Positions 1 through 64,000 of a stretch of 64,000 nucleotides of DNA are shown here, one piece after another. The notes below the pieces were generated by a model. The model was given only the letters and a program-made list of their open reading frames with translations. It made no database searches and had not been told where the DNA came from. The position numbers were made by a program, and so were the translations under genes. The stretch lies in assembly GCF_001681715.1 (NCBI RefSeq), contig NZ_LNWY01000014.1, positions 248,001 through 312,000 on the forward strand, written 5' to 3'. The DNA is from Tritonibacter mobilis. GTDB taxonomy: Bacteria > Pseudomonadota > Alphaproteobacteria > Rhodobacterales > Rhodobacteraceae. Positions within the stretch are counted from its first letter, which is position 1. Each line of letters begins with the position of its first letter.

Positions 1-92
1 GCCATTCGCAGCGGGTTTCCGCCTTCCGTGATTTTGTGCAGAACGAGATCATCGCCCACCGTAAGCACATGAAAGAACTGGGTAAAATATAA
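1..92 (+). CDS. LysR-type regulator, C-terminal end (partial)
   Basis: The frame starting at base 3 is open from the window edge and ends with TAA at 90-92, giving 29 residues that begin HSQRVSAFRDFVQNEI. Charged, helical tails with an R..AFRDF pattern are typical of the very end of LysR-family regulators, where the effector-binding domain closes. Nothing of the DNA-binding part is in the window, so target and effector cannot be judged. The assignment rests on this short tail only. Confidence 0.5.
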   Translation, partial: HSQRVSAFRDFVQNEIIAHRKHMKELGKI

Positions 93-184
93 CTCTCAGC
101 TGCATTATATGCGTGGCGCGCAAAAGCTATGCATATAGTGCATGGCAGGCTTGAGTTAACATGTGTTTCAAAACACTTGCGGCA

Positions 185-287
185 GCGCAGCAGGCACCCT
201 AAATGACCCTCATGGAGACGCGGCAAGCGCCGCACTTCATACCTCCCTGTTGGACTACGGCCGAGCTTAGTGCTCGGCCTTTTTTTT
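185..287 (+). ncRNA. Candidate small RNA with CCUCCC seed
   Basis: A stem GCGGC-aagc-GCCGC (220-233) is followed by an apparently unpaired stretch containing ACCTCCCTG (241-249), then by a rho-independent terminator (259-287). A single-stranded CCUCCC between two hairpins is the usual layout of alphaproteobacterial trans-acting sRNAs that pair with ribosome binding sites. The 5' end is a guess; no clear promoter was identified. It could instead be the 3' UTR of the LysR gene, because the terminator would also end that transcript. Confidence 0.35.
259..287 (+). terminator. Rho-independent terminator
   Basis: Perfect 8-bp stem GGCCGAGC (259-266) / GCTCGGCC (272-279) with loop TTAGT, followed directly by eight T residues. 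It ends transcription of the LysR gene and/or the candidate sRNA upstream. Confidence 0.85.
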
Positions 288-563
288 GGCCCTTTGTCTG
301 CCGCCTGTTTGACCAGAGCATGTGACGACTGCGTGGCTTTTGTCCTTGTTTGTCGTGCGCGCACGGTCTGCGCCAGACAAAAACGCCAACCTCGCAGGAA
401 TTGCAGAACGACACAGGCGCGATGCCCTATGTTCAGGCAAGCGGTGCAGGATTTGCCCAAGGAACGGGCATTTTCTGCACGTCGATGATGCCCCCTTCCC
501 CCGCCGCGGGCGTTGCTCTAAAAGGCCGACAACATGAAGCGACCCGGGGGGCCATCTAGCGCC

Positions 564-2729
564 ATGCAGGAACCAGCCATTACGCCTGAAGTGATCGAAA
601 ACCACGGACTGAAACCCGATGAGTACGATCTGATCCTTGAGATCATTGGCCGCGAGCCGACCTTCACCGAGCTCGGCATTTTCTCCGCCATGTGGAACGA
701 GCACTGTTCCTATAAATCATCGAAGAAATGGCTGCGTACTCTGCCGACCTCCGGCCCGCAGGTGATCTGTGGCCCCGGTGAAAACGCCGGTATCGTGGAC
801 ATCGGTGATGGCGACGCGGTCGTCTTCAAGATGGAAAGCCACAACCACCCCTCCTACATCGAGCCCTATCAAGGTGCCGCCACCGGTGTTGGCGGCATTT
901 TGCGTGATGTCTTCACCATGGGTGCGCGGCCTATCGCGTCGATGAACTCGCTCTCCTTTGGTGAGCCTGCGCATCACAAGACCCGCCAGTTGGTAAACGG
1001 TGTGGTTGAGGGCGTCGGCGGCTACGGCAACTGTTTTGGTGTGCCTTGTGTCGGCGGCGAAGTGCGCTTTCACCCCGCCTACAATGGCAACTGTCTGGTG
1101 AACGCCTTTGCGGCGGGCCTCGTCAAAACCGACATGATCTTCTATTCCGCCGCCTCTGGTGTGGGCATGCCGGTTGTATACCTCGGTGCCAAGACCGGCC
1201 GCGACGGGGTTGGTGGTGCGACCATGGCGTCGGCAGAATTCGACGACACCATCGAGGAAAAGCGCCCCACCGTTCAGGTCGGCGACCCTTTCACCGAAAA
1301 ACGCCTGATGGAAGCGACGCTGGAGCTGATGCAGACCGGTGCCGTGATCTCCATTCAGGACATGGGCGCGGCGGGTCTGACCTGCTCCGCCGTGGAAATG
1401 GGCGACAAGGGTGGCCTTGGCGTGCGACTGGATCTGGAAAAGGTCCCGCAGCGCGAAGTCGATATGACCGCCTACGAGATGATGTTGTCGGAGTCGCAAG
1501 AGCGCATGCTGATGGTGCTGAAGCCCGAGCTTGAGGCCGAAGCCAAAGCCGTCTTTGAGAAATGGGATCTGGATTTTGCCATCGTGGGCGAAACCATTGC
1601 CGAAGACCGCTTCCTCATTATGCACAACGGCGAGGTCAAAGCCGACCTACCGCTGTCAAAACTCTCCTCCTCCGCGCCGGAATACGACCGCCCATGGATT
1701 GAGGTCGAGGCCCCAGAAGCGCTTACGGATGCGGATGTGCCGACCATTGATCCCATCGATGGCCTGAAGGCGCTGATCTCCAGCCCCAACTACGCCGGCA
1801 AACAGTGGGTCTATGAGCAATATGACACCACCGTGATGGGCGACACCGCGCGTCGTCCGGGTCTCGGTGGCGGCATGGTCCGCGTGCATGGCACCGACAA
1901 AAAACTGGCGTTTACCTCTGACGTGACCCCGCGTTACGTCAAGGCGAACCCGATTGAGGGCGGCAAACAGGCGGTGGCTGAGGCCTATCGCAACCTCTGC
2001 GCCGTTGGGGCCAAGCCTCTGGCGACCACCGATAACCTCAATTTCGGCAACCCCGAAAAACCCGAGATCATGGGCCAGTTTGTCGGCGCACTCAAAGGCA
2101 TCGGCGAGGCCGTCTCGGCGCTGGATATGCCGATCGTTTCGGGCAACGTCTCTCTTTATAATGAGACCGACGGCCAGGCGATCCTGCCCACCCCCACCAT
2201 TGGTGCGGTGGGTCTGGTTGCGGCGGGCGAAGAGCCGATCCTTGGCGAGGCCCGCGACGGTCACGTGCTGCTGCTGGTGGGCGAAACCACCGGTCACCTC
2301 GGCCAGTCGGCGCTGCTGCACGAGGTCTTCAACCGCGAAGATGGCGATGCGCCTGCGGTGGATCTGGAGGCCGAAAAACGCAATGGCGAATTCATCCGCA
2401 ACAACCGCGATTTCATCAAGGCCTGCACCGACATCAGTGATGGCGGGCTTGTTTTGGCTGCGTTTGAGATGGCCGAAGCTGCCGGTGTGGGCGTGCAGAT
2501 TGACGCAAGCGACACCCCGAGCCTCTTTGGTGAGGATCAGGCGCGCTACCTCGTGGCCTGCAATTTTGATCAGGCCGAGGCACTGATGATTGCTGCGGGC
2601 CAGGCAGGTGTGCCGCTGGAAACGGTTGGGAAGTTCACCGGTGACACGGTCAAAGTCGGCGGCTCCGAGGCCACGCTCGAAGAGCTGAGCCAGATCTTCC
2701 GCACGAGCTTTGCCGAAGCCGTCGCCTGA
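564..2729 (+). CDS. purL: Phosphoribosylformylglycinamidine synthase subunit PurL
   Basis: The large subunit of FGAM synthase converts FGAR, ATP and glutamine-derived ammonia to FGAM in de novo purine synthesis, in the cytoplasm together with PurS and PurQ. The protein has 721 residues, the normal length of the small, PurS/PurQ-dependent PurL type. WNEHCSYK (about 44-51) and ESHNHP (about 91-96) are family signatures, and two AIRS-like halves follow. I start at ATG 564 ([10 protein letters not shown]), the beginning I know for roseobacter PurL; an in-frame ATG at 534 would add ten residues. The ribosome site is poor (G-run at 546-551). purS and purQ are not next to it, so the gene appears to stand alone. 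Confidence 0.95.
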
Positions 2730-3006
2730 AGTAAAAGAGCGGGGAAACTCCCGCGCCCGCAGGTGCCTTAGCTGTTGCTAAGCCCCCTTGGCGGCCTTGG
2801 GCCCGGCACCGCGCCCGCGCGGTGCCGGGCCCAACTGTGTTGGGCGGGCCCCTTGGGGGCCAGTCCATAAGCAGGCGGGAGCGCCCCCGTCCCGTTTCAC
2901 ATCGGTCGCGACAAAACAGACCTTACAATCACGGTAGAGTTGCTTGCGTCCCCCGCATTGCAGCCCTACATTTTGGCAAAAGAACACCACAGCAAGGATG
3001 CGCCCC
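2730..3006. other. GC-rich intergenic with palindromes
   Basis: This gap between purL and the bolA-like gene holds the long hairpin at 2797-2834, a second GC-rich near-palindrome (GGGCCCCTTGGGGGCC, about 2846-2861) and the word GCGGGAGCGCCCCCGTCCCG at about 2876-2895, which recurs in altered form at 41042-41060. It contains no gene that I can support. The hairpin may act as a purL terminator although it lacks a T-run. Confidence 0.5.
2797..2834. repeat. Perfect 17-bp stem GC-rich hairpin
   Basis: TTGGGCCCGGCACCGCG (2797-2813) is perfectly complementary to CGCGGTGCCGGGCCCAA (2818-2834) across a 4-base loop. The stem is far longer than a normal terminator and no T-run follows. It belongs with the similar GC-rich structures at 36721-36764 and about 40966-41060, so I treat it as an extragenic palindrome that may also stabilise the purL mRNA end. 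Confidence 0.8.
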
Positions 3007-3243
3007 ATGCCAATGCAGGCCCATGAAATCGAAGCCCTCCTGCGCGAGACCTTCCCGGATGCGCAAATCGAGGTGGGCGGCAGTGATGGCGTTCACATGT
3101 CCGCCATGGTCATCGACGAGAGCTTTCGCGGCAAGAACCGCGTGCAGCAGCAACGCGCCGTTTATGCCGCGCTCAAGGGCAAGATGGATGGCCCCAGCGG
3201 TGAACTCCACGCCCTCGCCCTGACCACCAAAGCGCCGGAGTAG
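3007..3243 (+). CDS. BolA family protein
   Basis: BolA-type proteins pair with monothiol glutaredoxins to bind or hand over a [2Fe-2S] cluster in iron sensing and Fe-S trafficking. The 78-residue product has the small class II BolA-like KH fold pattern: the helix AHEIEALLRETFPDAQIEV, then DGVHMSAMVIDESFRGKNRVQQQR with the conserved F.gk..v.qhr stretch, and the C-terminal HALALTTKAPE. I start at ATG 3007 because AAGGA lies at 2994-2998, eight bases upstream; longer starts have no such site. It is separated from the CGFS glutaredoxin gene only by one small gene, which supports the functional pairing. Confidence 0.85.
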   Translation: MPMQAHEIEALLRETFPDAQIEVGGSDGVHMSAMVIDESFRGKNRVQQQRAVYAALKGKMDGPSGELHALALTTKAPE

Positions 3244-3251
3244 CATCCAGT

Positions 3252-3476
3252 ATGGAGGCAATCTGGATCATAGGCGGCGCGATTGCGATCTTTGTCGCGG
3301 TCGTCCTCTTCTCAGATATTCTCCATATTCGCGAGAAGCTCAGACAGCGCCAGATGCCGCCGTTGACGCCCGAGGAACAAGAGATGCAGCATGAAAAAGA
3401 AGAGCGCATGCAGGATATGCTGGAGCGCGCGCAGCGCCGTCATACCGGAGATTTCTTTACAAAACCATGGCGTTAG
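3252..3476 (+). CDS. Small single-pass membrane protein, unknown function
   Basis: This 74-residue protein has one N-terminal membrane segment (about residues 4-21, IWIIGGAIAIFVAVVLF) followed by a charged helical, probably coiled-coil tail rich in E, Q, R and K. I recognise no domain. It starts 8 bases after the BolA-like stop, with GGAG (3237-3240) as a possible ribosome site inside the preceding gene, so it is likely co-translated with it. Its position between the bolA-like and grxD genes suggests a link to the same pathway, but nothing in the sequence shows a function. Confidence 0.65.
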   Translation: MEAIWIIGGAIAIFVAVVLFSDILHIREKLRQRQMPPLTPEEQEMQHEKEERMQDMLERAQRRHTGDFFTKPWR

Positions 3477-3610
3477 ATCGGAAACAGACATTCAACTACG
3501 CTGATCTGAAACCGCAATGATACCGAGCGCTGCAACCTCGTTGCTCGGACCCAAAACCACAGTTTTCCGCGGCTCTATGAACCAAGGGCCAGACCGAAAG
3601 GACCAAAACC

Positions 3611-3973
3611 ATGACCGACGCGAAGACCCGCATCGATGAAACCGTCAAAGCCAATGATGTTGTGCTTTATATGAAAGGCACCAAGGAAATGCCGCAGTGC
3701 GGGTTTTCCTCGCGCGTGGCGGGCGTGCTCAACTACATCGGCGTCGATTACACTGACGTCAACGTGCTTGCGGATGAGGACATCCGTCAGGGCATCAAGG
3801 AGTATTCCGACTGGCCGACCATCCCGCAACTCTACATCAAGGGCGAGTTTGTCGGCGGATGCGACATCATCACCGAGATGACCCTGTCTGGCGAACTCGA
3901 CGGTATGTTTGAGCAAAACGGCATCAGCTTTGACAAGGATGCCGCAGACAAGATCCGCGAAGCCAACGCCTGA
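3611..3973 (+). CDS. grxD: Monothiol glutaredoxin, Grx4 family
   Basis: Grx4-type proteins bind a bridging [2Fe-2S] cluster with glutathione and deliver it, or exchange it with BolA. The 120-residue protein carries the CGFS active site (Cys30, in [10 protein letters not shown]), the cis-proline motif [19 protein letters not shown], and the C-terminal glutathione-binding GG-D pair. The length is typical of the single-domain class. It follows the bolA-like gene and the small membrane protein on the same strand after a 134-base gap, so it may have its own promoter. A bidirectional terminator follows. Confidence 0.95.
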
Positions 3974-3993
3974 CCTATTGCCCACGCAGAATA

Positions 3994-4030
3994 AAAAAGC
4001 CCGCTAACCTCTCGGTTTAGCGGGCTTTTT
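3994..4030. terminator. Bidirectional terminator grxD / zapA
   Basis: AAAAAGCCCGCTAA (3994-4007) pairs perfectly with TTAGCGGGCTTTTT (4017-4030), giving U-tracts in both directions between two convergent genes. Confidence 0.9.
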
Positions 4031-4056
4031 ATCGTGTGCAGCGATCTTTCTTCAGA

Positions 4057-4569
4057 TCAGACCTGCTCGGAAACTTCGTCTTCGCTGATCGGGTCGGAAG
4101 CAGGTGCGTCATCCGTCACGCCAGCATCCACCTCTTCCTCGTCGTCATCATCGTCGGGTGCGGCTTTCTCTTCGATTTCACCGGCCAGCGCCTCGGCGCG
4201 TGCTGCCAGCTCCGCCAATGTTTCGGCAACCTGCGGCGGCACCACGGGAACCTCAACCTGTTCGGCAGGCGGTGGCGGCGCATTGCGCAGCTCTTCAAGC
4301 TCGGCCTCACGCTCTGCGATGAGGGCGTCTTTTTCTGCGATCTTGGCTTCGACTTCCTTGATCCGGTCCTCGACCGCCGCGGTTTTATCCGCAAGCATGA
4401 GGCCAGCCATCAAGAGCATGCGCGCCTCGGGCATGCGCCCGATCTGGTCCGACAGCACCTGCGCCTCATCGTCGAGCATCCCTGCCGCCATCTCCAGAAA
4501 GCTCTGTTCGCCTTCCTGACAGGACACCACAAAATCGCGGCCTCCGATGTGAATTGTCACTTCCGGCAT
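4057..4569 (-). CDS. zapA: Cell division protein ZapA
   Basis: ZapA cross-links FtsZ filaments at the division site. The N-terminal part (about 1-70: MPEVTIHIGGRDFVVSCQEG, then a helix with LEMAAGMLDDEAQVLSDQIG) matches the ZapA globular head, followed by a helical stretch. The 170-residue length is longer than enteric ZapA (about 110) because of a Pro/Ala-rich and very acidic tail (a DDDDDEEE run near 140), as seen in many Rhodobacterales. Its ATG overlaps the stop of the upstream coiled-coil gene by one base (TGATG), so translation is probably coupled. Confidence is high for the head; the tail has no known role. Confidence 0.85.
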   Translation of the reverse strand: MPEVTIHIGGRDFVVSCQEGEQSFLEMAAGMLDDEAQVLSDQIGRMPEARMLLMAGLMLADKTAAVEDRIKEVEAKIAEKDALIAEREAELEELRNAPPPPAEQVEVPVVPPQVAETLAELAARAEALAGEIEEKAAPDDDDDEEEVDAGVTDDAPASDPISEDEVSEQV

Positions 4570-5456
4570 CAGGCTTCTTCTCCTTCTGGCAGATTGGGGG
4601 CAGTGGCAAGAAGCGGCTCAAGGCGTGCCAGCACCGCGTTGACCTCGGCCTGATCGGTGGCGCGCGCGGCTTTCAGCCCCTCCACCTCGGCTTCGAGGCC
4701 AGAGTTTATCAGCGCGGGGTCCGCGACCCCTTCGGCATTTGCCGCACGCAGGGCCGCATTGGATTGGCGCAGTTGATCGTTGCTGGCGCGCAGGGTCTGC
4801 AACTCCCCGTCCAATTCGCTCAGGCGCAGGTCCAGTTCTTCGCTGACACCCTCATCGGCCAGCTCGGCTGTGGCAGGCGCTGCCTCGGCAGCCTCAGCGC
4901 GGGCGCGTAGCTCTTCCACTTCGCGGCGCAGGGTTTCCAACTCGGCTGTATCACCGGCCTCAGTCCCGCCCTCCGCAGCAGGCTGCGCGGCAAGCTGAGC
5001 TTGCAATTGTTCATTCTGGGCCGTGGCTTCGCTCAGGTCATCCTCGAGCTTTTCACGCTCACTTGCGGCCTGATTGCGTGCGGCTTCCAGATCTTGTTTC
5101 AGACGGGTCACTTCGGCCTTGAGCGCCTCAGCCTCGACCGAATTTCCGGCCTCGTTGCGCAGCAGCTCAAGCTCGGCCTGCATGGCAATCAGATCGTTGG
5201 CACCGTCCACGGCGGCGACCTTCTTTTCCATGTCTTCCAGCCGACCATGCAGCAGTTTCAGCCGCTCTTCGAGCTGCGCATTGGCCATTTTCTCATCATC
5301 GAGATCCGCCAAGAGCTCCGCATGCTTTTGCATGTCCAACTCTTCCAGCGTCGGCACTGGCCTGTTGGCATGCTTTTGCTCCAACGCTGCGACGCCGCCA
5401 TATATACGGTGCAGCGCGGTCTGGATGCGGCCCTGTAATTCTTCTAACTGCTCCAT
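4569..5456 (-). CDS. Long coiled-coil protein coupled to zapA
   Basis: This 295-residue protein is almost wholly helical and heptad-like (E, L, A, Q, R rich), with no signal peptide and no membrane segment. I know no named family beyond the coiled-coil protein commonly found beside zapA in Rhodobacterales. The start at 5456 (MEQLEELQGR) has the ribosome site AGAGGA just upstream; the open frame runs further but without such a site. Its stop shares one base with the zapA start, so the two are one operon. A divisome or FtsZ-ring partner of ZapA is my inference from position only. Confidence 0.7.
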   Translation of the reverse strand: MEQLEELQGRIQTALHRIYGGVAALEQKHANRPVPTLEELDMQKHAELLADLDDEKMANAQLEERLKLLHGRLEDMEKKVAAVDGANDLIAMQAELELLRNEAGNSVEAEALKAEVTRLKQDLEAARNQAASEREKLEDDLSEATAQNEQLQAQLAAQPAAEGGTEAGDTAELETLRREVEELRARAEAAEAAPATAELADEGVSEELDLRLSELDGELQTLRASNDQLRQSNAALRAANAEGVADPALINSGLEAEVEGLKAARATDQAEVNAVLARLEPLLATAPNLPEGEEA

Positions 5457-5792
5457 GCGTTCCTCTTCACCTCGTCTCCTCAGAACTGTGAACGGAGCCT
5501 GTTTCCGTCCAGCACGCCCTGAGCCGATCTTTCGCCGTTTCGCGATGCGTCCTGTTGGGTCATCGGTTCCGGCACACGGTAAACGGACACGAATCAACCC
5601 GGCAGCAATCAGCTTCGCTCAGCTTATCGTATGATGGGGTAAAACACCCCCCCATTGCTTTCAAGCACTTGCGCAGTCTAGTTACGGGCAGCTTCCTGCG
5701 AAACCCTGCAAAACAAGCCCGGAAAGCTTGATCTTTGCTTTAAGACTGCTATCCAGCGGCAAACCCCTGCGAACCCAAAGAGGAACAGTTCA
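5457..5792. other. Divergent promoter region zapA operon / tkt
   Basis: These 336 bases separate the leftward coiled-coil/zapA operon from rightward tkt. I see no gene. A short palindromic stretch GGGGTAAAACACCCC lies at about 5635-5649. The ribosome site AAAGAGGA (5777-5784) precedes the GTG of tkt. Promoters for both directions must lie here, but I could not assign -35/-10 boxes with confidence. Confidence 0.5.
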
Positions 5793-7814
5793 GTGGATCT
5801 GACAGCCCTGCGCTCTGAAAACCCCGATCATTGGAACAAAGCCGCCGCTATCCGTGCTCTCACGCTGGATGCGGTTGCGGGTGCAAACTCCGGCCATTCC
5901 GGCATGCCGATTGGCATGGCTGATGTTGCGACCGTGCTGTTTGAAAAGCACATGAAATTCGACATCACTGCCCCCAAATGGGCCGACCGTGATCGCTTCA
6001 TCCTGTCGGCGGGCCACGGCTCCATGCTGATCTATTCGCTTTTGTATCTCATGGGCGATGCGCAGGTAACGCTGGATCAGATCAAGAACTTCCGCCAGTC
6101 CGGCGCGCTCACGGCGGGCCACCCGGAAAACTTCCTTCTGGACGCAGTAGAAGTCACCACCGGCCCGCTGGGTCAGGGGATTTCCAATGCCGTGGGTTTT
6201 GCCATGGCCGAAGAAAGCCTGCGCGCCCACTACGGCAAAAAGGTCGTCGATCACTACACTTACGTGATCGCGGGTGATGGCTGCCTGATGGAGGGCATCA
6301 GCCAGGAGGCCATAGGCCTTGCCGGGCGGCACCAACTGGGCAAACTGGTGGTGTTCTGGGACAACAACAACATCACCATCGACGGCACCGTTGATCTGTC
6401 TGACCGCACCAATCAGGTACAGCGTTTCAAGGCGTCTGGTTGGCATGTGCAGGAAATCGACGGCCACAACCCGGCCGAGATCGACGCTGCCATTGAGGCC
6501 GCGAAGAAGACCAAGAAACCGTCGATGATCGCCTGCAAAACCCATATCGCTCTGGGTCACGCGGCGCAGGATACCTCTAAAGGGCACGGCGCCTTGACCG
6601 ACGCCGATCAGCTGAAAGCTGCCAAAGACGCCTATGGCTGGACCGGTGGTGCCTATGATGTTCCCGCCGAGATCAAATCCCAGTGGGAAGAGATCGGCAA
6701 GCGCGGCGCAGCGGCGCGGGCCGAATGGGAAGGCCGTTTTGCGGAACTCTCATCGCAAAAACAGGACCGGTTCAACCGCGCCTTTGCGCTGGAGGCCCCG
6801 AAAAAGCTCTCCGCCACCATCAAGGCGCTGAAAAAACAGATTTCCGAGTCCCAGCCCAAGGTCGCCACCCGCAAGGCGTCGGAAATGGCGCTGGAAGTCA
6901 TCAACCCGATCATGCCGGAAACCATTGGTGGCTCTGCGGACCTCACCGGTTCCAACAACACCAAGACCGGTGATCTGGGCGTGTTTGACACGGATAATCG
7001 CAAGGGCCGCTATGTCTACTGGGGCATCCGCGAGCATGGTATGGCGGCGGCGATGAACGGTATGGCGCTGCATGGTGGCATCCGCCCCTATGGCGGCACC
7101 TTCTTCTGCTTTACCGATTATGCGCGTCCGGCGATGCGTCTGGCCGCCCTGTCGAAGATCCCCACCGTGTTTGTCATGACCCATGACTCCATCGGTGTGG
7201 GCGAAGATGGCCCGACCCACCAGCCGGTCGAGCATCTGGCAATTTGCCGTGCGACCCCGAACACCTATACGTTCCGCCCGGCCGATGCGGTGGAAACCGC
7301 CGAAGCCTGGGAAATCGCGCTGACTTCAAAAGAGACCCCGTCGGTGATCGCCCTGACCCGACAGGGTCTGCCCACCGTGCGCACCGAGCACAAGCTGTCG
7401 AACCTCACCGAGAAAGGCGCCTATGTGCTGGCCGAGGCCGAAAGCAAGCGCCAGGTGATCCTGATGGCATCCGGGTCTGAGGTCTCCACCGCGATGGCCG
7501 CAAAAGACATCCTCGAAGGTCAGGGCATCGGCACCCGTGTTGTCTCTGTGCCGTGTATGGAACTGTTCCACGCACAGGACGAGAGCTACCGCCGCAAGGT
7601 TCTGCCCGCAGGTCCGGTGCGCGTGGCCATCGAGGCCGCCGTACGCGATGGCGGCTGGGATCGTTTGCTGCTGGGCGAACGTGGTCAGGAGAAAAAAGCG
7701 GGCTTCGTCGGCATGCAGGGCTTTGGCGCCTCTGCCCCGGCGGGCGAGCTGTTCGAGAAATTCGGCATCACCGCCGAGGGCACCGTTGCCAAGGTCAAAG
7801 AGCTGTTGGGCTAA
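5793..7814 (+). CDS. tkt: Transketolase
   Basis: Transketolase moves two-carbon units between sugar phosphates in the pentose phosphate pathway, using thiamine diphosphate. The protein has 673 residues, normal for bacterial enzymes. The N-terminal domain shows [11 protein letters not shown] and the ThDP/Mg motif GDGCLMEG...NN; the middle domain has [27 protein letters not shown] and [11 protein letters not shown]; the C-terminal domain closes with [11 protein letters not shown]. Translation most likely starts at GTG 5793, eight bases after AAAGAGGA. It is followed by a dispersed repeat and a terminator, so it appears monocistronic. Other Calvin/pentose phosphate genes are not adjacent; gap and pgk lie elsewhere in the window. 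Confidence 0.96.
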
Positions 7815-7830
7815 ATGGCACATGGGGTTT

Positions 7831-7886
7831 GGGGGCGCTGCCCCCGACCCTTTCGGGTCTCGCCCGGGATATTTTGAGTTAGAAGA
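7831..7886 (+). repeat. Dispersed CCCGGGATATTT repeat, copy 1
   Basis: The element consists of the hairpin GGGGGC-GCT-GCCCCC (7831-7845), about 17 variable bases, then CTCGCCCGGGATATTTTGAG and TTAGAAGA (7859-7886). The same order occurs reversed at 22365-22411 and twice, head to head, at 54159-54298. It lies in the 3' untranslated region of tkt. Confidence 0.75.
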
Positions 7887-7888
7887 TG

Positions 7889-7920
7889 AAAGGGCGCTCC
7901 GAACTGGGGCGCCCTTTTAT
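7889..7920 (+). terminator. tkt terminator
   Basis: AAAGGGCGC (7889-7897) pairs with GCGCCCTTT (7909-7917), followed by further Ts. The A-run on the other side makes it usable for the convergent DUF808 gene too. Confidence 0.8.
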
Positions 7921-7935
7921 CGTTTTAGGATTGGT

Positions 7936-8886
7936 TTAATGCGCAGCTTTTGCGCCAAAGAGCGGTGCGATCAGCTTGGTGGCGATGGGGATCAGGATTA
8001 GCCCCACGACAAAACCCAAGATACCGTCAACCACCGCTTTGACCAGCCATTCCACCAGACCGTCGCCTTGGGCGATGCTCTTGGCGAAGGCGTAGATGGT
8101 CTCCTCGGGCCAGTACCATCCCATCTGCGCCACGGAATGCACAATGATCGAGCCCCCAACCCAGAGCATGGCGGCGGTGCCGACAATAGACAGGAGTTTC
8201 AGGAACCACGGCATGAAAGCCACAATACCACGGCCAAGCGCACGGGTGGCGCTGGTGCGCCCCACCTCTGTGAGCCAGAGGCCCACATCATCCATTTTTA
8301 CGATGATGGCGACGACACCATAGACCACGATGGTGATCATGATGCCCACCACGGCCAGTGTGGCCGCCTGAATCCACAACACATCGCTCTCGATTGTGGA
8401 CAGTGAAATTGTCATGATCTCGGCCGAGAGAATGAAATCGGTCTTGATCGCGCCCTTGACCTTTTGTTCCTCAAGCTGGGTTGGATCGCCCACAGCATGG
8501 CTGCCATCTGGCCCGCCGGACTGATCGTCATGGGGCATCAGCACATGCACGATCTTTTCGGCACCCTCAAAACACAGGTAACAACCACCGAGGATCAGCA
8601 AGGGCGGGATCAGCCAAGGCGCGAACTGCGACATCAAGAGTGCGACGGGCAGCAGGAACACCAGTTTGTTGATGAAGGAGCCGCGCGCGATGCGCCAGAT
8701 CATCGGCAGCTCTCGTGCAGGCTGAAAACCGGTCACATATTTTGGCGTGACAGCGGCATCGTCGATCACGATCCCCGCCGCCTTGGATCCTGCCTTCATC
8801 GATTGCGTCGCCACATCATCCACCGAGGCGGCAGCGACTTTGGCAATTCCCGCTACATCGTCTAACAAGGCCAGAAGACCGCTCAT
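7936..8886 (-). CDS. DUF808 (YedI-like) inner membrane protein
   Basis: The 316-residue product begins MSGLLALLDDVAGIAKVAAA and contains DDAAVTPKYVTGF, both hallmarks of the DUF808/YedI family of integral membrane proteins of unknown function. At least five hydrophobic segments are visible (about 90-115, 165-200, 225-245, 255-265 and 285-310), mixed with the conserved stretch CYLCFEGAEKI. ATG 8886 is preceded by AGAGGTGAG, a good ribosome site. It stands alone, convergent with tkt. No substrate or process can be inferred from the sequence. Confidence 0.85.
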   Translation of the reverse strand: MSGLLALLDDVAGIAKVAAASVDDVATQSMKAGSKAAGIVIDDAAVTPKYVTGFQPARELPMIWRIARGSFINKLVFLLPVALLMSQFAPWLIPPLLILGGCYLCFEGAEKIVHVLMPHDDQSGGPDGSHAVGDPTQLEEQKVKGAIKTDFILSAEIMTISLSTIESDVLWIQAATLAVVGIMITIVVYGVVAIIVKMDDVGLWLTEVGRTSATRALGRGIVAFMPWFLKLLSIVGTAAMLWVGGSIIVHSVAQMGWYWPEETIYAFAKSIAQGDGLVEWLVKAVVDGILGFVVGLILIPIATKLIAPLFGAKAAH

Positions 8887-8994
8887 AACTCACCTCTTTG
8901 CGCATTGGCATTCATTCACGCATGTGTAGCCTGCGGGTGGGGAATCATTCAAGCATGCGGCGGCGCAGCATCTGCACTGAGATGGCTACCCACA

Positions 8995-9049
8995 GTTACC
9001 GCAAACGCGCATGCGAGTGTTAACGCAACCATCAAGGTTTTGCGCTAAC
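8995..9049. promoter_or_regulatory. Three GTTANCGCAA boxes upstream of gap
   Basis: GTTACCGCAA (8995-9004), GTTAACGCAA (9019-9028) and the inverted TTGCGCTAAC (9040-9049) lie within 55 bases, about 90-145 bases before the gap start. Each looks like a degenerate 12-bp palindrome close to GTTAGCGCTAAC, which from memory resembles the site of the LacI-family carbon regulator CceR of Rhodobacter. The last two boxes also form one larger inverted repeat. Confidence 0.5.
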
Positions 9050-9140
9050 AGTCTGTGTTTACTCTAATTTCTTCTTTTTCCCGAGGTTAATGCCCGCTAT
9101 AGGCTGCCCCTAAGACAGCCTTTTCGTGGAGACGACAGAG

Positions 9141-10142
9141 ATGACCATCAAAGTTGGAATCAACGGCTTCGGACGTATCGGCCGCTGCACCCTCGCCCAT
9201 ATCGCCGGCAGCTTTCGCAACGATATTGAGGTGATCAAGGTCAATGCCACCGGCCCGATCGAGACCGCCGCGCATCTCATCAAATATGACAGCGTACATG
9301 GCCGCTTTCCCGGTCAGGTCGATTTCAGCGAAGGGCGCCTGAACCTCGGTCGTGGCGACATGCAGGTTTATTCCACCTACGACATGGACACGCTGGACTG
9401 GGAAGGCTGCGACGTGGTGCTGGAATGCACCGGCAAGTTCAACGACGGTCTAAAGGCGAAAAAGCACCTGGAGCGCGGCGCTGGCAAGGTGCTGCTGTCC
9501 GCACCGGGCAAAAACGTCGACCGCACGGTGGTTTACGGCGTCAATGACGAGGATCTGCTGGCCACCGACAAGATGGTCTCCAACGGGTCCTGCACCACCA
9601 ACTGCCTCGCACCGCTGGCCAAAGTGCTGGATGAGGCTTTTGGCATCGAACATGGCATCATGACAACCATCCACGCCTATACCGGCGACCAGCCGACGCT
9701 GGATCGGCGTCACGATGATCTCTATCGCGCCCGCGCTGCCGCGATGTCGATGATCCCGACCTCCACCGGTGCCGCCAAGGCCCTGGGCGAAGTGCTGCCC
9801 AACCTCAAGGGCCGTCTGGATGGCTCCGCGATCCGCGTGCCCACACCGAATGTCTCTGCCGTGGATCTCACCTTCCGCGCCGGTCGCGACGTGAGCGCCG
9901 AAGAGGTGAACGCTGCGGTGGAAGAGGCCTCCAAGGGGCACATGTCGCGCGTTCTGGGCTATGAGCCCGCGCCGCTGGTGTCGACCGATTTCAACCACAC
10001 CGAAGAAAGCTCGATTTTTGCGCCCGATCAGACCCGCGTCGTTGACGGTCGCATGGTGCGGGTGCTGGCGTGGTACGACAACGAGTGGGGCTTCTCCGTG
10101 CGGATGGCTGATGTTGCCACCGCCATGGGCCGTCTGAACTAA
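9141..10142 (+). CDS. gap: Glyceraldehyde-3-phosphate dehydrogenase, type I
   Basis: This enzyme oxidises glyceraldehyde 3-phosphate to 1,3-bisphosphoglycerate with NAD, or the reverse in gluconeogenesis. The 333-residue protein has the Rossmann start VGINGFGRIGR (5-15), the catalytic SNGSCTTNC with Cys151, the HAYTGDQ loop and the C-terminal WYDNEWGFSVRM. I start at ATG 9141, which has GGAGA at 9128-9132; an upstream GTG at 9126 would overlap that site. A terminator follows at once, then a tiny membrane ORF. Three GTTANCGCAA boxes upstream suggest control by a carbon-metabolism repressor/activator. Confidence 0.97.
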   Translation: MTIKVGINGFGRIGRCTLAHIAGSFRNDIEVIKVNATGPIETAAHLIKYDSVHGRFPGQVDFSEGRLNLGRGDMQVYSTYDMDTLDWEGCDVVLECTGKFNDGLKAKKHLERGAGKVLLSAPGKNVDRTVVYGVNDEDLLATDKMVSNGSCTTNCLAPLAKVLDEAFGIEHGIMTTIHAYTGDQPTLDRRHDDLYRARAAAMSMIPTSTGAAKALGEVLPNLKGRLDGSAIRVPTPNVSAVDLTFRAGRDVSAEEVNAAVEEASKGHMSRVLGYEPAPLVSTDFNHTEESSIFAPDQTRVVDGRMVRVLAWYDNEWGFSVRMADVATAMGRLN

Positions 10143-10173
10143 CCCCTCTTCCTTGTGAGGCTTGAGATTTTGC

Positions 10174-10207
10174 GCCCGGTCAGGCATAGCTGACCGGGCG
10201 TGTTTTA
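10174..10207 (+). terminator. gap terminator / attenuator
   Basis: CGCCCGGTCAG (10174-10184) pairs perfectly with CTGACCGGGCG (10191-10201), followed by TGTTTTA. It lies between gap and the 47-codon ORF, so it either ends gap transcription or reduces read-through into that ORF. Confidence 0.8.
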
Positions 10208-10220
10208 TCGAGCAGTTCCC

Positions 10221-10364
10221 ATGACCAATACCATTGCCGTCGCCTTTGGCTTGTTTCTGCTCACCGCATTGGCGGTGGATGTGCTCTTTTTTGGCACCGG
10301 GCATGTGCTGTTTCTTAGCAAGAAACTGTTTGAACTGATCGAATGGCTGGCCTTCTGGCGCTAA
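10221..10364 (+). CDS. 47-residue membrane protein behind gap
   Basis: ATG 10221 to TAA 10364 encodes a 47-residue peptide, MTNTIAVAFGLFLLTALAVD followed by VLFFGTGHVLFLSKKLFELI and EWLAFWR. It has one hydrophobic segment (about 5-24) and a second, half-amphipathic stretch. I recall near-identical short ORFs directly after gap in other Rhodobacterales, sometimes mislabelled as GAPDH; it has no relation to that enzyme. The hairpin at 10174-10207 separates it from gap and another terminator follows, so it may have low, read-through expression. The ribosome site is weak. Function is unknown. Confidence 0.6.
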   Translation: MTNTIAVAFGLFLLTALAVDVLFFGTGHVLFLSKKLFELIEWLAFWR

Positions 10365-10378
10365 AGCCGCAAACAAAT

Positions 10379-10412
10379 AACCCGGCACCGCTTTGCAGGC
10401 CGGGTTTATTTA
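10379..10412. terminator. Bidirectional terminator before coaD end
   Basis: AACCCGGC (10379-10386) pairs with GCCGGGTT (10399-10406), with A/T-rich flanks on both sides, between the convergent small ORF and coaD. Confidence 0.75.
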
Positions 10413-10433
10413 TTTTCAGAACTTTGCGTGATG

Positions 10434-10931
10434 TCAGCGACCGCCCAGTCGTTCCATCAGCCTGTCGCGCACCAGCGGGGTGACAAATTTGCTGACGTCG
10501 CCATCCAGACGCGCAATCTCTTTCACCAGTTTGCTCGCAATGGCCTGATGCCGTGCTTCAGCCATCAGGAACACCGTCTCAATACTGTCATCCAAGGCGC
10601 GGTTCATACCGACCATCTGGAATTCATACTCAAAATCCGCCACCGCGCGCAACCCGCGCACGATCACCTGCGCGCCCACATCGCGGGCACAGTCAATCAG
10701 CAGGTTCTCGAACGGATGGGCGATAATCTCGGTGCCGGTTTGCTCGGTGAGCTTGGCACATTCCGCCTCGATCATGGCGACGCGTTCTTCGAGATCGAAC
10801 AACGGCCCCTTGTCGCGGTTGATCGCCACGCCGATCACCAGCCGGTCCACCAGCATGGCCGCCCGGCGGATGATATCGATATGACCCAGCGTGATTGGGT
10901 CAAAGGTTCCGGGATACAAGCCAATGCGCAT
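10434..10931 (-). CDS. coaD: Pantetheine-phosphate adenylyltransferase
   Basis: CoaD transfers AMP from ATP to 4'-phosphopantetheine, the penultimate step of coenzyme A synthesis. The 165-residue protein shows the nucleotidyltransferase motif TFDPITLGHIDI (about 9-20), then VIVRGLRAVADFEYEFQMVGMNR, and the conserved SSK-like end of the binding loop (ASKLVKEIA). Length and order are normal. ATG 10931 is preceded by AGGAGG, a strong ribosome site. It stands alone between gap and a CBS-domain gene on the same strand. Confidence 0.96.
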   Translation of the reverse strand: MRIGLYPGTFDPITLGHIDIIRRAAMLVDRLVIGVAINRDKGPLFDLEERVAMIEAECAKLTEQTGTEIIAHPFENLLIDCARDVGAQVIVRGLRAVADFEYEFQMVGMNRALDDSIETVFLMAEARHQAIASKLVKEIARLDGDVSKFVTPLVRDRLMERLGGR

Positions 10932-11059
10932 GGGCCCCTCCTGCCTGCGTCACATTTTTGGGCACGCAATCATGTTGCGCCGCGCAATGCAAGTGCGTGA
11001 GAATACTGAATCTTCAATGATCACACATTCGCCGCAGCGCAACGCCCCAGACCCGCAGG

Positions 11060-11494
11060 TCAGTGACCCATAATCATGCCTTCGAGCGCAGTTTTCTCCA
11101 TCGCCACCTCGTTGAGCTGCGCTTTGACCACATCGCCCAATGAGATGATCCCGACCAGCGCCCCGTCCTCGACAACAGGCATGTGACGAAACCGGCCTTC
11201 GGTCATCGTGGCCAAGGCCTCTTCTGCGACGCTGTCTTGGGTGCAGGTCACCACGTCACGGGTCATATAGTCTTCGACCTTGTGACCGAGACAGACCGAG
11301 CCAACCTTGGCCAGTTTGCGGACGATGTCCCGTTCCGACAGAATACCCAGCGGTGTTGAGTTATCCGCTGAAACCACAACCGTACCGATGCCATGCTCCG
11401 ACAGAAGTTGCGCCGCCGCCTCCATTGTGGCGTCAGGTCTGATCGTGACAACCTCGGAGATTTCCTTGGACTTCAGAATCGACTTTACGAGCAT
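11060..11494 (-). CDS. CBS-domain pair protein
   Basis: The 144-residue protein consists of two CBS domains: the first at about 5-65 (ending GILSERDIVRKLA), the second at about 75-135 (DVVTCTQDSVAEEALATMTE, then HMPVVEDGALVGIISLGDVV). Stand-alone CBS pairs bind adenosine ligands such as AMP, ATP or NAD(H) and often modulate other proteins; no partner is encoded here. I choose ATG 11494: AAGGG lies eight bases upstream, whereas the GTG at 11503 abuts that site. It is not obviously part of an operon. Confidence 0.88.
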   Translation of the reverse strand: MLVKSILKSKEISEVVTIRPDATMEAAAQLLSEHGIGTVVVSADNSTPLGILSERDIVRKLAKVGSVCLGHKVEDYMTRDVVTCTQDSVAEEALATMTEGRFRHMPVVEDGALVGIISLGDVVKAQLNEVAMEKTALEGMIMGH

Positions 11495-11549
11495 TTTGCG
11501 CACCCTTGAAATTTTCTTTCACTCCCTCAAGGTTTGCCGCAAGATCGCA

Positions 11550-12446
11550 TCAAGTCAAGCTCTCCAATCTTTCAACCTCCGCGCGAATGCCAGATGACAG
11601 CGCTTCCGCAAAGCGGTTGAGCCGGTCGCTGCGCTGATCGCCCTGGTGACGCACGAGGTAAAAACTGCGCGTGAGGCTGAATTCATCCTTCAAAACCTTA
11701 CGCAAGGAGCGGTGGCTGGGCAGGGAAAAATCATGTACCACGCCGACAGCACTCCCCTCGGCCAGCATCTTGATCTGCACCGAAACGGAGTTCGACGCCA
11801 GCGAGACCCGCTCCACCCCAAGGTCATTGAGGTAATCCAACTCGCGATCAAAGATCATATCGGGGATGTAGCCGATCATCCGGTGATCCCGCAGATGTTC
11901 CAGTTTTTCAATCGGATGGTGGTCGCGCAGATAGTAGCGCGATGCGGCCAGATGCAGATGATAGTCGGTGATCTTCTGCACCAACAGCTTGCCGGCGGTG
12001 GGAGCGCTGACGGTCACTGCCATATCGGCCTCGCGCCGTGACAGGTTGATGACCCGTGGCAGGGCCACCACCTGAATGTCCAGATCCGGGTTGTCTTTGG
12101 AGATCGCCGCACAGACCTGCGGCAGGATGTAATTTGCGCAACCATCCGGCGCGCCGATACGGATCTGTCCTGATAATGTATCGCTGGGACCGGTGAGCGC
12201 CTCTTCGCCTGCGCGCATCGCAAGCTCTGCCGCTTCGGCATGACCCAAAAGCCTGTCTCCGGCGGCGCTCAACGCATAGCCCTGCGGCGATTTTACAAAC
12301 AGCGATGTTTTCAGGGCCGCCTCGAAACGCGCCACCCGGCGGCCTACCGTGGCCGGGTCCATCTTCAGGACCCGCCCCGCACCAGAGAGGCTGCTCTCTC
12401 GCGCAACCGCCAAAAACACCTTCATATCGTCCCATTGGGGTTCCAT
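11550..12446 (-). CDS. LysR-family regulator divergent from mmsA
   Basis: The 298-residue protein has an N-terminal winged helix-turn-helix (about 6-65, MKVFLAVARESSLSGAGRVL) followed by a LysR substrate-binding domain (about 92-290). The HTH contains PATVGRRVARFEAAL, the LysR subgroup in which S..aL usually reads VGRRV. It is transcribed away from mmsA across a 155-base gap that holds two overlapping inverted repeats, the standard arrangement for a LysR protein controlling its neighbour. I infer that it regulates mmsA; effector unknown, plausibly a branched-chain or propanoate intermediate. Confidence 0.85.
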   Translation of the reverse strand: MEPQWDDMKVFLAVARESSLSGAGRVLKMDPATVGRRVARFEAALKTSLFVKSPQGYALSAAGDRLLGHAEAAELAMRAGEEALTGPSDTLSGQIRIGAPDGCANYILPQVCAAISKDNPDLDIQVVALPRVINLSRREADMAVTVSAPTAGKLLVQKITDYHLHLAASRYYLRDHHPIEKLEHLRDHRMIGYIPDMIFDRELDYLNDLGVERVSLASNSVSVQIKMLAEGSAVGVVHDFSLPSHRSLRKVLKDEFSLTRSFYLVRHQGDQRSDRLNRFAEALSSGIRAEVERLESLT

Positions 12447-12494
12447 CTGACGGGATCCTCCAGTCTTTTGCGCATTCTGCTCTGGGTAAACCTA

Positions 12495-12519
12495 CATTAA
12501 CCATTTGCGTTAATGCAAA
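12495..12519. promoter_or_regulatory. Overlapping inverted repeats, mmsA operator candidate
   Basis: CATTAA (12495-12500) and TTAATG (12510-12515) form a perfect 6-bp inverted repeat over nine bases. Overlapping it, TTTGCGTTAATGCAAA (12504-12519) is a 16-bp palindrome except for one mismatched pair. They sit between the divergent LysR gene and mmsA. One may be the LysR site, the other a site for a second regulator. Confidence 0.5.
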
Positions 12520-12601
12520 ACCTATTTGAAGCCTTTCCTCTTTTACGTTCGTTTTTGCAATCCTAGGATACGCGGGACTCGAGATCAGAGGAGGACTGCA
12601 C

Positions 12602-14101
12602 ATGCAGGAACTGACCCACTACGTGAATGGCGAGAAAGTTGCCGGAACCTCCGGCCGTTTTGCTGATGTTCTGAACCCCGCCACCGGTGAAGTGCAGGCC
12701 AAGGTGCCGCTCGCAACCAAAGCCGAAATGGACGCGGTGATCGCCAAAGCTGCCGAGGCACAGGTCGGCTGGGCCGCCACCAACCCTCAAAAACGCGCCC
12801 GCGTGATGATGAAGTTCGGCCAGCTCATCAACGAACACATGGACACGCTCGCAGAACTGGTTGCCCGTGAACACGGCAAGACCCTGCCCGACGCACGCGG
12901 CGATGTGCAGCGTGGCCTTGAGGTGGTTGAGGTCTGCATGGGCACGCCGAGCCTCCTGAAAGGGGAATTCACCGACAGCGGCGGACCGGGCATCGACCTT
13001 TATTCCATGCGTCAGCCTCTGGGTGTGGTTGCGGGCATCACGCCGTTCAACTTCCCGGCAATGATCCCGCTGTGGAAAATGGCCCCTGCCCTGTCTTGCG
13101 GCAACGCCATGATCCTGAAACCCTCCGAGCGCGTGCCCTCCACCTCGCTGTATCTGGCGGAGCTTCTGAAAGAAGCCGGTCTGCCCGATGGTGTGCTGCA
13201 GGTTGTGAACGGCGACAAAGAAGCTGTTGACGCGATCCTCGACAATGAGACCATTCAGGCCGTCGGCTTTGTGGGCTCCACCCCGATCGCACAGTATATC
13301 TATGGCCGCGCCGCAACCAACGGCAAGCGCGCGCAGTGCTTTGGCGGTGCCAAGAACCACATGCTGATCATGCCCGACGCGGATCTCGACAAGGCTGCGG
13401 ACGCTCTGGTCGGTGCCGGGTTTGGCGCAGCAGGCGAACGCTGCATGGCGATCTCCGTTGCGGTTCCGGTCGGCAAAGAAACCGCCGATGGCCTTATCGA
13501 GCGTCTGCTGCCCCGCATCGAGAAGCTCAAGGTCGGCCCCTACACCGCCGGTGAGGACATCGACTACGGTCCCGTGATCACCGCGCAGGCAAAAGCCCGC
13601 ATCGAAGGTCTGATCGACAGCGGTGTCGAGCAAGGCGCAAAGCTGCTGACCGATGGCCGTGGCCTGACGCTTCAGGGCTATGAGAACGGTTACTTCGTTG
13701 GCCCGACCCTGTTTGACAACGTCACCGCCGAGATGGACATCTACAAAGAAGAAGTCTTTGGACCGGTTCTGTCGACTGTTCGCATGGACAACTACGAGGA
13801 CGCGCTGAACCTCGTGAAGGACAACGCCTACGGCAACGGCACCGCGATCTACACCGCAGATGGTGACACCGCGCGTGACTTTGCCAACCGCGTCAACGTG
13901 GGCATGGTCGGCATCAACTTCCCGATCCCGGTGCCGCTCAGCTACCACACCTTCGGCGGCTGGAAGAAATCGGCCTTTGGTGACCTGAACCAGTATGGCC
14001 CCGATGCCTTCCGGTTCTACACCCGCACCAAGACCGTCACCCAGCGCTGGTTCTCCGGCATCAAAGAAGGCGGCGAGTTCAACTTCAAAGCCATGGACTA
14101 A
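12602..14101 (+). CDS. mmsA: CoA-acylating methylmalonate-semialdehyde dehydrogenase
   Basis: MmsA converts methylmalonate semialdehyde to propionyl-CoA (and malonate semialdehyde to acetyl-CoA) with NAD and CoA, the last step of valine and also of thymine or inositol breakdown. The 499-residue protein has the ALDH fold: GVVAGITPFNFPAMIPLWK, KPSERVPST, GSTPIAQYIY and the catalytic Cys281 in AAGERCMAIS, where the R-C pair is typical of MmsA. A GAGG ribosome site (12590-12594 region) precedes ATG 12602. The other valine genes, including mmsB, lie 3-6 kb downstream. It has its own terminator. Confidence 0.95.
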   Translation: MQELTHYVNGEKVAGTSGRFADVLNPATGEVQAKVPLATKAEMDAVIAKAAEAQVGWAATNPQKRARVMMKFGQLINEHMDTLAELVAREHGKTLPDARGDVQRGLEVVEVCMGTPSLLKGEFTDSGGPGIDLYSMRQPLGVVAGITPFNFPAMIPLWKMAPALSCGNAMILKPSERVPSTSLYLAELLKEAGLPDGVLQVVNGDKEAVDAILDNETIQAVGFVGSTPIAQYIYGRAATNGKRAQCFGGAKNHMLIMPDADLDKAADALVGAGFGAAGERCMAISVAVPVGKETADGLIERLLPRIEKLKVGPYTAGEDIDYGPVITAQAKARIEGLIDSGVEQGAKLLTDGRGLTLQGYENGYFVGPTLFDNVTAEMDIYKEEVFGPVLSTVRMDNYEDALNLVKDNAYGNGTAIYTADGDTARDFANRVNVGMVGINFPIPVPLSYHTFGGWKKSAFGDLNQYGPDAFRFYTRTKTVTQRWFSGIKEGGEFNFKAMD

Positions 14102-14123
14102 TCACCACTCACGGATTTAGTTC

Positions 14124-14160
14124 AGGCCGCCCGGCATCGTCGGGCGGCCTTTCTCGTTTT
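14124..14160 (+). terminator. mmsA terminator
   Basis: AGGCCGCCCG (14124-14133) pairs with CGGGCGGCCT (14141-14150), followed by TTCTCGTTTT. Confidence 0.85.
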
Positions 14161-14312
14161 GTCCCTCGGCTGATTTTTGCCAGTTTCGCTGCTCTCGCGC
14201 GGCTCACGCAAATGTCACCCGAGGTCTGGCGGCAGGCCACTGGCGTTGGCACGCCCGCTCTCATATGGTCTCGCAAAGAGATCGAGCAATTAAACCGAAT
14301 GAGGATGGGCCA

Positions 14313-14930
14313 ATGTCCGACTTCACCAAATCCCGTTTTACCCTTTCACGACGCGCATTGATGACAGGCGCCGCAGCGACGCTGGCAACCCCGAGCTTGC
14401 TGCGCGCGCAGTCCACCGACGCGTTTCCCACCACCGTCGAGGCGATTCACGACCAAGTTCCCGTGAAGCGGAACGTGTCCTCTTTCCAGCAACAGCGCTG
14501 GCAGGATCACTTTGAAACGCTGGGCGTTGGCTGTCTGCTGGCGGATATCGAAAGCCGCGCATTACATTATTGGGGGGGCGATGGCGAAACTTATGTGCTG
14601 TTCCCGTCCTCAGTGCCGATGAGCGAAGAGCTGACCCGTCGCGGCTATTCCAAAATCGTGCGCAAGCGGGAAAACCCCAGTTGGACGCCCACCGCCAATA
14701 TGCGCGAGCGCGATCCCACACTGCCGCAGCGCATCGAAGGGGGTGTGCCTAACAACCCGCTTGGAACCCGCGCGCTTTATCTGGATTGGCCCGCCTACCT
14801 TGTGCATGGCACGCATGACACCCGCAAAATCGGCCGTCAAAGCTCCTCCGGATGCATCGGACTTTATAACCAACACGTCGAGAAGCTTTATCCGATGGTG
14901 AAAATCGGCACGCAGGTTCGCCTGCTCTGA
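14313..14930 (+). CDS. Tat-exported L,D-transpeptidase (YkuD)
   Basis: L,D-transpeptidases form 3-3 cross-links in peptidoglycan or attach proteins to it, in the periplasm. The 205-residue product begins with a twin-arginine signal (SRRALMTGAAATLATPSLL, about 11-29). The YkuD catalytic signature is near the C-terminus: HGTHDTRKIGRQ followed by SSSGCIGLYNQHV, with the nucleophilic Cys in SGCIGL. ATG 14313 has GAGGA seven bases upstream; an earlier in-frame ATG at 14265 does not. Tat routing of a YkuD enzyme is common in Rhodobacterales. It is monocistronic, ending in its own terminator. Confidence 0.9.
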   Translation: MSDFTKSRFTLSRRALMTGAAATLATPSLLRAQSTDAFPTTVEAIHDQVPVKRNVSSFQQQRWQDHFETLGVGCLLADIESRALHYWGGDGETYVLFPSSVPMSEELTRRGYSKIVRKRENPSWTPTANMRERDPTLPQRIEGGVPNNPLGTRALYLDWPAYLVHGTHDTRKIGRQSSSGCIGLYNQHVEKLYPMVKIGTQVRLL

Positions 14931-14956
14931 GCGAGCGTGTTGCTGAAGCGACTGAC

Positions 14957-14990
14957 AGCCGCGCCTCTTTATGAGACGCGGCTTTTTTAT
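14957..14990 (+). terminator. Terminator after L,D-transpeptidase gene
   Basis: AGCCGCG (14957-14963) pairs with CGCGGCT (14977-14983), with a further CTC/GAG pair near the loop, followed by a T-run. Confidence 0.8.
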
Positions 14991-15008
14991 TGACAACAGC
15001 GCCTGAAC

Positions 15009-16859
15009 TCAGGCTGCCGAAATCCCCATGCTACGCGGTGCATTGCCATCCAGATAGTTCTGGAACGCCCGCTCCATCAGCCTTTCAAAGTCGCGGGTAT
15101 AGCCTTGGGTATCAAACAGAGGTGAGTTGGTGTGAGACGCGGCCAGACGCATGCGGATATCTGCCAGATAGTCCGGATCCTGCGCGATCCGCAGCGCCAC
15201 ATCATGATATTTTTTCTCGGTCGTAGTCACCAGATCCTCTAGCCCGGCAGCTGTCAGAATGCTGCCTGCAACCCGCGCCGCAAATTGCTCACCGGTTTTG
15301 GTGACCAGCGGCAGGCCCGCCCAAAGCGCATCGCTTGCGGTGGTGTGGGCGTTGACGTTGAAGGTATCCAGAAACAGATCCGCATGTTTCAGACGTGCAA
15401 GGTGATACTCTGGCTGCATCCGTCCGGTCGGAATGATCCGCGCACCATCAACGCCGCGCGCCTCTGCCTCCTTGCGCAGCCTGTCGATGATATCCGCATT
15501 GGAGACATAGTACCAAAGCACGCTGTCCGGCACCTCCTTGAGGAGGTTCATCCAGATGTCGAACTCGCGCGGGGTCACCTTATAGGGGTTATTGAAGGTG
15601 GAGAACACAAAGCTCTCTTCCGGCAGGTCATGGCTCTCGCGGCTGTCATCCATCTGCGCGATGTAGCGGCTCTCATCGTTGGGCTGATAACAGTTCGGCA
15701 TATAAAGGATGTTTTCGGTGTAATGCTTGCGCAGATGGGACGGGATCGTGATCCGGTCCGCCACCATATAGTCCATTGATTTCAGGCCCGAGGTGCCGGG
15801 ATAGCCCAGATAGGCCACCTGCACCGGCGCCACGCGACTGTTGAACATGTCAAGCCGCCCGCCCTCGGTGAAACCTTTCAGATCAACCGCGATATCCAGA
15901 CCGTCACGGGTCGCCAGATCCACAATCTGCGCTGTGGTCATATGGCGAATATCATGGAACACGTCTGCGCTCTGACGGGCGCGGTGGTGTTCGTGGTCGC
16001 GCATTTTGGAGCCGTAGTCATAAAGATACAGCTCAAACCTGTCGCGGTCGTGGTTCTCCAACAAACCACCCATCAGATGCATGGTCGCGTGGTTGTAATA
16101 GTCGTTGGAAAAATACCCAATCCGCAGTTTCTTCCCTGCAGGGCGACCACCAGTATAAATCGGCGCTTTGACCGGATTGGTCAGCTTTGCCCGCACCTGA
16201 GAGAGGGAGCGCTGTTTCTGGAATTCCCCGTCATCGCACAGGGACAGGAATGCAAAGGGGTCCGACAGAACGCGCGTATTATTGAATTGCTTGAGGTAGG
16301 TCGGGATCTTTTCAAACCCGTCCCAGCGCGCGCGATGCGCCTTGATGTGCATCATGCGAGAAAGCGCGATGTAGTTTTTAGGGTCAAACTTCACCGCGAT
16401 TTCAAAATAATCGATCGCTTCCTCGAATTTCTGCAACCGCATCAAGAGCGTTCCGATCAAGGCGTAATGGCCGCCAAATGTCGGCTCCAGCTTGACCGCT
16501 TGCATCAGGCACGACAGCGCGTCCATCAGCCGGGCACTGTCCTTCATCAGAACCTCGCCCAATAGCGCATGCATGCTGGCGTCTTTAGGCTCCAGCGAGA
16601 TGGCCTGCCGCAGTACCGTTTCTGCCTGCTTGTTCTCATGCTTCAGGATCAGCGCCCGCGCCTTTTTCAGGAGTTTTTGCGCGGTGTCCTTTGGTTTTTC
16701 GTCCTTTGCGCGATTGTTGCGCAGCCCGTGCTTCATCTCATAGGCGAATTTCGCGCGCTCCTGCGACTTGATGGACTCGGCAAATTTTTCGAACTCTGGA
16801 AACTGCGGTTTTGCATTCTGCATCACGGCGAGTTTGCTGGTTTGATTGGGCTGCGACAC
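15009..16859 (-). CDS. TPR protein with GT41 (OGT/SPINDLY-like) domain
   Basis: GT41 enzymes transfer GlcNAc or other sugars from nucleotide sugars to proteins. The 616-residue product has an N-terminal region (about 20-75) rich in K/R, then tetratricopeptide repeats (about 75-190, e.g. ALLGEVLMKDSARLMDALSC), then a catalytic part from about 230: KLRIGYFSNDYYNHATMHLM, DIAVDLKGFTEGGRLDMF, PVQVAYLGYPGTSG, and LFLDTFNVNAHTTASDALW with LVTKTGEQFAARV. These are recognisable GT41 motifs. I prefer GTG 16859, ten bases after AAGGAG (16870-16875), over ATG 16823 and ATG 16931. It is divergent from the valine operon. Acceptor proteins are unknown. Confidence 0.8.
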   Translation of the reverse strand: MSQPNQTSKLAVMQNAKPQFPEFEKFAESIKSQERAKFAYEMKHGLRNNRAKDEKPKDTAQKLLKKARALILKHENKQAETVLRQAISLEPKDASMHALLGEVLMKDSARLMDALSCLMQAVKLEPTFGGHYALIGTLLMRLQKFEEAIDYFEIAVKFDPKNYIALSRMMHIKAHRARWDGFEKIPTYLKQFNNTRVLSDPFAFLSLCDDGEFQKQRSLSQVRAKLTNPVKAPIYTGGRPAGKKLRIGYFSNDYYNHATMHLMGGLLENHDRDRFELYLYDYGSKMRDHEHHRARQSADVFHDIRHMTTAQIVDLATRDGLDIAVDLKGFTEGGRLDMFNSRVAPVQVAYLGYPGTSGLKSMDYMVADRITIPSHLRKHYTENILYMPNCYQPNDESRYIAQMDDSRESHDLPEESFVFSTFNNPYKVTPREFDIWMNLLKEVPDSVLWYYVSNADIIDRLRKEAEARGVDGARIIPTGRMQPEYHLARLKHADLFLDTFNVNAHTTASDALWAGLPLVTKTGEQFAARVAGSILTAAGLEDLVTTTEKKYHDVALRIAQDPDYLADIRMRLAASHTNSPLFDTQGYTRDFERLMERAFQNYLDGNAPRSMGISAA

Positions 16860-17151
16860 GAGGATCACGCTCCTTCTCAGACTGTGAATTTGCACCTGCT
16901 CCCTGCTGAAACAGTAGTGCGTTTGGTCCAAAGTAGTGGCGCAGAGGTCTTAAAATTTCCCTCAAATCCCGTATGAATTCGTGGAAAAATTGTGACCGAT
17001 CCCCTGTAATTTGCACGGATTGCCGCAACCATGCAGGATCATCTTGCAGTTCCGCATATTGAAGTGCTGCCCCGAGCCGCGTAATAAATAAACAGTTGTT
17101 CAATTCTTGTGGCCCGCACTGCGGCCGCACATGAAACGGGGAGGAGAGCCC

Positions 17152-18297
17152 ATGGACTTCGCAATGACAGAAGAGCAGACGGCCATTTTCGATATGGCTT
17201 ATGGCTTTGGGCAGGAAAACATCGCGCCGTTTGCCCGCCAGTGGGAATCTGAGGGCACCATCCCAAAGGATCTGTGGCCCAAGGTCGGCGAATTGGGCTT
17301 TGGCTCCCTTTATGTGAGCGAAGAGACCGGCGGTTCTGGTCTGTCGCGCCTTGATGCAACCTTGGTGTTTGAGGCGCTGTCGATGGCCTGCCCGTCAGTG
17401 GCGGCGTTTCTGTCGATCCACAACATGTGCGCCAAGATGCTGGATATGTTCGCCAGCGACGAGTTGAAGGCGCGCGTCATGCCCGACGTGATGAGCCTCA
17501 ATACGGTGTTGAGCTACTGCCTGACGGAACCCGGTTCCGGTTCCGATGCGGCCTCGCTCAAGACCCGCGCCGCCCGCGACAACGAGGGCTATGTGCTGAA
17601 TGGCACCAAGGCTTTCATCTCCGGCGGCGGCTATTCCGATGCCTATGTCTGCATGGTGCGCACGGGCGAAGATGGCCCCAAAGGCATCTCTACCGTCTAT
17701 GTGGAGGATGGCACGCCGGGTCTGTCCTTTGGCGGGCTTGAGGACAAGATGGGCTGGAAGAGCCAACCCACCGCACAGGTCCAATTCGACGACTGCCGCG
17801 TTCCTGCAGGCAATCTTGTGGGCGAAGAGGGCCATGGTTTCAAATACGCCATGAAGGGTCTGGATGGCGGACGCCTGAATATCGCGGCCTGCTCGCTCGG
17901 CGCCGCACAAGCCGGCCTCAGCGCCACGTTGCAATATATGTCCGAGCGCAAGGCGTTTGGGAAATCCATCGACCAGTTCCAGGGGCTGCAATTTCGCCTC
18001 GCGGATATGGAGATCGAACTTCAGGCCGCGCGCACTTTCCTGCGTCAGGCGGCATGGAAGCTCGATCAGGGCGAACCCGATGCGTCAAAATTCTGCGCCA
18101 TGGCCAAGAAATTCGTCACCGAGACGGGCTCCAAAGTGGTGGATCAATGTCTGCAATTGCACGGTGGATACGGCTATCTCGCGGATTACGGCATCGAGAA
18201 ACTGGTCCGCGACCTGCGCGTGCACCAGATCCTTGAGGGCACCAATGAGATCATGCGCGTGATCGTCGCCCGTCATATGCTGGCGGAAAACCACTAA
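17152..18297 (+). CDS. Acyl-CoA dehydrogenase, probable isobutyryl-CoA dehydrogenase
   Basis: This FAD enzyme most likely oxidises isobutyryl-CoA to methacrylyl-CoA in valine degradation. The 381-residue length fits the acyl-CoA dehydrogenase family. Visible signatures are CLTEPGSGSDAASLKTRA (FAD/substrate loop), RKAFGKSIDQFQGLQFRLAD, and the C-terminal QLHGGYGYLADYGIEK with the RDLRVHQILEGTNEIMR region that holds the catalytic Glu. I start at ATG 17152 behind AGGAG. The substrate is inferred from the next two genes, 3-hydroxyisobutyryl-CoA hydrolase and 3-hydroxyisobutyrate dehydrogenase, which form an operon with it (24- and 4-base gaps). Confidence 0.9.
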   Translation: MDFAMTEEQTAIFDMAYGFGQENIAPFARQWESEGTIPKDLWPKVGELGFGSLYVSEETGGSGLSRLDATLVFEALSMACPSVAAFLSIHNMCAKMLDMFASDELKARVMPDVMSLNTVLSYCLTEPGSGSDAASLKTRAARDNEGYVLNGTKAFISGGGYSDAYVCMVRTGEDGPKGISTVYVEDGTPGLSFGGLEDKMGWKSQPTAQVQFDDCRVPAGNLVGEEGHGFKYAMKGLDGGRLNIAACSLGAAQAGLSATLQYMSERKAFGKSIDQFQGLQFRLADMEIELQAARTFLRQAAWKLDQGEPDASKFCAMAKKFVTETGSKVVDQCLQLHGGYGYLADYGIEKLVRDLRVHQILEGTNEIMRVIVARHMLAENH

Positions 18298-18321
18298 GAT
18301 TTTCAGGGGAGGACAGGCGCG

Positions 18322-19362
18322 ATGAGCGACATCCACATCCGTATCGAAGGCCGCGCGGGGCGGATCACGCTGACCCGCGAAAAAGCCCTGAATGCGCTGT
18401 CATATGACATGTGCCTTGCGATTGACGCCGCACTCAAGGACTGGGCCAAGGACGACACCGTGGCGCTGGTGGTGTTTGACGCGGCTGGTGACAAAGCATT
18501 CTGCGCAGGCGGCGATATTGCCGAACTCTACGAGACCGGCACCAAGGGCGATTTCGACTATGGCCGCAAGTTCTGGCGGGACGAATACCGCATGAATGCG
18601 CGGATCTTTGAGTATCCCAAACCAGTGGTGAGCTTCCTTCAGGGCTTTACCATGGGAGGCGGCGTCGGCATCGGGTGTCACGGCACCCACCGTATCGTTG
18701 GCGACAGCTCCAAGCTATCGATGCCGGAATGCGGCATTGGCCTTGTGCCTGACGTGGGCGGCTCACTTTTGCTGTCGCTGGCACCGGGGCGGTTGGGCGA
18801 ATACCTCGGCACCACCGGCCATCGGATGACGGCGGGCGATGCGGTCTATGCGGGCTTTGCAGATTACTACATCCCCGAAGATCGCTGGACCTCGCTGATC
18901 TCAGCCCTTGCGGAAACGGGCGATGTCGCCGTCCTTGAGACCGCCGCACAGAAAGCACCCGAAAGCGCGCTGAAAGCCATGCAGGACGACATCGACGCGA
19001 CTTTTGCGGGCGAGACCTCAGCCGATATCCTGACCACGCTCAAAACACGCGATGACGCATTTGCTGCGGAATGCCTCAAGGTGCTGTTGCGCGGCTCGCC
19101 GCTCTCTGTGGCGACGACGGTCGAAATGATCCACCGCCTGCGGTCCTCCACCACAACCATGCGCAGCGCCTTGGATCTGGAGTATCGTTTCACCTATCGT
19201 GCGATGGAGAAAGGCGACCTTCTCGAAGGGGTACGGGCGCTGATCATCGACAAGGACAAATCGCCCAAGTGGCAATACACCGATGGCACAGTGCCAGCAG
19301 TGGCCGTGAGCCAGATGCTCCAGCCGCTCGGGCCGAATGCTCTGAGTTTTGAAGAGGACTAA
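18322..19362 (+). CDS. 3-Hydroxyisobutyryl-CoA hydrolase
   Basis: The enzyme releases CoA from 3-hydroxyisobutyryl-CoA in the valine pathway. The 346-residue protein belongs to the crotonase superfamily, with the oxyanion-hole motif FCAGGDIAELYE (about 59-70) and GFTMGGGVGIGCHGTHRIVG, followed by the hydrolase-type PECGIGLVPDVGGS rather than the hydratase Glu pair. The C-terminal extension with the RSSTTTMRSALDLEYR region matches the ECH_2 hydrolase subgroup. It sits 24 bases behind the dehydrogenase, with GGGGAGG as ribosome site. An enoyl-CoA hydratase role is less likely given length and context. Confidence 0.88.
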   Translation: MSDIHIRIEGRAGRITLTREKALNALSYDMCLAIDAALKDWAKDDTVALVVFDAAGDKAFCAGGDIAELYETGTKGDFDYGRKFWRDEYRMNARIFEYPKPVVSFLQGFTMGGGVGIGCHGTHRIVGDSSKLSMPECGIGLVPDVGGSLLLSLAPGRLGEYLGTTGHRMTAGDAVYAGFADYYIPEDRWTSLISALAETGDVAVLETAAQKAPESALKAMQDDIDATFAGETSADILTTLKTRDDAFAAECLKVLLRGSPLSVATTVEMIHRLRSSTTTMRSALDLEYRFTYRAMEKGDLLEGVRALIIDKDKSPKWQYTDGTVPAVAVSQMLQPLGPNALSFEED

Positions 19363-19366
19363 ACAC

Positions 19367-20239
19367 ATGAAAATCGGATTTATCGGACTTGGCAACATGG
19401 GCGGCCCGATGGCGGCAAACCTCGCCAAGGCAGGCCATGACGTGACCGGCTTTGATATGGCAGATGTCGCGATCGAAGGCGTTGCCATGGCCGAAAGTGC
19501 TGCCGCGGCCGCAACGGGTGCCGATGTGGTCATCACCATGCTGCCCAATGGCGACATCCTGCGCCATGTGGCCTCCGAGATTATCCCTGCCATGGGTGCG
19601 GGCGCAGCCTTTGTCGATTGCTCCACCGTGGATGTGGACAGCGCGCGCGCTGTGGCAGATCAGGCGGCGGCAGCTGGTCTGCTCGCGGTTGATGCACCGG
19701 TCTCCGGCGGTATCGGTGGTGCTGCTGGCGGGACATTGACCTTTATGGCGGGTGGCTCTGCGGAGGCCTTCGCCAAGGCTGCGCCACTCTTTGATATCAT
19801 GGGCCAAAAGGCCGTGCATTGCGGCGATGCCGGGGCCGGTCAGGCCGCCAAGATCTGTAACAACATGATCCTCGGCGTCACCATGATTGCCACCTGCGAG
19901 GCCTTTGCGCTGGCCGACAAACTGGGTCTCGACCGCCAGAAAATGTTCGATGTGGTCTCGACCTCATCGGGCTACAGCTGGTCGATGAACGCCTATTGCC
20001 CGGCCCCCGGCGTAGGCCCGCAGTCGCCTGCGGACAATGGCTATCAGCCGGGGTTTGCCGCCGATCTGATGCTGAAGGACCTGCGCCTGTCGCAACAGGC
20101 CGCAGGCAGCGCCGATGCCGATACGCCGATGGGGCAACTGGCCGAAGCCCTCTATACCCAGTTCGTCGACAACGAGGATGGCAAGGGCAAGGATTTCTCC
20201 GCTATGCTGCCCCGGTTTGAAAAGCGCGGTCGCGGCTAG
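19367..20239 (+). CDS. mmsB: 3-Hydroxyisobutyrate dehydrogenase
   Basis: MmsB oxidises 3-hydroxyisobutyrate to methylmalonate semialdehyde with NAD, supplying the substrate of MmsA. The 290-residue protein starts with the Rossmann motif IGFIGLGNMGGPMAANL, then has the family signature DAPVSGGIGGAAGGTLTFM and the catalytic Lys in GAGQAAKICNNMILG. ATG 19367 follows the preceding stop by four bases, with AGAGGA as ribosome site. The last three bases overlap the stop of the convergent XRE regulator (CTAG at 20236-20239). Third gene of the valine operon. Confidence 0.95.
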   Translation: MKIGFIGLGNMGGPMAANLAKAGHDVTGFDMADVAIEGVAMAESAAAAATGADVVITMLPNGDILRHVASEIIPAMGAGAAFVDCSTVDVDSARAVADQAAAAGLLAVDAPVSGGIGGAAGGTLTFMAGGSAEAFAKAAPLFDIMGQKAVHCGDAGAGQAAKICNNMILGVTMIATCEAFALADKLGLDRQKMFDVVSTSSGYSWSMNAYCPAPGVGPQSPADNGYQPGFAADLMLKDLRLSQQAAGSADADTPMGQLAEALYTQFVDNEDGKGKDFSAMLPRFEKRGRG

Positions 20240-21003
20240 GACGCACTCAACTGGATGAGCGCCACCCGTGTGGCCTCATCCGCCGGAAACATGCACTCGA
20301 TCCGCAGTTCCGACAGGGCGATATCCTCGACCGTACCGAACTGCGACATCGCCGAGAAAAACGACAGCACCTGCCCCGCAATCCGATAGCGGGTCGGGAT
20401 CATCGCGGGCAGCGGTTGCATCGAAAGCACCGCATCCGTCGACACCCGGGATTTCAGCCGCGCCACATGATCCTCGATCACGCTGTCTCGGCCAAAATGC
20501 ACAAGCTCACTGCGCAACCGCTGCAAGATCAGCCGCTCCACCTCCTCAAGGTTGACGATATTTTCGCGCAGCCGGTCATTCGAAAGCATCGCGTCCAACA
20601 GACTGTCACCGACATCCAGTCCCACAGGCGACATAAGCCTCTGTGCCGGTGCGTTCACACGTTGCAGTCGCCAATGGCGGTCCAAGGCTATCGCCGGATA
20701 GGGCGCGTGGCGCTCCAGCATCCACTCCACCGCCGCCCGCACTGGGGCCATCTGCGCATCGCCTAAATCCCGCGCACCATAGATAGGCGCATAGCCCGCC
20801 GCCGCCAACAGAGCGTTGACCTCCGCCTGCGGCAACTGCAATTCCCGGCTAAGACGCAGAACCATCTCGCGGCTGGGATTCGCCCGTCCGGTTTCCAGAA
20901 ACGAGACATGTCGCGCCGAAACTTCCGCCGTAAGCGCCAGATCCAGCTGACTCATCCGGCGCAGCTGTCGCCAGTCCTTCAGCTGCGTTCCAAAATCACC
21001 CAT
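20236..21003 (-). CDS. XRE-family regulator with MmyB-like sensor domain
   Basis: The 255-residue protein has an N-terminal Cro/CI helix-turn-helix (about 5-62; LDLALTAEVSARHVSFLETG is the recognition region) and a C-terminal MmyB-type ligand-binding half with ALDRHWRLQRVNAPAQRLM and the closing ELRIECMFPADEATR. Such regulators sense small hydrophobic ligands in some actinobacteria; here the ligand is unknown. ATG 21003 is preceded by GAGGTG. It is divergent from a small membrane protein gene across a perfect 15-bp palindrome, which is the likely operator, so I infer control of that gene and itself. Confidence 0.85.
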   Translation of the reverse strand: MGDFGTQLKDWRQLRRMSQLDLALTAEVSARHVSFLETGRANPSREMVLRLSRELQLPQAEVNALLAAAGYAPIYGARDLGDAQMAPVRAAVEWMLERHAPYPAIALDRHWRLQRVNAPAQRLMSPVGLDVGDSLLDAMLSNDRLRENIVNLEEVERLILQRLRSELVHFGRDSVIEDHVARLKSRVSTDAVLSMQPLPAMIPTRYRIAGQVLSFFSAMSQFGTVEDIALSELRIECMFPADEATRVALIQLSAS

Positions 21004-21038
21004 GCTCACCTCGGTGTTCTTCCCTAATGGGCATACAG

Positions 21039-21053
21039 TTACCTCAGAGGTAA
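21039..21053. promoter_or_regulatory. Perfect palindrome TTACCTCAGAGGTAA, probable operator
   Basis: TTACCTC-A-GAGGTAA is a perfect 7+1+7 palindrome between the divergent XRE regulator (start 21003) and the membrane protein gene (start 21116). Position and symmetry fit a binding site for the dimeric regulator encoded next to it. The overlap with promoters is inferred; no clear -10 box was assigned. Confidence 0.6.
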
Positions 21054-21115
21054 TTGAAACACCTCCCTCATTTCCAGAATGCTTGGCGCAATGACGCATC
21101 AAAAGGGAAATAGCG

Positions 21116-21568
21116 ATGTCACCTAAACGCGCCGCGCAACTACTGCGCCTGACCTCTGCGGGCACAGTGCTCTTTGGCCTGATGCTCATGCTGGCGCCGC
21201 ATAGCCCGCTCAAGCCCGCGGGGCTGGTATTCGTCGATCTCGCGTTCTTGCCGCTGGATCACACCCAAGACATGGATCACGAGGTCGCGCAGTTGATGAT
21301 GGCGATTTCCGGTGGGCTGCTGTGCGGGTTGGGCGTGCTGATCTGGCAGATCACCACAAGGCTCTTTTTACAAAACCCAACCCTCGCGCGGCGGGTTCTG
21401 ATCCCAGCGCTTTTGGCATGGTATCTCCCCGACAGCCTTGGCTCCATGCTCTCTGGCGCCGGGTTCAATGTGGTGATGAACACCGTCTTTCTGGCGATGT
21501 TCATGCTGCCACTGCTGCTCAGCGCCCCTGCATCGCCTTCAGAGGCACAGTTTAGTCGTCAAAGCTGA
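21116..21568 (+). CDS. Four-helix membrane protein, unknown function
   Basis: The 150-residue product has about four hydrophobic segments (about 12-30, 58-78, 90-110 and 115-137) and no motif I recognise. It is divergent from the XRE regulator and probably its main target, judged from the palindrome between them. The last 17 bases overlap the end of the convergent DUF2807 gene. An AAGGGA ribosome site lies before ATG 21116. It may be a transporter-like or sensor-linked membrane protein; the sequence does not tell. Confidence 0.7.
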   Translation: MSPKRAAQLLRLTSAGTVLFGLMLMLAPHSPLKPAGLVFVDLAFLPLDHTQDMDHEVAQLMMAISGGLLCGLGVLIWQITTRLFLQNPTLARRVLIPALLAWYLPDSLGSMLSGAGFNVVMNTVFLAMFMLPLLLSAPASPSEAQFSRQS

Positions 21569-22271
21569 TATTGCCGCCGCTGGAACTGCGCACCTCACGC
21601 TGTGCCGGCTGCCCCTCGACGGAAATATCACCCCCGCTACTGGCATCGCCCTGCAGGCGGGTGGTGGCGGTGACATCCACATCCGCCCCGCTAGAGGCCA
21701 CAACGCGCACGTCTTGACAGCGCAGATCCTCCAGATCCACATCCGCACCGCTGCTTGCGGTCACGTCCAATGTGCTGCAGCGACCAGAGATCTCCAGATC
21801 CCCACCGGAGCTCGCGTGAACGCGCACCAACTCACTGTCCAGCTGCGACGCCTCAAGCTGGCCGCCGCTGTCCACGTTGAACACCACCGTCTGCGCGGCC
21901 TTGCCCGACACGCGCGCCAGCGCCGCCGAGTCCACGGTTAATTCCTTCAGCTCGGGCAGATCGACATAGACCCGCAGTTGCCCGTCCAATAGCCCCATCA
22001 TCGGCGACCAGCGCTCGGTGCGCTCAATCTTCAGCGTGTCCCCCTCCTGCTTCACCTGCAGGCGCGCCGTCCCGGATAGCCCCCCGGCCTCACCGCGCAC
22101 AGCATAGGCCTCCGCACCGGTGGTCACCGTAAGCTCAATCGCCTCCGAAAGGACAATCCTGTCAAAATCCGTGAATTCAAACTCGGTCACCTCCGCCCGC
22201 GCTGCAGTTCCAGCAGCAAGAATGACAGCAGCAAGACCCAAGCCCCGTGCAGAGATCGCTCGCACTCCCAT
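21552..22271 (-). CDS. Exported DUF2807 (GIN-domain) protein
   Basis: The 239-residue protein has a Sec signal peptide (about 1-26, cleavage near ARA-EV) and then a right-handed beta-helix-like DUF2807 domain, a putative adhesin head of unknown exact function. The domain shows a repeated turn SSGADVD / SSGGD / SSGGN spaced about 20 residues apart from residue 150 onward, as expected of a stacked beta fold. It resides in the periplasm or is surface-exposed. ATG 22271 has GAGGG eight bases upstream. The gene stands alone between the XRE locus and uvrA. Confidence 0.75.
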   Translation of the reverse strand: MGVRAISARGLGLAAVILAAGTAARAEVTEFEFTDFDRIVLSEAIELTVTTGAEAYAVRGEAGGLSGTARLQVKQEGDTLKIERTERWSPMMGLLDGQLRVYVDLPELKELTVDSAALARVSGKAAQTVVFNVDSGGQLEASQLDSELVRVHASSGGDLEISGRCSTLDVTASSGADVDLEDLRCQDVRVVASSGADVDVTATTRLQGDASSGGDISVEGQPAQREVRSSSGGNISFDD

Positions 22272-22364
22272 GACAATACCCTCAATGTTAAAACGCTTTA
22301 CTTAATTGAGGTGCGGATCACAGCTATTCAAGAGATGCGGGATAAATCTCTCACGCCCCGTCCC

Positions 22365-22411
22365 TCTTCTAACGGTAAATATCCCGGGGAGCGCGAGGGG
22401 CAGCGCCCCTC
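22365..22411 (-). repeat. Dispersed CCCGGGATATTT repeat, copy 2 (reversed)
   Basis: On the plus strand it reads TCTTCTAAC (22365-22373), AAATATCCCGGG (22377-22388) and then the hairpin GAGGGGC-AGC-GCCCCTC (22395-22411). This is the reverse of the copy behind tkt and lies just after the uvrA stop, i.e. in its 3' region. Confidence 0.75.
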
Positions 22412-22423
22412 GCCCTTTGGCCC

Positions 22424-25315
22424 TTACTCGGCCGCGACTTTCTTGCGCGCCTTGGCCGCCAGCATCGGTTTCAGATAATGGCCCGTATGGCTGCGCGGCT
22501 CCTCAGCCACTTGCTCTGGGGTGCCCGATGCCACGATCTCACCGCCGCCATCACCGCCTTCGGGACCAATATCGATCAGCCAGTCGGCGGTCTTGATGAC
22601 ATCGAGGTTATGTTCGATCACCACAACCGAGTTGCCCTGCTCCACCAATTCATGCAGCACTTCCAACAGTTTGCGCACATCCTCGAAATGCAGACCCGTG
22701 GTGGGCTCATCGAGAATATAGAGCGTCCGACCAGTGGAGCGCTTCGCCAGTTCCTTGGACAGCTTCACCCGCTGCGCCTCACCGCCCGAGAGCGTCGTGG
22801 CCTGCTGGCCCACCTTGATATAGCCAAGACCCACCCGCATCAGCGCGTCCATCTTGTCGCGGATCGAGGGCACGGCGGCAAAGAACTCCTGCGCGTCTTC
22901 CACCGTCATATCCAGCACATCGGCAATGCTCTTGCCCTTGAACTTGATCTCCAGCGTTTCACGGTTGTAGCGCGCGCCCTGACAGGTCTCACAGGTGACA
23001 TAGACGTCGGGCAGGAAATGCATCTCGACCTTCAGCACCCCGTCACCCTGACAGGCCTCGCAGCGCCCGCCCTTGACGTTGAAAGAGAACCGCCCCGGTT
23101 TATACCCGCGCGCCTTGGCTTCGGGCAGACCGGCAAACCAGTCACGGATCGGCGTGAAGGCCCCGGTATAGGTCGCCGGGTTCGAGCGTGGCGTACGCCC
23201 AATCGGGCGCTGGTCGATGTCGATCACCTTGTCCAGATGCTCCAGCCCCTTGATGGTCTCGCAAGGCGCAGGCGTCTGGCGCGCACCGTTGAGGCGCATG
23301 GAGGCGGTCTTGAACAGCGTCTCGATGGTCAGGGTCGATTTGCCACCGCCCGACACGCCGGTGACGCAGACAAATTTCCCCAGCGGGAATTCGGCGGTGA
23401 CGTTTTTCAGGTTGTTGCCGGTGGCCTTGACCACTTTGATCTTCTTCTTGTTGCCTTTACGACGTGTGGCAGGCACTGCAATTTCACGCGTTCCGGCCAG
23501 ATACTGCCCGGTTACCGAACCCGCATCGCCCTCAACGGCGGCGGGCGTGCCGTGGCTGACGACCTGGCCACCATGCACCCCGGCACCGGGACCGATGTCA
23601 AAGACGTAATCGGCCTGACGGATCATATCCTCGTCATGTTCCACCACGATCACCGTATTGCCCTGATCGCGCAGGTTCTTGAGCGTGGTGATCAGCCGGT
23701 CATTGTCACGCTGGTGCAGACCGATGGACGGCTCGTCCAGCACATATAGCACCCCTGTGAGACCAGAGCCGATCTGGCTCGCCAGACGAATGCGCTGGCT
23801 TTCCCCGCCTGAGAGCGTGCCCGCGTTGCGCGAGAGGGTCAGATACTCCAGCCCGACATTGTTGAGGAAGCCAAGACGCTCGCGGATTTCCTTAACGATG
23901 GCGCGGGCGATTTCTTGTTTCTGCGCGGTGAGGTGGCACGGCACCTCTTCGATCCACGCGAGCGCCTCGCGGATGGATTTCTCCACCACCTGCCCCACAT
24001 GCAGACGATGCTCGGCGGGGCCTCCCGCCGGGCCGATTTTCACCGCCAGCGCCTCTTCGCGCAGACGATAACCGCCGCAATGGCCGCAATCACGGTTGTT
24101 CTGGTACCGCTCAAACTCCTCGCGCACCCAATTGGAATCCGTCTCGCGGTAGCGGCGTTCCATATTGGGGATCACGCCCTCAAAGACGCGGGTCACATTG
24201 TAGACACGGCCGCCCTCGTCATAGCGAAAGGCGATTTCCTCATCACCGGAGCCATGCAGGAACACCTGTTTCACATGCGCGGGCAGATCCTTCCACGGCG
24301 TGTTCTTGTCGAACTCATAGTGGTTGGCGATGGCCTCGATGGTCTGCAGGAAATAGGGCGATTTGCCCTTGCGCCACGGTGCCAGCGCCCCGTCATAGAC
24401 CTTGAGGCTCTGATCCGGCACCACGAGGCGTTCGTCAAAGAACAGCTCCACGCCAAGCCCGTCACAATGGGGACAGGCTCCAAAGGGCGCGTTAAAGGAG
24501 AACAGCCGTGGTTCGATCTCGGGGATGGTGAAGCCACTGACGGGACAGGCGAAATTCTCGGAAAAGGTAATCCGCTCCGGGTCGCCCTCACGCGGGGCGG
24601 TCTCCAGAATGGCAATCCCGTCGGCCAGATCCAGCGCGGTGCGCAAGCTGTCCGCCAGCCGGGTCTCGATGCCTTCTTTGACCACCAGACGGTCGACCAC
24701 CACGTCGATGTCATGGCGGAACTTCTTGTCGAGCGTGGGCGGCGTATCAAGGTCGTGGAACTCCCCATCCACCTTGACGCGCTGGAACCCCTGCTTCCTC
24801 AGTTCCAGCATCTCTTTTTTGTACTCGCCCTTGCGATCCCTCACAATGGGCGCCAGCAGATAGCCGCGCGTGCCTTCCTCCAGCGTCATGATCCGGTCGA
24901 CCATATCCTGCACCTGCTGCGCCTCGATGGGCTGGCCGGTGGCGGGGCTGTAGGGCGTGCCCGCGCGGGCAAACAGCAGTCGCAGATAGTCGTAAATCTC
25001 GGTGACGGTGCCGACGGTGGAGCGCGGGTTTTTCGATGTCGTCTTCTGCTCGATGGAGATCGCAGGGCTCAGACCCGAAATATGATCCACATCCGGCTTT
25101 TCCATCATATCGAGGAACTGGCGCGCATAAGCGCTGAGGGATTCAACGTAGCGGCGCTGCCCCTCGGCATAGATGGTGTCAAACGCAAGGCTCGATTTGC
25201 CCGATCCCGACAGGCCGGTAATCACCACCAGCTCATCGCGCGGTATGTCCACGTCGATGTTCTTGAGATTGTGCTCGCGCGCGCCGCGCACCTCGATATT
25301 CTTCAACTCAGCCAT
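22424..25315 (-). CDS. uvrA: Excinuclease ABC subunit UvrA
   Basis: UvrA recognises bulky DNA lesions and loads UvrB in nucleotide excision repair. The 963-residue protein has two ABC ATPase modules: Walker [20 protein letters not shown] near residue 33 and [13 protein letters not shown] near 650, both with LSGGE signature regions ([13 protein letters not shown] and [13 protein letters not shown]). Zinc-binding CPHCDGLG and CEACQGDG...CETCQGARY clusters are present. I start at ATG 25315 ([20 protein letters not shown]), which gives the standard start; the open frame begins 17 codons earlier. It is monocistronic. No LexA-type box was identified upstream. Confidence 0.97.
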
Positions 25316-25408
25316 ATCGCCCCCAAACTTTGCAATACACATAGGTGAGCTGCCCCGAGTCTCCAAGAGAAAATGCGGAACAAACAGGGAACGACGCGCG
25401 CTGTGCTG

Positions 25409-26593
25409 TCAGAAACTGTCAGCGGCCCAGCGGCGGCGCTGAGAAGCGAGGCTTTGATGCACCACCGCGCCACAGAAAAGTAGCAGCGCCACCGTCAGCA
25501 TCAACGCGCCATAGCCGCCAAATGCAATCACCGCGACAAACAGCGGCGTGCCGATGGCATTGCCCAGATTGCCCGCCTGCGCCATGGCGCCATTGGCCTC
25601 TGATTGCGCGGCGGCGATGTCATTGAGCTGCGGCACGGCGGCAAAGCTAGCGCCCTGCACCAGCCCGAACCCCGCCGCCAGCGCCATACAGGCCAGCCAA
25701 TGCCCCGGCATGGCCCAAAGCCACAGCATCGCCGCCGCGCCGATCAGAAATCCCATCTGCACCACGGCCACGCCGGGTATCTGCCGCAGCAGCAATGCGC
25801 CGATTGTCATCGACACCGCAATAGAGACCAGCGGCATCGCGCCCATCACATGCAGGCGGATGCTCTCGTCGATAAAGGGCGGCAGCACCGTCAGCACCGC
25901 CACAAAACAGCAGGTGTAAAACAGCCACCCCGCCGCAGGTGCGGTTTTATAGGGCGAGCGATAGATGTTGAGGTGCAGCGCGGGCAAGGCGCTGAGGTCC
26001 GGATAGCGCGTGCGCGCAGGCACTGGCACATCGCGCAACGCCAGATGCAGGATCACCGCCAGCACCGCCATGATCGCCGCATGCACCCCAAACAGCGCCA
26101 GCACGCCATAGGCATCGACCAAGGGCCGCCCGGCCCAGCTGAGGATCGCAAAGGTCACACCAAAAAAGGTGCTCCAGATCGTCAGCGCCAATCCGCGCGC
26201 AGGGCCATGTGCCAGGATCGCCATCAAGGTCGGCGCGGCGACGACCACACCCAGATGCGAAATCCCCTCGACCATGCGTGTCAGCAGGAACAGACCAAAG
26301 GGCAGATGCAGCGCCTGAAGCACCGACATCAGCGATCCAAGCAAAAGCGCGCAGACCAGCGTACGCCGATAACCGAACGCCGACACGAATAATCCTGCCA
26401 CCACGCCAAAGACGATCCCCAGCACGCCGACCGAAGAAACGGCCCAGCCAATGGCAGCCCCGACGTTTGGGTAAAGCTGAGGCAACCGGTCAAAGGTCAC
26501 GGCGATCTTGCCGTATTGCGCCGCAGCGCCCAGGCCCGCAGCCCAGATCAGCAGCACCATGACCCAATTCGTCCCACGCTCCTGCTGCAGCAT
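25409..26593 (-). CDS. MFS transporter
   Basis: The 394-residue protein has about twelve hydrophobic helices and the major-facilitator loop motif between helices 2 and 3 (FGYRRTLVCALLLG). I cannot assign a substrate; it resembles drug/metabolite carriers of the MFS_1 type. It lies upstream of uvrA on the same strand but 93 bases away, so it is not clearly in an operon. ATG 26593 has only a modest purine-rich ribosome site. Confidence 0.85.
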   Translation of the reverse strand: MLQQERGTNWVMVLLIWAAGLGAAAQYGKIAVTFDRLPQLYPNVGAAIGWAVSSVGVLGIVFGVVAGLFVSAFGYRRTLVCALLLGSLMSVLQALHLPFGLFLLTRMVEGISHLGVVVAAPTLMAILAHGPARGLALTIWSTFFGVTFAILSWAGRPLVDAYGVLALFGVHAAIMAVLAVILHLALRDVPVPARTRYPDLSALPALHLNIYRSPYKTAPAAGWLFYTCCFVAVLTVLPPFIDESIRLHVMGAMPLVSIAVSMTIGALLLRQIPGVAVVQMGFLIGAAAMLWLWAMPGHWLACMALAAGFGLVQGASFAAVPQLNDIAAAQSEANGAMAQAGNLGNAIGTPLFVAVIAFGGYGALMLTVALLLFCGAVVHQSLASQRRRWAADSF

Positions 26594-26694
26594 CCCGTCG
26601 CCCTCGCCCGCTTAAAATCAGCCGCCACCCTATTCCTGCGCCCGCCGGGACGCCAGACAACAGGACAGCTATTTTGTACCCACACAAAGCGCAT

Positions 26695-26721
26695 GAAAAA
26701 GGCCGGGCTTGCCACCCGGCC
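26695..26721 (-). terminator. lpdA terminator
   Basis: Read on the minus strand, GGCCGGG...CCCGGCC (arms 26701-26707 and 26715-26721) is followed by TTTTTC. It ends the leftward lpdA transcript. Confidence 0.85.
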
Positions 26722-26748
26722 TCTCATTACTCATCTACGAGGTGCAGA

Positions 26749-28143
<1,395 letters not shown>

Positions 28144-28173
28144 TGTGTTCCCTCATGAACAAAGATCCAAAAC

Positions 28174-28191
28174 TAGTTTACCGTTAAACTA
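28174..28191. promoter_or_regulatory. PDH-type operator upstream of lpdA
   Basis: TAGTTTACCGTTAAACTA has perfect 7-bp arms TAGTTTA/TAAACTA around CCGT. It ends 30 bases before the lpdA start, so it overlaps the expected promoter or start site. The only other copy I noticed is at 47071-47088, in front of pdhA at almost the same distance. Confidence 0.75.
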
Positions 28192-28332
28192 ATTTCCTCG
28201 ATGCCGCAACTGTCGAAGCAGAGCAGATACCAGTCTGGCCTCAGACTGCGGCGTCACGTCATGCGACCCTAACAAGCAACACTGCGGGTTCAACCAAAAA
28301 TCCGACTTCGCGCCGCTAACCGATGGGCCCGC

Positions 28333-29019
28333 CTATTCAGGAAAAACCTGCGTCAGCGCATCCGAGCGGAGCATCGCACCCACCGTGACGATCTTCTGCG
28401 CCGCAACCAAAGACCCGCATTGCGCGCTTGCACAGTCCTGCGACGCATGCGCGGCTGTCAGCACCCTGTCACCCAGTTCAGTGTCAGCAGCAGAAAGACT
28501 GGCAAGCGTGACAGGCTCTGCCAGTTTCACCCCGGCGGACATCGCGGCCTCGTAAATCAGTTCTGCGCTGTAATAGGCGTCATTGCCGAGCTGAAACTGA
28601 ACATCAAAGGGCGCACCAAACGCCACATTCAGCGCATACCGGGCCAGCGGTCCCTGTAATTGCTGGCCATCCTCAAGCGTGCTGGACAGGCTTTCAATGC
28701 GATAGACCGCGTAGTCCTCTGGTGTCAGCTCTTCGACAAAGCGGTAGAGCATGACCTCTGTCACGCCCTCCGTCTCATCGACATAGACCACCCGCGGCCC
28801 GCCACTGGAGGCACGCAATATCCCGACCGTCGCCCATGGTGAGTCTGACGCATGTTTGAGCACATCATCCGCATCATTCAGACCATTTCGAAAAATCAGA
28901 TCGCCCGGCCGCCAATCCCATTCTGCCTCCGCCATGAGCCTTGCCCAATCTGGCTCATCCGACATCGCCGCTGAGGCCAGAGCCACGGCTCCCGCGACTA
29001 TCATCCCGTGCAATTTCAT
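28333..29019 (-). CDS. Exported YiiX-like protein with lost active site
   Basis: The 228-residue protein has a signal peptide (about 1-20) and the scaffold of the YiiX/NlpC-P60-like permuted papain family: PGDLIFRNG (about 39-47), a VGI strand, VDETEGV, a YRIE strand, FGAPFDVQF and YYSAELIYEAA. In E. coli YiiX the catalytic residues lie in SHTG and YCSE. Here those positions read ATVG and YSAE, so both the His and the Cys are replaced (by Thr and Ser). It is therefore probably a non-catalytic periplasmic binding or scaffold protein, or a serine variant. ATG 29019 has an AGAGG site upstream. It is unlinked to its neighbours. Confidence 0.65.
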   Translation of the reverse strand: MKLHGMIVAGAVALASAAMSDEPDWARLMAEAEWDWRPGDLIFRNGLNDADDVLKHASDSPWATVGILRASSGGPRVVYVDETEGVTEVMLYRFVEELTPEDYAVYRIESLSSTLEDGQQLQGPLARYALNVAFGAPFDVQFQLGNDAYYSAELIYEAAMSAGVKLAEPVTLASLSAADTELGDRVLTAAHASQDCASAQCGSLVAAQKIVTVGAMLRSDALTQVFPE

Positions 29020-29128
29020 CGCGCGTCCACCTCTCACCTCTGGCACAGAATTACACAGGCTTGCAGATCTCGGACAATCTATTCGCTGCTCTCTCACGGC
29101 ATGGCAGCTTCTCGCCCATGCAAACGCA

Positions 29129-29159
29129 AAAGCCCCGCCGGATGGATCGGCGGGGCTTT
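29129..29159 (-). terminator. Terminator of the DUF924 gene
   Basis: AAAGCCCCGCCG (29129-29140) pairs with CGGCGGGGCTTT (29148-29159); on the minus strand a T-run follows. It lies after the DUF924 stop. Confidence 0.85.
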
Positions 29160-29183
29160 ATAATGCTTCGAGATCAATCAGGT

Positions 29184-29762
29184 TCAGGCGATGGCCTGCA
29201 ACTCCCGCACGGTGGAGCCATAGCCACCGGCGCTGACGTAATCCAGTTCCGGCGCGGTGCTGTGGCGGTGCAGCGCCTCGTTTCGATAGGGAAAGCGGCC
29301 AAACAGGCGGATAACCTCGCGGTGCGCCCGCGCGTGCAGCAGGTTCTGCGCGCCGCTCTTGTCGAGCCGCTCGTGGATCAGACGCACACAGCGTTCCTGA
29401 TCGCACAGGCTCTCGGAATGCATCATCGGCAAATAGAAGAACTGCCGTGCAGGTTCATCGATTTTCAGATCCCATTTGCGATCCACTGCCGCCTTGGCCA
29501 CCGCAAGCGCAATATGGTCGGATGCGAAGGCCTTTGCTTCACCACGGAACATATTGCGCGGGAACTGGTCCAGTAGAATGATATAGGCCAATGTGCCACT
29601 GGGATAGGTCAGCCACAGCGAGTAGCTCCCCTCGCAGGCATTGCGCCATGCCTGTTCAAACCGCTTTCGGATCTCTGCGTCCAGCGCATCATCTTGGCGA
29701 TACCAGCCTTCTTCTCCGACCTCATCGAGCCAGAATTCCAGTATCTCTTCAGGGGCTGCCAT
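29184..29762 (-). CDS. DUF924 family protein
   Basis: The 192-residue protein is mainly helical and shows DUF924 signatures: ILEFWLDEVGEEGWYRQDDA at the start, LILLDQFPRN-like IILLDQFPRNMFRGEAKAFA, FFYLPMMHSE and a C-terminal HR.iI.rFGRFPyRN block. DUF924 proteins resemble TPR-like folds; their function is not established. I use ATG 29762 with GGAGA upstream; ATG 29804 is possible. It lies between the YiiX-like gene and an MFS carrier on the same strand, each with its own terminator. Confidence 0.85.
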   Translation of the reverse strand: MAAPEEILEFWLDEVGEEGWYRQDDALDAEIRKRFEQAWRNACEGSYSLWLTYPSGTLAYIILLDQFPRNMFRGEAKAFASDHIALAVAKAAVDRKWDLKIDEPARQFFYLPMMHSESLCDQERCVRLIHERLDKSGAQNLLHARAHREVIRLFGRFPYRNEALHRHSTAPELDYVSAGGYGSTVRELQAIA

Positions 29763-29848
29763 TGGTCTTTCTCCACCGGCTGTAAAACTATCGTGACACC
29801 CCATGATGAGCCTGATTCACGGGTCGAGTACAAGTGACGTTAAGTTAC

Positions 29849-29887
29849 AAAAAAGGCCACCTCCGTCACTTTTGTGAAGAGATGGCC
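29849..29887 (-). terminator. Terminator of the second MFS gene
   Basis: On the minus strand GGCCA...TGGCC (arms 29883-29887 and 29855-29859), with inner TCAC/GTGA pairing, is followed by TTTTTT. It ends the leftward MFS transcript. Confidence 0.7.
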
Positions 29888-29910
29888 AATTTTTCAGCGT
29901 GTTGGCGCTA

Positions 29911-31185
29911 TCAGCCTGTGGCAGCGGCGTTTTCTTGCTCTTCGAGTTCCGTCTCGATGGCATATTCCTGCGCCACTTCAACCGCGACCGAGGTCACAGA
30001 GGGGCTCATGGCAGGCATGACGCCGGTCTCTTCGACGGGAATGGTCGAACGCTGCGTTGCGCGATATCCGGCGTAGGCGACTAAGACCCCCAAGAGCACG
30101 GCCATAAACAGGAAGAAGCCGTTGGGGCCAAAGACCGCGTCTGACATCAGCCAACCGATGATCACCGGACCGCTACAGGCCCCCAGCCCGTTGATGAAGA
30201 TCAAACCGCCCGAGGCCGAGGCCATGTCGTCATGATCGAGGAAGTCATTGGTATGTGCCAGAAGCAGCGAGTAGAGCGGATTGATCAGCCCGCCGATGGT
30301 AAAGGCCGCAATCAGCAGCAATATAAAAGAACCGCTGAGCATCATCGCCATCACCGAGGTTACTCCGGCAATCCCGGCGACAAACATGATCAGCACACGC
30401 CGATCCATCCGGTCCGACAAGAATCCGAGCGGAAACTGCATGAACAAGGCACCGACATAAAAGCTCGCGGCAAAGAGCGAGACCTGATGTAGTTTCAGCC
30501 CGGCCTCGGTGGCGTAAACCGCCGACATACCAAACTGCGCAGAGAACACGCCGCCGATCAGGAACATCCCCACACAGCCCAGAGGGGACGCCTGCATCAG
30601 CTCGCGCAGGGTCATCCGCTTAGCAGTGTCAAAGGCGGGGGTTGGTGAAATCGACAGCAAAATCGGCGCAAAAGAGATCGAAACCGCGATAGAGGCAATC
30701 ACGAAGGGCAGATACCCCGCCGGATCACCGATCAGGATAAAGCCCTGCGCGGCCACCAGCCCCAGCGTCATCACGATCATATAGAGCGACAGCGCCTTGC
30801 CGCGGTTTTCATTGTCAGCCGCATTATTGAGCCAGCTCTCCGCCGTCACATACACGCCCGAGAAACAGAAACCGACGATCAGACGGCCCAGCATCCAGAT
30901 ATAGGGGTTCGGCAGTGCCGGATAGATCACCATCACCGCCGAAATCAATGAGGCCAGTGCCGCAAAGACCCGTACATGGCCCACACGCCGGATCATCCCC
31001 GGCGCCACCCATGACCCCAGCAGCAGACCGACAAAATAGGTGGACATCACCAGTGACATTGTCAGGGTTGAATAGCCCTCAATGCCACCGCGCACGCCCA
31101 GGAGCGTCCCCTGCAGGCCGTTGCCCAGCATCAAAAGGCCAATCCCCAAGAGGAGCGCCCAGGCGCTCGACAGAACTTGCAGCAT
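29911..31185 (-). CDS. MFS transporter, YcaD-like
   Basis: The 424-residue protein has about twelve membrane helices and begins LLLGIGLLMLGNGLQGTLLG, a form I know from YcaD-like carriers. The conserved loop after helix 2 is APGMIRRVGHVRVFAALA. The C-terminal 40 residues are cytoplasmic, polar and acidic (IETELEEQENAAATG). Substrate is unknown. It begins at ATG 31185 with a purine-rich ribosome site and stands alone. Confidence 0.85.
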   Translation of the reverse strand: MLQVLSSAWALLLGIGLLMLGNGLQGTLLGVRGGIEGYSTLTMSLVMSTYFVGLLLGSWVAPGMIRRVGHVRVFAALASLISAVMVIYPALPNPYIWMLGRLIVGFCFSGVYVTAESWLNNAADNENRGKALSLYMIVMTLGLVAAQGFILIGDPAGYLPFVIASIAVSISFAPILLSISPTPAFDTAKRMTLRELMQASPLGCVGMFLIGGVFSAQFGMSAVYATEAGLKLHQVSLFAASFYVGALFMQFPLGFLSDRMDRRVLIMFVAGIAGVTSVMAMMLSGSFILLLIAAFTIGGLINPLYSLLLAHTNDFLDHDDMASASGGLIFINGLGACSGPVIIGWLMSDAVFGPNGFFLFMAVLLGVLVAYAGYRATQRSTIPVEETGVMPAMSPSVTSVAVEVAQEYAIETELEEQENAAATG

Positions 31186-31470
31186 CTCGTCTCTTCTCCT
31201 TCGGTCAGAGTCAGGAGCCCGCGGGCCTCATGCCGCACGGTATTGTCGTAAAAACCCCGGCCCACGCCGAATAAGGAGTGGGGCAGAATGCAAACGCAAA
31301 CGCCCACGCGCGCCGCAAGGTTCCAGTCATGGTCTGTTTATCGTCACCCTGACCCGGCAATACCGACTCGGGGTGGTCTTGCGGCGACCTTTCGCACAGT
31401 CGGAGCATGGGTCAACCCCCTGCCCGGCCAAGCCTGGCGAACAAGGGGAGAAATGCATACTCCGCCCGTG
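31186..31470. other. Intergenic between MFS gene and queA
   Basis: These 285 bases carry the promoter of the leftward MFS gene and the end region of queA. I see no gene, terminator or repeat of note. Confidence 0.4.
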
Positions 31471-32520
31471 TCAGGGAATCAGCAGCGACGCGTCACCGTA
31501 AGAGAAGAACCGATAGCGTTCGGTTACCGCATGGGCGTAAACAGAGCGCATCCGTTCCTGTCCCATCAAGGCCGAAACCAGCATCATCAGGGTGGATTTG
31601 GGTAAATGGAAATTGGTCATCAGCGCATCGGCCACCCGAAAGATGAACCCCGGATAGATAAAGATATCCGTCTCACCTTCCCAAGGCGCAATCGCACCGC
31701 TGTCTCGCGCTGCACTTTCAATCAACCGCAGCGCCGTGGTGCCCACAGGGATCACCCGCTTGCCTGCGGTTTTGGTGGCGGCGATCTCGGCTGCGGCCTT
31801 GGCTGTCACCTGCCCCCATTCGGCGTGCATTTTGTGGCTGGTCACATCCTCGACCTTGACCGGCAGAAAGGTGCCCGCGCCCACATGCAGCGTCACATAG
31901 GTGAACTCCACCCCTTTGGCCGCGAGCGCTGCCAGCAACGGCTCGTCGAAATGCAGGCTCGCCGTCGGAGCCGCCACCGCGCCGGAACTGCGCGCCCAGA
32001 CGGTTTGATAATCGGTCTTGTCCTGCTCATCTGCGGGACGTTTGGCGGCGATATAAGGCGGCAGCGGCATCGCGCCCGCCTCGGCCAATGCGGAGTCGAA
32101 ATCATCGCCCGCCAGATTAAAGCGCAGCCGCCCTTGGCCCTCGACCACATCAACCAGCTCTGCCGAGAGCGTATCCGAGAAACGCACGGTTTCCCCGATC
32201 TTGATTTTCTTGAGCGGCTTCAAAAGACCACTCCAGCAGCCGTCGGCCTGCGGCTCCAGCAATGTCACCTCAATACGGGCGGACACCGGGCCTTGGGCAG
32301 AGGTGCGATGCCGCTGCCCGCTCAGCCGCGCGGGGATCACGCGCGTGTCGTTCAGCACCAGCCGGTCACCAGCATTCAGCCATTGCAGCAGATCGGTGAC
32401 GCGGGCATCGGTGATCCGGTCCTGTTCTGCCACCAGCAAACGCGCCGAAGAGCGCGGCACGGCGGGCCGTGTCGCAATCAGATCCTCGGGCAGGTCGAAA
32501 TCAAAATCGCTCAGTTTCAT
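31471..32520 (-). CDS. queA: S-adenosylmethionine:tRNA ribosyltransferase-isomerase
   Basis: QueA transfers the ribosyl part of SAM to preQ1 at tRNA position 34, giving epoxyqueuosine. The 349-residue protein has the family blocks [16 protein letters not shown] (near the start), [39 protein letters not shown] with HFD, and the closing [15 protein letters not shown] and [15 protein letters not shown] start at ATG 32520 ([10 protein letters not shown]). The ribosome site is weak. It is 84 bases downstream of the large AsmA/YhdP-like gene on the same strand. tgt is not in the window. Confidence 0.96.
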
Positions 32521-32604
32521 GGCTCGCGCGATACTGCGCGCCTGCGCAAAAGTCCATGGGCCATCGCACCGCGTCTCCATGCTTGGCCCCTACAAGAGGT
32601 CAGC

Positions 32605-35600
32605 CTAGCGCGCTTCGCGCCGCCGTATCCGCTCTTCTCGCAGTTCTTCTGCTGTTTTGCGGCGCTCTTCTTTCGGGGGTGGCGTTGCCCCCGGAGCCTT
32701 CGGGGCCTCACCGCGAAAAATCTCACGCAAGAATCCCGGCGCAATGCCCGACAGCGGATTGACGGAAACCACCGGATCCGCCGCCTTGCCTTTAACGGTA
32801 AAGGAGAACCCAAACAGCCCCTCGCCCTTGCGGGTCAGCACGCTGCCGATCGCATTGACTAGATAGATTGGCGAGAGCACCCCGCGCATGTTCATCTGAC
32901 TGGTGGTGAGGTCATAAACCCCATCCATCGACAGGCCAATCGACGGCCCCACCGCCGAGGAATTGACCAGTGTCAGATACCGCGACCCAAGCCGGAAATC
33001 CGCTTCCATCGAAGTGAACAGAATGCCTTGACCGGACAGCTCATCAAACAGCCCCACAAGGCTGAGCGAGTTGATCAGAGCCGCAATCGTCGGCGTGTTT
33101 TTGACCCGGATGTTATTCACCCGCAGCTGACCGTTGTATTCGCCCGGTTGCACCGCTGGCACCATGGTCATCTCAAAACTGCCGCCATAGCCATCGCGCA
33201 TCACTTCGGCGGCGCGAAATACGCCGCCCGCATCCGCAGAGCGCAGCCGCATGGCCAGCCCCCCGGCCTGTGGCACCACCACCCCTTCGACCGGGGTCAG
33301 CGTGTTCAGATTGCCGGTGAAGGAGCCGTTAAAGCCCCCAAGCGTGTCAAAGCGCCCCTGAAACCGCGACAGCGACAACTCTTGTGTCACCTGCAGCCGA
33401 TCAATCGCCAATGAAATGGGCGTGTTACTGCCGCCACCACCCGCCGAGCGCCCCTCATCCCGGCTGCTGAACGGCGCGCGTTCCAGATCAATCCAGCCCC
33501 CCGTCATCGAGAGCGAAGGCGTCGCATTGCCCCGTCCCCTCAGCGTGACCGGACCCTGCAACCAGCCGCCGAGAGACACAGAGGAAAACTGCGCCTGATC
33601 CAGACCGCCGTCAGGCTTGACCGTGACCCGCCCCGCGGCGCGCAGCCCTGTGGCCTCGAGCACCAGATTTTCAATTGAGGGCGTCTTTTGCAGCACCGTG
33701 TTAAAGGACAACCTGCCCGCGCTGCCTTCGGATTTGCTCCAGCCAAGCTCTGCCAGTCGCAGACCAACCCCTTTGAGATCGCTATTCACCGAAAGTTGCA
33801 CCGGCTCACCGGGCGGCAAGACCGCCTTTAGGATCGCACGCCCGCTGCCACTGACCATCCCGTCTGGCAACCCGATATTGAGCGCCTTCATGGTGCGTGG
33901 CGACAATTCAATATGGCCCTCAATGGTGCCATCCGGCGGGTTGCCGGGCCGGATGCCCTGACGCCATTTGGCCCGAATAGGCACCCCGGCAAAGGTGCCG
34001 GGCCCCGAGACGGTCACATGAGCATTGTCGCCAGAGATCGACAGCGCATCGGCGGCAATCGGATATCCGGGCACCAGCACGTCGCTCGCCACCCGCCGCA
34101 GCTGGCCTGCGTAGTGATAGTCCACCTCTGCCACATCGAGCTTTTTCTTCAATGGCATCGAGGCGGTTGCGCTCAGCTCCACTTCACCGCTGCCCAGCCC
34201 GACCGGCAGGCCGACGTTGCTCAATATGGTCAGCGGTTCACGGTTGAGGAGCGACAGGGCCGCCAATGCAGTGCCTTTCAACTCGGCCCGCAAAATCCCA
34301 AGACTGTTGTCCCCTTTCAGCGAAGTATCCGGGATAATGAATGACGTCCCCGCCAGATCCATCTGCCCGCCCTGTCTCGCAGTCACACCGCCCTCGGTGG
34401 CGGTCACAACCAGCCGCTTGCCATAGATGCTCAGTTGTCCGGCCGCCCCTTTGAGGAGCGGATAGAATTTATTGAACCTGACGGTGCCGTTTTCAAACCC
34501 GAGATCCACCGCCACAAAGGGCTTTTCCGCATCGCGACCGCGCAGCGCAAATTGGGCGTCGCGAATGTCACCCGCCAGCACATTCTCTGCAAACCAGGCT
34601 CTTGGCTTTGGCGGCGCAGACGGGGGCCACATTTCCTTGACCATCGCCACATCCAGTTGGTCGGCAGACCCTTGCAGATCGTAGCTCCAACCTTTGGCAC
34701 CGGCCCGAACCTCGCCCCGCAGCAGCAGATCGGTGTCTCCCTGCTGCACCAGCGCCTCACCAAGGCGCAACCGGAAGGGCTGCAATTCCATCAGGAAATC
34801 TGCCTGTACCCCGGAAAACGCCAGAGGATCAGGATAAAGACGCAGCGGATTGACCTTGAGATCAGAGAAACTCAACTGCCCGACCAATTGCGTCAGCCTG
34901 CCATCGCGCACGCCCACCAGCTCTGCACGCCCCTCCATCTGGCCACTGACCCAGCCGCTCTCCACCGAGAGACGGGTAAACGCCAGTTCTTGGCGCGCCG
35001 GATCAAAGGTGAAAAAGCTCTGCGCCGATTGCAGCGGCACCGGCTTCAGTTGATCGTTTGGCTGGATCACGCCCGTGCCGATCTCCAAACTTGCCGTCAG
35101 CGGCAGCAGTTTGCCGTCGCTGTCCACGGCCCCGCGCAGGGCACCTGAAATCGGCGCGCGCAGCACATCCAGCCACCCGAACGCCGGGCTCTGGCTGGCG
35201 ATATCGACGCTGGGCACCTGATCGACCACCACAGCGAACTCCGCCGCCGTGTCGCCAATATCCGACCGATAATTGGCATCCACCGTGCTGGCATATTCGC
35301 GCCCGCTCAAGACCGAAAAACCGGCATCAATATTGACGCTATCGCCCTCACGCGACAGCAACACCGCACCACCATCGAGCGTCCACGCGCGGTCAATACG
35401 GCGGTCAATGTAGTTCAGCGTCACCGATTGGGTCTCGACCCGCGTCACCGCCGACAGGATCGGCAGTTCCAACTGGCGATCCCATGTGTCGATCAGTTGC
35501 GGCAGGTTGCGCGCCTGCCGCAGCGGCGTTGCCCCATCGGAAAAACTGAGCGCCACCGCCCCGTCACGCCCGGTCTCAAGCGTTGCAAACAACCCCGAGA

Positions 35601-36126
35601 GCGAAATCAGTTTGGGTCGAAGCTGACCGCGCAGGAGCGGGCGCATGGCAAGCGCCGCCTGCGCATCCTCCAGATGCACGGCCGGGCTGCCATCGGGATA
35701 AAACAGCGTCACATCACGCAGCGAGAGCCGCGGTCGCCAGCCACTGTGCACCACCAGTTCGATCTCGCCAAACTCGATCTGCAACCCGCCCAGATGCCGC
35801 TCAATCCGCCGCTCTGCCTCGGCGCGCAACCATTGCGGCGCATCCAGTCTCTTGTCCAAAAGCACCATCGCTGCAGCCGCGAACACGGCCAGAAGCGCCA
35901 CCAGCCAGACACCGCTCTTCCACATGCGCCGCCGCCAGCGCCGGGATTTGGCGGCAGGTTCTGGATCAGGTGCGGGATCGGTTCCTGAATCGGCGGGCGG
36001 CGCGTCTGTGGTGTCGGTCTCGAAGGTGTCGGTCTCGGAGGATACGTCAGGCCGCGCATCTTCTGCCGCCTCTGACAGGTCATCCTGCGGCGATGAGACG
36101 ATCTGTGGTTTTCCTTCGCCCGACAT
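32605..36126 (-). CDS. AsmA/YhdP-like large inner-membrane protein
   Basis: AsmA-superfamily proteins such as YhdP and TamB-like bridges move phospholipid between inner and outer membranes. The 1173-residue product has an acidic cytoplasmic N-terminus (about 1-60), one membrane helix (about 72-92), and a very long beta-rich periplasmic part with short amphipathic strands. Features include a YhdP/DUF3971-like middle and a C-terminal AsmA_2 region (AALINSLSLVGLFDELSGQG, YDLTTSQMNMRGVLSP). The final 30 residues are charged. It is divergent from bcp with a 61-base gap and precedes queA. The lipid-bridge role is inferred from the family. Confidence 0.8.
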   Translation of the reverse strand: MSGEGKPQIVSSPQDDLSEAAEDARPDVSSETDTFETDTTDAPPADSGTDPAPDPEPAAKSRRWRRRMWKSGVWLVALLAVFAAAAMVLLDKRLDAPQWLRAEAERRIERHLGGLQIEFGEIELVVHSGWRPRLSLRDVTLFYPDGSPAVHLEDAQAALAMRPLLRGQLRPKLISLSGLFATLETGRDGAVALSFSDGATPLRQARNLPQLIDTWDRQLELPILSAVTRVETQSVTLNYIDRRIDRAWTLDGGAVLLSREGDSVNIDAGFSVLSGREYASTVDANYRSDIGDTAAEFAVVVDQVPSVDIASQSPAFGWLDVLRAPISGALRGAVDSDGKLLPLTASLEIGTGVIQPNDQLKPVPLQSAQSFFTFDPARQELAFTRLSVESGWVSGQMEGRAELVGVRDGRLTQLVGQLSFSDLKVNPLRLYPDPLAFSGVQADFLMELQPFRLRLGEALVQQGDTDLLLRGEVRAGAKGWSYDLQGSADQLDVAMVKEMWPPSAPPKPRAWFAENVLAGDIRDAQFALRGRDAEKPFVAVDLGFENGTVRFNKFYPLLKGAAGQLSIYGKRLVVTATEGGVTARQGGQMDLAGTSFIIPDTSLKGDNSLGILRAELKGTALAALSLLNREPLTILSNVGLPVGLGSGEVELSATASMPLKKKLDVAEVDYHYAGQLRRVASDVLVPGYPIAADALSISGDNAHVTVSGPGTFAGVPIRAKWRQGIRPGNPPDGTIEGHIELSPRTMKALNIGLPDGMVSGSGRAILKAVLPPGEPVQLSVNSDLKGVGLRLAELGWSKSEGSAGRLSFNTVLQKTPSIENLVLEATGLRAAGRVTVKPDGGLDQAQFSSVSLGGWLQGPVTLRGRGNATPSLSMTGGWIDLERAPFSSRDEGRSAGGGGSNTPISLAIDRLQVTQELSLSRFQGRFDTLGGFNGSFTGNLNTLTPVEGVVVPQAGGLAMRLRSADAGGVFRAAEVMRDGYGGSFEMTMVPAVQPGEYNGQLRVNNIRVKNTPTIAALINSLSLVGLFDELSGQGILFTSMEADFRLGSRYLTLVNSSAVGPSIGLSMDGVYDLTTSQMNMRGVLSPIYLVNAIGSVLTRKGEGLFGFSFTVKGKAADPVVSVNPLSGIAPGFLREIFRGEAPKAPGATPPPKEERRKTAEELREERIRRREAR

Positions 36127-36187
36127 GATCTATGTATGGTTCGCAACTGCAAGATTTCTTGCGCGAACCCTTGAGGAGACCCAAAAC

Positions 36188-36649
36188 ATGCTCGAACCCT
36201 CTGACCTTGCCCCCGCGTTCACCCTGCCACGCGACGGCGGCGGTGAAGTTGCCCTTTCGGACCTGAAGGGTCAGGTCGTTGTTCTGTTTTTCTATCCCCG
36301 CGATGATACGCCGGGTTGCACCAAGGAATCCATCGGATTTTCCGAACATCTGCAGGCCTTTGCCGATGCAGGGGCCGCAGTGTTTGGCATTTCCCGCGAC
36401 ACGGTCGCAAAACACGATAAATTCGTCGCAAAACATGGGCTTACCGTACCGCTTTTGTCAGATACCGACAGCAGCATGTGCGAAGACTACGGCGTCTGGG
36501 TGGAAAAGAACATGTATGGCCGCAAGAGCATGGGCATTGAGCGTTCGACGTTTCTCATCGACCGCGACGGAAAAATCGCCCGCATCTGGCGCAAAGTCAA
36601 AGTGCCCGGCCACGTCGAAGAGGTCCTTGAGGCGGTGAAAACCCTCTGA
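36188..36649 (+). CDS. bcp: Peroxiredoxin, Bcp/PrxQ family
   Basis: This thiol peroxidase reduces peroxides in the cytoplasm. The 153-residue protein has the peroxidatic Cys44 in FFYPRDDTPGCTKES. The second Cys that many PrxQ members carry five residues later is missing (Ile in its place); another Cys lies at 98 (SSMCEDYGVW). It may therefore work as a one-Cys or alternative two-Cys enzyme. ATG 36188 has GAGGAG nine bases upstream. The open frame extends upstream into the divergent gene but without a start signal. GC-rich repeat sequence follows. Confidence 0.93.
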   Translation: MLEPSDLAPAFTLPRDGGGEVALSDLKGQVVVLFFYPRDDTPGCTKESIGFSEHLQAFADAGAAVFGISRDTVAKHDKFVAKHGLTVPLLSDTDSSMCEDYGVWVEKNMYGRKSMGIERSTFLIDRDGKIARIWRKVKVPGHVEEVLEAVKTL

Positions 36650-36897
36650 TCAACGCCAACAAAAACCGGGCAGCTCCCGCCCCTTTTTGAGGTGCGGCAG
36701 AGCCACCCCCAAAAGCGTTGCGCCGGGCGGGGCCGCGCCGAAGGCGCGGCCCCGCCCTCCGGCGATTTGCACAGCAAAGCGCAAAACCTCCAGCCTGCAA
36801 ACCTGATATTTCGCTCTGGTGCGCCTTGATCCATCTGCCCGCCTGACCGCATACACCGCACAACCCATAAGACTCAGGACGCCAATCGGACAGGACC
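36650..36897. other. Intergenic bcp / DUF455 with GC palindrome
   Basis: It contains the long hairpin at 36721-36764 and, before it, GGGCAGCTCCCGCCCC with TTTTT (about 36668-36690), which may end bcp transcription. No gene is supported. Composition is like 2730-3006 and 40932-41080. Confidence 0.5.
36721..36764. repeat. Perfect 15-bp stem GC-rich hairpin
   Basis: GGGCGGGGCCGCGCC (36725-36739) and GGCGCGGCCCCGCCC (36743-36757) are exact complements around a GAA loop. Outer CGCC/GGCG can extend the stem past one bulge. No T-run follows. It is of the same kind as the structure at 2797-2834. Confidence 0.8.
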
Positions 36898-37740
36898 ATG
36901 ACTCAAAGCTCCCTCACCCTCGCCCAGATGGCCACCGACGTGCTCAATTGTGCCGATGGGCGCGCCAAGACCGCCCTGTCGCATAAACACGCTGCCGCCT
37001 GGCGTGCATCCCGCGCAGGGGATGCCCCCGAAATTGCCATCGGCAGCGCCACGCCGCCGCTGCACCCTGCCCGCCCAGCTGAGCCAGAGCTGCTGCACCC
37101 TCGCGATGTGCCAAAACGCAAACCCGGTTCGCCGCAGGGGCGCATCGCACTGCTGCATGCGGTGGCCCATATCGAACTCAACGCCGTCGATCTGCATTGG
37201 GACATTATCGCGCGCTTTACCCATGTCCCGATGCCGCTTGGCTTTTACGATGACTGGGTCAAATCCGCTGATGAAGAATCCAAGCATTTCAACCTGATGT
37301 GCGATTGCCTTGAAAGCCTTGGCAGCCACTATGGCGCCCTGCCCGCCCATGCGGGCATGTGGCGCGCTGCCGAGGACACTGTGGATGATCTGATGGGACG
37401 CCTTGCCGTGGTGCCCATGGTACTGGAAGCGCGCGGGCTGGATGTGACCCCGGGCATGATTGCGCTTTTTCGCAAAGCCGGTGTGCAACAGGCGCTTGAT
37501 GCGCTCGAAGTGATCTATGCCGAAGAGGTCGGCCATGTGGCTTACGGCGCCAAATGGTTCAATTTCCTCTGCGGGCGCGACAACCTCGACCCAAAGGCCG
37601 AGTTCCACGCATTGGTGCAGAAATATTTCCACGGCGCGCTCAAACCGCCCTTCAACGAGGAAAAACGCGCCGACGCGGGCCTGCCGCCGGACTTCTATTG
37701 GCCGCTCGCGGACGGTGAGGCCCCAGCCTACGCCCGCTAA
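36898..37740 (+). CDS. DUF455 ferritin-like protein
   Basis: The 280-residue protein has a four-helix ferritin-like domain from about residue 75. Likely di-iron ligands are seen in HAVAHIELNAVDLHWD, DWVKSADEESKHF, VPMVLEARGLDVTP and VIYAEEVGHVAYG, i.e. four helices each with E or E..H. DUF455 proteins resemble the tRNA hydroxylase MiaE and other di-iron oxidases, but the substrate is unknown. ATG 36898 lies after an AGGAC site. It stands alone between bcp and the M23 peptidase gene. Confidence 0.82.
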   Translation: MTQSSLTLAQMATDVLNCADGRAKTALSHKHAAAWRASRAGDAPEIAIGSATPPLHPARPAEPELLHPRDVPKRKPGSPQGRIALLHAVAHIELNAVDLHWDIIARFTHVPMPLGFYDDWVKSADEESKHFNLMCDCLESLGSHYGALPAHAGMWRAAEDTVDDLMGRLAVVPMVLEARGLDVTPGMIALFRKAGVQQALDALEVIYAEEVGHVAYGAKWFNFLCGRDNLDPKAEFHALVQKYFHGALKPPFNEEKRADAGLPPDFYWPLADGEAPAYAR

Positions 37741-37977
37741 AGACGAATCTTTTGCAAGACATGACCGCAATGCGCGAAAATCAGAGGTAAACCGCCCCAT
37801 ATCGGCAGTTTTCTGCCCAAGGCCAAGGAATTGCGCGACAGATTGGTCACCGGGGCGGAACAGGGTTGCTGAATGGCCACAGTCTGGCTATTTCATCTTG
37901 CCAAGGCTGGTCGTGTCGCAAAACTCCCGGAGGCAGGAGGACAGGGCCACAAAGGGATGGAATGAGGATATCGGGTC

Positions 37978-39309
37978 TTGCGAGGCGGAATTTACTTACG
38001 GATTCATGCATTTCTGGAGCGCCGGTTCCCCGAGCGCCGGGTTTTTCTGAAATCCGACAGTGATACGCGCTTTATAAGGTTAAGCTCCGAAACCCAGATC
38101 GTCGCCGTTGCAGGGCTTACCGTTTTTGTCTCATGGGCCATTGTCGCCACCGCCATCGTCCTGATGGACAGCATTGGTTCCGGCAATTTCCGCGACCAAG
38201 CACGGCGTGACCAGCAGGTCTATCAGGAACGCCTGAACGCACTCTCTACGGAACGCGACCGCCGCGCCGAAGAAGCGCTGGCAGCGCAGGATCGTTTCAA
38301 CTCCGCGCTGGCGCAGATCTCCACCATGCAGTCTGAACTCTTGGCCTCTGAGACCCGTCGCCGGGAACTGGAAACCGGCATCGACATCATCCAGACCAAC
38401 CTACGTGAAACGATCAGCGAGCGCGAAGCCCTGAAACGCTCGGTGCGGGACCTGCGTGAACAGACAGCACCGGACAGCCCGGAACAGGTGCTGGCCGCCA
38501 CCGCTCCCGAGCAGCTGGACTTCCTCACCACCGCGCTCTCAGAGACGGCCGCAGAGCGCGACCAGATCGAAGCGGACGCCCAGTCTGCGCTGGCTCAACG
38601 GGATGATCTGGAACTGGAACTGGCGCTCACCGCGCAGCGCAACGATCAGATCTTCCGCCAACTTGAAGAAGCAATGGCCATTTCGGTGGAGCCGCTGAAC
38701 AAGATGTTCTCCTCTGCCGGCCTGCCCCCGGATCGCATTCTGGAACAGGTGCGCCGTGGCTATAACGGCGAAGGTGGCCCGTTGGAGCCCTTGTCGCTCT
38801 CCACCCGTGGCGAGGAGCCAAGCCCCGACGAGACGCGCGCCAATGCGCTGCTCAACCAGATGAGCCAGCTCAACCTCTATCGTATTGCCGCAGCACAAGC
38901 GCCCTTTTCTGTGCCCGTGAACCTTGGCCAAGTGCGCCAGACCTCGGGCTTTGGCTACCGCCGCGACCCCAAAACTGGCGGCCGCAGGCTCCATAAAGGG
39001 TCGGATTTTGCTGGCGGCACCGGCACCGATATCTTTGCCACCGCTGACGGTGTGGTCACCCATGCGGGCTGGTCCTCGGGCTATGGCAAACTCGTCAAAA
39101 TTCAGCATGCCTTTGGCATCGAAACCAGATATGCCCATAATTCCAACCTCCGCGTCAAAGTCGGCCAAAGGGTCTCGCGCGGGGATCACATTGCTGATAT
39201 GGGTACTACCGGACGGTCCACCGGGACCCACCTCCATTACGAGGTCAGGGTCAATGGCAAACCCGTAAACCCCATGATCTATATCAAGGCTGCGAGAAAT
39301 GTTTTCTAA
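37978..39309 (+). CDS. M23 peptidase with coiled coil, bactofilin partner
   Basis: LytM/M23 endopeptidases cut peptidoglycan cross-links or activate amidases. The 443-residue protein has a membrane helix (about 43-64), a long coiled coil (about 75-215) and the M23 domain (about 315-435) with zinc-ligand motifs HKGSDFAGG and GTHLHYEVRVNG. Translation probably starts at TTG 37978: GAGGA (37964-37968) is nine bases upstream and no ATG or GTG fits. The last 11 bases overlap the bactofilin gene, so the two are coupled, as known for M23-bactofilin pairs that shape the cell wall locally. Confidence 0.9.
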   Translation: MRGGIYLRIHAFLERRFPERRVFLKSDSDTRFIRLSSETQIVAVAGLTVFVSWAIVATAIVLMDSIGSGNFRDQARRDQQVYQERLNALSTERDRRAEEALAAQDRFNSALAQISTMQSELLASETRRRELETGIDIIQTNLRETISEREALKRSVRDLREQTAPDSPEQVLAATAPEQLDFLTTALSETAAERDQIEADAQSALAQRDDLELELALTAQRNDQIFRQLEEAMAISVEPLNKMFSSAGLPPDRILEQVRRGYNGEGGPLEPLSLSTRGEEPSPDETRANALLNQMSQLNLYRIAAAQAPFSVPVNLGQVRQTSGFGYRRDPKTGGRRLHKGSDFAGGTGTDIFATADGVVTHAGWSSGYGKLVKIQHAFGIETRYAHNSNLRVKVGQRVSRGDHIADMGTTGRSTGTHLHYEVRVNGKPVNPMIYIKAARNVF

Positions 39310-39829
39310 GAGCAAAATCAACGAGCCCGGCCCGAAACAAGCCGACACCACCACGGCAACCCCGGCCTCCAGCCCGGCGCCCACTTCGAGCAGCGCATCC
39401 ACCGGCGCAAGCGACTACAGCAAGCCCGCCGCGCCCAAGGCAAAGCCGCCTGCATCGCTGCTGAGCTCCGATCTGCACATCACCGGCAACGTAAAAACCA
39501 CCGGTGACATTCAGGTCGAAGGCACAGTTGAGGGTGACATCCGCGCACACCTGCTGACCATCGGTGAAAGCGCCACCATCAAAGGCGAAATCACCGCCGA
39601 TGACGTGGTCATCAACGGTCGCATCGTGGGCCGCGTCCGTGGCCTGAAGGTGCGCCTGACCTCCACTGCACGGGTCGAGGGTGACATCATCCACAAGACC
39701 ATCGCAATCGAATCCGGTGCCCATTTTGAGGGTTCCGTGCAGCGTCAGGACGACCCGCTCAGCCCCGGCAAAGCCGCCAAAGCACAGGCCGCACCGACCG
39801 CAGCCGCTCCGGCAACCGCACAGGGCTAA
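39299..39829 (+). CDS. Bactofilin
   Basis: Bactofilins polymerise without nucleotide into cytoskeletal filaments, often recruiting wall enzymes. The 176-residue protein has a disordered Ser/Thr/Pro N-terminus (about 1-55), a core beta-helix (about 56-150; DLHITGNVKTTGDIQVEGTV, GEITADDVVINGRIVGRVRG) and an Ala-rich tail. Its start lies inside the end of the M23 gene (11-base overlap), so both are made together. The peptidase probably acts on peptidoglycan at sites marked by the filament. Confidence 0.93.
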   Translation: MFSKSKINEPGPKQADTTTATPASSPAPTSSSASTGASDYSKPAAPKAKPPASLLSSDLHITGNVKTTGDIQVEGTVEGDIRAHLLTIGESATIKGEITADDVVINGRIVGRVRGLKVRLTSTARVEGDIIHKTIAIESGAHFEGSVQRQDDPLSPGKAAKAQAAPTAAAPATAQG

Positions 39830-39873
39830 CTCCCTTTTGCGAGGGCGCTATCGTCCTTCAGCGACAGTTTTCC

Positions 39874-39912
39874 AAAGGCGTCGGATCACTCCGGCGCCTT
39901 TTGGTTTTTTAT
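39874..39912 (+). terminator. M23-bactofilin operon terminator
   Basis: AAAGGCGTCGGA (39874-39885) pairs with TCCGGCGCCTTT (39890-39901) with one G-T pair, followed by TGGTTTTTT. Confidence 0.85.
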
Positions 39913-39988
39913 GAATTTGATCCGTTTGTATGATCAGCTGCACGCACAGCTGATTTTCTGTGCGAGTATATTTCAACGGAGGCTTACA

Positions 39989-40297
39989 ATGAGTGACTCA
40001 GAAACAGAGTTTCACAAGATAGGCGACGCAATAGACAATGCTGTCCGCTCTCAGATGTTTGGAAAGAAATGCTATAAAATCAACAACAAAGCATTCGTTT
40101 GCCTGTTCCAAGACGTAATGGTTTTTAAGCTCCCGCCTCCACACCACCAAGACGCCATATCACTGGAAGGTGCCAAACTGTTTGACCCATCTGGCAAGGG
40201 CCGCCCCATGAAAGAATGGGTTCAGCTTGGTATGGAACATCAGGCGCATTGGGGTGATTTTGCTCGCACGGCCTGTGCCTATGTGACGCAAAGCTGA
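39989..40297 (+). CDS. Small TfoX-N-like protein, AT-rich gene
   Basis: The 102-residue protein contains RSQMFGKKCYKINNKAFVCL followed by FQDVMVFKLPPPHHQDAISL and ends near WGDFARTACAYVTQS. The MFG..yk...kaF..l....lvfKl pattern resembles the TfoX N-terminal/YjbR-like fold, but this is a weak match made by eye. CGGAGG six bases before ATG 39989 is a strong ribosome site; the longer open frame from 39911 lacks one. Codons are more AT-rich than in neighbouring genes (AAA, ATA, TTT), hinting at later acquisition. Role unknown. Confidence 0.6.
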   Translation: MSDSETEFHKIGDAIDNAVRSQMFGKKCYKINNKAFVCLFQDVMVFKLPPPHHQDAISLEGAKLFDPSGKGRPMKEWVQLGMEHQAHWGDFARTACAYVTQS

Positions 40298-40400
40298 AAC
40301 GATCTGACATATTCCCTGCCTCGGCCCTGAAAAATCTCCTTGGTGGCGTAGCTCTCCCCGGTTAGTTTCCGCTCAAAGTTTCTCAGTCCAGGATTTTTAC

Positions 40401-40931
40401 ATGCCCTTTATTCTCGGCGCTCTCGCCCTTCTGGCCGGAGCATGGTTCTGGCTTCACCGCGCGCGCAACGCCGCCCATATGACCAGTGATTTACTCGATA
40501 TGGCGGCTGATGTGCGCGCTGCCGCCCGCCGCTTTGGCTTTCGACGGCAGGTCAACGTGCATCCCGTAGAGCAAATCGAGGACCCAAAGGTTGCCATTGC
40601 CGCCATCGGTGTGAGCTTTCTCGAACTCGATGACTACCCCACCGCCGAGCAGCGCGATGCTTTGGTGCGGGGGCTGCGCGATGGCTTTCATGTCAGCCAT
40701 AAGGACAGCGAAGAATTGGTGGTCCTCGGGCGCTGGATCATGACCCAATGCGGCGATGCGGCTCAAGCGGTGCCACGCCTGTCACGCAAGCTATATAAGC
40801 TGAGTGGTCAGCGCGACTTCAACGCTTTGGTTGAGATTGTGCAGGATATTGCAAAATACGGCAAAGGCGAGCTCACATCTGCGCAGCGCTCTGCTCTTGA
40901 GGATCTGCAACGCGGCCTGAAGCTCGCGTAG
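40401..40931 (+). CDS. Membrane-anchored helical protein, unknown
   Basis: The 176-residue product has one N-terminal hydrophobic segment (about 3-20, FILGALALLAGAWFWLH) and a soluble helical domain with ELDDYPTAEQRDALVRGLRD and SALEDLQRGLKLA. The pattern of paired helices around an acidic loop resembles TerB-like domains, but I cannot confirm this. No typical ribosome site is obvious. It is flanked by the TfoX-like gene and a GC-rich repeat region. Function unknown. Confidence 0.6.
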   Translation: MPFILGALALLAGAWFWLHRARNAAHMTSDLLDMAADVRAAARRFGFRRQVNVHPVEQIEDPKVAIAAIGVSFLELDDYPTAEQRDALVRGLRDGFHVSHKDSEELVVLGRWIMTQCGDAAQAVPRLSRKLYKLSGQRDFNALVEIVQDIAKYGKGELTSAQRSALEDLQRGLKLA

Positions 40932-40959
40932 TTTCTCGCGTAGGCCACGGCAGATCCCA

Positions 40960-41062
40960 CCTGCCCCCGCTGCGCGGCCGCGCGGCGCCCGGCCCAAAGG
41001 CCGCTGCCGTGCCCGGCGTCAGCCGGGGACCCCAGCGGACACGGGAGCGCGCCCCTCCCCTC
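40960..41062. repeat. GC-rich palindromic cluster
   Basis: GCGCGGCCGCGC (40972-40983) is a perfect palindrome; CCCGGC (41012-41017) pairs with GCCGGG (41022-41027); CCGCTG (40967-40972) pairs with CAGCGG (41033-41038). ACGGGAGCGCGCCCCTCCC (41041-41059) resembles GCGGGAGCGCCCCCGTCCCG at about 2876-2895. It appears to be a member of the same GC-rich intergenic family. Confidence 0.6.
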
Positions 41063-41083
41063 TGAGCGCCCCAGATCAAACAC

Positions 41084-41114
41084 AAAGCCCCGCAGCATCA
41101 TACTGCGGGGCTTT
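41084..41114. terminator. Bidirectional terminator before cyclophilin gene
   Basis: AAAGCCCCGCAG (41084-41095) pairs with CTGCGGGGCTTT (41103-41114). On the minus strand the T-run ends the cyclophilin operon. Confidence 0.85.
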
Positions 41115-41137
41115 GGTATTCCTTGGTCGCCAGCACC

Positions 41138-41686
41138 TTACTCGGTGACGGTGACCTTGGTCATCACATCGGGCTTGCCGGTGATGGCACCGGACCGCGG
41201 ATGGCCGCGTTTGATCTGATCCACCACATCCATGCCTTCGGTGACACGGCCCACAACGGTATATTGACCGTTCAGGAAGTGACCTTCGTCAAACATGATG
41301 AAGAACTGCGAATTGGCGCTGTCGGGATCTTGCGAGCGCGCCATGCCCACAACACCGCGATCAAACGGCACATCCGAGAACTCCGCAGGCAGATTGGGGC
41401 GGTCAGACCCACCGGTGCCCGCATAGCGCATGTCAGAGCCCAAACGGCCGTTTTCGACATCGCCCGTCTGCGCCATGAAACCATTGATCACCCGGTGAAA
41501 GACCACACCGTCATACTGACCCTCATTGGCCAGCGCGGTGATCTGCTCCACATGTTTGGGGGCCACATCTTCCAACAGGTCGATCACGATGGTGCCATTG
41601 GCCTCCCCCTCGACCTGGATTTCCAGACCGGTGGCAAACGCAGGCGACGCGGCCAGCAGGGCCAGTGCGCTCAGGTGCTTAAGCAT
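41138..41686 (-). CDS. Periplasmic peptidyl-prolyl isomerase (cyclophilin)
   Basis: The 182-residue protein has a signal peptide (about 1-18, MLKHLSALALLAASPAFA) and a cyclophilin domain with VVFHRVINGFMAQTGDVENG, RAGTGGS-like YAGTGGSDRPNLPAEF, and NSQFFIMF. It catalyses proline isomerisation in the periplasm. Its start overlaps the end of the next cyclophilin gene upstream by eight bases, so they form one operon. Ortholog class (PpiA) is likely but I leave the symbol blank. Confidence 0.92.
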   Translation of the reverse strand: MLKHLSALALLAASPAFATGLEIQVEGEANGTIVIDLLEDVAPKHVEQITALANEGQYDGVVFHRVINGFMAQTGDVENGRLGSDMRYAGTGGSDRPNLPAEFSDVPFDRGVVGMARSQDPDSANSQFFIMFDEGHFLNGQYTVVGRVTEGMDVVDQIKRGHPRSGAITGKPDVMTKVTVTE

Positions 41687-42185
41687 CGGCTGCCACCTTG
41701 ACGGAGATCATCCGGTCCGGGTTCGCAGGCGGCTCGCCACGGGTGATCGCATCCACATGCTCCATGCCCTCAATGACACGGCCATAGACGGTGTACTGAC
41801 GGTTCAGGAAGTGGTTGTCCTTGAAGTTGATAAAGAACTGCGAGTTGGCGGAGTTCGGGTTCGACGAGCGCGCCGCGCCCAGCGTGCCACGGTCATGCGG
41901 CAGGCCAGAGAATTCCGCCGGCAGGTCTTTTTTGTCAGAACCACCGGTGCCTGCGCGGTTCAGATTGAACCCGTCTTCCATGTCGCCATGCTGCACGTCG
42001 CCGGTCTGCGCCATGAAGCCGTCGATCACGCGGTGAAACGCCACGTTGTCGTACTGGCCTTCACGCGCCAGTTCTTTCATCCGGTCACAATGCATCGGCG
42101 CCACGTCAGGCAGCAGCTCGATGACGACATTGCCGTCCTTCAGCTCGACGATGATGGTGTTTTCGGGATCCTTGATCTCGGCCAT
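41679..42185 (-). CDS. Cytoplasmic peptidyl-prolyl isomerase (cyclophilin)
   Basis: The 168-residue protein has no signal peptide and the same cyclophilin motifs: VAFHRVIDGFMAQTGDVQHG, RAGTGGSDKKDLPAEFSG and NSQFFINFKDNHFLN. It is first in a two-gene operon with the exported cyclophilin, with coupled translation. The two proteins are clearly paralogues and probably serve the cytoplasm and periplasm. It is divergent from pgk across 280 bases. A PpiB-type assignment is likely. Confidence 0.92.
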   Translation of the reverse strand: MAEIKDPENTIIVELKDGNVVIELLPDVAPMHCDRMKELAREGQYDNVAFHRVIDGFMAQTGDVQHGDMEDGFNLNRAGTGGSDKKDLPAEFSGLPHDRGTLGAARSSNPNSANSQFFINFKDNHFLNRQYTVYGRVIEGMEHVDAITRGEPPANPDRMISVKVAADA

Positions 42186-42417
42186 GAGGCCCTCCTGTCA
42201 CATTCGTATTGCCGGAATACCTAAAGTCCATGCTCGCGCTTGCCAAGGGAACAATGCGCGCAAGCGCAGGCGTCGGCAGGAACCTGACAGGAGTGTGAAG
42301 ATCAATGCGGCTTTGGGGCGGATGCCGCGCCGGATCAAGGATTGCCCGCGCCCTTTGGTCTGACCATTGACTGAGGCCCGGAAACACAGGACACAGGCGC
42401 AAGACTTTGACTTTTCT

Positions 42418-42440
42418 GTACCTGCCCCCTGCGCAGGTAC
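42418..42440 (+). promoter_or_regulatory. Inverted repeat in the pgk leader
   Basis: GTACCTGC (42418-42425) and GCAGGTAC (42433-42440) are exact complements over seven bases, 26 bases before the pgk start. TTTGACTTTT just upstream (about 42405-42414) could be part of a -35 region. It may be an operator or an mRNA leader hairpin. Confidence 0.4.
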
Positions 42441-42465
42441 GCCCGTTACCAAAGAGGAGCCGGAC

Positions 42466-43656
42466 ATGGGCTGGAAGACACTCGACGACATGGAGCTTGA
42501 AGGCAAAACCGTTCTGACCCGCGTGGACATCAACGTCCCGATGGAGAACGGCAAGGTCACCGACGACACCCGCATCCGTCGTCTGGTGCCGACCATCTCT
42601 GACCTCCTGGCCAAGGGTGCAAAGCCCGTGCTTCTGGCCCATTTTGGCCGCCCCAAGGGTCAGGTGGTGCCCGAGATGTCGCTGCAACCGCTCGTTCCCG
42701 CGCTGGAGGCCGCCTTTGGTGCCCCGGTGATGTTTGTCGCCGATTGCCGTGGTCCTGCGGCTGAGGGCGCGATTGCGGCGCTACAACCGGGCCAGATCCT
42801 GCTGCTCGAAAACACCCGCTTTCACGCGGGCGAAGAAAAGAACGACGCAGACCTCGCAGACGAGATGGCGAAGCTCGGCGATATCTACTGCAATGATGCG
42901 TTCTCCGCCGCCCACCGCGCCCATGCCTCGACCGAGGCGCTGGCGCGTCTGTTGCCCTCTTGTGCGGGGCGTTTGATGGCGGCCGAACTCAAGGCGCTCG
43001 AAGGTTCGCTTGCCACACCCGAGCGCCCCGTGACGGCGGTTGTAGGTGGCGCAAAAGTGTCGACGAAACTGGATCTGCTGGGCAATCTGGTGGCCAAGGT
43101 CGACACGCTGGTGATCGGCGGCGGCATGGCCAACACGTTTCTTGCGGCCCAAGGCATCGACGTGGGCAAATCGCTCTGCGAGCATGACATGACCGGCACT
43201 GCCAAGGATATCATGGCCCGCGCCGAGGCGGCGGGCTGCACCATTTTGCTGCCGTCTGACGTGGTGGTGGCGCGTGAATTCAAGGCCGGTGCCGAGAATG
43301 AAACCGTCCCTGCCGATGCCTGCCCTGCGGATGCGATGATCCTTGACGCAGGCCCGGCGTCGGTTGCGGCCATCGCCACCGTTTTTGCCGACAGCAAGAC
43401 CCTGATCTGGAACGGCCCGCTCGGCGCCTTTGAGATCGCGCCCTTTGATATTGCCACCAACACTGCCGCGCAAAAGGCCGCCGACTGTACCAAGGCAGGC
43501 ACATTGATCTCTGTCGCAGGCGGCGGTGATACGGTGGCCGCGCTCAATCAGGCCGGTGTTGCAGAAGACTTCAGCTATATCTCCACCGCGGGGGGCGCTT
43601 TCCTTGAATGGATGGAGGGTAAGGTTCTGCCCGGCGTCGCAGCGCTGCAAGCGTAA
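42466..43656 (+). CDS. pgk: Phosphoglycerate kinase
   Basis: Pgk interconverts 1,3-bisphosphoglycerate and 3-phosphoglycerate with ADP/ATP in glycolysis and gluconeogenesis. The 396-residue protein has the N-terminal [27 protein letters not shown], the hinge region, [18 protein letters not shown], the nucleotide-binding [10 protein letters not shown] and the C-terminal [12 protein letters not shown] 42466 follows AAGAGGAG at six bases. It stands alone; gap is 32 kb away. An inverted repeat lies in its leader. Confidence 0.97.
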
Positions 43657-43867
43657 ATCTCGGCGCTCCACGCATCCTGAAAACCGTTCACTTGCCGCGT
43701 GTCATGTGCGGCGGGTGAACTCGGGAAAATTGAAACTACTATTTCGCCATCCCTGACGGTTCATCCAAACACTGCCCACCTCTGCCAACGATCTTTTAAC
43801 GGTCGCGGCGGTAAGGTTTCGGCAAGTTATGGGCAATTTTGCTCATATGGAATGATGGACTACCGGT

Positions 43868-45640
43868 ATGAGCAACTTTTCTCTACGCAAGCAAGTTTTC
43901 TTTTTTGCCAGCATATTTATTGCCATGATCCTGATCACCGCGACTATTTCGTGGTTCACCAATCAGCGCATGGCCAGCGCCACCTACCATTACCGCGCTG
44001 TCAGCACCCAGAGCAAAAGCCTCGACGCCATCAAGGAAGACATCGAACAAGGGATTGGCGATCTGCTGTCCTACACCGTCGGCGTGCCCGAAGGCCTGAA
44101 CGATCTGCGGGGTAACATTCAGGAAATCCGTGACGAACTCGCCAAGGCCGACGCCAATTTCAAATCCACCCCGGTTGTGGCCGCCCGTGACAAGGCCGCA
44201 TATGATGCGCTGATTGCCACCTCGGCGCAGCTCGATCAGATCGAAGCCACCCTGCTCAAGGTCGAAGCCGCCGAGGGCGAGGCGCAGCTCAGTCTGGTCT
44301 TTGATCAGGTGTTTCCCGCCACCGGCGCGGTCCGCGATGTGGTGGACAGCCTGCAGGACAAGCTCGCCCAGACAAGCATAGATGTCCGCGACGAGGTCGA
44401 TGCGCTGATCAGCTTTAGCCAGCTGTTGCAGATCATCGCGAGTGCAGCCGCCACATTGATCGCGGTGGCCGTCGCCTTTGCCTTTGGCCGCAAGCTCAGC
44501 CAGCCCGTGACCGACGCGGCCCAGACGATCGCAGCACTTGCGCAAAAGGACTATGATGCCGAGATCACAGGCACCGAGCGCGGCGATGAGATGGGCGTGA
44601 TCGCGCGCAACCTGCAGGATCTGCGCAGCCAACTGGCCGACGCCGACGCGCTTGAACGCCAAAACGCCAAGGAAAACGCCCGCCGGGTGGAGCTGTTTAA
44701 CGTCCTGGGCGCGGCCATGAGCGGCCTCAAGAGCGGCGCGCTTGACCAGACCATCCCGGCCGGTCACTGGGCGGATCTCGGGCCCAGCTACACCGCGCTT
44801 TGCGATGACTTTAACGCGCTTTCCGTATCGCTCTCGGATCTCGTCGCGCAGCTCAACCAAAGCTCTTCTGTGGTGGCCCAAAACGCCCGCGAAATGGAGC
44901 GGATGTCGGATCAGATGTCGCAACGCGCCGAAACGCAGGCCGCCACCCTCGAAGAAAGCGCCGCCGCGCTGGAGGAAATGTCTGCCTCGGTTCAATCCAG
45001 CGCCGAGCAGGCACAGGCTGCGGACCGCGAGGTCGACGAAGGCCGACGCCGCGCGGAACAAGGTGGCGAGGTGATGGAACAGGCCCGTCAGGCCATGGCC
45101 TCCATCGCGGAATATTCCGCCCGGATCACCCAGATCATCACCTCGATTGACGACATCGCGTTCCAGACCAGCCTGCTGGCCCTCAACGCAGGGGTGGAGG
45201 CCGCCCGCGCAGGCGAAGCGGGTCGCGGCTTTGCGGTGGTTGCCTCGGAGGTGCGTGGCCTTGCCCTGAAGGCTGCGCAATCTGCAAGCGAAATCAAACA
45301 GTTGGTTCAGGATAGCTCCAATCAAGTGGATGAGGGCGAACGCCTCGTGCAAGCCACTGCTGAAACCCTGGCCCAGATTGTCGAAAGCGTCACCAATGTC
45401 TCCGGCATGGTTTCCGCCATCGCAGCCTCCTCTGGCGAGCAGGCCGCTGGTATCAAAGAGATCAACATCGGTGTGGCACAACTGGACAAGGTCACACAGG
45501 AAAACGCCGCGATGGTGCAGGAAACCTATGGTGCAAGCCAAGAGATGCGCACCCAAGCCACCCGCCTCACCGATCTTCTGCAGAGCTTTACCGGTGGGCA
45601 GGAAAGCACCAGCACCGCAGCTCCCGCCCGCGCAGCCTGA
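43868..45640 (+). CDS. Methyl-accepting chemotaxis protein
   Basis: The 590-residue receptor has a first membrane helix (about 10-31), a periplasmic all-helical sensor (about 35-180), a second helix (about 183-205), a HAMP region with [20 protein letters not shown], and a long cytoplasmic signalling hairpin. The hairpin tip is [20 protein letters not shown] with [20 protein letters not shown], the CheA/CheW contact. It has no C-terminal CheR-docking pentapeptide. Ligand unknown. A stem-loop follows. No che genes are adjacent. Confidence 0.93.
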
Positions 45641-45661
45641 TCCACAAGACATCTCCTTATA

Positions 45662-45692
45662 CATCCCGGCGCATCCTCTGCGCCGGGTATCT
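45662..45692 (+). terminator. MCP gene stem-loop terminator
   Basis: CCCGGCGCA (45665-45673) pairs with TGCGCCGGG (45679-45687); the following TATCTTTGTT is only moderately T-rich. Confidence 0.65.
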
Positions 45693-45870
45693 TTGTTGCA
45701 AACCCTTCTAACAGGTTGGCATTGACCGCAAAACGAGCGCGGCCCATGTCATAAAACCTGCCACGTCGCTCTATCGTCACGCATAGAACACCCCGGCAAC
45801 GGTCGAGTGTGCAGACGCGAAACACATGTTATGCTTGAATATTGAAACATGTTGGGGTGATGTCTCACCG

Positions 45871-46194
45871 ATGGGAAATCTACTGTTTATCTGCGGCAAG
45901 GGCCGAAAAAGAAGTCCAACTGCTGCGTCCATTGCGGCGGAACATCTCGGTCAGCCAACTGATTTTGCGGGACTAAGCGCAGTTTCAGACGAACGCGTCA
46001 GTCGCGATCACTTGCTGTGGGCCGACACGATTGCGGTGATGGAAAAGTCCCAGCTTTCCCGGCTCAAGCGTCACATGGGATCTCACCTCAAGGGCAAGCG
46101 CATTGTCTGCCTCGACATTCCGGACACCTATGAATTCATGCAACCGGAACTGGTGGAGATCGTTCGGTCGAAACTTAAACGTATCGTTCGTTAA
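45871..46194 (+). CDS. Low-molecular-weight phosphatase-like protein
   Basis: The 107-residue protein begins MGNLLFICGKGRKRSPTAAS, matching the P-loop of small tyrosine-phosphatase-like proteins (C-x5-R, here CGKGRKR then SPTA). A helical domain follows, with LLWADTIAVMEKSQLSRLKR and CLDIPDTYEFMQPELVEIV, which keeps the D(I/L)PD(x)(Y/F) pattern of that family. Whether it dephosphorylates proteins is not known; the P-loop is more basic than usual. I chose ATG 45871 over 45826. The GGGGTGATG stretch may serve as a ribosome site. Located between the chemoreceptor and the FtsB-like gene. Confidence 0.75.
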   Translation: MGNLLFICGKGRKRSPTAASIAAEHLGQPTDFAGLSAVSDERVSRDHLLWADTIAVMEKSQLSRLKRHMGSHLKGKRIVCLDIPDTYEFMQPELVEIVRSKLKRIVR

Positions 46195-46422
46195 AGAAAC
46201 ACGCGCTCCAGCGCCAAACTGCGTCACTTTGGACCGCCAGAGGTATTCTCGCCTCGCACGTCTCCTGCCAAAACGACAAGCGGCTTACCCAACTGTCCCG
46301 TGATTGCGACACCTTTGGGAATTAACACTTTTGGGAATTCACAGGCATCTGTGCTTATGCCATAACCCTCTCAGACGTCGGACCAACCGGCGCGCCCGAG
46401 CAATATTTACAGGCCCTTCAAC

Positions 46423-46722
46423 GTGACGCGAAAACCCTCGCCCTCTTTGGGCACTCTGCTGTTCTTTGCTGCGGCGTTCCTGCTGAGCGCTTATTTCACC
46501 TTTGCCGCTGTGCAAGGCGATTTTGGCCTGTTCCGCCGGGTAGAGCTACAAGCCGAAGCCGACGGCCTGACCAAGGATCTGGAGCGGCTGGAGCTGGAAA
46601 TCGCGCGGATGGAGAACCTCACCCGCCGCCTCTCCGACGATTATCTTGATCTCGATCTGCTGGACGAACAGGCGCGCTCCATGTTGGGTATGGCCCGCGC
46701 GGATGAGATTATCGTCGACTGA
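46423..46722 (+). CDS. FtsB/DivIC-like septum formation initiator
   Basis: The 99-residue protein has a short cytoplasmic N-terminus, one membrane helix (about 9-31) and a periplasmic coiled coil (about 38-80), ending LLDEQARSMLGMARADEIIV. This matches FtsB/DivIC-type septum initiators that link FtsQ and FtsL in the divisome. It starts with GTG 46423; the ribosome site is weak. Its place just before pdhA is a gene order I know from other alphaproteobacteria. The gap to pdhA is 393 bases and holds the PDH operator. Confidence 0.88.
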   Translation: MTRKPSPSLGTLLFFAAAFLLSAYFTFAAVQGDFGLFRRVELQAEADGLTKDLERLELEIARMENLTRRLSDDYLDLDLLDEQARSMLGMARADEIIVD

Positions 46723-47115
46723 TCGCCATAACGGCATCTGCCCTGCCCATGCTCTGACGTACCCGCTGAGTTCTGTGTGGGCGCGACCGCCGCTCTTCTC
46801 CACGCCCGATCATTGCGCCACGATGGCTGCGATGTGACCGTTTGAACAGGGCGGCACTCCCCCACAACTCAGGCTTGATTTTGCCTGTCCAACCGGTCAC
46901 GCTACCCAGAGATAAACCACCCATCCGTTCATCTGCGCCACAGCGCTTGTGCAGGTATTTGCAGCTGTCGTTGCAGGATCTGATTTTGGCAATATTTCCA
47001 GCGAAATAAAGCCAGATGTGGAGCGTATCCACATTATTCCTCGCATGCAGGAACAAAATGCTTTATGAGATAGTTTAGTGTTAAACTACCTTAGCTTTAG
47101 GGGGAGCAAGCCGTT
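46723..47115. other. Intergenic with pdhA promoter
   Basis: The 393 bases after the FtsB-like gene hold no gene that I can support. The last 60 bases are AT-rich and carry the operator at 47071-47088 and the ribosome site AGGGGGAG before pdhA. No terminator is obvious for the FtsB-like gene. Confidence 0.5.
47071..47088. promoter_or_regulatory. PDH operator upstream of pdhA
   Basis: TAGTTTAGTGTTAAACTA has perfect 7-bp arms around GTGT. It ends 27 bases before the pdhA ATG; the twin site at 28174-28191 ends 30 bases before lpdA. Identical arms and equal spacing indicate a dimeric regulator shared by all PDH subunit genes. Confidence 0.78.
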
Positions 47116-48129
47116 ATGGCCGCAAGAAAAAGCGCTCAAAAATCAAATGTTTCCGCCGAAGAACTGACCAAATACTACCGCGAGATGCTGTTGATCCGGC
47201 GATTCGAGGAAAAGGCAGGTCAGCTCTACGGCATGGGGCTGATTGGCGGCTTCTGCCACCTCTACATCGGTCAGGAAGCGGTTGTGGTCGGCCTTGAAGC
47301 CGCAGCCGAAGAGGGCGACAAGCGCGTCACCTCTTATCGCGACCACGGCCACATGCTGGCCTGCGGTATGGACGCAGGCGGTGTGATGGCCGAACTGACG
47401 GGCCGCGAGGGCGGCTATTCCAAGGGCAAGGGCGGCTCCATGCATATGTTCTCCAAGGAGAAACATTTCTATGGCGGCCATGGTATCGTCGGCGCGCAGG
47501 TGCCGCTGGGTGCGGGCCTTGCATTTTCCGACAAATACAAAGGCAACGACCGTGTGACCTTCACCTATTTTGGCGATGGTGCGGCGAACCAGGGTCAGGT
47601 CTATGAGACCTACAACATGGCGCAGCTCTGGGATCTGCCGGTGGTCTTTGTGATCGAGAACAACCAATATGCCATGGGCACCTCCGTCCAGCGCTCGACC
47701 AAATCCCCGGCTCTGTGGAAACGTGGCGAGGCCTATGGCATCGCGGGCGAAGAAGTCGACGGCATGAATGTGCTGGCGGTCAAAGAAGCCGGTGAGCGCG
47801 CCGTCGCCCACTGCCGCGCTGGCAAAGGCCCCTATATTCTCGAGGTCAAAACCTACCGCTATCGCGGCCACTCCATGTCGGACCCGGCAAAATACCGGAC
47901 CCGCGAGGAGGTGCAGAAAATGCGCGAAGAGCGTGACCCCATCGAGCAGGTCCGCGAAATGCTGCTGACCGGCAAGCATGCCACCGAGGAAGACCTCAAG
48001 GCGATCGACAAGGAAATCAAGGATATCGTCAATAAATCCGCCGATTTCGCCAAAGAAAGCCCCGAGCCCGCGCTTGAGGAGCTTTGGACCGATATTTACG
48101 CCGACGACATTCCGCAGAAAAGCGCCTGA
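47116..48129 (+). CDS. pdhA: Pyruvate dehydrogenase E1 component, alpha subunit
   Basis: The E1 alpha subunit binds thiamine diphosphate and, with E1 beta, decarboxylates pyruvate. The 337-residue protein has the family blocks [52 protein letters not shown] and the ThDP motif [18 protein letters not shown] ending ENN. It also shows [16 protein letters not shown], the phosphorylation-loop region of E1 alpha. First gene of pdhA-pdhB-pdhC, with a 16-base gap to pdhB. Its promoter has the TAGTTTA-N4-TAAACTA operator. Confidence 0.97.
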
Positions 48130-48145
48130 GGGAGAGACCAAGATT

Positions 48146-49525
48146 ATGGCAACTGAAATTCTGATGCCCGCCCTGTCGCCGACCATGGAGGAAGGCACGC
48201 TGGCCAAATGGCTGGTCAAGGAAGGCGATACCGTGAACTCTGGCGATATTCTCGCCGAGATCGAAACCGATAAAGCCACCATGGAATTCGAGGCTGTCGA
48301 CGAAGGCATCGTCGGCAAGATCCTCATTCAGGAAGGCAGCGAGGGCGTGAAGGTAAACACCCCCATCGCGATCCTCGTGGAAGAGGGCGAAAGCGTGGAG
48401 GAGGCTGTCGCATCCGCACCTGCGGCGGGCGGAGAAGCGCCAGCCGCCGAGGCTCCTGCGGAGCCCGCGCCGACCGTCGCTGCAGCCGCGGCCCCGGCTG
48501 CGCCCGAGGTGGATGAAAGCCCCGATTATCCCGAAGGCACCGAGGTGGTCAGCCAGACTGTCCGCGAAGCCCTGCGCGACGCCATGGCCGAAGAGATGCG
48601 CGGCAATGAAGACGTCTTTGTCATGGGCGAGGAAGTCGCCGAATATGAAGGCGCATACAAGATCACCCAGGGCTTGCTGGATGAGTTCGGCGCCAAACGC
48701 GTGATCGATACCCCGATCACCGAGCACGGCTTTGCCGGGATCGCCACCGGCGCGGCCTTTGGGGGCCTGCGCCCCATCGTGGAGTTCATGACTTTCAACT
48801 TCGCCATGCAGGCGATTGACCATATCATCAACTCTGCGGCCAAGACGCTTTATATGTCCGGCGGTCAGATGGGCGCACCTATGGTGTTCCGCGGCCCCAA
48901 CGGTGCAGCCGCGCGTGTGGGCGCACAGCACAGCCAGGACTACGCTGCGTGGTACATGCAGATCCCCGGCCTCAAGGTGGCGATGCCCTACTCTGCCGCC
49001 GACGCCAAGGGCCTGCTGAAATCGGCGATCCGCGACCCGAACCCGGTGATCTTCCTCGAAAATGAGATCCTCTACGGCAAGTCGTTCGATGTGCCGAAAC
49101 TCGACGATTACACCGTGCCCTTCGGCAAGGCTAAGATCTGGCGCAAGGGCGACGATGTCACCATCGTGTCCTTCGGCATCGGCATGACCTACGCCCTGCA
49201 AGCTGCTGATAAACTGGCCGAGGAAGGCATCAACGCCGAGGTCATCGACCTGCGCACCCTGCGCCCGATGGACCTGCCCACCGTGATCAAATCTGTGATG
49301 AAGACCAACCGTCTGGTCACCGTCGAGGAAGGCTGGCCGCAGGGCTCGGTTGGCTCTTATATTGCCTCGGAGGTGATGCAGCAGGCGTTCGACTACCTCG
49401 ACGCGCCCGTCATCACCTGCACCGGCAAGGACGTGCCGATGCCCTATGCCGCCAACCTTGAAAAACACGCACTGATCACCACCGAAGAGGTGATCGAAGC
49501 CGTGAAACAAGTGACCTACCGCTAA
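48146..49525 (+). CDS. pdhB: Pyruvate dehydrogenase E1 beta with N-terminal lipoyl domain
   Basis: The beta subunit completes the E1 active site. The 459-residue protein has an extra N-terminal lipoyl domain (about 1-80) with the lipoylated Lys43 in ETDKATMEF, then an Ala/Pro/Glu linker (about 85-120), then the catalytic E1 beta (about 130-459: [52 protein letters not shown]). This domain gain is known in alphaproteobacteria such as Sinorhizobium and Zymomonas. Start ATG 48146 follows GGGAGAGA. The lipoyl domain is nearly identical to that of pdhC, the next gene. Confidence 0.97.
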
Positions 49526-49536
49526 GGAGAGCAAGG

Positions 49537-50862
49537 ATGCCCACTGAAATTCTCATGCCCGCCCTCTCTCCCACCATGGAGGAAGGCACGCTGGCAAAAT
49601 GGCTGGTCAAGGAGGGCGACACCGTCTCCTCCGGCGACCTGATTGCCGAGATCGAGACCGACAAGGCGACGATGGAATTCGAGGCCGTGGACGAAGGTGT
49701 CGTCGGCAAGATCCTGATTGCCGAGGGCTCCGAGGGGGTGAAGGTCAACACCCCCATCGCGGTCCTGCTGGAGGATGGTGAAAGCGCTGATGATATCGAC
49801 ACATCAGCGGCCAAACCAGAAGCGGCCCCCGCCGCTGACGCGGCTCAGGAGGCGGCCTCCGAAGGGGGCTCCGACGCAGCCGCTGCCCCCGCCGCCGCAA
49901 GCGCAACCCCTGCCCCAGCGGCACCCGCTGCGGCAGATGGTTCGCGCATCTTTGCCTCGCCCCTGGCGCGTCGCATCGCCGCCGACAAGGGTCTCGACCT
50001 GAGCGCCATCAAAGGCTCCGGCCCGCGTGGACGCATCATCAAGGTCGATGTGGAAAACGCCACCTCCGCCCCGAAGGCAGAGGCCAAAGCCGCCCCCGCT
50101 GCCGCTCCGGCTGCTGCCGCCGCACCTATTGGCCCCTCCGCCGATGCGGTCGCCAAGATGTACGAGGGTCGCGATTACGAGGAAGTCAAACTCGACGGCA
50201 TGCGCAAGACCATTGCCGCGCGTCTCACCGAGGCCAAGCAGACCATCCCGCATTTCTACCTGCGCCGCGACATCCAACTCGACGCGCTGCTGAAATTCCG
50301 CTCCCAGCTCAACAAGCAGCTGGAACCGCGGGGCGTCAAACTCTCCGTCAATGACTTCATCATCAAGGCCGTGGCGCTGGCGCTGCAATCGGTGCCCGAC
50401 GCCAATGCAGTCTGGGCCGGGGATCGCGTGCTCAAGATGAAAGCCTCCGATGTGGCCGTTGCGGTCGCGATTGAGGGCGGTCTGTTCACACCGGTTCTGC
50501 AGGATTCCGATATGAAGTCGCTCTCGGCACTCTCGGCAGAGATGAAAGACCTCGCCACCCGCGCCCGCGATCGCAAGCTTGCGCCGCATGAGTATCAGGG
50601 CGGGTCTTTTGCGATCTCCAACCTCGGCATGTTCGGCATCGACAATTTCGACGCCATCGTGAACCCGCCGCATGCGGGCATTCTGGCCGTCGGCTCCGGC
50701 GTCAAGAAACCCGTGGTGGGCGCGGATGGCGAGCTGACCGTCGCCACCGTGATGAGCGTCACCATGTCGGTGGATCACCGCGTGATTGACGGCGCACTTG
50801 GTGCGGACCTCTTGAAGGCGATCGTCGACAATCTGGAAAACCCGATGGTGATGCTGGCCTAA
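49537..50862 (+). CDS. pdhC: Pyruvate dehydrogenase E2, dihydrolipoyl acetyltransferase
   Basis: E2 forms the core and moves acetyl groups from lipoyl to CoA. The 441-residue protein has one lipoyl domain (1-80, Lys43), Ala/Pro-rich linkers, a peripheral subunit-binding domain (about 135-170, [20 protein letters not shown]) and the catalytic domain ending with [15 protein letters not shown], where His is the catalytic residue. The gap to pdhB is 11 bases. No further gene follows in this operon; E3 is lpdA at 26.7-28.1 kb. A composite palindrome and a terminator lie behind it. Confidence 0.97.
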
Positions 50863-50863
50863 A

Positions 50864-50963
50864 GCGCAATCCGAAAAGTGGGGACCGGTTTTCGGATCAC
50901 ATTGCGCGCCGAATATGTGGATAGAGCATCGCCCTCGTTGCAAGTTTGCTGGACGATGCTCTA
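50864..50963. repeat. Composite palindromic element behind pdhC
   Basis: GCGCAAT (50864-50870) pairs with ATTGCGC (50901-50907), and inside it TCCGAAAA (50870-50877) with TTTTCGGA (50889-50896). Then TAGAGCATCG (50922-50931) pairs with CGATGCTCTA (50954-50963). The words CCGAAAAGTGG and CCGGTTTTCGG match a palindromic repeat I recognise as very common between genes in Rhizobiales and related alphaproteobacteria. It starts two bases after the pdhC stop. Confidence 0.75.
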
Positions 50964-50987
50964 AGCCTCACCCTCTACCAAAACTGC

Positions 50988-51013
50988 AAAAGGGCACCAG
51001 TGGGTGCCCTTTT
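50988..51013. terminator. Bidirectional terminator pdhC / cysE
   Basis: AAAAGGGCACC (50988-50998) pairs with GGTGCCCTTTT (51003-51013), giving U-tracts both ways between the convergent operons. Confidence 0.9.
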
Positions 51014-51056
51014 GCCATTTAGTAACAGTCATATCCGCGCCAACAGAAGGGTCAGA

Positions 51057-51863
51057 TTATTTCCCGCCCAGCACTTGGTTCATGCTGACCGAGGGCTGAT
51101 CACAACCTGCCTCGCCCACAATCTTCGCGGGCACCCCGGCCACGGTCTTGCAAGGTGGCACCTCCTGCAGCACCACAGACCCCGCCGCGATCCGGGAGCA
51201 ATGACCGATGCGGATATTGCCCAGAACCTTGGCCCCGGCGCCGATCAGCACGCCGTCCTCGATCTTGGGGTGGCGGTCCTCTTCTTCCTTGCCGGTGCCG
51301 CCCAGCGTGACGGAATGCAGCATGGAGACATTGTCGCCCACCACCGCTGTCTCGCCGATCACGATGGAATGGGCGTGGTCGATCATGATGCCCTTGCCAA
51401 TCTTTGCCGCCGGGTGAATGTCGACGCCAAAGATCTCGGAAATCCGCATCTGGAAGAAATAGGCCAGATCCCAGTCGCCCTGCTGCCAGAGCCAATGGCC
51501 GACACGGTAGGCCTGCACCGCCTGATAGCCTTTGAAATAGAGGATCGGTTGCAGCAGCCGGTGGCAGGCCGGGTCGCGCTCATAAACCGCCATCAGGTCC
51601 GCACGCGCTGCCTCAACCAAGGCTGGTTCCGCCTCATAGGCACCATCGACGATCTCGCGCAGGATCACCATCGACATCTCATTGGAACAGAGCTTGGCCG
51701 CAATCCGATAGCTCAACGCCTTATCAAGCGCTTTGTGGTGCAAAATACAGGCGTGAATCAGCCCCCCCATCAGGGGTTGTTCGGCGACTGCGGTCTCGGC
51801 TTCCTCGGTAATCCGGCCCCACACGGGGTCGATCTGCCTGACGGCCTTATGCGTGTCCAACAT
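51057..51863 (-). CDS. cysE: Serine O-acetyltransferase
   Basis: CysE acetylates serine with acetyl-CoA, the first step to cysteine. The 268-residue protein has an N-terminal helical part and C-terminal left-handed beta-helix hexapeptide repeats (about 145-245), with the catalytic His in GIMIDHAHSIVIGETAVVGD and MLHSVTLGGTGKE. The tail ends with SMNQVLGGK; a C-terminal tail is used for cysteine feedback and binding to CysK in the family. ATG 51863 has AAGGA eight bases upstream. It is convergent with the pdh operon. Confidence 0.95.
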   Translation of the reverse strand: MLDTHKAVRQIDPVWGRITEEAETAVAEQPLMGGLIHACILHHKALDKALSYRIAAKLCSNEMSMVILREIVDGAYEAEPALVEAARADLMAVYERDPACHRLLQPILYFKGYQAVQAYRVGHWLWQQGDWDLAYFFQMRISEIFGVDIHPAAKIGKGIMIDHAHSIVIGETAVVGDNVSMLHSVTLGGTGKEEEDRHPKIEDGVLIGAGAKVLGNIRIGHCSRIAAGSVVLQEVPPCKTVAGVPAKIVGEAGCDQPSVSMNQVLGGK

Positions 51864-52222
51864 CGGCTTGGTCCTTCTGGCGCGGTCGCTCCGCGCAAGC
51901 TCCGGGCGAGATACCGGCTTATTCCGGCACCATGGGTTCCTAACCTATCGATCTATGACGTCAATTGCCAAGCGCAATCCCGTGATGCCCCCCATCATCA
52001 CGAGAAATGTAACAATGAGGCAAAAACCCTTGTTTACTTACGGCAATTTCCCGCAAACCCTGCGTGAATGCCCGAGATACCCACTTGTCAAGAATCCAAT
52101 TTCCAGTCAAAAGAGGACTGCAACCTTATACTTTCGAAGTTTCGTCTACCCGACCGCTCTCGACGTTAAGCTGCCGGGTCGCCGCACGTTGCGGGCGACA
52201 AAGACCAAAAGGAACTTTGAAA
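51864..52222. other. Divergent cysE / cold-shock leader region
   Basis: The 359 bases hold the cysE promoter on one side and probably a long 5' leader of the cold-shock gene on the other. In the leader, GTCGCC (about 52168-52173) can pair with GGCGAC (about 52195-52200 region), close to the ribosome site AAGGA at 52209-52213. Long leaders that refold with temperature are typical of csp genes. I see no other gene. Confidence 0.45.
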
Positions 52223-52429
52223 ATGGCTAATGGCACCGTGAAGTGGTTCAACTCCACCAAAGGTTACGGCTTCATCGCGGTTGAAGGCCGCTCCAACGAC
52301 GTGTTCGTGCACATCTCCGCAGTGGAACGCTCCGGTCTGACCGGTCTGGCCGATGGCCAGGCGGTGACCTTCGAAATCCAGTCCGGTCGTGACGGTCGCG
52401 AATCCGCATCCGATCTGCAACTGGCCTAA
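52223..52429 (+). CDS. Cold-shock protein, CspA family
   Basis: The 68-residue protein is a single cold-shock domain (MANGTVKWFNSTKGYGFIAV, then SNDVFVHISAVERSGLTGLA), with both RNA-binding motifs KGYGFI and VFVHIS. It melts RNA structure during cold or growth transitions. ATG 52223 follows AAGGA at nine bases. A long leader and a strong terminator surround it. It lies next to the GTA remnant but is an ordinary chromosomal gene. Several csp paralogues per genome are usual, so I give no letter. Confidence 0.95.
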   Translation: MANGTVKWFNSTKGYGFIAVEGRSNDVFVHISAVERSGLTGLADGQAVTFEIQSGRDGRESASDLQLA

Positions 52430-52470
52430 GGGCTGGTTTTGGGGCGCGCGCAGTGCCGCCCCGGCGCTGA

Positions 52471-52809
52471 TCAATACGATGAACACCCCGGTTGCTGCTC
52501 GCGCCGGGGTGTTTTTTTATGCCCACCTGCCACGGCCGCAAGCACCATCTGCAGACAGCGCGCATAGTCGGGATCGCCGGGAAATGGTTCTGCCGCCAAA
52601 GGAAAACAGCGCGCCGCCCGGTCCAGTGATCCATCGCCCCAGCGCGGATGACAGCGCCCGGTGGCCTCTGTCTGGTGGCGCGCCCGGCTGGCACCCTGCA
52701 GGATCACCCGGCACAGGGCCGCCCGTCGCGAGGCGGGATGGGCCAATAAAGCACGGGCAAGGCTGCGGATATCCTCCCACAGGATGGGCCGTAATGTGAC
52801 GGGCCTCAC
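52471..52809 (-). CDS. Small protein coupled to GTA g15
   Basis: The 112-residue protein begins MRPVTLRPILWEDIRSLARA and contains TGRCHPRWGDGSLDRAARCF and EPFPGDPDYARCLQMVLAAV. I know this type only as a small conserved protein found at the end of GTA clusters in roseobacters. The start GTG 52809 overlaps the g15 stop by four bases (GTGA), so it was translationally coupled to g15. With g15 lacking a start, its expression is now doubtful. The last codons run through the convergent cold-shock terminator, so the original C-terminus may have been different. Function unknown. Confidence 0.6.
   Translation of the reverse strand: MRPVTLRPILWEDIRSLARALLAHPASRRAALCRVILQGASRARHQTEATGRCHPRWGDGSLDRAARCFPLAAEPFPGDPDYARCLQMVLAAVAGGHKKTPRREQQPGCSSY
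52482..52518 (+). terminator. Cold-shock gene terminator
   Basis: AACACCCCGG (52482-52491) pairs with CCGGGGTGTT (52504-52513), followed by seven further T. It overlaps the last codons of the convergent GTA-linked ORF. Confidence 0.9.
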
Positions 52810-53275
52810 GCCAGCACCCACTCGGCCACCGGACCGGCCCCGTAGCGCTCCGAGACCTGCGCCACCTGCACCACATCGCCCGCGCTTGCGCCATCGCTGG
52901 CCTGATCTGCCGCGCTATAGGTCCAGTGGGGCGTGGTGACGCGCAGATCACGCAGCACCGTGCTGCCCGCGCGCACCTGCACGCGGTAGACCTCAACCTC
53001 TTCGCCCAGCGGCACCTCCTCCAGATCCCAGCTGTCGCCCTCGATACGGGTGCGCCTGATCCAGTGAAACGCCATATCCGCGCCCAACGCCTGCGAGGTG
53101 CGCAGATGCACCGGCGCATAGGGGCGCAAACCATTTCCGTCAAAGGCCGCCGAGAGCGCCACATAGGACGGATCATCATAGGCGCGCCGCGCCGGGCCAA
53201 AGCGGTAGTCACGCGACATCCGCCGATCCGACAGCGCCAGATCCAGCTGCTCGACCGCGCCGTCCATCGGGGTCA
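52806..53275 (-). pseudogene. GTA g15 (baseplate/host-specificity), C-terminal remnant
   Basis: About 155 C-terminal residues remain of a protein normally near 1300 residues. The remnant reads MDGAVEQLDLALSDRRMSRD, then GLRPYAPVHLR, FHWIRRTRIEGDSWDLEEVP and the end QVSERYGAGPVAEW. I recognise it as the end of the large RcGTA tail-tip protein. It has no start of its own: upstream the frame runs into g2 sequence in another phase. The stop TGA (52806-52808) overlaps the next GTG. The remnant looks free of internal stops, suggesting the deletion is fairly recent. Confidence 0.82.
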
Positions 53276-53661
53276 GAGGCGGAGAACGCCTGCGCGGTGG
53301 CTCCATTAGGCCAGACCAGCCTGCGTTCGCCCGCGCGCCACTCCGGGCGGCGGTCCGGCGGCGAGCAGGCAAGGATGCCGCTGTCGCCATGGATCATCAC
53401 ATCGCGCACCTGATCGTAGGTCTCGCCCACCAGTGCCATGCGACGGGCGCGACCGATGCCAAAAGGCTCTGCCCCCTCGACCTCAGACCGCACCCATTCC
53501 GCACCGGCACGGGTCTTGCCCGCCCCGCGTCCACCCAGGATCACCCAAGCGCGCCAATCGCCCGCAGGCGCGCATTGATGCGGCAACGCCCAGAGGTCGA
53601 ACACATAGGGCATCGCTGCCAGGGTGTGGTCATCCATCTCATCCAACCAGATCTGCGTCAT
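53262..53661 (-). pseudogene. GTA g2 (large terminase), N-terminal remnant
   Basis: About 133 residues remain of a protein normally near 450. From ATG 53661 the protein has WVILGGRGAGKTRAGAEWVR (Walker A at about 43-50), MALVGETYDQVRDVMIHGDS, GILACSPPDRRPEWRAGERR and LVWPNGATAQAFSASDPDG. After SDPDG the expected LRGPQ is replaced by out-of-frame g15 sequence that stops at 53209. The ATPase core beyond Walker A and the nuclease are lost, so it cannot package DNA. ATG lies inside the end of g1 (23-base overlap), as usual. Confidence 0.85.
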
Positions 53662-53983
53662 GAAGCGCAGCACAGAGGCCAGCCAAGCGGCGCTCGATCT
53701 CATCGCGGGCGGCACAGAGGTCGAAAGCCACCATGCGGGCGGCACCAGGGGCGTCTTTGCGGTCGACAAGGGTTTTCTCCACTTTCTGGATGTCACGGAT
53801 CAGGCCATCGAGCTTGGCAATCTGGGGCTTTAACTGCGCGGTGTCGGGGTTGATGTCCTGTTCTGCCTCGAACTGGGCGAGGTAATCCTCGCTGATCCGG
53901 CGCGCACGCCGCAGGCTGTCGTGCAAAGAGCGCAAGAGATCAGAACTGATCTCAATCAGCTCTTCCGGGGTCTGTGCTGTCAT
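53639..53983 (-). CDS. GTA g1, small-terminase-like protein
   Basis: The 114-residue protein begins MTAQTPEELIEISSDLLRSL and is helical and charged, with RRARRISEDYLAQFEAEQDI, KLDGLIRDIQKVEKTLVDRK and ARMVAFDLCAARDEIERRLA. I recognise it as the first gene of RcGTA-like clusters, reported as the small terminase subunit. It appears intact. Start ATG 53983 is chosen because it gives the known N-terminus. Being separated from a working g2, it has no packaging partner here unless another GTA locus exists elsewhere. Confidence 0.8.
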   Translation of the reverse strand: MTAQTPEELIEISSDLLRSLHDSLRRARRISEDYLAQFEAEQDINPDTAQLKPQIAKLDGLIRDIQKVEKTLVDRKDAPGAARMVAFDLCAARDEIERRLAGLCAALHDADLVG

Positions 53984-54304
53984 GGGGGTACGGCCTCGTC
54001 TCATAACGATCCGACGGGAGAAACGGGAGGCCAGGATCATTGACCCGTCCAGGTCCTTCGATCCTTGCCCCCACGTTTTCCAGCTGCCGAGAATGGTTTT
54101 ACAAGACGTAAATGAACATCACCTCAAACCACCGTCCGCTGCCGGAGCAACGGCTGATGCGAGGCTCTGCCTCGCGCTCCGGGATACTTGAGAGTTAGAA
54201 GAGGTTGAATGTCGCGCGCCCCAACTTCTTCTAACAAGAAATATCCCAGGGGGTGAGGGCTTTGCCCTGCAAAGCACGAGGGGGGCAGTGCCCCCCTCAT
54301 GTCG
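53984..54304. other. Upstream of GTA g1; repeat-bearing gap
   Basis: From 53984 to about 54158 I see no gene; the GTA promoter and any regulator site would lie here. From 54159 to 54298 lie two head-to-head copies of the dispersed repeat. mltG ends at 54305. Confidence 0.5.
54159..54298. repeat. Dispersed CCCGGGATATTT repeat, copies 3 and 4, head to head
   Basis: Forward copy: hairpin GCGAGGC-TCT-GCCTCGC (54159-54175), then CTCCGGGATACTTGAGAG and TTAGAAGA (54177-54202). Reverse copy: TCTTCTAAC (54227-54235), AAATATCCCAGG (54239-54250) and the hairpin GAGGGGGGC-AGT-GCCCCCCTC (54278-54298). The two copies face each other over about 25 bases and lie between the GTA remnant and mltG. Confidence 0.72.
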
Positions 54305-55459
54305 TTAGTTGTTGTTGCGCTGCGCTTCGATTTCGCGCCACTTGGCCACGTTGCGATTATGCTCTTCGAGCGTTTCAGCAAACGCATGCCCGCCGGTGCC
54401 ATCAGCCACAAAGAACACATAATCGGTCTGATCCGGGTTCACCGCCGCCACCAGGCTCTCAAGGCCCGGGTTGGCGATTGGTGTCGGCGGCAGACCTTCG
54501 ATCACATAGGTATTCCAGGGCGTGACGCCGCGCAGCTCGCTTTGGCGCAGACCACGGCCCAGCACACCTTCGCCCTTGGTGACCCCATAGATCACCGTGG
54601 GGTCAGTTTGCAGGCGCATGCCGCGCTTCAGGCGGTTGGTGAAGACCGAGGCCACCACGCCGCGTTCCGCAGCTACGCCGGTTTCTTTCTCGATGATCGA
54701 GGCGAGGATCAGCATCTCTTCGGGGGTTTCGACGGCCGCATCCGGGCTGCGCGCCTCCCATGCGTCTTTGATACGTTTGTCCTGACGCGCTTTCATTTCC
54801 GCAAGAATCGACTCGCGCGAGGTGCCGGGGCGTATCTCGTAGCTATCCGGCGCGAGGCTGCCTTCGGCGGGGCGACTGCCGGGCTCCCCTTCGAGGATGT
54901 CCATGGCTTTCAGAGATTCGATAACCTGCCAGCTGGTCACACCTTCGGCGAGTGCGATGCGATAGCGCGTGTCGGCCTCGGATTTTTTCTCCGTATAGAC
55001 CGCAGGGGTTTCATCCACGCCGGGCACAAATTCCGCGCGTTCCACAAAGGCGTTGGTTGCGGGGTCCAGCTCGCGCACCTCAGCCAACACGCGGGTCACG
55101 CCGACGCGGTAGACGATCTCCGTGCCGCAGGTCGAGGCACCGCCACGGGTGATCTGATCGACGATGCCTTTCATCGAGGCACCGGGCTCAACCAGATAGC
55201 TGCCCGCTTTGAGATGCTGCGCTTTTTCCGAGTATTTCACCCCGATGCGAAAGATGGTGCCGCTGGAGACAACGCCATCATCCTCAAGCCGGCGCGAGAC
55301 CCGCGCCATATTGGTGCCACCGGGAACCTGAAAGCAGATTGCCTCCGTCAGGGGACCCTCAGAGGTATACTCGTTCTTGCCCCACAGGATCACACCCGCG
55401 AAGAGGAACAGGCCGACGATCAGGATCGTCAGCATGTTCGAGGCCAGACTGCGCCACAT
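54305..55459 (-). CDS. mltG: Endolytic murein transglycosylase MltG
   Basis: MltG cuts nascent glycan strands and so limits their length. The 384-residue protein has one N-terminal membrane helix (about 7-26) and the periplasmic YceG domain with GTSRESILAEMKARQDKRIK, the catalytic Glu in ILASIIEKETGVAAERGVVA, and the closing TPIANPGLESLVAAVNPDQT followed by YVFFVADGTGGHAFAETLEE. Its start is one base after the fabF stop region, so it is translated with fabF; the fabF-mltG pair is a common order in Rhodobacterales. Both repeat copies lie behind it. Confidence 0.95.
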   Translation of the reverse strand: MWRSLASNMLTILIVGLFLFAGVILWGKNEYTSEGPLTEAICFQVPGGTNMARVSRRLEDDGVVSSGTIFRIGVKYSEKAQHLKAGSYLVEPGASMKGIVDQITRGGASTCGTEIVYRVGVTRVLAEVRELDPATNAFVERAEFVPGVDETPAVYTEKKSEADTRYRIALAEGVTSWQVIESLKAMDILEGEPGSRPAEGSLAPDSYEIRPGTSRESILAEMKARQDKRIKDAWEARSPDAAVETPEEMLILASIIEKETGVAAERGVVASVFTNRLKRGMRLQTDPTVIYGVTKGEGVLGRGLRQSELRGVTPWNTYVIEGLPPTPIANPGLESLVAAVNPDQTDYVFFVADGTGGHAFAETLEEHNRNVAKWREIEAQRNNN

Positions 55460-55460
55460 A

Positions 55461-56729
55461 TCAGTCGCTCACTTTCCCGAAGATCACCGAAGCATTGGTG
55501 CCGCCAAAGCCAAAGGAGTTCGACAGCGCCACGTTGATCTCGCGTTCGCGTTTTGCATTGGGGGCGAGATCGACCGGGGTTTCAACCGCAGGGGTATCAA
55601 GGTTGATCGTCGGCGGTGCCACCTGATCGCGGATCGCGAGGATGGAGAAGATCGCCTCGATCGCGCCCGCCGCGCCCAGGAGGTGGCCGGTGGCAGATTT
55701 GGTCGAGGACATGGTCGCCTTGCTGGCGTGATCGCCCAGCAGCCGCTCGACCGCGCCCAGCTCGATGGTGTCCGCCATCGTCGAGGTGCCATGCGCGTTG
55801 ATATAGTCGATGTCCGACGCGCTCAAACCCGCATTGGCAAGGGCTGCCCGCATGGAGCGTTCGCCGCCCTCGCCGTCCTCAGAGGGGGCGGTGATGTGGT
55901 AGGCATCGCCCGACAGACCGTAGCCCAGAACCTCGCCGTAAATCTTGGCACCGCGTGCCTTGGCGTGTTCGTATTCCTCCAGCACCACGATGCCAGCGCC
56001 CTCACCCATGACAAAACCATCCCGGTCCGCGTCATAGGGGCGCGAGGCCTTGGTGGGATCATCGGCATATTTGGTCGACAGCGCCTTGCAGGCGTTAAAG
56101 CCCGCGATGCCGATCTCGCAGATCGCCGCCTCGGCACCGCCCGCGATCATCACGTCTGCGTCGCCGGATTTGATCAGGCGGGAGGCGTCGCCAATGGCAT
56201 GCGCGCCGGTGGAACAGGCGGTCACAACCGAGTGGTTCGGGCCTTTAAAGCCGTGGCGGATGGAGACCTGACCGGAAATCAGGTTGATCAGCGCGCCGGG
56301 GATAAAGAACGGAGACACGCGACGCGGGCCTTTTTCCTTAATCATCACGGCCGTGTCGGCAATGGAGCTGAGCCCGCCGATACCGGAGCCGATCATCACG
56401 CCGGTGCGCAGACGATCTTCTTCGGCTTCAGGCGTCCAGCCTGCGTCCTTAACGGCCATCTCTGCGGCGGCGATGCCATAGAGGATGAAGTCATCGATCT
56501 TCTTCTGATCTTTCTTCACCACCCAATCGTCGGGGTTGAAGGTGCCATTGCTGCCATCGCCGCGGGGAACCTCGCAGGCATAGGTGGTTGTCACGCCGCT
56601 GGCTTCTGCATCAAACAGGGTGATGGGGCCCGCGCCGGACTGTCCGTCCAGAAGACGTGCCCAAGTTTCCTCAACCCCGGATGCCAGGGGGGTCACCAGG
56701 CCCAGTCCGGTAACTACTACTCGACGCAT
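55461..56729 (-). CDS. fabF: Beta-ketoacyl-ACP synthase II
   Basis: FabF elongates acyl-ACP with malonyl-ACP. The 422-residue protein has the thiolase fold with nucleophile Cys172 in VVTACSTGAHAIGDA, the two catalytic His in DYINAHGTSTMADTIE and STKSATGHLLGAAGAIE, and the end NSFGFGGTNASVIF. ATG 56729 has AAGGAGAGCAAGGA upstream. It is followed directly by mltG. acpP lies upstream on the same strand but is separated by the HisA-like gene. Confidence 0.96.
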   Translation of the reverse strand: MRRVVVTGLGLVTPLASGVEETWARLLDGQSGAGPITLFDAEASGVTTTYACEVPRGDGSNGTFNPDDWVVKKDQKKIDDFILYGIAAAEMAVKDAGWTPEAEEDRLRTGVMIGSGIGGLSSIADTAVMIKEKGPRRVSPFFIPGALINLISGQVSIRHGFKGPNHSVVTACSTGAHAIGDASRLIKSGDADVMIAGGAEAAICEIGIAGFNACKALSTKYADDPTKASRPYDADRDGFVMGEGAGIVVLEEYEHAKARGAKIYGEVLGYGLSGDAYHITAPSEDGEGGERSMRAALANAGLSASDIDYINAHGTSTMADTIELGAVERLLGDHASKATMSSTKSATGHLLGAAGAIEAIFSILAIRDQVAPPTINLDTPAVETPVDLAPNAKREREINVALSNSFGFGGTNASVIFGKVSD

Positions 56730-57033
56730 TCCTTGCTCTCCTTAGCACTTCAGGCAATTTGCCCACCCAAATAGCTTGGAATGGCCAAAGGGCGCAAGGG
56801 CGGGAAGGCGTCAGGGCCATTCCGGCACATTTGCGTTAAATCTCGCTCAACTTTCCGCAGCCCGTAAGGCTTTGGTAAGACGAATGCGCAAGAGTGATCC
56901 TAGGACGAAGCAACGATCCCGGGTTCCCATATGGCGCTCTCTCAAGAAAACAGGCCGTAGGCGAATAACTTGCCTGCGGCCTGTGATATTCTAGAGCGGG
57001 ATTTCGGCACCGCACAGAAGGGGTGCCGACGGA
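56730..57033. other. Intergenic fabF / HisA-like gene
   Basis: It holds the fabF promoter and the terminator of the HisA-like gene at 56943-56984. A further short inverted repeat CGGCACC/GGTGCCG (57005-57028) lies right at the end of the HisA-like gene. No gene is supported. Confidence 0.5.
56943..56984 (-). terminator. Terminator of the HisA-like gene
   Basis: On the minus strand ACAGGCCGCAGGC pairs with GCCTACGGCCTGT (plus arms 56950-56962 and 56972-56984), with one G-T or mismatch, followed by TTTTCTT. Confidence 0.8.
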
Positions 57034-57777
57034 TCAGAGAAACTCTGCCACGGGTTCCGGGTCCGGCTGGGCCGTCGCCAGCGCCTCTTCCAGCGTGATT
57101 GTCTTGTTGAACAAGGCCCGCCCCACCAAGGCACCTGCGATATTGGGCAGGTATTTCAAACGCGATATATCATCGGCGCTGCGCACCACACCGCTGGCAA
57201 TCACCGGTGAATGGGCTTCGCTTGCCAATGCGGAAATCAGCCCCAATTGTGCGTCCAGATCGCTCATATCGCTGTCGATATCGGTCACCAGAATGCCCGC
57301 AAACGGCGCGTTGCCAAACGCTTTGACAAAGGCTTCGGGCGTCCATGCCCCCGCTTTGCGCCAGCCTTCGGTCATCACCTGCCCCTGCCAGACATCCACC
57401 GCGAGCACGATCTGATCCGGATAGTATTTCGCGAGCTCCGCCACCGCAGCAGGATCATAGGCCGCCATGGTGCCAATCACCACGCGTCCGACGCCCTTCT
57501 CGATCCAGTATTCCGCCTGTTCGCGTGAGCGGATGCCTCCGCCAAGCTGGATCGGCAGCCCTGCCGTTCGAATGAGATCCTCGACCAAAGCCTGATTGCT
57601 ATCGTCGCCCTGCAGCGCATTAAAATCGGTCAGATGCATCCACTCTGCGCCCGCTTCGGCAAAGCCCTTTGCGGTCTCCACCGGATCCACATGCCAGATC
57701 ATGGGCGCGTCCAAGTTGCCTTTGTCGAGCGTCACGCAGCGCCCGTCCAGAAGTTCCATCGTGGGATAAATCATCAT
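57034..57777 (-). CDS. HisA paralogue (ProFAR isomerase-like)
   Basis: HisA isomerises ProFAR in histidine synthesis and has a (beta/alpha)8 barrel. The 247-residue protein shows the fold and phosphate sites: [63 protein letters not shown] (second catalytic Asp present) and [14 protein letters not shown]. At the first catalytic Asp (PAID in HisA) this protein has Glu (PTME). It is not in a his operon; it lies between acpP and fabF. A second, true hisA is expected elsewhere. Substrate is unknown, and a changed or relaxed function is possible. Confidence 0.75.
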
Positions 57778-57891
57778 GCGCCGTCATCTCCGATCTGTTT
57801 CATAATGATTATGAGTGTAGCACGATGTTGGCACATTTCGAAACGCGGCCCGCGTGCTGAGAGCTCGCGAGGCGGCGGCACCAAACAGAAA

Positions 57892-57919
57892 GCGGCGCTT
57901 TCCATCAGGAAAGCGCCGC
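57892..57919 (-). terminator. acpP terminator
   Basis: GCGGCGCTTTCC (57892-57903) pairs perfectly with GGAAAGCGCCGC (57908-57919). On the minus strand it is followed by TTTCTGTTTGG. Confidence 0.8.
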
Positions 57920-57961
57920 CTCTTCAATCACGAAATCGTGAGGTCTCTTGGAAGGGTCCGA

Positions 57962-58195
57962 TTAGGACGCTTCGGAGATGAACTTCACTGCGTCGCCGAA
58001 GGTCTGGATGGTCTCGGCCGCGTCGTCCGGGATCTCGATGCCGAACTCTTCTTCGAACGCCATGACCAGCTCAACGGTGTCGAGGCTGTCTGCGCCGAGG
58101 TCGTCGATGAAGGAGGCGCTCTCGGTCACCTTGTCTTCTTCCACACCCAGGTGCTCTACAACGATCTTTTTCACGCGATCTGCGACGTCGCTCAT
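57962..58195 (-). CDS. acpP: Acyl carrier protein
   Basis: ACP carries growing acyl chains on a phosphopantetheine arm. The 77-residue, highly acidic protein has the attachment site Ser37 in [20 protein letters not shown]. The length is standard. ATG 58195 has GAGGA upstream. It has its own long upstream region (381 bases) and its own terminator, so it is probably a strongly expressed single gene between fabG and fabF. Confidence 0.97.
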
Positions 58196-58576
58196 GTCTA
58201 TTCCTCGTTTTTTACAGGGCTATCGCCCGGTTCTGCCCTTGCCCACTCGGGAAGGTTGGTTGTTGCCCAAGCGGGCGGTGGGGTCCCCGTTCGGAAACAG
58301 GGGCGCGGTGGCACAGCGAGACGCCTGCCAACACGTAAGATGGGGGGCCTATAGCACAGACACAAGCCGACGCAAATGATTTCCAATATCTTAAGCGCCT
58401 TTGCAGGTGCCGCATTTTCAGACGCGCGTCCTCTGCCCCAAAGAGCAGAAAGAGCGCCGCAGCGCGACAGGTTCACTGCGGTTTTACAGCTGCCGTTACG
58501 TCATGTAAACGCTTGAAAACACGAAAAAAGCCGCGTTGTTTCCAACGCGGCTTTGACGAATACGACCGGGCAGCGA
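58196..58576. other. Long upstream region of acpP
   Basis: The 381 bases between fabG (ends 58577) and acpP hold the fabG terminator (58527-58554) and the acpP promoter. CGTTACGTCATGTAAACG at about 58495-58512 is an imperfect dyad. I see no gene. Confidence 0.45.
58527..58554 (-). terminator. fabG terminator
   Basis: AAAGCCGCGTTG (58527-58538) pairs with CAACGCGGCTTT (58543-58554); on the minus strand further T residues follow. Confidence 0.9.
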
Positions 58577-59314
58577 TCAGAGCATCGCCATGCCACCGTT
58601 CACATGCAGCGTGGTGCCGGTCACGTAAGCGGCCTCTTGCGACGCCAGATAAAGCACGGCGGCGGCGATCTCTTTCGAATCCCCCATGCGGCCTGCCGGG
58701 ATCTGGCTGAGGATCGCGTCTTTTTGGGTGTCGTTGAGCTTGTCGGTCATCGCGGTGGCAATGAAACCGGGCGCGACCGCGTTCACGGTGATGCCGCGAT
58801 TTGCGACCTCATAGGCCAGCGATTTGGACATGCCGATCATACCGGCCTTGGAGGCGGCGTAGTTGCCCTGACCGGGGTTACCCGTGGCACCGACGATGGA
58901 GGAGATATTGACGATGCGGCCCCAGCGCGCCTTCATCATGCCGCGCAGCACGCCCCGGCACAGGCGCATGGTGGAGGTCAGGTTCACGTCCAGAACGCTC
59001 TGCCATTCCTCGTCCTTCATCCGCATGAAGAGGTTGTCCTTGGTGATGCCGGCGTTGTTGATCAGGATATCAACAGAGCCCATGACTTCGGCGGCTTGCT
59101 TGGGCAGCGCCTCAACGGCCTCGGCGTCGGAGAGGTTGCAGGTCACCACATGCGCCCGTTCGCCAAGCTCCTCGGCCAGCGCGTGCAGCGGGTCGGGCCG
59201 GGTGCCGGAAAGCGCAACAGTCGCCCCCGCTGCGTGGAGCGCGCGCGCAATGTCGCCGCCAATGCCACCGGATGCGCCTGTGATCAGCGCGTTCTTACCT
59301 GTCAGATCAAACAT
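58577..59314 (-). CDS. fabG: 3-Oxoacyl-ACP reductase
   Basis: FabG reduces 3-ketoacyl-ACP with NADPH. The 245-residue short-chain dehydrogenase has the cofactor motif TGASGGIG (12-19), NNAG (about 87-90), the catalytic Ser in NISSIVG and the YxxxK in NYAASKAGMIG. The end YVTGTTLHVNGGMAML is the usual FabG C-terminus. ATG 59314 has AAGGAAGAG upstream. It is 20 bases behind fabD, so fabD-fabG is an operon. Confidence 0.96.
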   Translation of the reverse strand: MFDLTGKNALITGASGGIGGDIARALHAAGATVALSGTRPDPLHALAEELGERAHVVTCNLSDAEAVEALPKQAAEVMGSVDILINNAGITKDNLFMRMKDEEWQSVLDVNLTSTMRLCRGVLRGMMKARWGRIVNISSIVGATGNPGQGNYAASKAGMIGMSKSLAYEVANRGITVNAVAPGFIATAMTDKLNDTQKDAILSQIPAGRMGDSKEIAAAVLYLASQEAAYVTGTTLHVNGGMAML

Positions 59315-59334
59315 GTCTGTCTCTTCCTTATGGA

Positions 59335-60270
59335 TTATGCGCCGCTCACGGCCTTGACGTCGGCGTCGGTGCCGACCTGTTTTGAGACCAGGGCGCGGTC
59401 GATCTTGCGGATCATACCCGAAAGCGCCTTGCCCGCGCCGATTTCCCAGAATTCGGTGACGCCCTTGGCGGCCATGGCCTCGACGCTCTCGCGCCAGCGC
59501 ACCGACCCTGTGACCTGCTCCACCAGAAGCTGGCGGATGGTATCGGGGTCTGTGACCGCATCGGCGCGCACATTGGCGATCAGCGGCACCGCTGGCGCCT
59601 TGATCTCCACGCCTGCAAGTGCCTCGGCCATCACATCGGCAGCGGGCTGCATCAGGGCGCAGTGGAAGGGGGCGGAGACCGGCAGCATCACCGCGCGTTT
59701 GGCGCCTTTCTCCTTGGCGATCTCGGCGGCACGCTCCACCGCGGCTTTGTGGCCGGAGACCACCACCTGCGTGGGATCATTGTCATTGGCGGCCTGCACA
59801 ACCTCGCCCTCGGCGGCGGCCTCGGCAGCGACGGCTTTCACCGTCTCAAAGTCCAGCCCCAAGAGCGCTGCCATTGCGCCAACACCGACCGGAACGGCGC
59901 TTTGCATCGCCTGCCCCCGGGTGCGCAACAGGCGCGCCGTGTCGGCTAGGCTGAGCGCGCCGGAGGCGGCCAGCGCGGAATATTCGCCCAAGCTGTGACC
60001 GGCCACAAAAGCCGCCTTGTCGATGCTGACCCCCTCGGCCTCCAGCGCGCGCATCGCGGCCATGGAGGTCGCCATCAAGGCAGGCTGGGCGTTTTGCGTC
60101 AGGGTCAGGGTCTCGATATCGCCCTCCCAGATCAGGCTGCTCAGGCTCTCGCCGAGGGCTGCGTCCACCTCGTCAAAGACCGCTTTGGCCGCCGGGTAGG
60201 CATCGGCCAGCGCCTTGCCCATTCCGATGGTCTGGGCCCCTTGGCCGGGAAAAACGAAAGCGATCGACAT
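59335..60270 (-). CDS. fabD: Malonyl-CoA:ACP transacylase
   Basis: FabD loads malonyl groups onto ACP. The 311-residue protein has FVFPGQGAQTIGMGKALAD at the start, the active-site Ser93 in FVAGHSLGEYSALAASGALS, an Arg in LRTRGQAMQSAVP, and the catalytic His in VSAPFHCALMQPA. I start at ATG 60270, behind GAGGA. It heads the fabD-fabG operon, divergent from the cytochrome b561-YceI fusion. Confidence 0.96.
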   Translation of the reverse strand: MSIAFVFPGQGAQTIGMGKALADAYPAAKAVFDEVDAALGESLSSLIWEGDIETLTLTQNAQPALMATSMAAMRALEAEGVSIDKAAFVAGHSLGEYSALAASGALSLADTARLLRTRGQAMQSAVPVGVGAMAALLGLDFETVKAVAAEAAAEGEVVQAANDNDPTQVVVSGHKAAVERAAEIAKEKGAKRAVMLPVSAPFHCALMQPAADVMAEALAGVEIKAPAVPLIANVRADAVTDPDTIRQLLVEQVTGSVRWRESVEAMAAKGVTEFWEIGAGKALSGMIRKIDRALVSKQVGTDADVKAVSGA

Positions 60271-60489
60271 GGCTGTCCTCATTCATAAAACTGTCTTTCG
60301 GGCTGGTTTAGCGACCCAACGGAAGGCACACAAGCATTTCACGTCAATGAAATATGCCGAAACCCGCGCGATGACAGCACAGGTGCAGATCAACTGTGCA
60401 TGAGCGAAGACAGTGCGTTCTTGCGCCCCGCCTGCGCGTCACTACCTTGGGCAAAACCCGCCAGACCTTATATCAAGGACCGATCCTCC

Positions 60490-61722
60490 ATGTCTCGCCA
60501 GAACACAGATCAGAGCTACGGCTCCATCACCAAGACCTTTCATTGGTTGACCGCGCTCCTGATCCTGAGCGCCTTTCCTCTGGGCTATTTTGCCACTGAG
60601 TTGGCAGAGCAGATCCAAAGCAGCGGCTTTGATGGCTCTCAAGCGGTGATCGCGCGCGCCACGCTTTTGTTTTCGCTTCACAAAACTCTTGGTGTTGCGG
60701 TGTTTTTCACCGCGCTTTTGCGCATCCTGTGGGCAATCACGCAGGAAAAGCCGGGACTTTTGCACCCGGATCGCAAACTGGAAGCCTGGGCTGCGGAGAC
60801 TGCGCATTGGGTCCTTTACGGTGCGATGGTGATTGTGCCACTCTCGGGCTGGATACATCACGCAGCCACCGATGGCTTTGCTCCGATCTGGTGGCCGTTT
60901 GGGCAAGACCTGCCGATGGTGCCCAAATCCGAACTGGTGTCTAAGCTGTTCAGCACCATCCATTTCTACGCCATGCTCCTGCTGGGTGCGGCGATCCTTG
61001 CCCATGTGGCGGGGGCCTTGAAGCACCATGTTCTGGACAAAGACAGCACGTTGTTGCGGATGCTGCCCGGCCGCCGCGCGCTGCCACAACCGCCCGCACA
61101 GACGCATTCTGCCCTGCCGTTCCTATCGGCCCTGCTGGTCTGGGCCGGGGTGCTCGCGGGCAGCAGCGCGCTCTATTTCAGCGCGTCCGATAAAGGCACG
61201 ACTGCCGCTCCTGCCCTGCGCGAAACCGTCGAAGGCTCCGGCTGGAGCGTTGAAAGCGGCAGCCTCGGCATCGAGGTGGTGCAGATGGGCAGCGCGGTGA
61301 GCGGCAGTTTTGCCGACTGGAACGCCAAGATCGCCTTTGAAGACCCCGCAGCCCCCGGCCCCGCCGGTGAGGTTGAGGTCACCATTGCCATCCCGTCGCT
61401 GACGCTTGGATCGGTAACAGATCAGGCGATGGGCGCGGATTATTTTGATGCAGAGACCTATCCAAGCGCCACATTTGCAGCCGAGATCGTACAGATTGAA
61501 GACAGCCAATATGAGGCGCGCGGCACGCTCACCATCCGGGATCAGACGGTGCCGACCACCCTGCCCTTCACGCTCGACCTTGAGGGTGACACTGCCACTA
61601 TGAGCGGACGCACCGAGGTGAACCGGCTCGATTTCAACGTCGGCACGGGCACGCAGGACGAAGCAACGCTGGCCTTTGGCGTCAATATCACGGTCGATCT
61701 GGTCGCCCACCGCGCCCAATAG
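60490..61722 (+). CDS. Cytochrome b561 / YceI fusion protein
   Basis: The 410-residue protein fuses a cytochrome b561 domain (about 10-180; four membrane helices with heme-ligand His in ITKTFHWLTAL, LFSLHKTLG and IHFYAMLLLGAAILAHVAG) to a fifth membrane segment (about 205-222) and a periplasmic YceI lipocalin-like domain (about 240-408). YceI binds polyprenoids such as ubiquinone; b561 passes electrons from quinol. The fusion suggests quinone-linked electron transfer or quinone handling. ATG 60490 has AAGGA ten bases upstream. A second, unfused YceI gene ends at 63646. Confidence 0.9.
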   Translation: MSRQNTDQSYGSITKTFHWLTALLILSAFPLGYFATELAEQIQSSGFDGSQAVIARATLLFSLHKTLGVAVFFTALLRILWAITQEKPGLLHPDRKLEAWAAETAHWVLYGAMVIVPLSGWIHHAATDGFAPIWWPFGQDLPMVPKSELVSKLFSTIHFYAMLLLGAAILAHVAGALKHHVLDKDSTLLRMLPGRRALPQPPAQTHSALPFLSALLVWAGVLAGSSALYFSASDKGTTAAPALRETVEGSGWSVESGSLGIEVVQMGSAVSGSFADWNAKIAFEDPAAPGPAGEVEVTIAIPSLTLGSVTDQAMGADYFDAETYPSATFAAEIVQIEDSQYEARGTLTIRDQTVPTTLPFTLDLEGDTATMSGRTEVNRLDFNVGTGTQDEATLAFGVNITVDLVAHRAQ

Positions 61723-61740
61723 GCCTGCGCTCACACAAGA

Positions 61741-61778
61741 CCGCCGCGCGAACCTTGATGGTTTGCGCGGCGGCTTTT
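61741..61778. terminator. Terminator b561-YceI / binding protein
   Basis: CCGCCGCGC (61741-61749) pairs with GCGCGGCGG (61765-61773), with inner AACC/GGTT, then CTTTTGC. It lies between convergent genes. Confidence 0.75.
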
Positions 61779-61797
61779 GCAGATCGTATCTTGTGAA

Positions 61798-62580
61798 TTA
61801 GTGGCCGAGATACTGTGTTCCGAGGGTTTCGCGGTAACGCTCCGCCCATGCGCTGTTGATCGCCTCAATGGCCCCTTCGGCGTCGGCCTCCGCAAAGCAG
61901 CGATTGAAATCCTCTGCCAGTTGCGCGTCGCGGAAGTTCATCCCATAGCTTGATGGCTCAAAGATCGCCTGAAAGGTCACGCCCTGATTGGGGTCAAACA
62001 TCAGATCTCCGGATTGTTCGCGCAGCTGGCGATTGTATTCGGCAAAAATCATGCCATCGCCCACCACCGCATCGACGCGCTTGCCAAAGATCATACGGCT
62101 CTGACCGATCTGATCCGCCACTTCCTTATAGCTCTTGAAGCTTGAAGCTGCGTCCTTCAGCCCCGGCAGAATATCTGAGGCGCCCATAAAGGCGATTACA
62201 GAATGGCCCGCGAGCGCGGCCAGATCGCCATAAGTGTTGCCCGCATCCGTCAGGAAAGACACACCGTTTTGGTACTGGATATAGACGTCGCTCTGATGGC
62301 CGCCGAGCGGCATCCCCACGGGCACGGTGGCCACCGCATCACCGGTGCCACTGGCATAGGTTTTCCAGTGGCGGGTGAAGGGCTGGATCTCAAAGGAGAC
62401 AGTATGGCCGCAACGCTCCATCACGGTGGAAATGATCTCGGCTTCGCGCCCGCTGCCATCCGCATTGAACATGGGCGGCAAGTCTCCTGCGAGGATGGTG
62501 ATCTCGTCAGCAGTGGCAACTGCCGGGCTCTGAAACAGAGCCAGCGAAAGCGCGGCAGCAAAATAGGTGGCTTTATACAT
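61798..62580 (-). CDS. Family 3 solute-binding-like periplasmic protein
   Basis: The 260-residue protein has a signal peptide (about 1-24, ending AVATA) and the start of a mature binding protein, DEITILAGDLPPMFNADGSG followed by REAEIISTVMERCG. VGDGMIFAEYNRQL and the overall length match PBPb/SBP_bac_3-type proteins (compare polar amino acid binding). No matching permease is next to it: the ABC permease at 62.7 kb belongs to the sugar-type family. It could bind a ligand for signalling. ATG 62580 has AGGAG eight bases upstream. Confidence 0.78.
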   Translation of the reverse strand: MYKATYFAAALSLALFQSPAVATADEITILAGDLPPMFNADGSGREAEIISTVMERCGHTVSFEIQPFTRHWKTYASGTGDAVATVPVGMPLGGHQSDVYIQYQNGVSFLTDAGNTYGDLAALAGHSVIAFMGASDILPGLKDAASSFKSYKEVADQIGQSRMIFGKRVDAVVGDGMIFAEYNRQLREQSGDLMFDPNQGVTFQAIFEPSSYGMNFRDAQLAEDFNRCFAEADAEGAIEAINSAWAERYRETLGTQYLGH

Positions 62581-62731
62581 CAAATGGCTCCTGAACGGAT
62601 GGCTGTGATTTCTAAGTGAAGTCACGATCCGCTGGGCGAGCTAACGCTGGCTTAACGCAAACCCGCGAAATTTTGACGATCTGATTCAGAGTTTAACGAC
62701 CACCTTACGGCACAAGGGCGGCCACCGCTGT

Positions 62732-63505
62732 CTAGTGAATGCCCGAGGTCAGCCCGCGCATCAGCCACCGCTGACTGATCACCATCACCAGCCCCGGCGG
62801 CAGTAGGGCCAAGAGCGCCAAGATCTGCCCCTCGGTGCTCCCTGCCCCGGCGCGGGTCACGCCGCTGACCACGGTCACCATGTCCTGACGAGTGGTCGAC
62901 AACATCAGCGGCCAGACATATTGGTTCCAGCCCAGCACAAAGAAGATCGAAAACAGCGCCGCCACCATTGGCGCGGACATGGGCAGCAGAATATCCCAAA
63001 GACAGCGCAGCGGGCGCGCGCCATCCAGTCGCGCGGCCTCGATCAGTTCTTTGGGGATTTGTTTCAGGAATTGGCGGAACACCAATACGCCAAGACCGCT
63101 TGCGACCACCGGCAGGGTCATCCCTGCATGGGTATTTGACAGCCCCAGCTGATGCACCACCGCAAAGCTGGGCAGGATGCGCGTCTCGATGGGAAAGAAC
63201 ATCGCCATCAGGATCACCCCAAAGAGCCACTCTCGTCCCGGCAGCGGAAAAAACACCAGTGCAAACGCCGCCAGCAAGGACAGCACACAAGCAACAGCCG
63301 CCACCCCGAGCGCCAACACCAGCGAATTCCCGAGCATCTGCCAAAGGTCGATGTGGTAGCCGAGGGTCAGATCGGCGCTGAACATCGCCCGGATCTGTCG
63401 GCTCAGGTCAGGATCAGACAGCACCTGCCCCATCAGCCCCAAAACCGGCCCCACCATGATGAGGCAGCCAAGACAGAGGATCAGATGGTCAAAATACCGG
63501 CGCAT
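62732..63505 (-). CDS. Orphan ABC permease, UgpE/MalG type
   Basis: The 257-residue protein has six membrane helices and the inner-membrane permease EAA loop, ELIEAARLDGARPLRCLWDI, in the MalG/UgpE form. It ends near WLMRGLTSGIH, close to UgpE of glycerol-3-phosphate importers. Normally it works with a second permease, an ATPase and a binding protein; none is adjacent in either direction within the window. I use ATG 63505; the ribosome site is poor, and other starts upstream are possible. It may be a relic of a rearranged ugp-type operon. Confidence 0.78.
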   Translation of the reverse strand: MRRYFDHLILCLGCLIMVGPVLGLMGQVLSDPDLSRQIRAMFSADLTLGYHIDLWQMLGNSLVLALGVAAVACVLSLLAAFALVFFPLPGREWLFGVILMAMFFPIETRILPSFAVVHQLGLSNTHAGMTLPVVASGLGVLVFRQFLKQIPKELIEAARLDGARPLRCLWDILLPMSAPMVAALFSIFFVLGWNQYVWPLMLSTTRQDMVTVVSGVTRAGAGSTEGQILALLALLPPGLVMVISQRWLMRGLTSGIH

Positions 63506-63585
63506 GAGACACAGTCTATAACGGACACGCGACACAGAGGTCACGCGGGGACGCAAAGGTCAATGAAGGCATTGACCGGGATACG

Positions 63586-63616
63586 AAAAAACCACCGATC
63601 CCATCGGGACCGGTGG
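63586..63616 (-). terminator. YceI gene terminator
   Basis: On the minus strand CCACCGGTCCC pairs with GGGATCGGTGG (plus arms 63592-63602 and 63606-63616), followed by TTTTTT. Confidence 0.85.
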
Positions 63617-63645
63617 CCAAAAGGCACCTGTTCGGTGTCTTTGGT

Positions 63646-64000
63646 TTATTCGGCTTTGGTTGCCTCGACAGAGATCTTCACTTCGACCTCATCGCCGACG
63701 AAGGGCGCGAACTGGCCCAATTCGTACTCGGAGCGCACCAAAGTGGTGGTGGCATCAAAACCCGCCCATGGCTTTTTCGCCATCGGGTGCTCGCCGGCCT
63801 TGTTCAGTTTGGCGTCGAGAACCACGGATTTGGTCACGCCATTGAGGGTCAGATCGCCCGTGATTTTTGCGGTGTCTTCGCCGGTCACTTCGATGCCGGT
63901 GGAGGTGAAGGAGACCATTTCGTCATCTGCAGCACCGAAGAAATCATCGGACATAAAGTGATTGAAGCGCGCTTCCCAGCCGGTGAACATGGATTTCACG
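63646..64000 (-). CDS. YceI family protein (5' end outside window)
   Basis: The frame is open to the window edge; about 117 C-terminal residues are visible. They include FMSDDFFGAADDEMVSFTST, ITGDLTLNGVTKSVVLDAKL and the end FAPFVGDEVEVKISVEATKA, typical of the YceI beta-barrel that binds a polyprenoid chain in the periplasm. The GTG at 63999 is not a start; alignment shows the domain begins earlier. Its terminator follows at 63586-63616. It is a paralogue of the YceI half of the fusion at 60.5-61.7 kb. Confidence 0.88.
   Translation of the reverse strand, partial: VKSMFTGWEARFNHFMSDDFFGAADDEMVSFTSTGIEVTGEDTAKITGDLTLNGVTKSVVLDAKLNKAGEHPMAKKPWAGFDATTTLVRSEYELGQFAPFVGDEVEVKISVEATKAE

Follow-up and report, generated by a model that had tools for sequence, protein, structure and literature searches.

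The window, a stretch of 64,000 nucleotides of the Tritonibacter mobilis genome, holds at positions 52471-53983, on the minus strand, the two ends of a head-tail gene cluster resembling that of the gene transfer agent of Rhodobacter capsulatus (RcGTA), a virus-like particle of the type by which related bacteria transfer DNA from cell to cell. The features are collected in Table 1, and the congener closest at the locus, hereafter G005, which has an intact cluster between the same flanking genes, served as the reference for the joint.

Table 1. Features of the GTA remnant and its flanks (window positions). The g numbers follow the RcGTA scheme by our own assignment, and the names of the flanking genes are presumed.
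Feature	Position	Strand	Remarks
mltG/yceG-like gene, upstream flank	54305..55459	-	same position in G005 (L059:200-1354)
g1	53639..53983	-	complete, 114 aa; 97% amino acid identity to G005 g1
g2 (large terminase), 5' part	53267..53661	-	131 native codons; Walker A motif GGRGAGKT present
Deletion joint	53266..53267	.	12,989 bp of G005 (L059:2327-15315) missing; 2-bp GA common
g15 (baseplate megatron), 3' end	52806..53267	-	last 153 codons and stop; in-frame ATG at joint
DUF7742 ORF	52471..52809	-	after g15; DUF7742 match 1.5e-26
Cold-shock gene, downstream flank	52223..52429	+	same position in G005; strand opposite to cluster
cysE (serine acetyltransferase), downstream flank	51057..51863	-	same position in G005 (L059:16791-17624)

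Remnant genes and deletion joint

The ORF that we take to be g1 of the RcGTA scheme gave no match in protein-family model searches, and its label is based on position and on comparison with congeners. A small terminase of a gene transfer agent (GTA) has been described (PMC6854486). In the RcGTA scheme g1 is its gene. The g2 part matched Pfam Terminase_6N (5.3e-11); its truncated frame adds 19 out-of-frame residues to the native codons and stops at 53209, giving 150 aa in total. The g15 part matched the NCBIfam model GTA_megatron (1.6e-48, model positions 1125-1298 of 1299) and the RcGTA chain 6tba_8A (9.1e-38), its score being under the whole-protein cut-off of the model, as is expected of a fragment. 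The DUF7742 ORF starts with a GTG at 52809 that overlaps the g15 stop as GTGA. Apart from the joint, no internal stop or frameshift was found in the remnant genes. The original prediction had described an intact g1, a g2 remnant with Walker A, a C-terminal remnant of g15, a small ORF coupled by GTGA and remnants free of internal stops, and all of this was found as described except for the codon counts, given there as 133 for g2 and 155 for g15. An Rfam search of the window between 49 and 58 kb returned nothing at gathering scores. Just upstream of g1, at window positions 54156-54205, there is a dispersed repeat with approximately 20 or more matching sites elsewhere in the genome.

In the alignment to G005, the window tracks g2 up to ...GACCCCGA and g15 from GATGGA, so that the overlap is GA; in the other congeners shown (G007, G009, G011, and G016) it is 0-1 bp. 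Relative to G005, g2 has lost about 70% of its length and g15 its first 88%, and g3-g14 are missing altogether. Since the joint is out of frame, no g2-g15 fusion protein results; g2 and g15 had been placed in contact at about 53260-53280, which agrees with the joint in position, but the frames do not match across it. The heptamer CCGATGG, previously proposed to be common to both breakpoints, was rejected as a deletion substrate, as it is the sequence of the joint itself. Thus, the idea of one short-homology deletion stands with regard to the single clean junction, known from one draft assembly of 59 contigs, and fails with regard to the homology, which is of 2 bp at most. For this reason, the event resembles illegitimate recombination or end joining more than a deletion between repeats. 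The exact 31-base joint pattern was not found in IMG/VR, from which records very near this genome may be absent; such a result is expected for a chromosomal scar. Comparison with the intact congener cluster shows that the locus is unable to encode portal, capsid, tail or most of the baseplate.

Intact clusters in congeners and search for the missing stretch

When 61 genomes (60 relatives and the strain's own) were searched with the locus, 38 matched. Both query ends were matched as separate pieces in 16 of the 17 same-genus genomes, those of G005 being C22:272041-272825 (query 1-784) and C22:285813-286635 (query 783-1569), and in G004 only the g15 end was matched. In none of the 17 congeners did a match run through the joint without a break. 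A single contig carries the cluster in 14 of them, with g2-g7 and g9-g15 found in each; g8 was left out of the gene count because its reference was faulty (internal stop), and 7 of the 14 contiguous loci had no g8 match. The other three clusters are cut by contig ends (two contigs each in G010 and G015, and G004), and a g6 match in the short G010 piece was taken as spurious. The proposed alignment to an intact cluster found one at the same site in congeners. In G005 the flanking gene order is also the same: the mltG-like gene borders the cluster at one end, and the cold-shock gene and cysE follow at the opposite end. The capsid of this G005 cluster matched RcGTA Rcc01687 at 1.4e-176.

In G004, the first 1146 bases of the reverse complement of L065 (C198:24000-30631) carry a transposase ORF that looks IS3-like by eye and immediately precedes a full-length g15. 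The contig breaks off at that transposase, and g1-g2 were not found in the G004 genome (94% complete, 260 contigs). The genus may thus contain another GTA disruption of independent origin, unless this is an assembly gap.

A query of 12,988 bases of G005 (L059:2327-15314) against the own 59-contig assembly returned one 44-bp match only, within a capsid gene whose product has 29% identity to the capsid of the GTA. This capsid gene adjoins terminase, portal and protease genes of its own and therefore belongs to another prophage; the search for g3-g14 thus found nothing else of the missing stretch. The separate prophage (L085, C45:205000-222000 of the own genome) comprises terminase, portal, protease and HK97-type capsid genes. 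With the GTA capsid protein as query, only the same 29%-identical prophage capsid was found in the genome, and with the megatron model only the g15 stub. As the G005 capsid is close to that of RcGTA, these queries were the right ones. The functional RcGTA gene set, with terminase, portal, protease, HK97 capsid, tail and baseplate in one cluster, is absent; with respect to descent, the remnants are closest to RcGTA-like genes and are sited where relatives have intact clusters.

The gafA lesion and other genes of the GTA system

GafA has been reported as a direct activator of RcGTA that is essential for its production; its gene usually lies between lipA and guaA, and the protein is active in Ruegeria mobilis (PMC6363796). 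The presence of gafA has been reported in 196 of 208 GTA-bearing genomes (PMC9765227). The search for GafA suggested along with the original prediction revealed a second lesion: only the last 30 codons of gafA are left in the own genome, at the start of the same contig (draft assembly) and approximately 300 kb from the cluster scar, a distance given by the position of the window on this contig, C6, at 248001-312000. The DUF6456 model, which describes the end domain of GafA, matched the own genome only at model positions 115-135 of 136 (C6 bases 19-81). In all six congeners searched, DUF6456 was matched over almost its whole length, and the open frames concerned are 351-400 aa long. In G011 there was a second, weak DUF6456 match.

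The gafA region of G005, used as a DNA query, recovered the upstream side in the own genome (contig C4, base 115 onwards) but not gafA itself. C6 starts with 20 bases ending in CGCAACAGAGCC, followed by ARSGKIVLRIALEQLHQHYESCPPQNQMIG and a stop, which correspond to the last 30 residues of G005 GafA. The first 120 bases of C4 are 90% identical over 100 bases to an element annotated as ISPko1 (IS5-like), and they end in the inverse of GGCTCTATTGCGTAAA; ISPko1 itself has GGCTCTGTTGCACAAA at one end and the inverse at the other. In view of these termini, both contig edges resemble ends of IS5-type elements, in C6 on the basis of 20 bases only. A stretch of about 1.08 kb at the gafA locus of G005 (L093:4474-5556) has no counterpart in the own genome, and no target duplication is seen, as the bases adjoining the two IS-like ends differ. 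These data would fit an IS-linked deletion, or two insertions together with a lost small contig. We infer that one IS between C4 and C6 caused the loss of gafA; C4 and C6 are not joined, and the assembly might have left out a small contig on which gafA is flanked by two copies of an IS.

The gafA stop and lipA are separated by a second transposase, which has a DDE domain and is 87% identical to ISPso2-type elements over 64% of the query. The neighbour of gafA on the upstream side is intact, encodes DUF6477 and was taken by position as the counterpart of rcc01866. With gene names assigned by eye, the locus resembles that reported for gafA (rcc01865) in PMC6363796, having lipA on one side, guaA further on the other and the DUF6456 end, and it differs from R. 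capsulatus rcc01865 in the 30 codons that are left.

As regards other genes of the system, DUF2793, which we assume to be linked to GhsA (head spike genes ghsA/ghsB), was found in four of six genomes. It was rejected as a head spike marker, as it is absent not only from the own genome but also from G009, which has an intact cluster; moreover, its neighbours appeared polysaccharide-like by eye. A tailspike-gene candidate without stops, an ORF of 761 aa, lies two genes from lysS. It gave pectate-lyase-like and beta-helix matches under the curated cut-offs and one weak match in PDB (3.5e-4, a polygalacturonosidase); tspA has been reported next to lysS (PMC13420450). Between lysS and this candidate there is an HTH regulator (L084:9316-10128, on contig C23 of the own genome), which might be a GTA regulator of the rogA type, reported beside lysS in Caulobacterales (PMC13420450).

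The megatron and the GafA domain were surveyed in 395 genomes of the family with a completeness of at least 90%. The megatron model matched 361 of them (330 over the cut-off) and not the remaining 34, and DUF6456 matched 369 and not the remaining 26. Both were present in 358 genomes, DUF6456 only in 11, neither in 23, and the megatron only in 3 (G181, G183, and G301, drafts of 130-460 contigs); the own genome is counted as having both although each is a stub. The Fisher p for co-absence, 6e-26, overstates the case because the genomes share ancestry and include fragmented drafts; the distribution suggests that activator and cluster tend to go missing together. Megatron matches weaker than 1e-130, from rows read by eye, were seen in 14 genomes including the own. 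The other 13 have a strong DUF6456 match (4e-33 or better) and may carry scars or divergent copies; if they are scars, this would argue against the cluster and gafA being routinely lost together. Five genomes, G107, G153, G251, G337, and G377, combine a very weak megatron match with a strong GafA-domain match and are candidates for collapsed clusters.

Age and meaning of the loss

The silent divergence between the own genome and G005 was 0.13 in g1, 0.21 in the g2 part and 0.18 in the g15 part, against 0.60 in the mltG-like gene, 0.61 in cysE and 0.86 in DUF7742, in a comparison that leaves out cspA and fabF, the latter represented by one 65-codon piece in G005 only. In steps of 200 bases, identity to G005 was 0.925-0.985 between about 54020 and 52820. 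Outside this tract it was lower for the most part, except in conserved genes, among them the cold-shock gene and cysE. The low divergence of the GTA tract means that it has a younger common ancestor with the G005 copy than the flanks have, which suggests homologous recombination of the tract 52820-54020 across the GTA locus between species. As G005 is intact, the deletion is younger than that ancestor; the predicted recent loss thus holds in this relative sense only.

The dN/dS ratio with respect to G005 was 0.116 for g1 and 0.016 for the g2 part. Amino acid changes polarized with G007 as outgroup were distributed between own-only and G005-only as 1:0 in g1, 1:0 in the g2 part and 5:1 in the g15 part, and silent codon changes as 4:1, 12:6, and 7:6, respectively. 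With G009 as outgroup, the respective ratios were 2:1, 1:0, and 5:2 for amino acid changes and 4:2, 9:6, and 4:6 for silent codon changes. Relaxed selection on the remnants was considered, and the changes are too few to claim it.

The prediction that the strain is GTA-negative at this locus was supported, given that the missing stretch, a GTA capsid and a megatron beyond the stub were not found and that gafA is also a stub. We are highly confident that a single deletion of about 13 kb reduced an RcGTA-like cluster to the scar seen here, with gafA lost too, in a GTA-minus strain. The best reading is that GTA production was lost fairly recently and by at least two lesions. In this mechanism, a single illegitimate deletion with a homology of 2 bp at most would have removed portal, protease, capsid, tail and most of the baseplate, while without gafA the remaining GTA genes would stay off. 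From the cluster deletion and the loss of gafA it follows that the strain should not express or build GTA particles, and it is very probably a non-producer. The order of the lesions may have been either of two: the loss of gafA would silence the cluster, leaving it free to be deleted, or, if the cluster went first, lysis driven by GafA would bring nothing but cost. The survival of a stop-free g1, the gafA-neighbour gene and the tailspike candidate would fit a loss too recent for all parts to have gone. It is conceivable, if rather doubtful, that the strain is a natural non-producer and a recent "cheater" among GTA-carrying congeners. Selection against production and lysis would then have acted at two distant loci, on the structural cluster through a deletion and on the activator through an IS-linked one, and the recipient side and the tailspike gene would stay.

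Other explanations must be considered. In a draft genome of 59 contigs, the assembler could have skipped a full cluster that in fact exists. We regard such a collapse as very improbable, since the 13 kb are in no other contig and there is no unplaced capsid or megatron of GTA type, the homology at the joint was judged too short for a misjoin, genome completeness is given as 100%, and gafA is separately damaged. That the remnants belong to a degraded ordinary prophage is less credible still: phages do share terminase and tail proteins, and the remnants matched phrog_2 (terminase, 1.6e-4) and phrog_4271 (tail, 3.1e-33), but the GTA megatron model and the RcGTA chain are matched best, the capsid at the same site in the congener is close to that of RcGTA, and the flanks are the same in G005.

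The low dN/dS ratios and the lack of stops would also agree with a shortened locus kept by selection, in which g1 and the truncated terminase ATPase have a new role. Nevertheless, a young deletion should also give low ratios, since most of the differences would then be older than the deletion. In addition, the truncated terminase ends in out-of-frame residues and the short form is found in none of the 17 congeners, so that a functional locus of this kind appears highly unlikely.

The reading as a deleted GTA cluster can be placed beside the known systems. The own locus shares with the RcGTA cluster the same g1, g2 and g15 ends, order and strand, and in the congener the set is complete and includes a capsid of RcGTA type; unlike RcGTA, the own locus lacks 12,989 bp from g2 to g15 and no particle can be encoded. 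Ruegeria, now Tritonibacter, mobilis has been reported as a GTA producer (PMC6363796; PMC13420450). The persistence of costly GTAs is an open question, and a published model indicates that GTA-positive populations cannot resist GTA-negative invaders (PMC6209664). In this regard, the strain offers a natural GTA-minus partner for testing the cheater idea, with structural and regulatory losses of which the structural one is base-resolved. GTA systems have been described as pseudogenised or lost in several alphaproteobacterial lineages, with a cheater interpretation, and pseudogenised clusters have been suggested to mark recent cheaters (PMC10883770, 2024). A non-exhaustive search of the GTA literature, covering parts of the papers, found no earlier report of paired cluster and gafA lesions. 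Since GTA loss has already been published (PMC10883770), ours is a new case of a known phenomenon, which differs from the cases presented in the portions of that paper considered here in having a joint mapped at single-base resolution and an activator gene that has also been lost.
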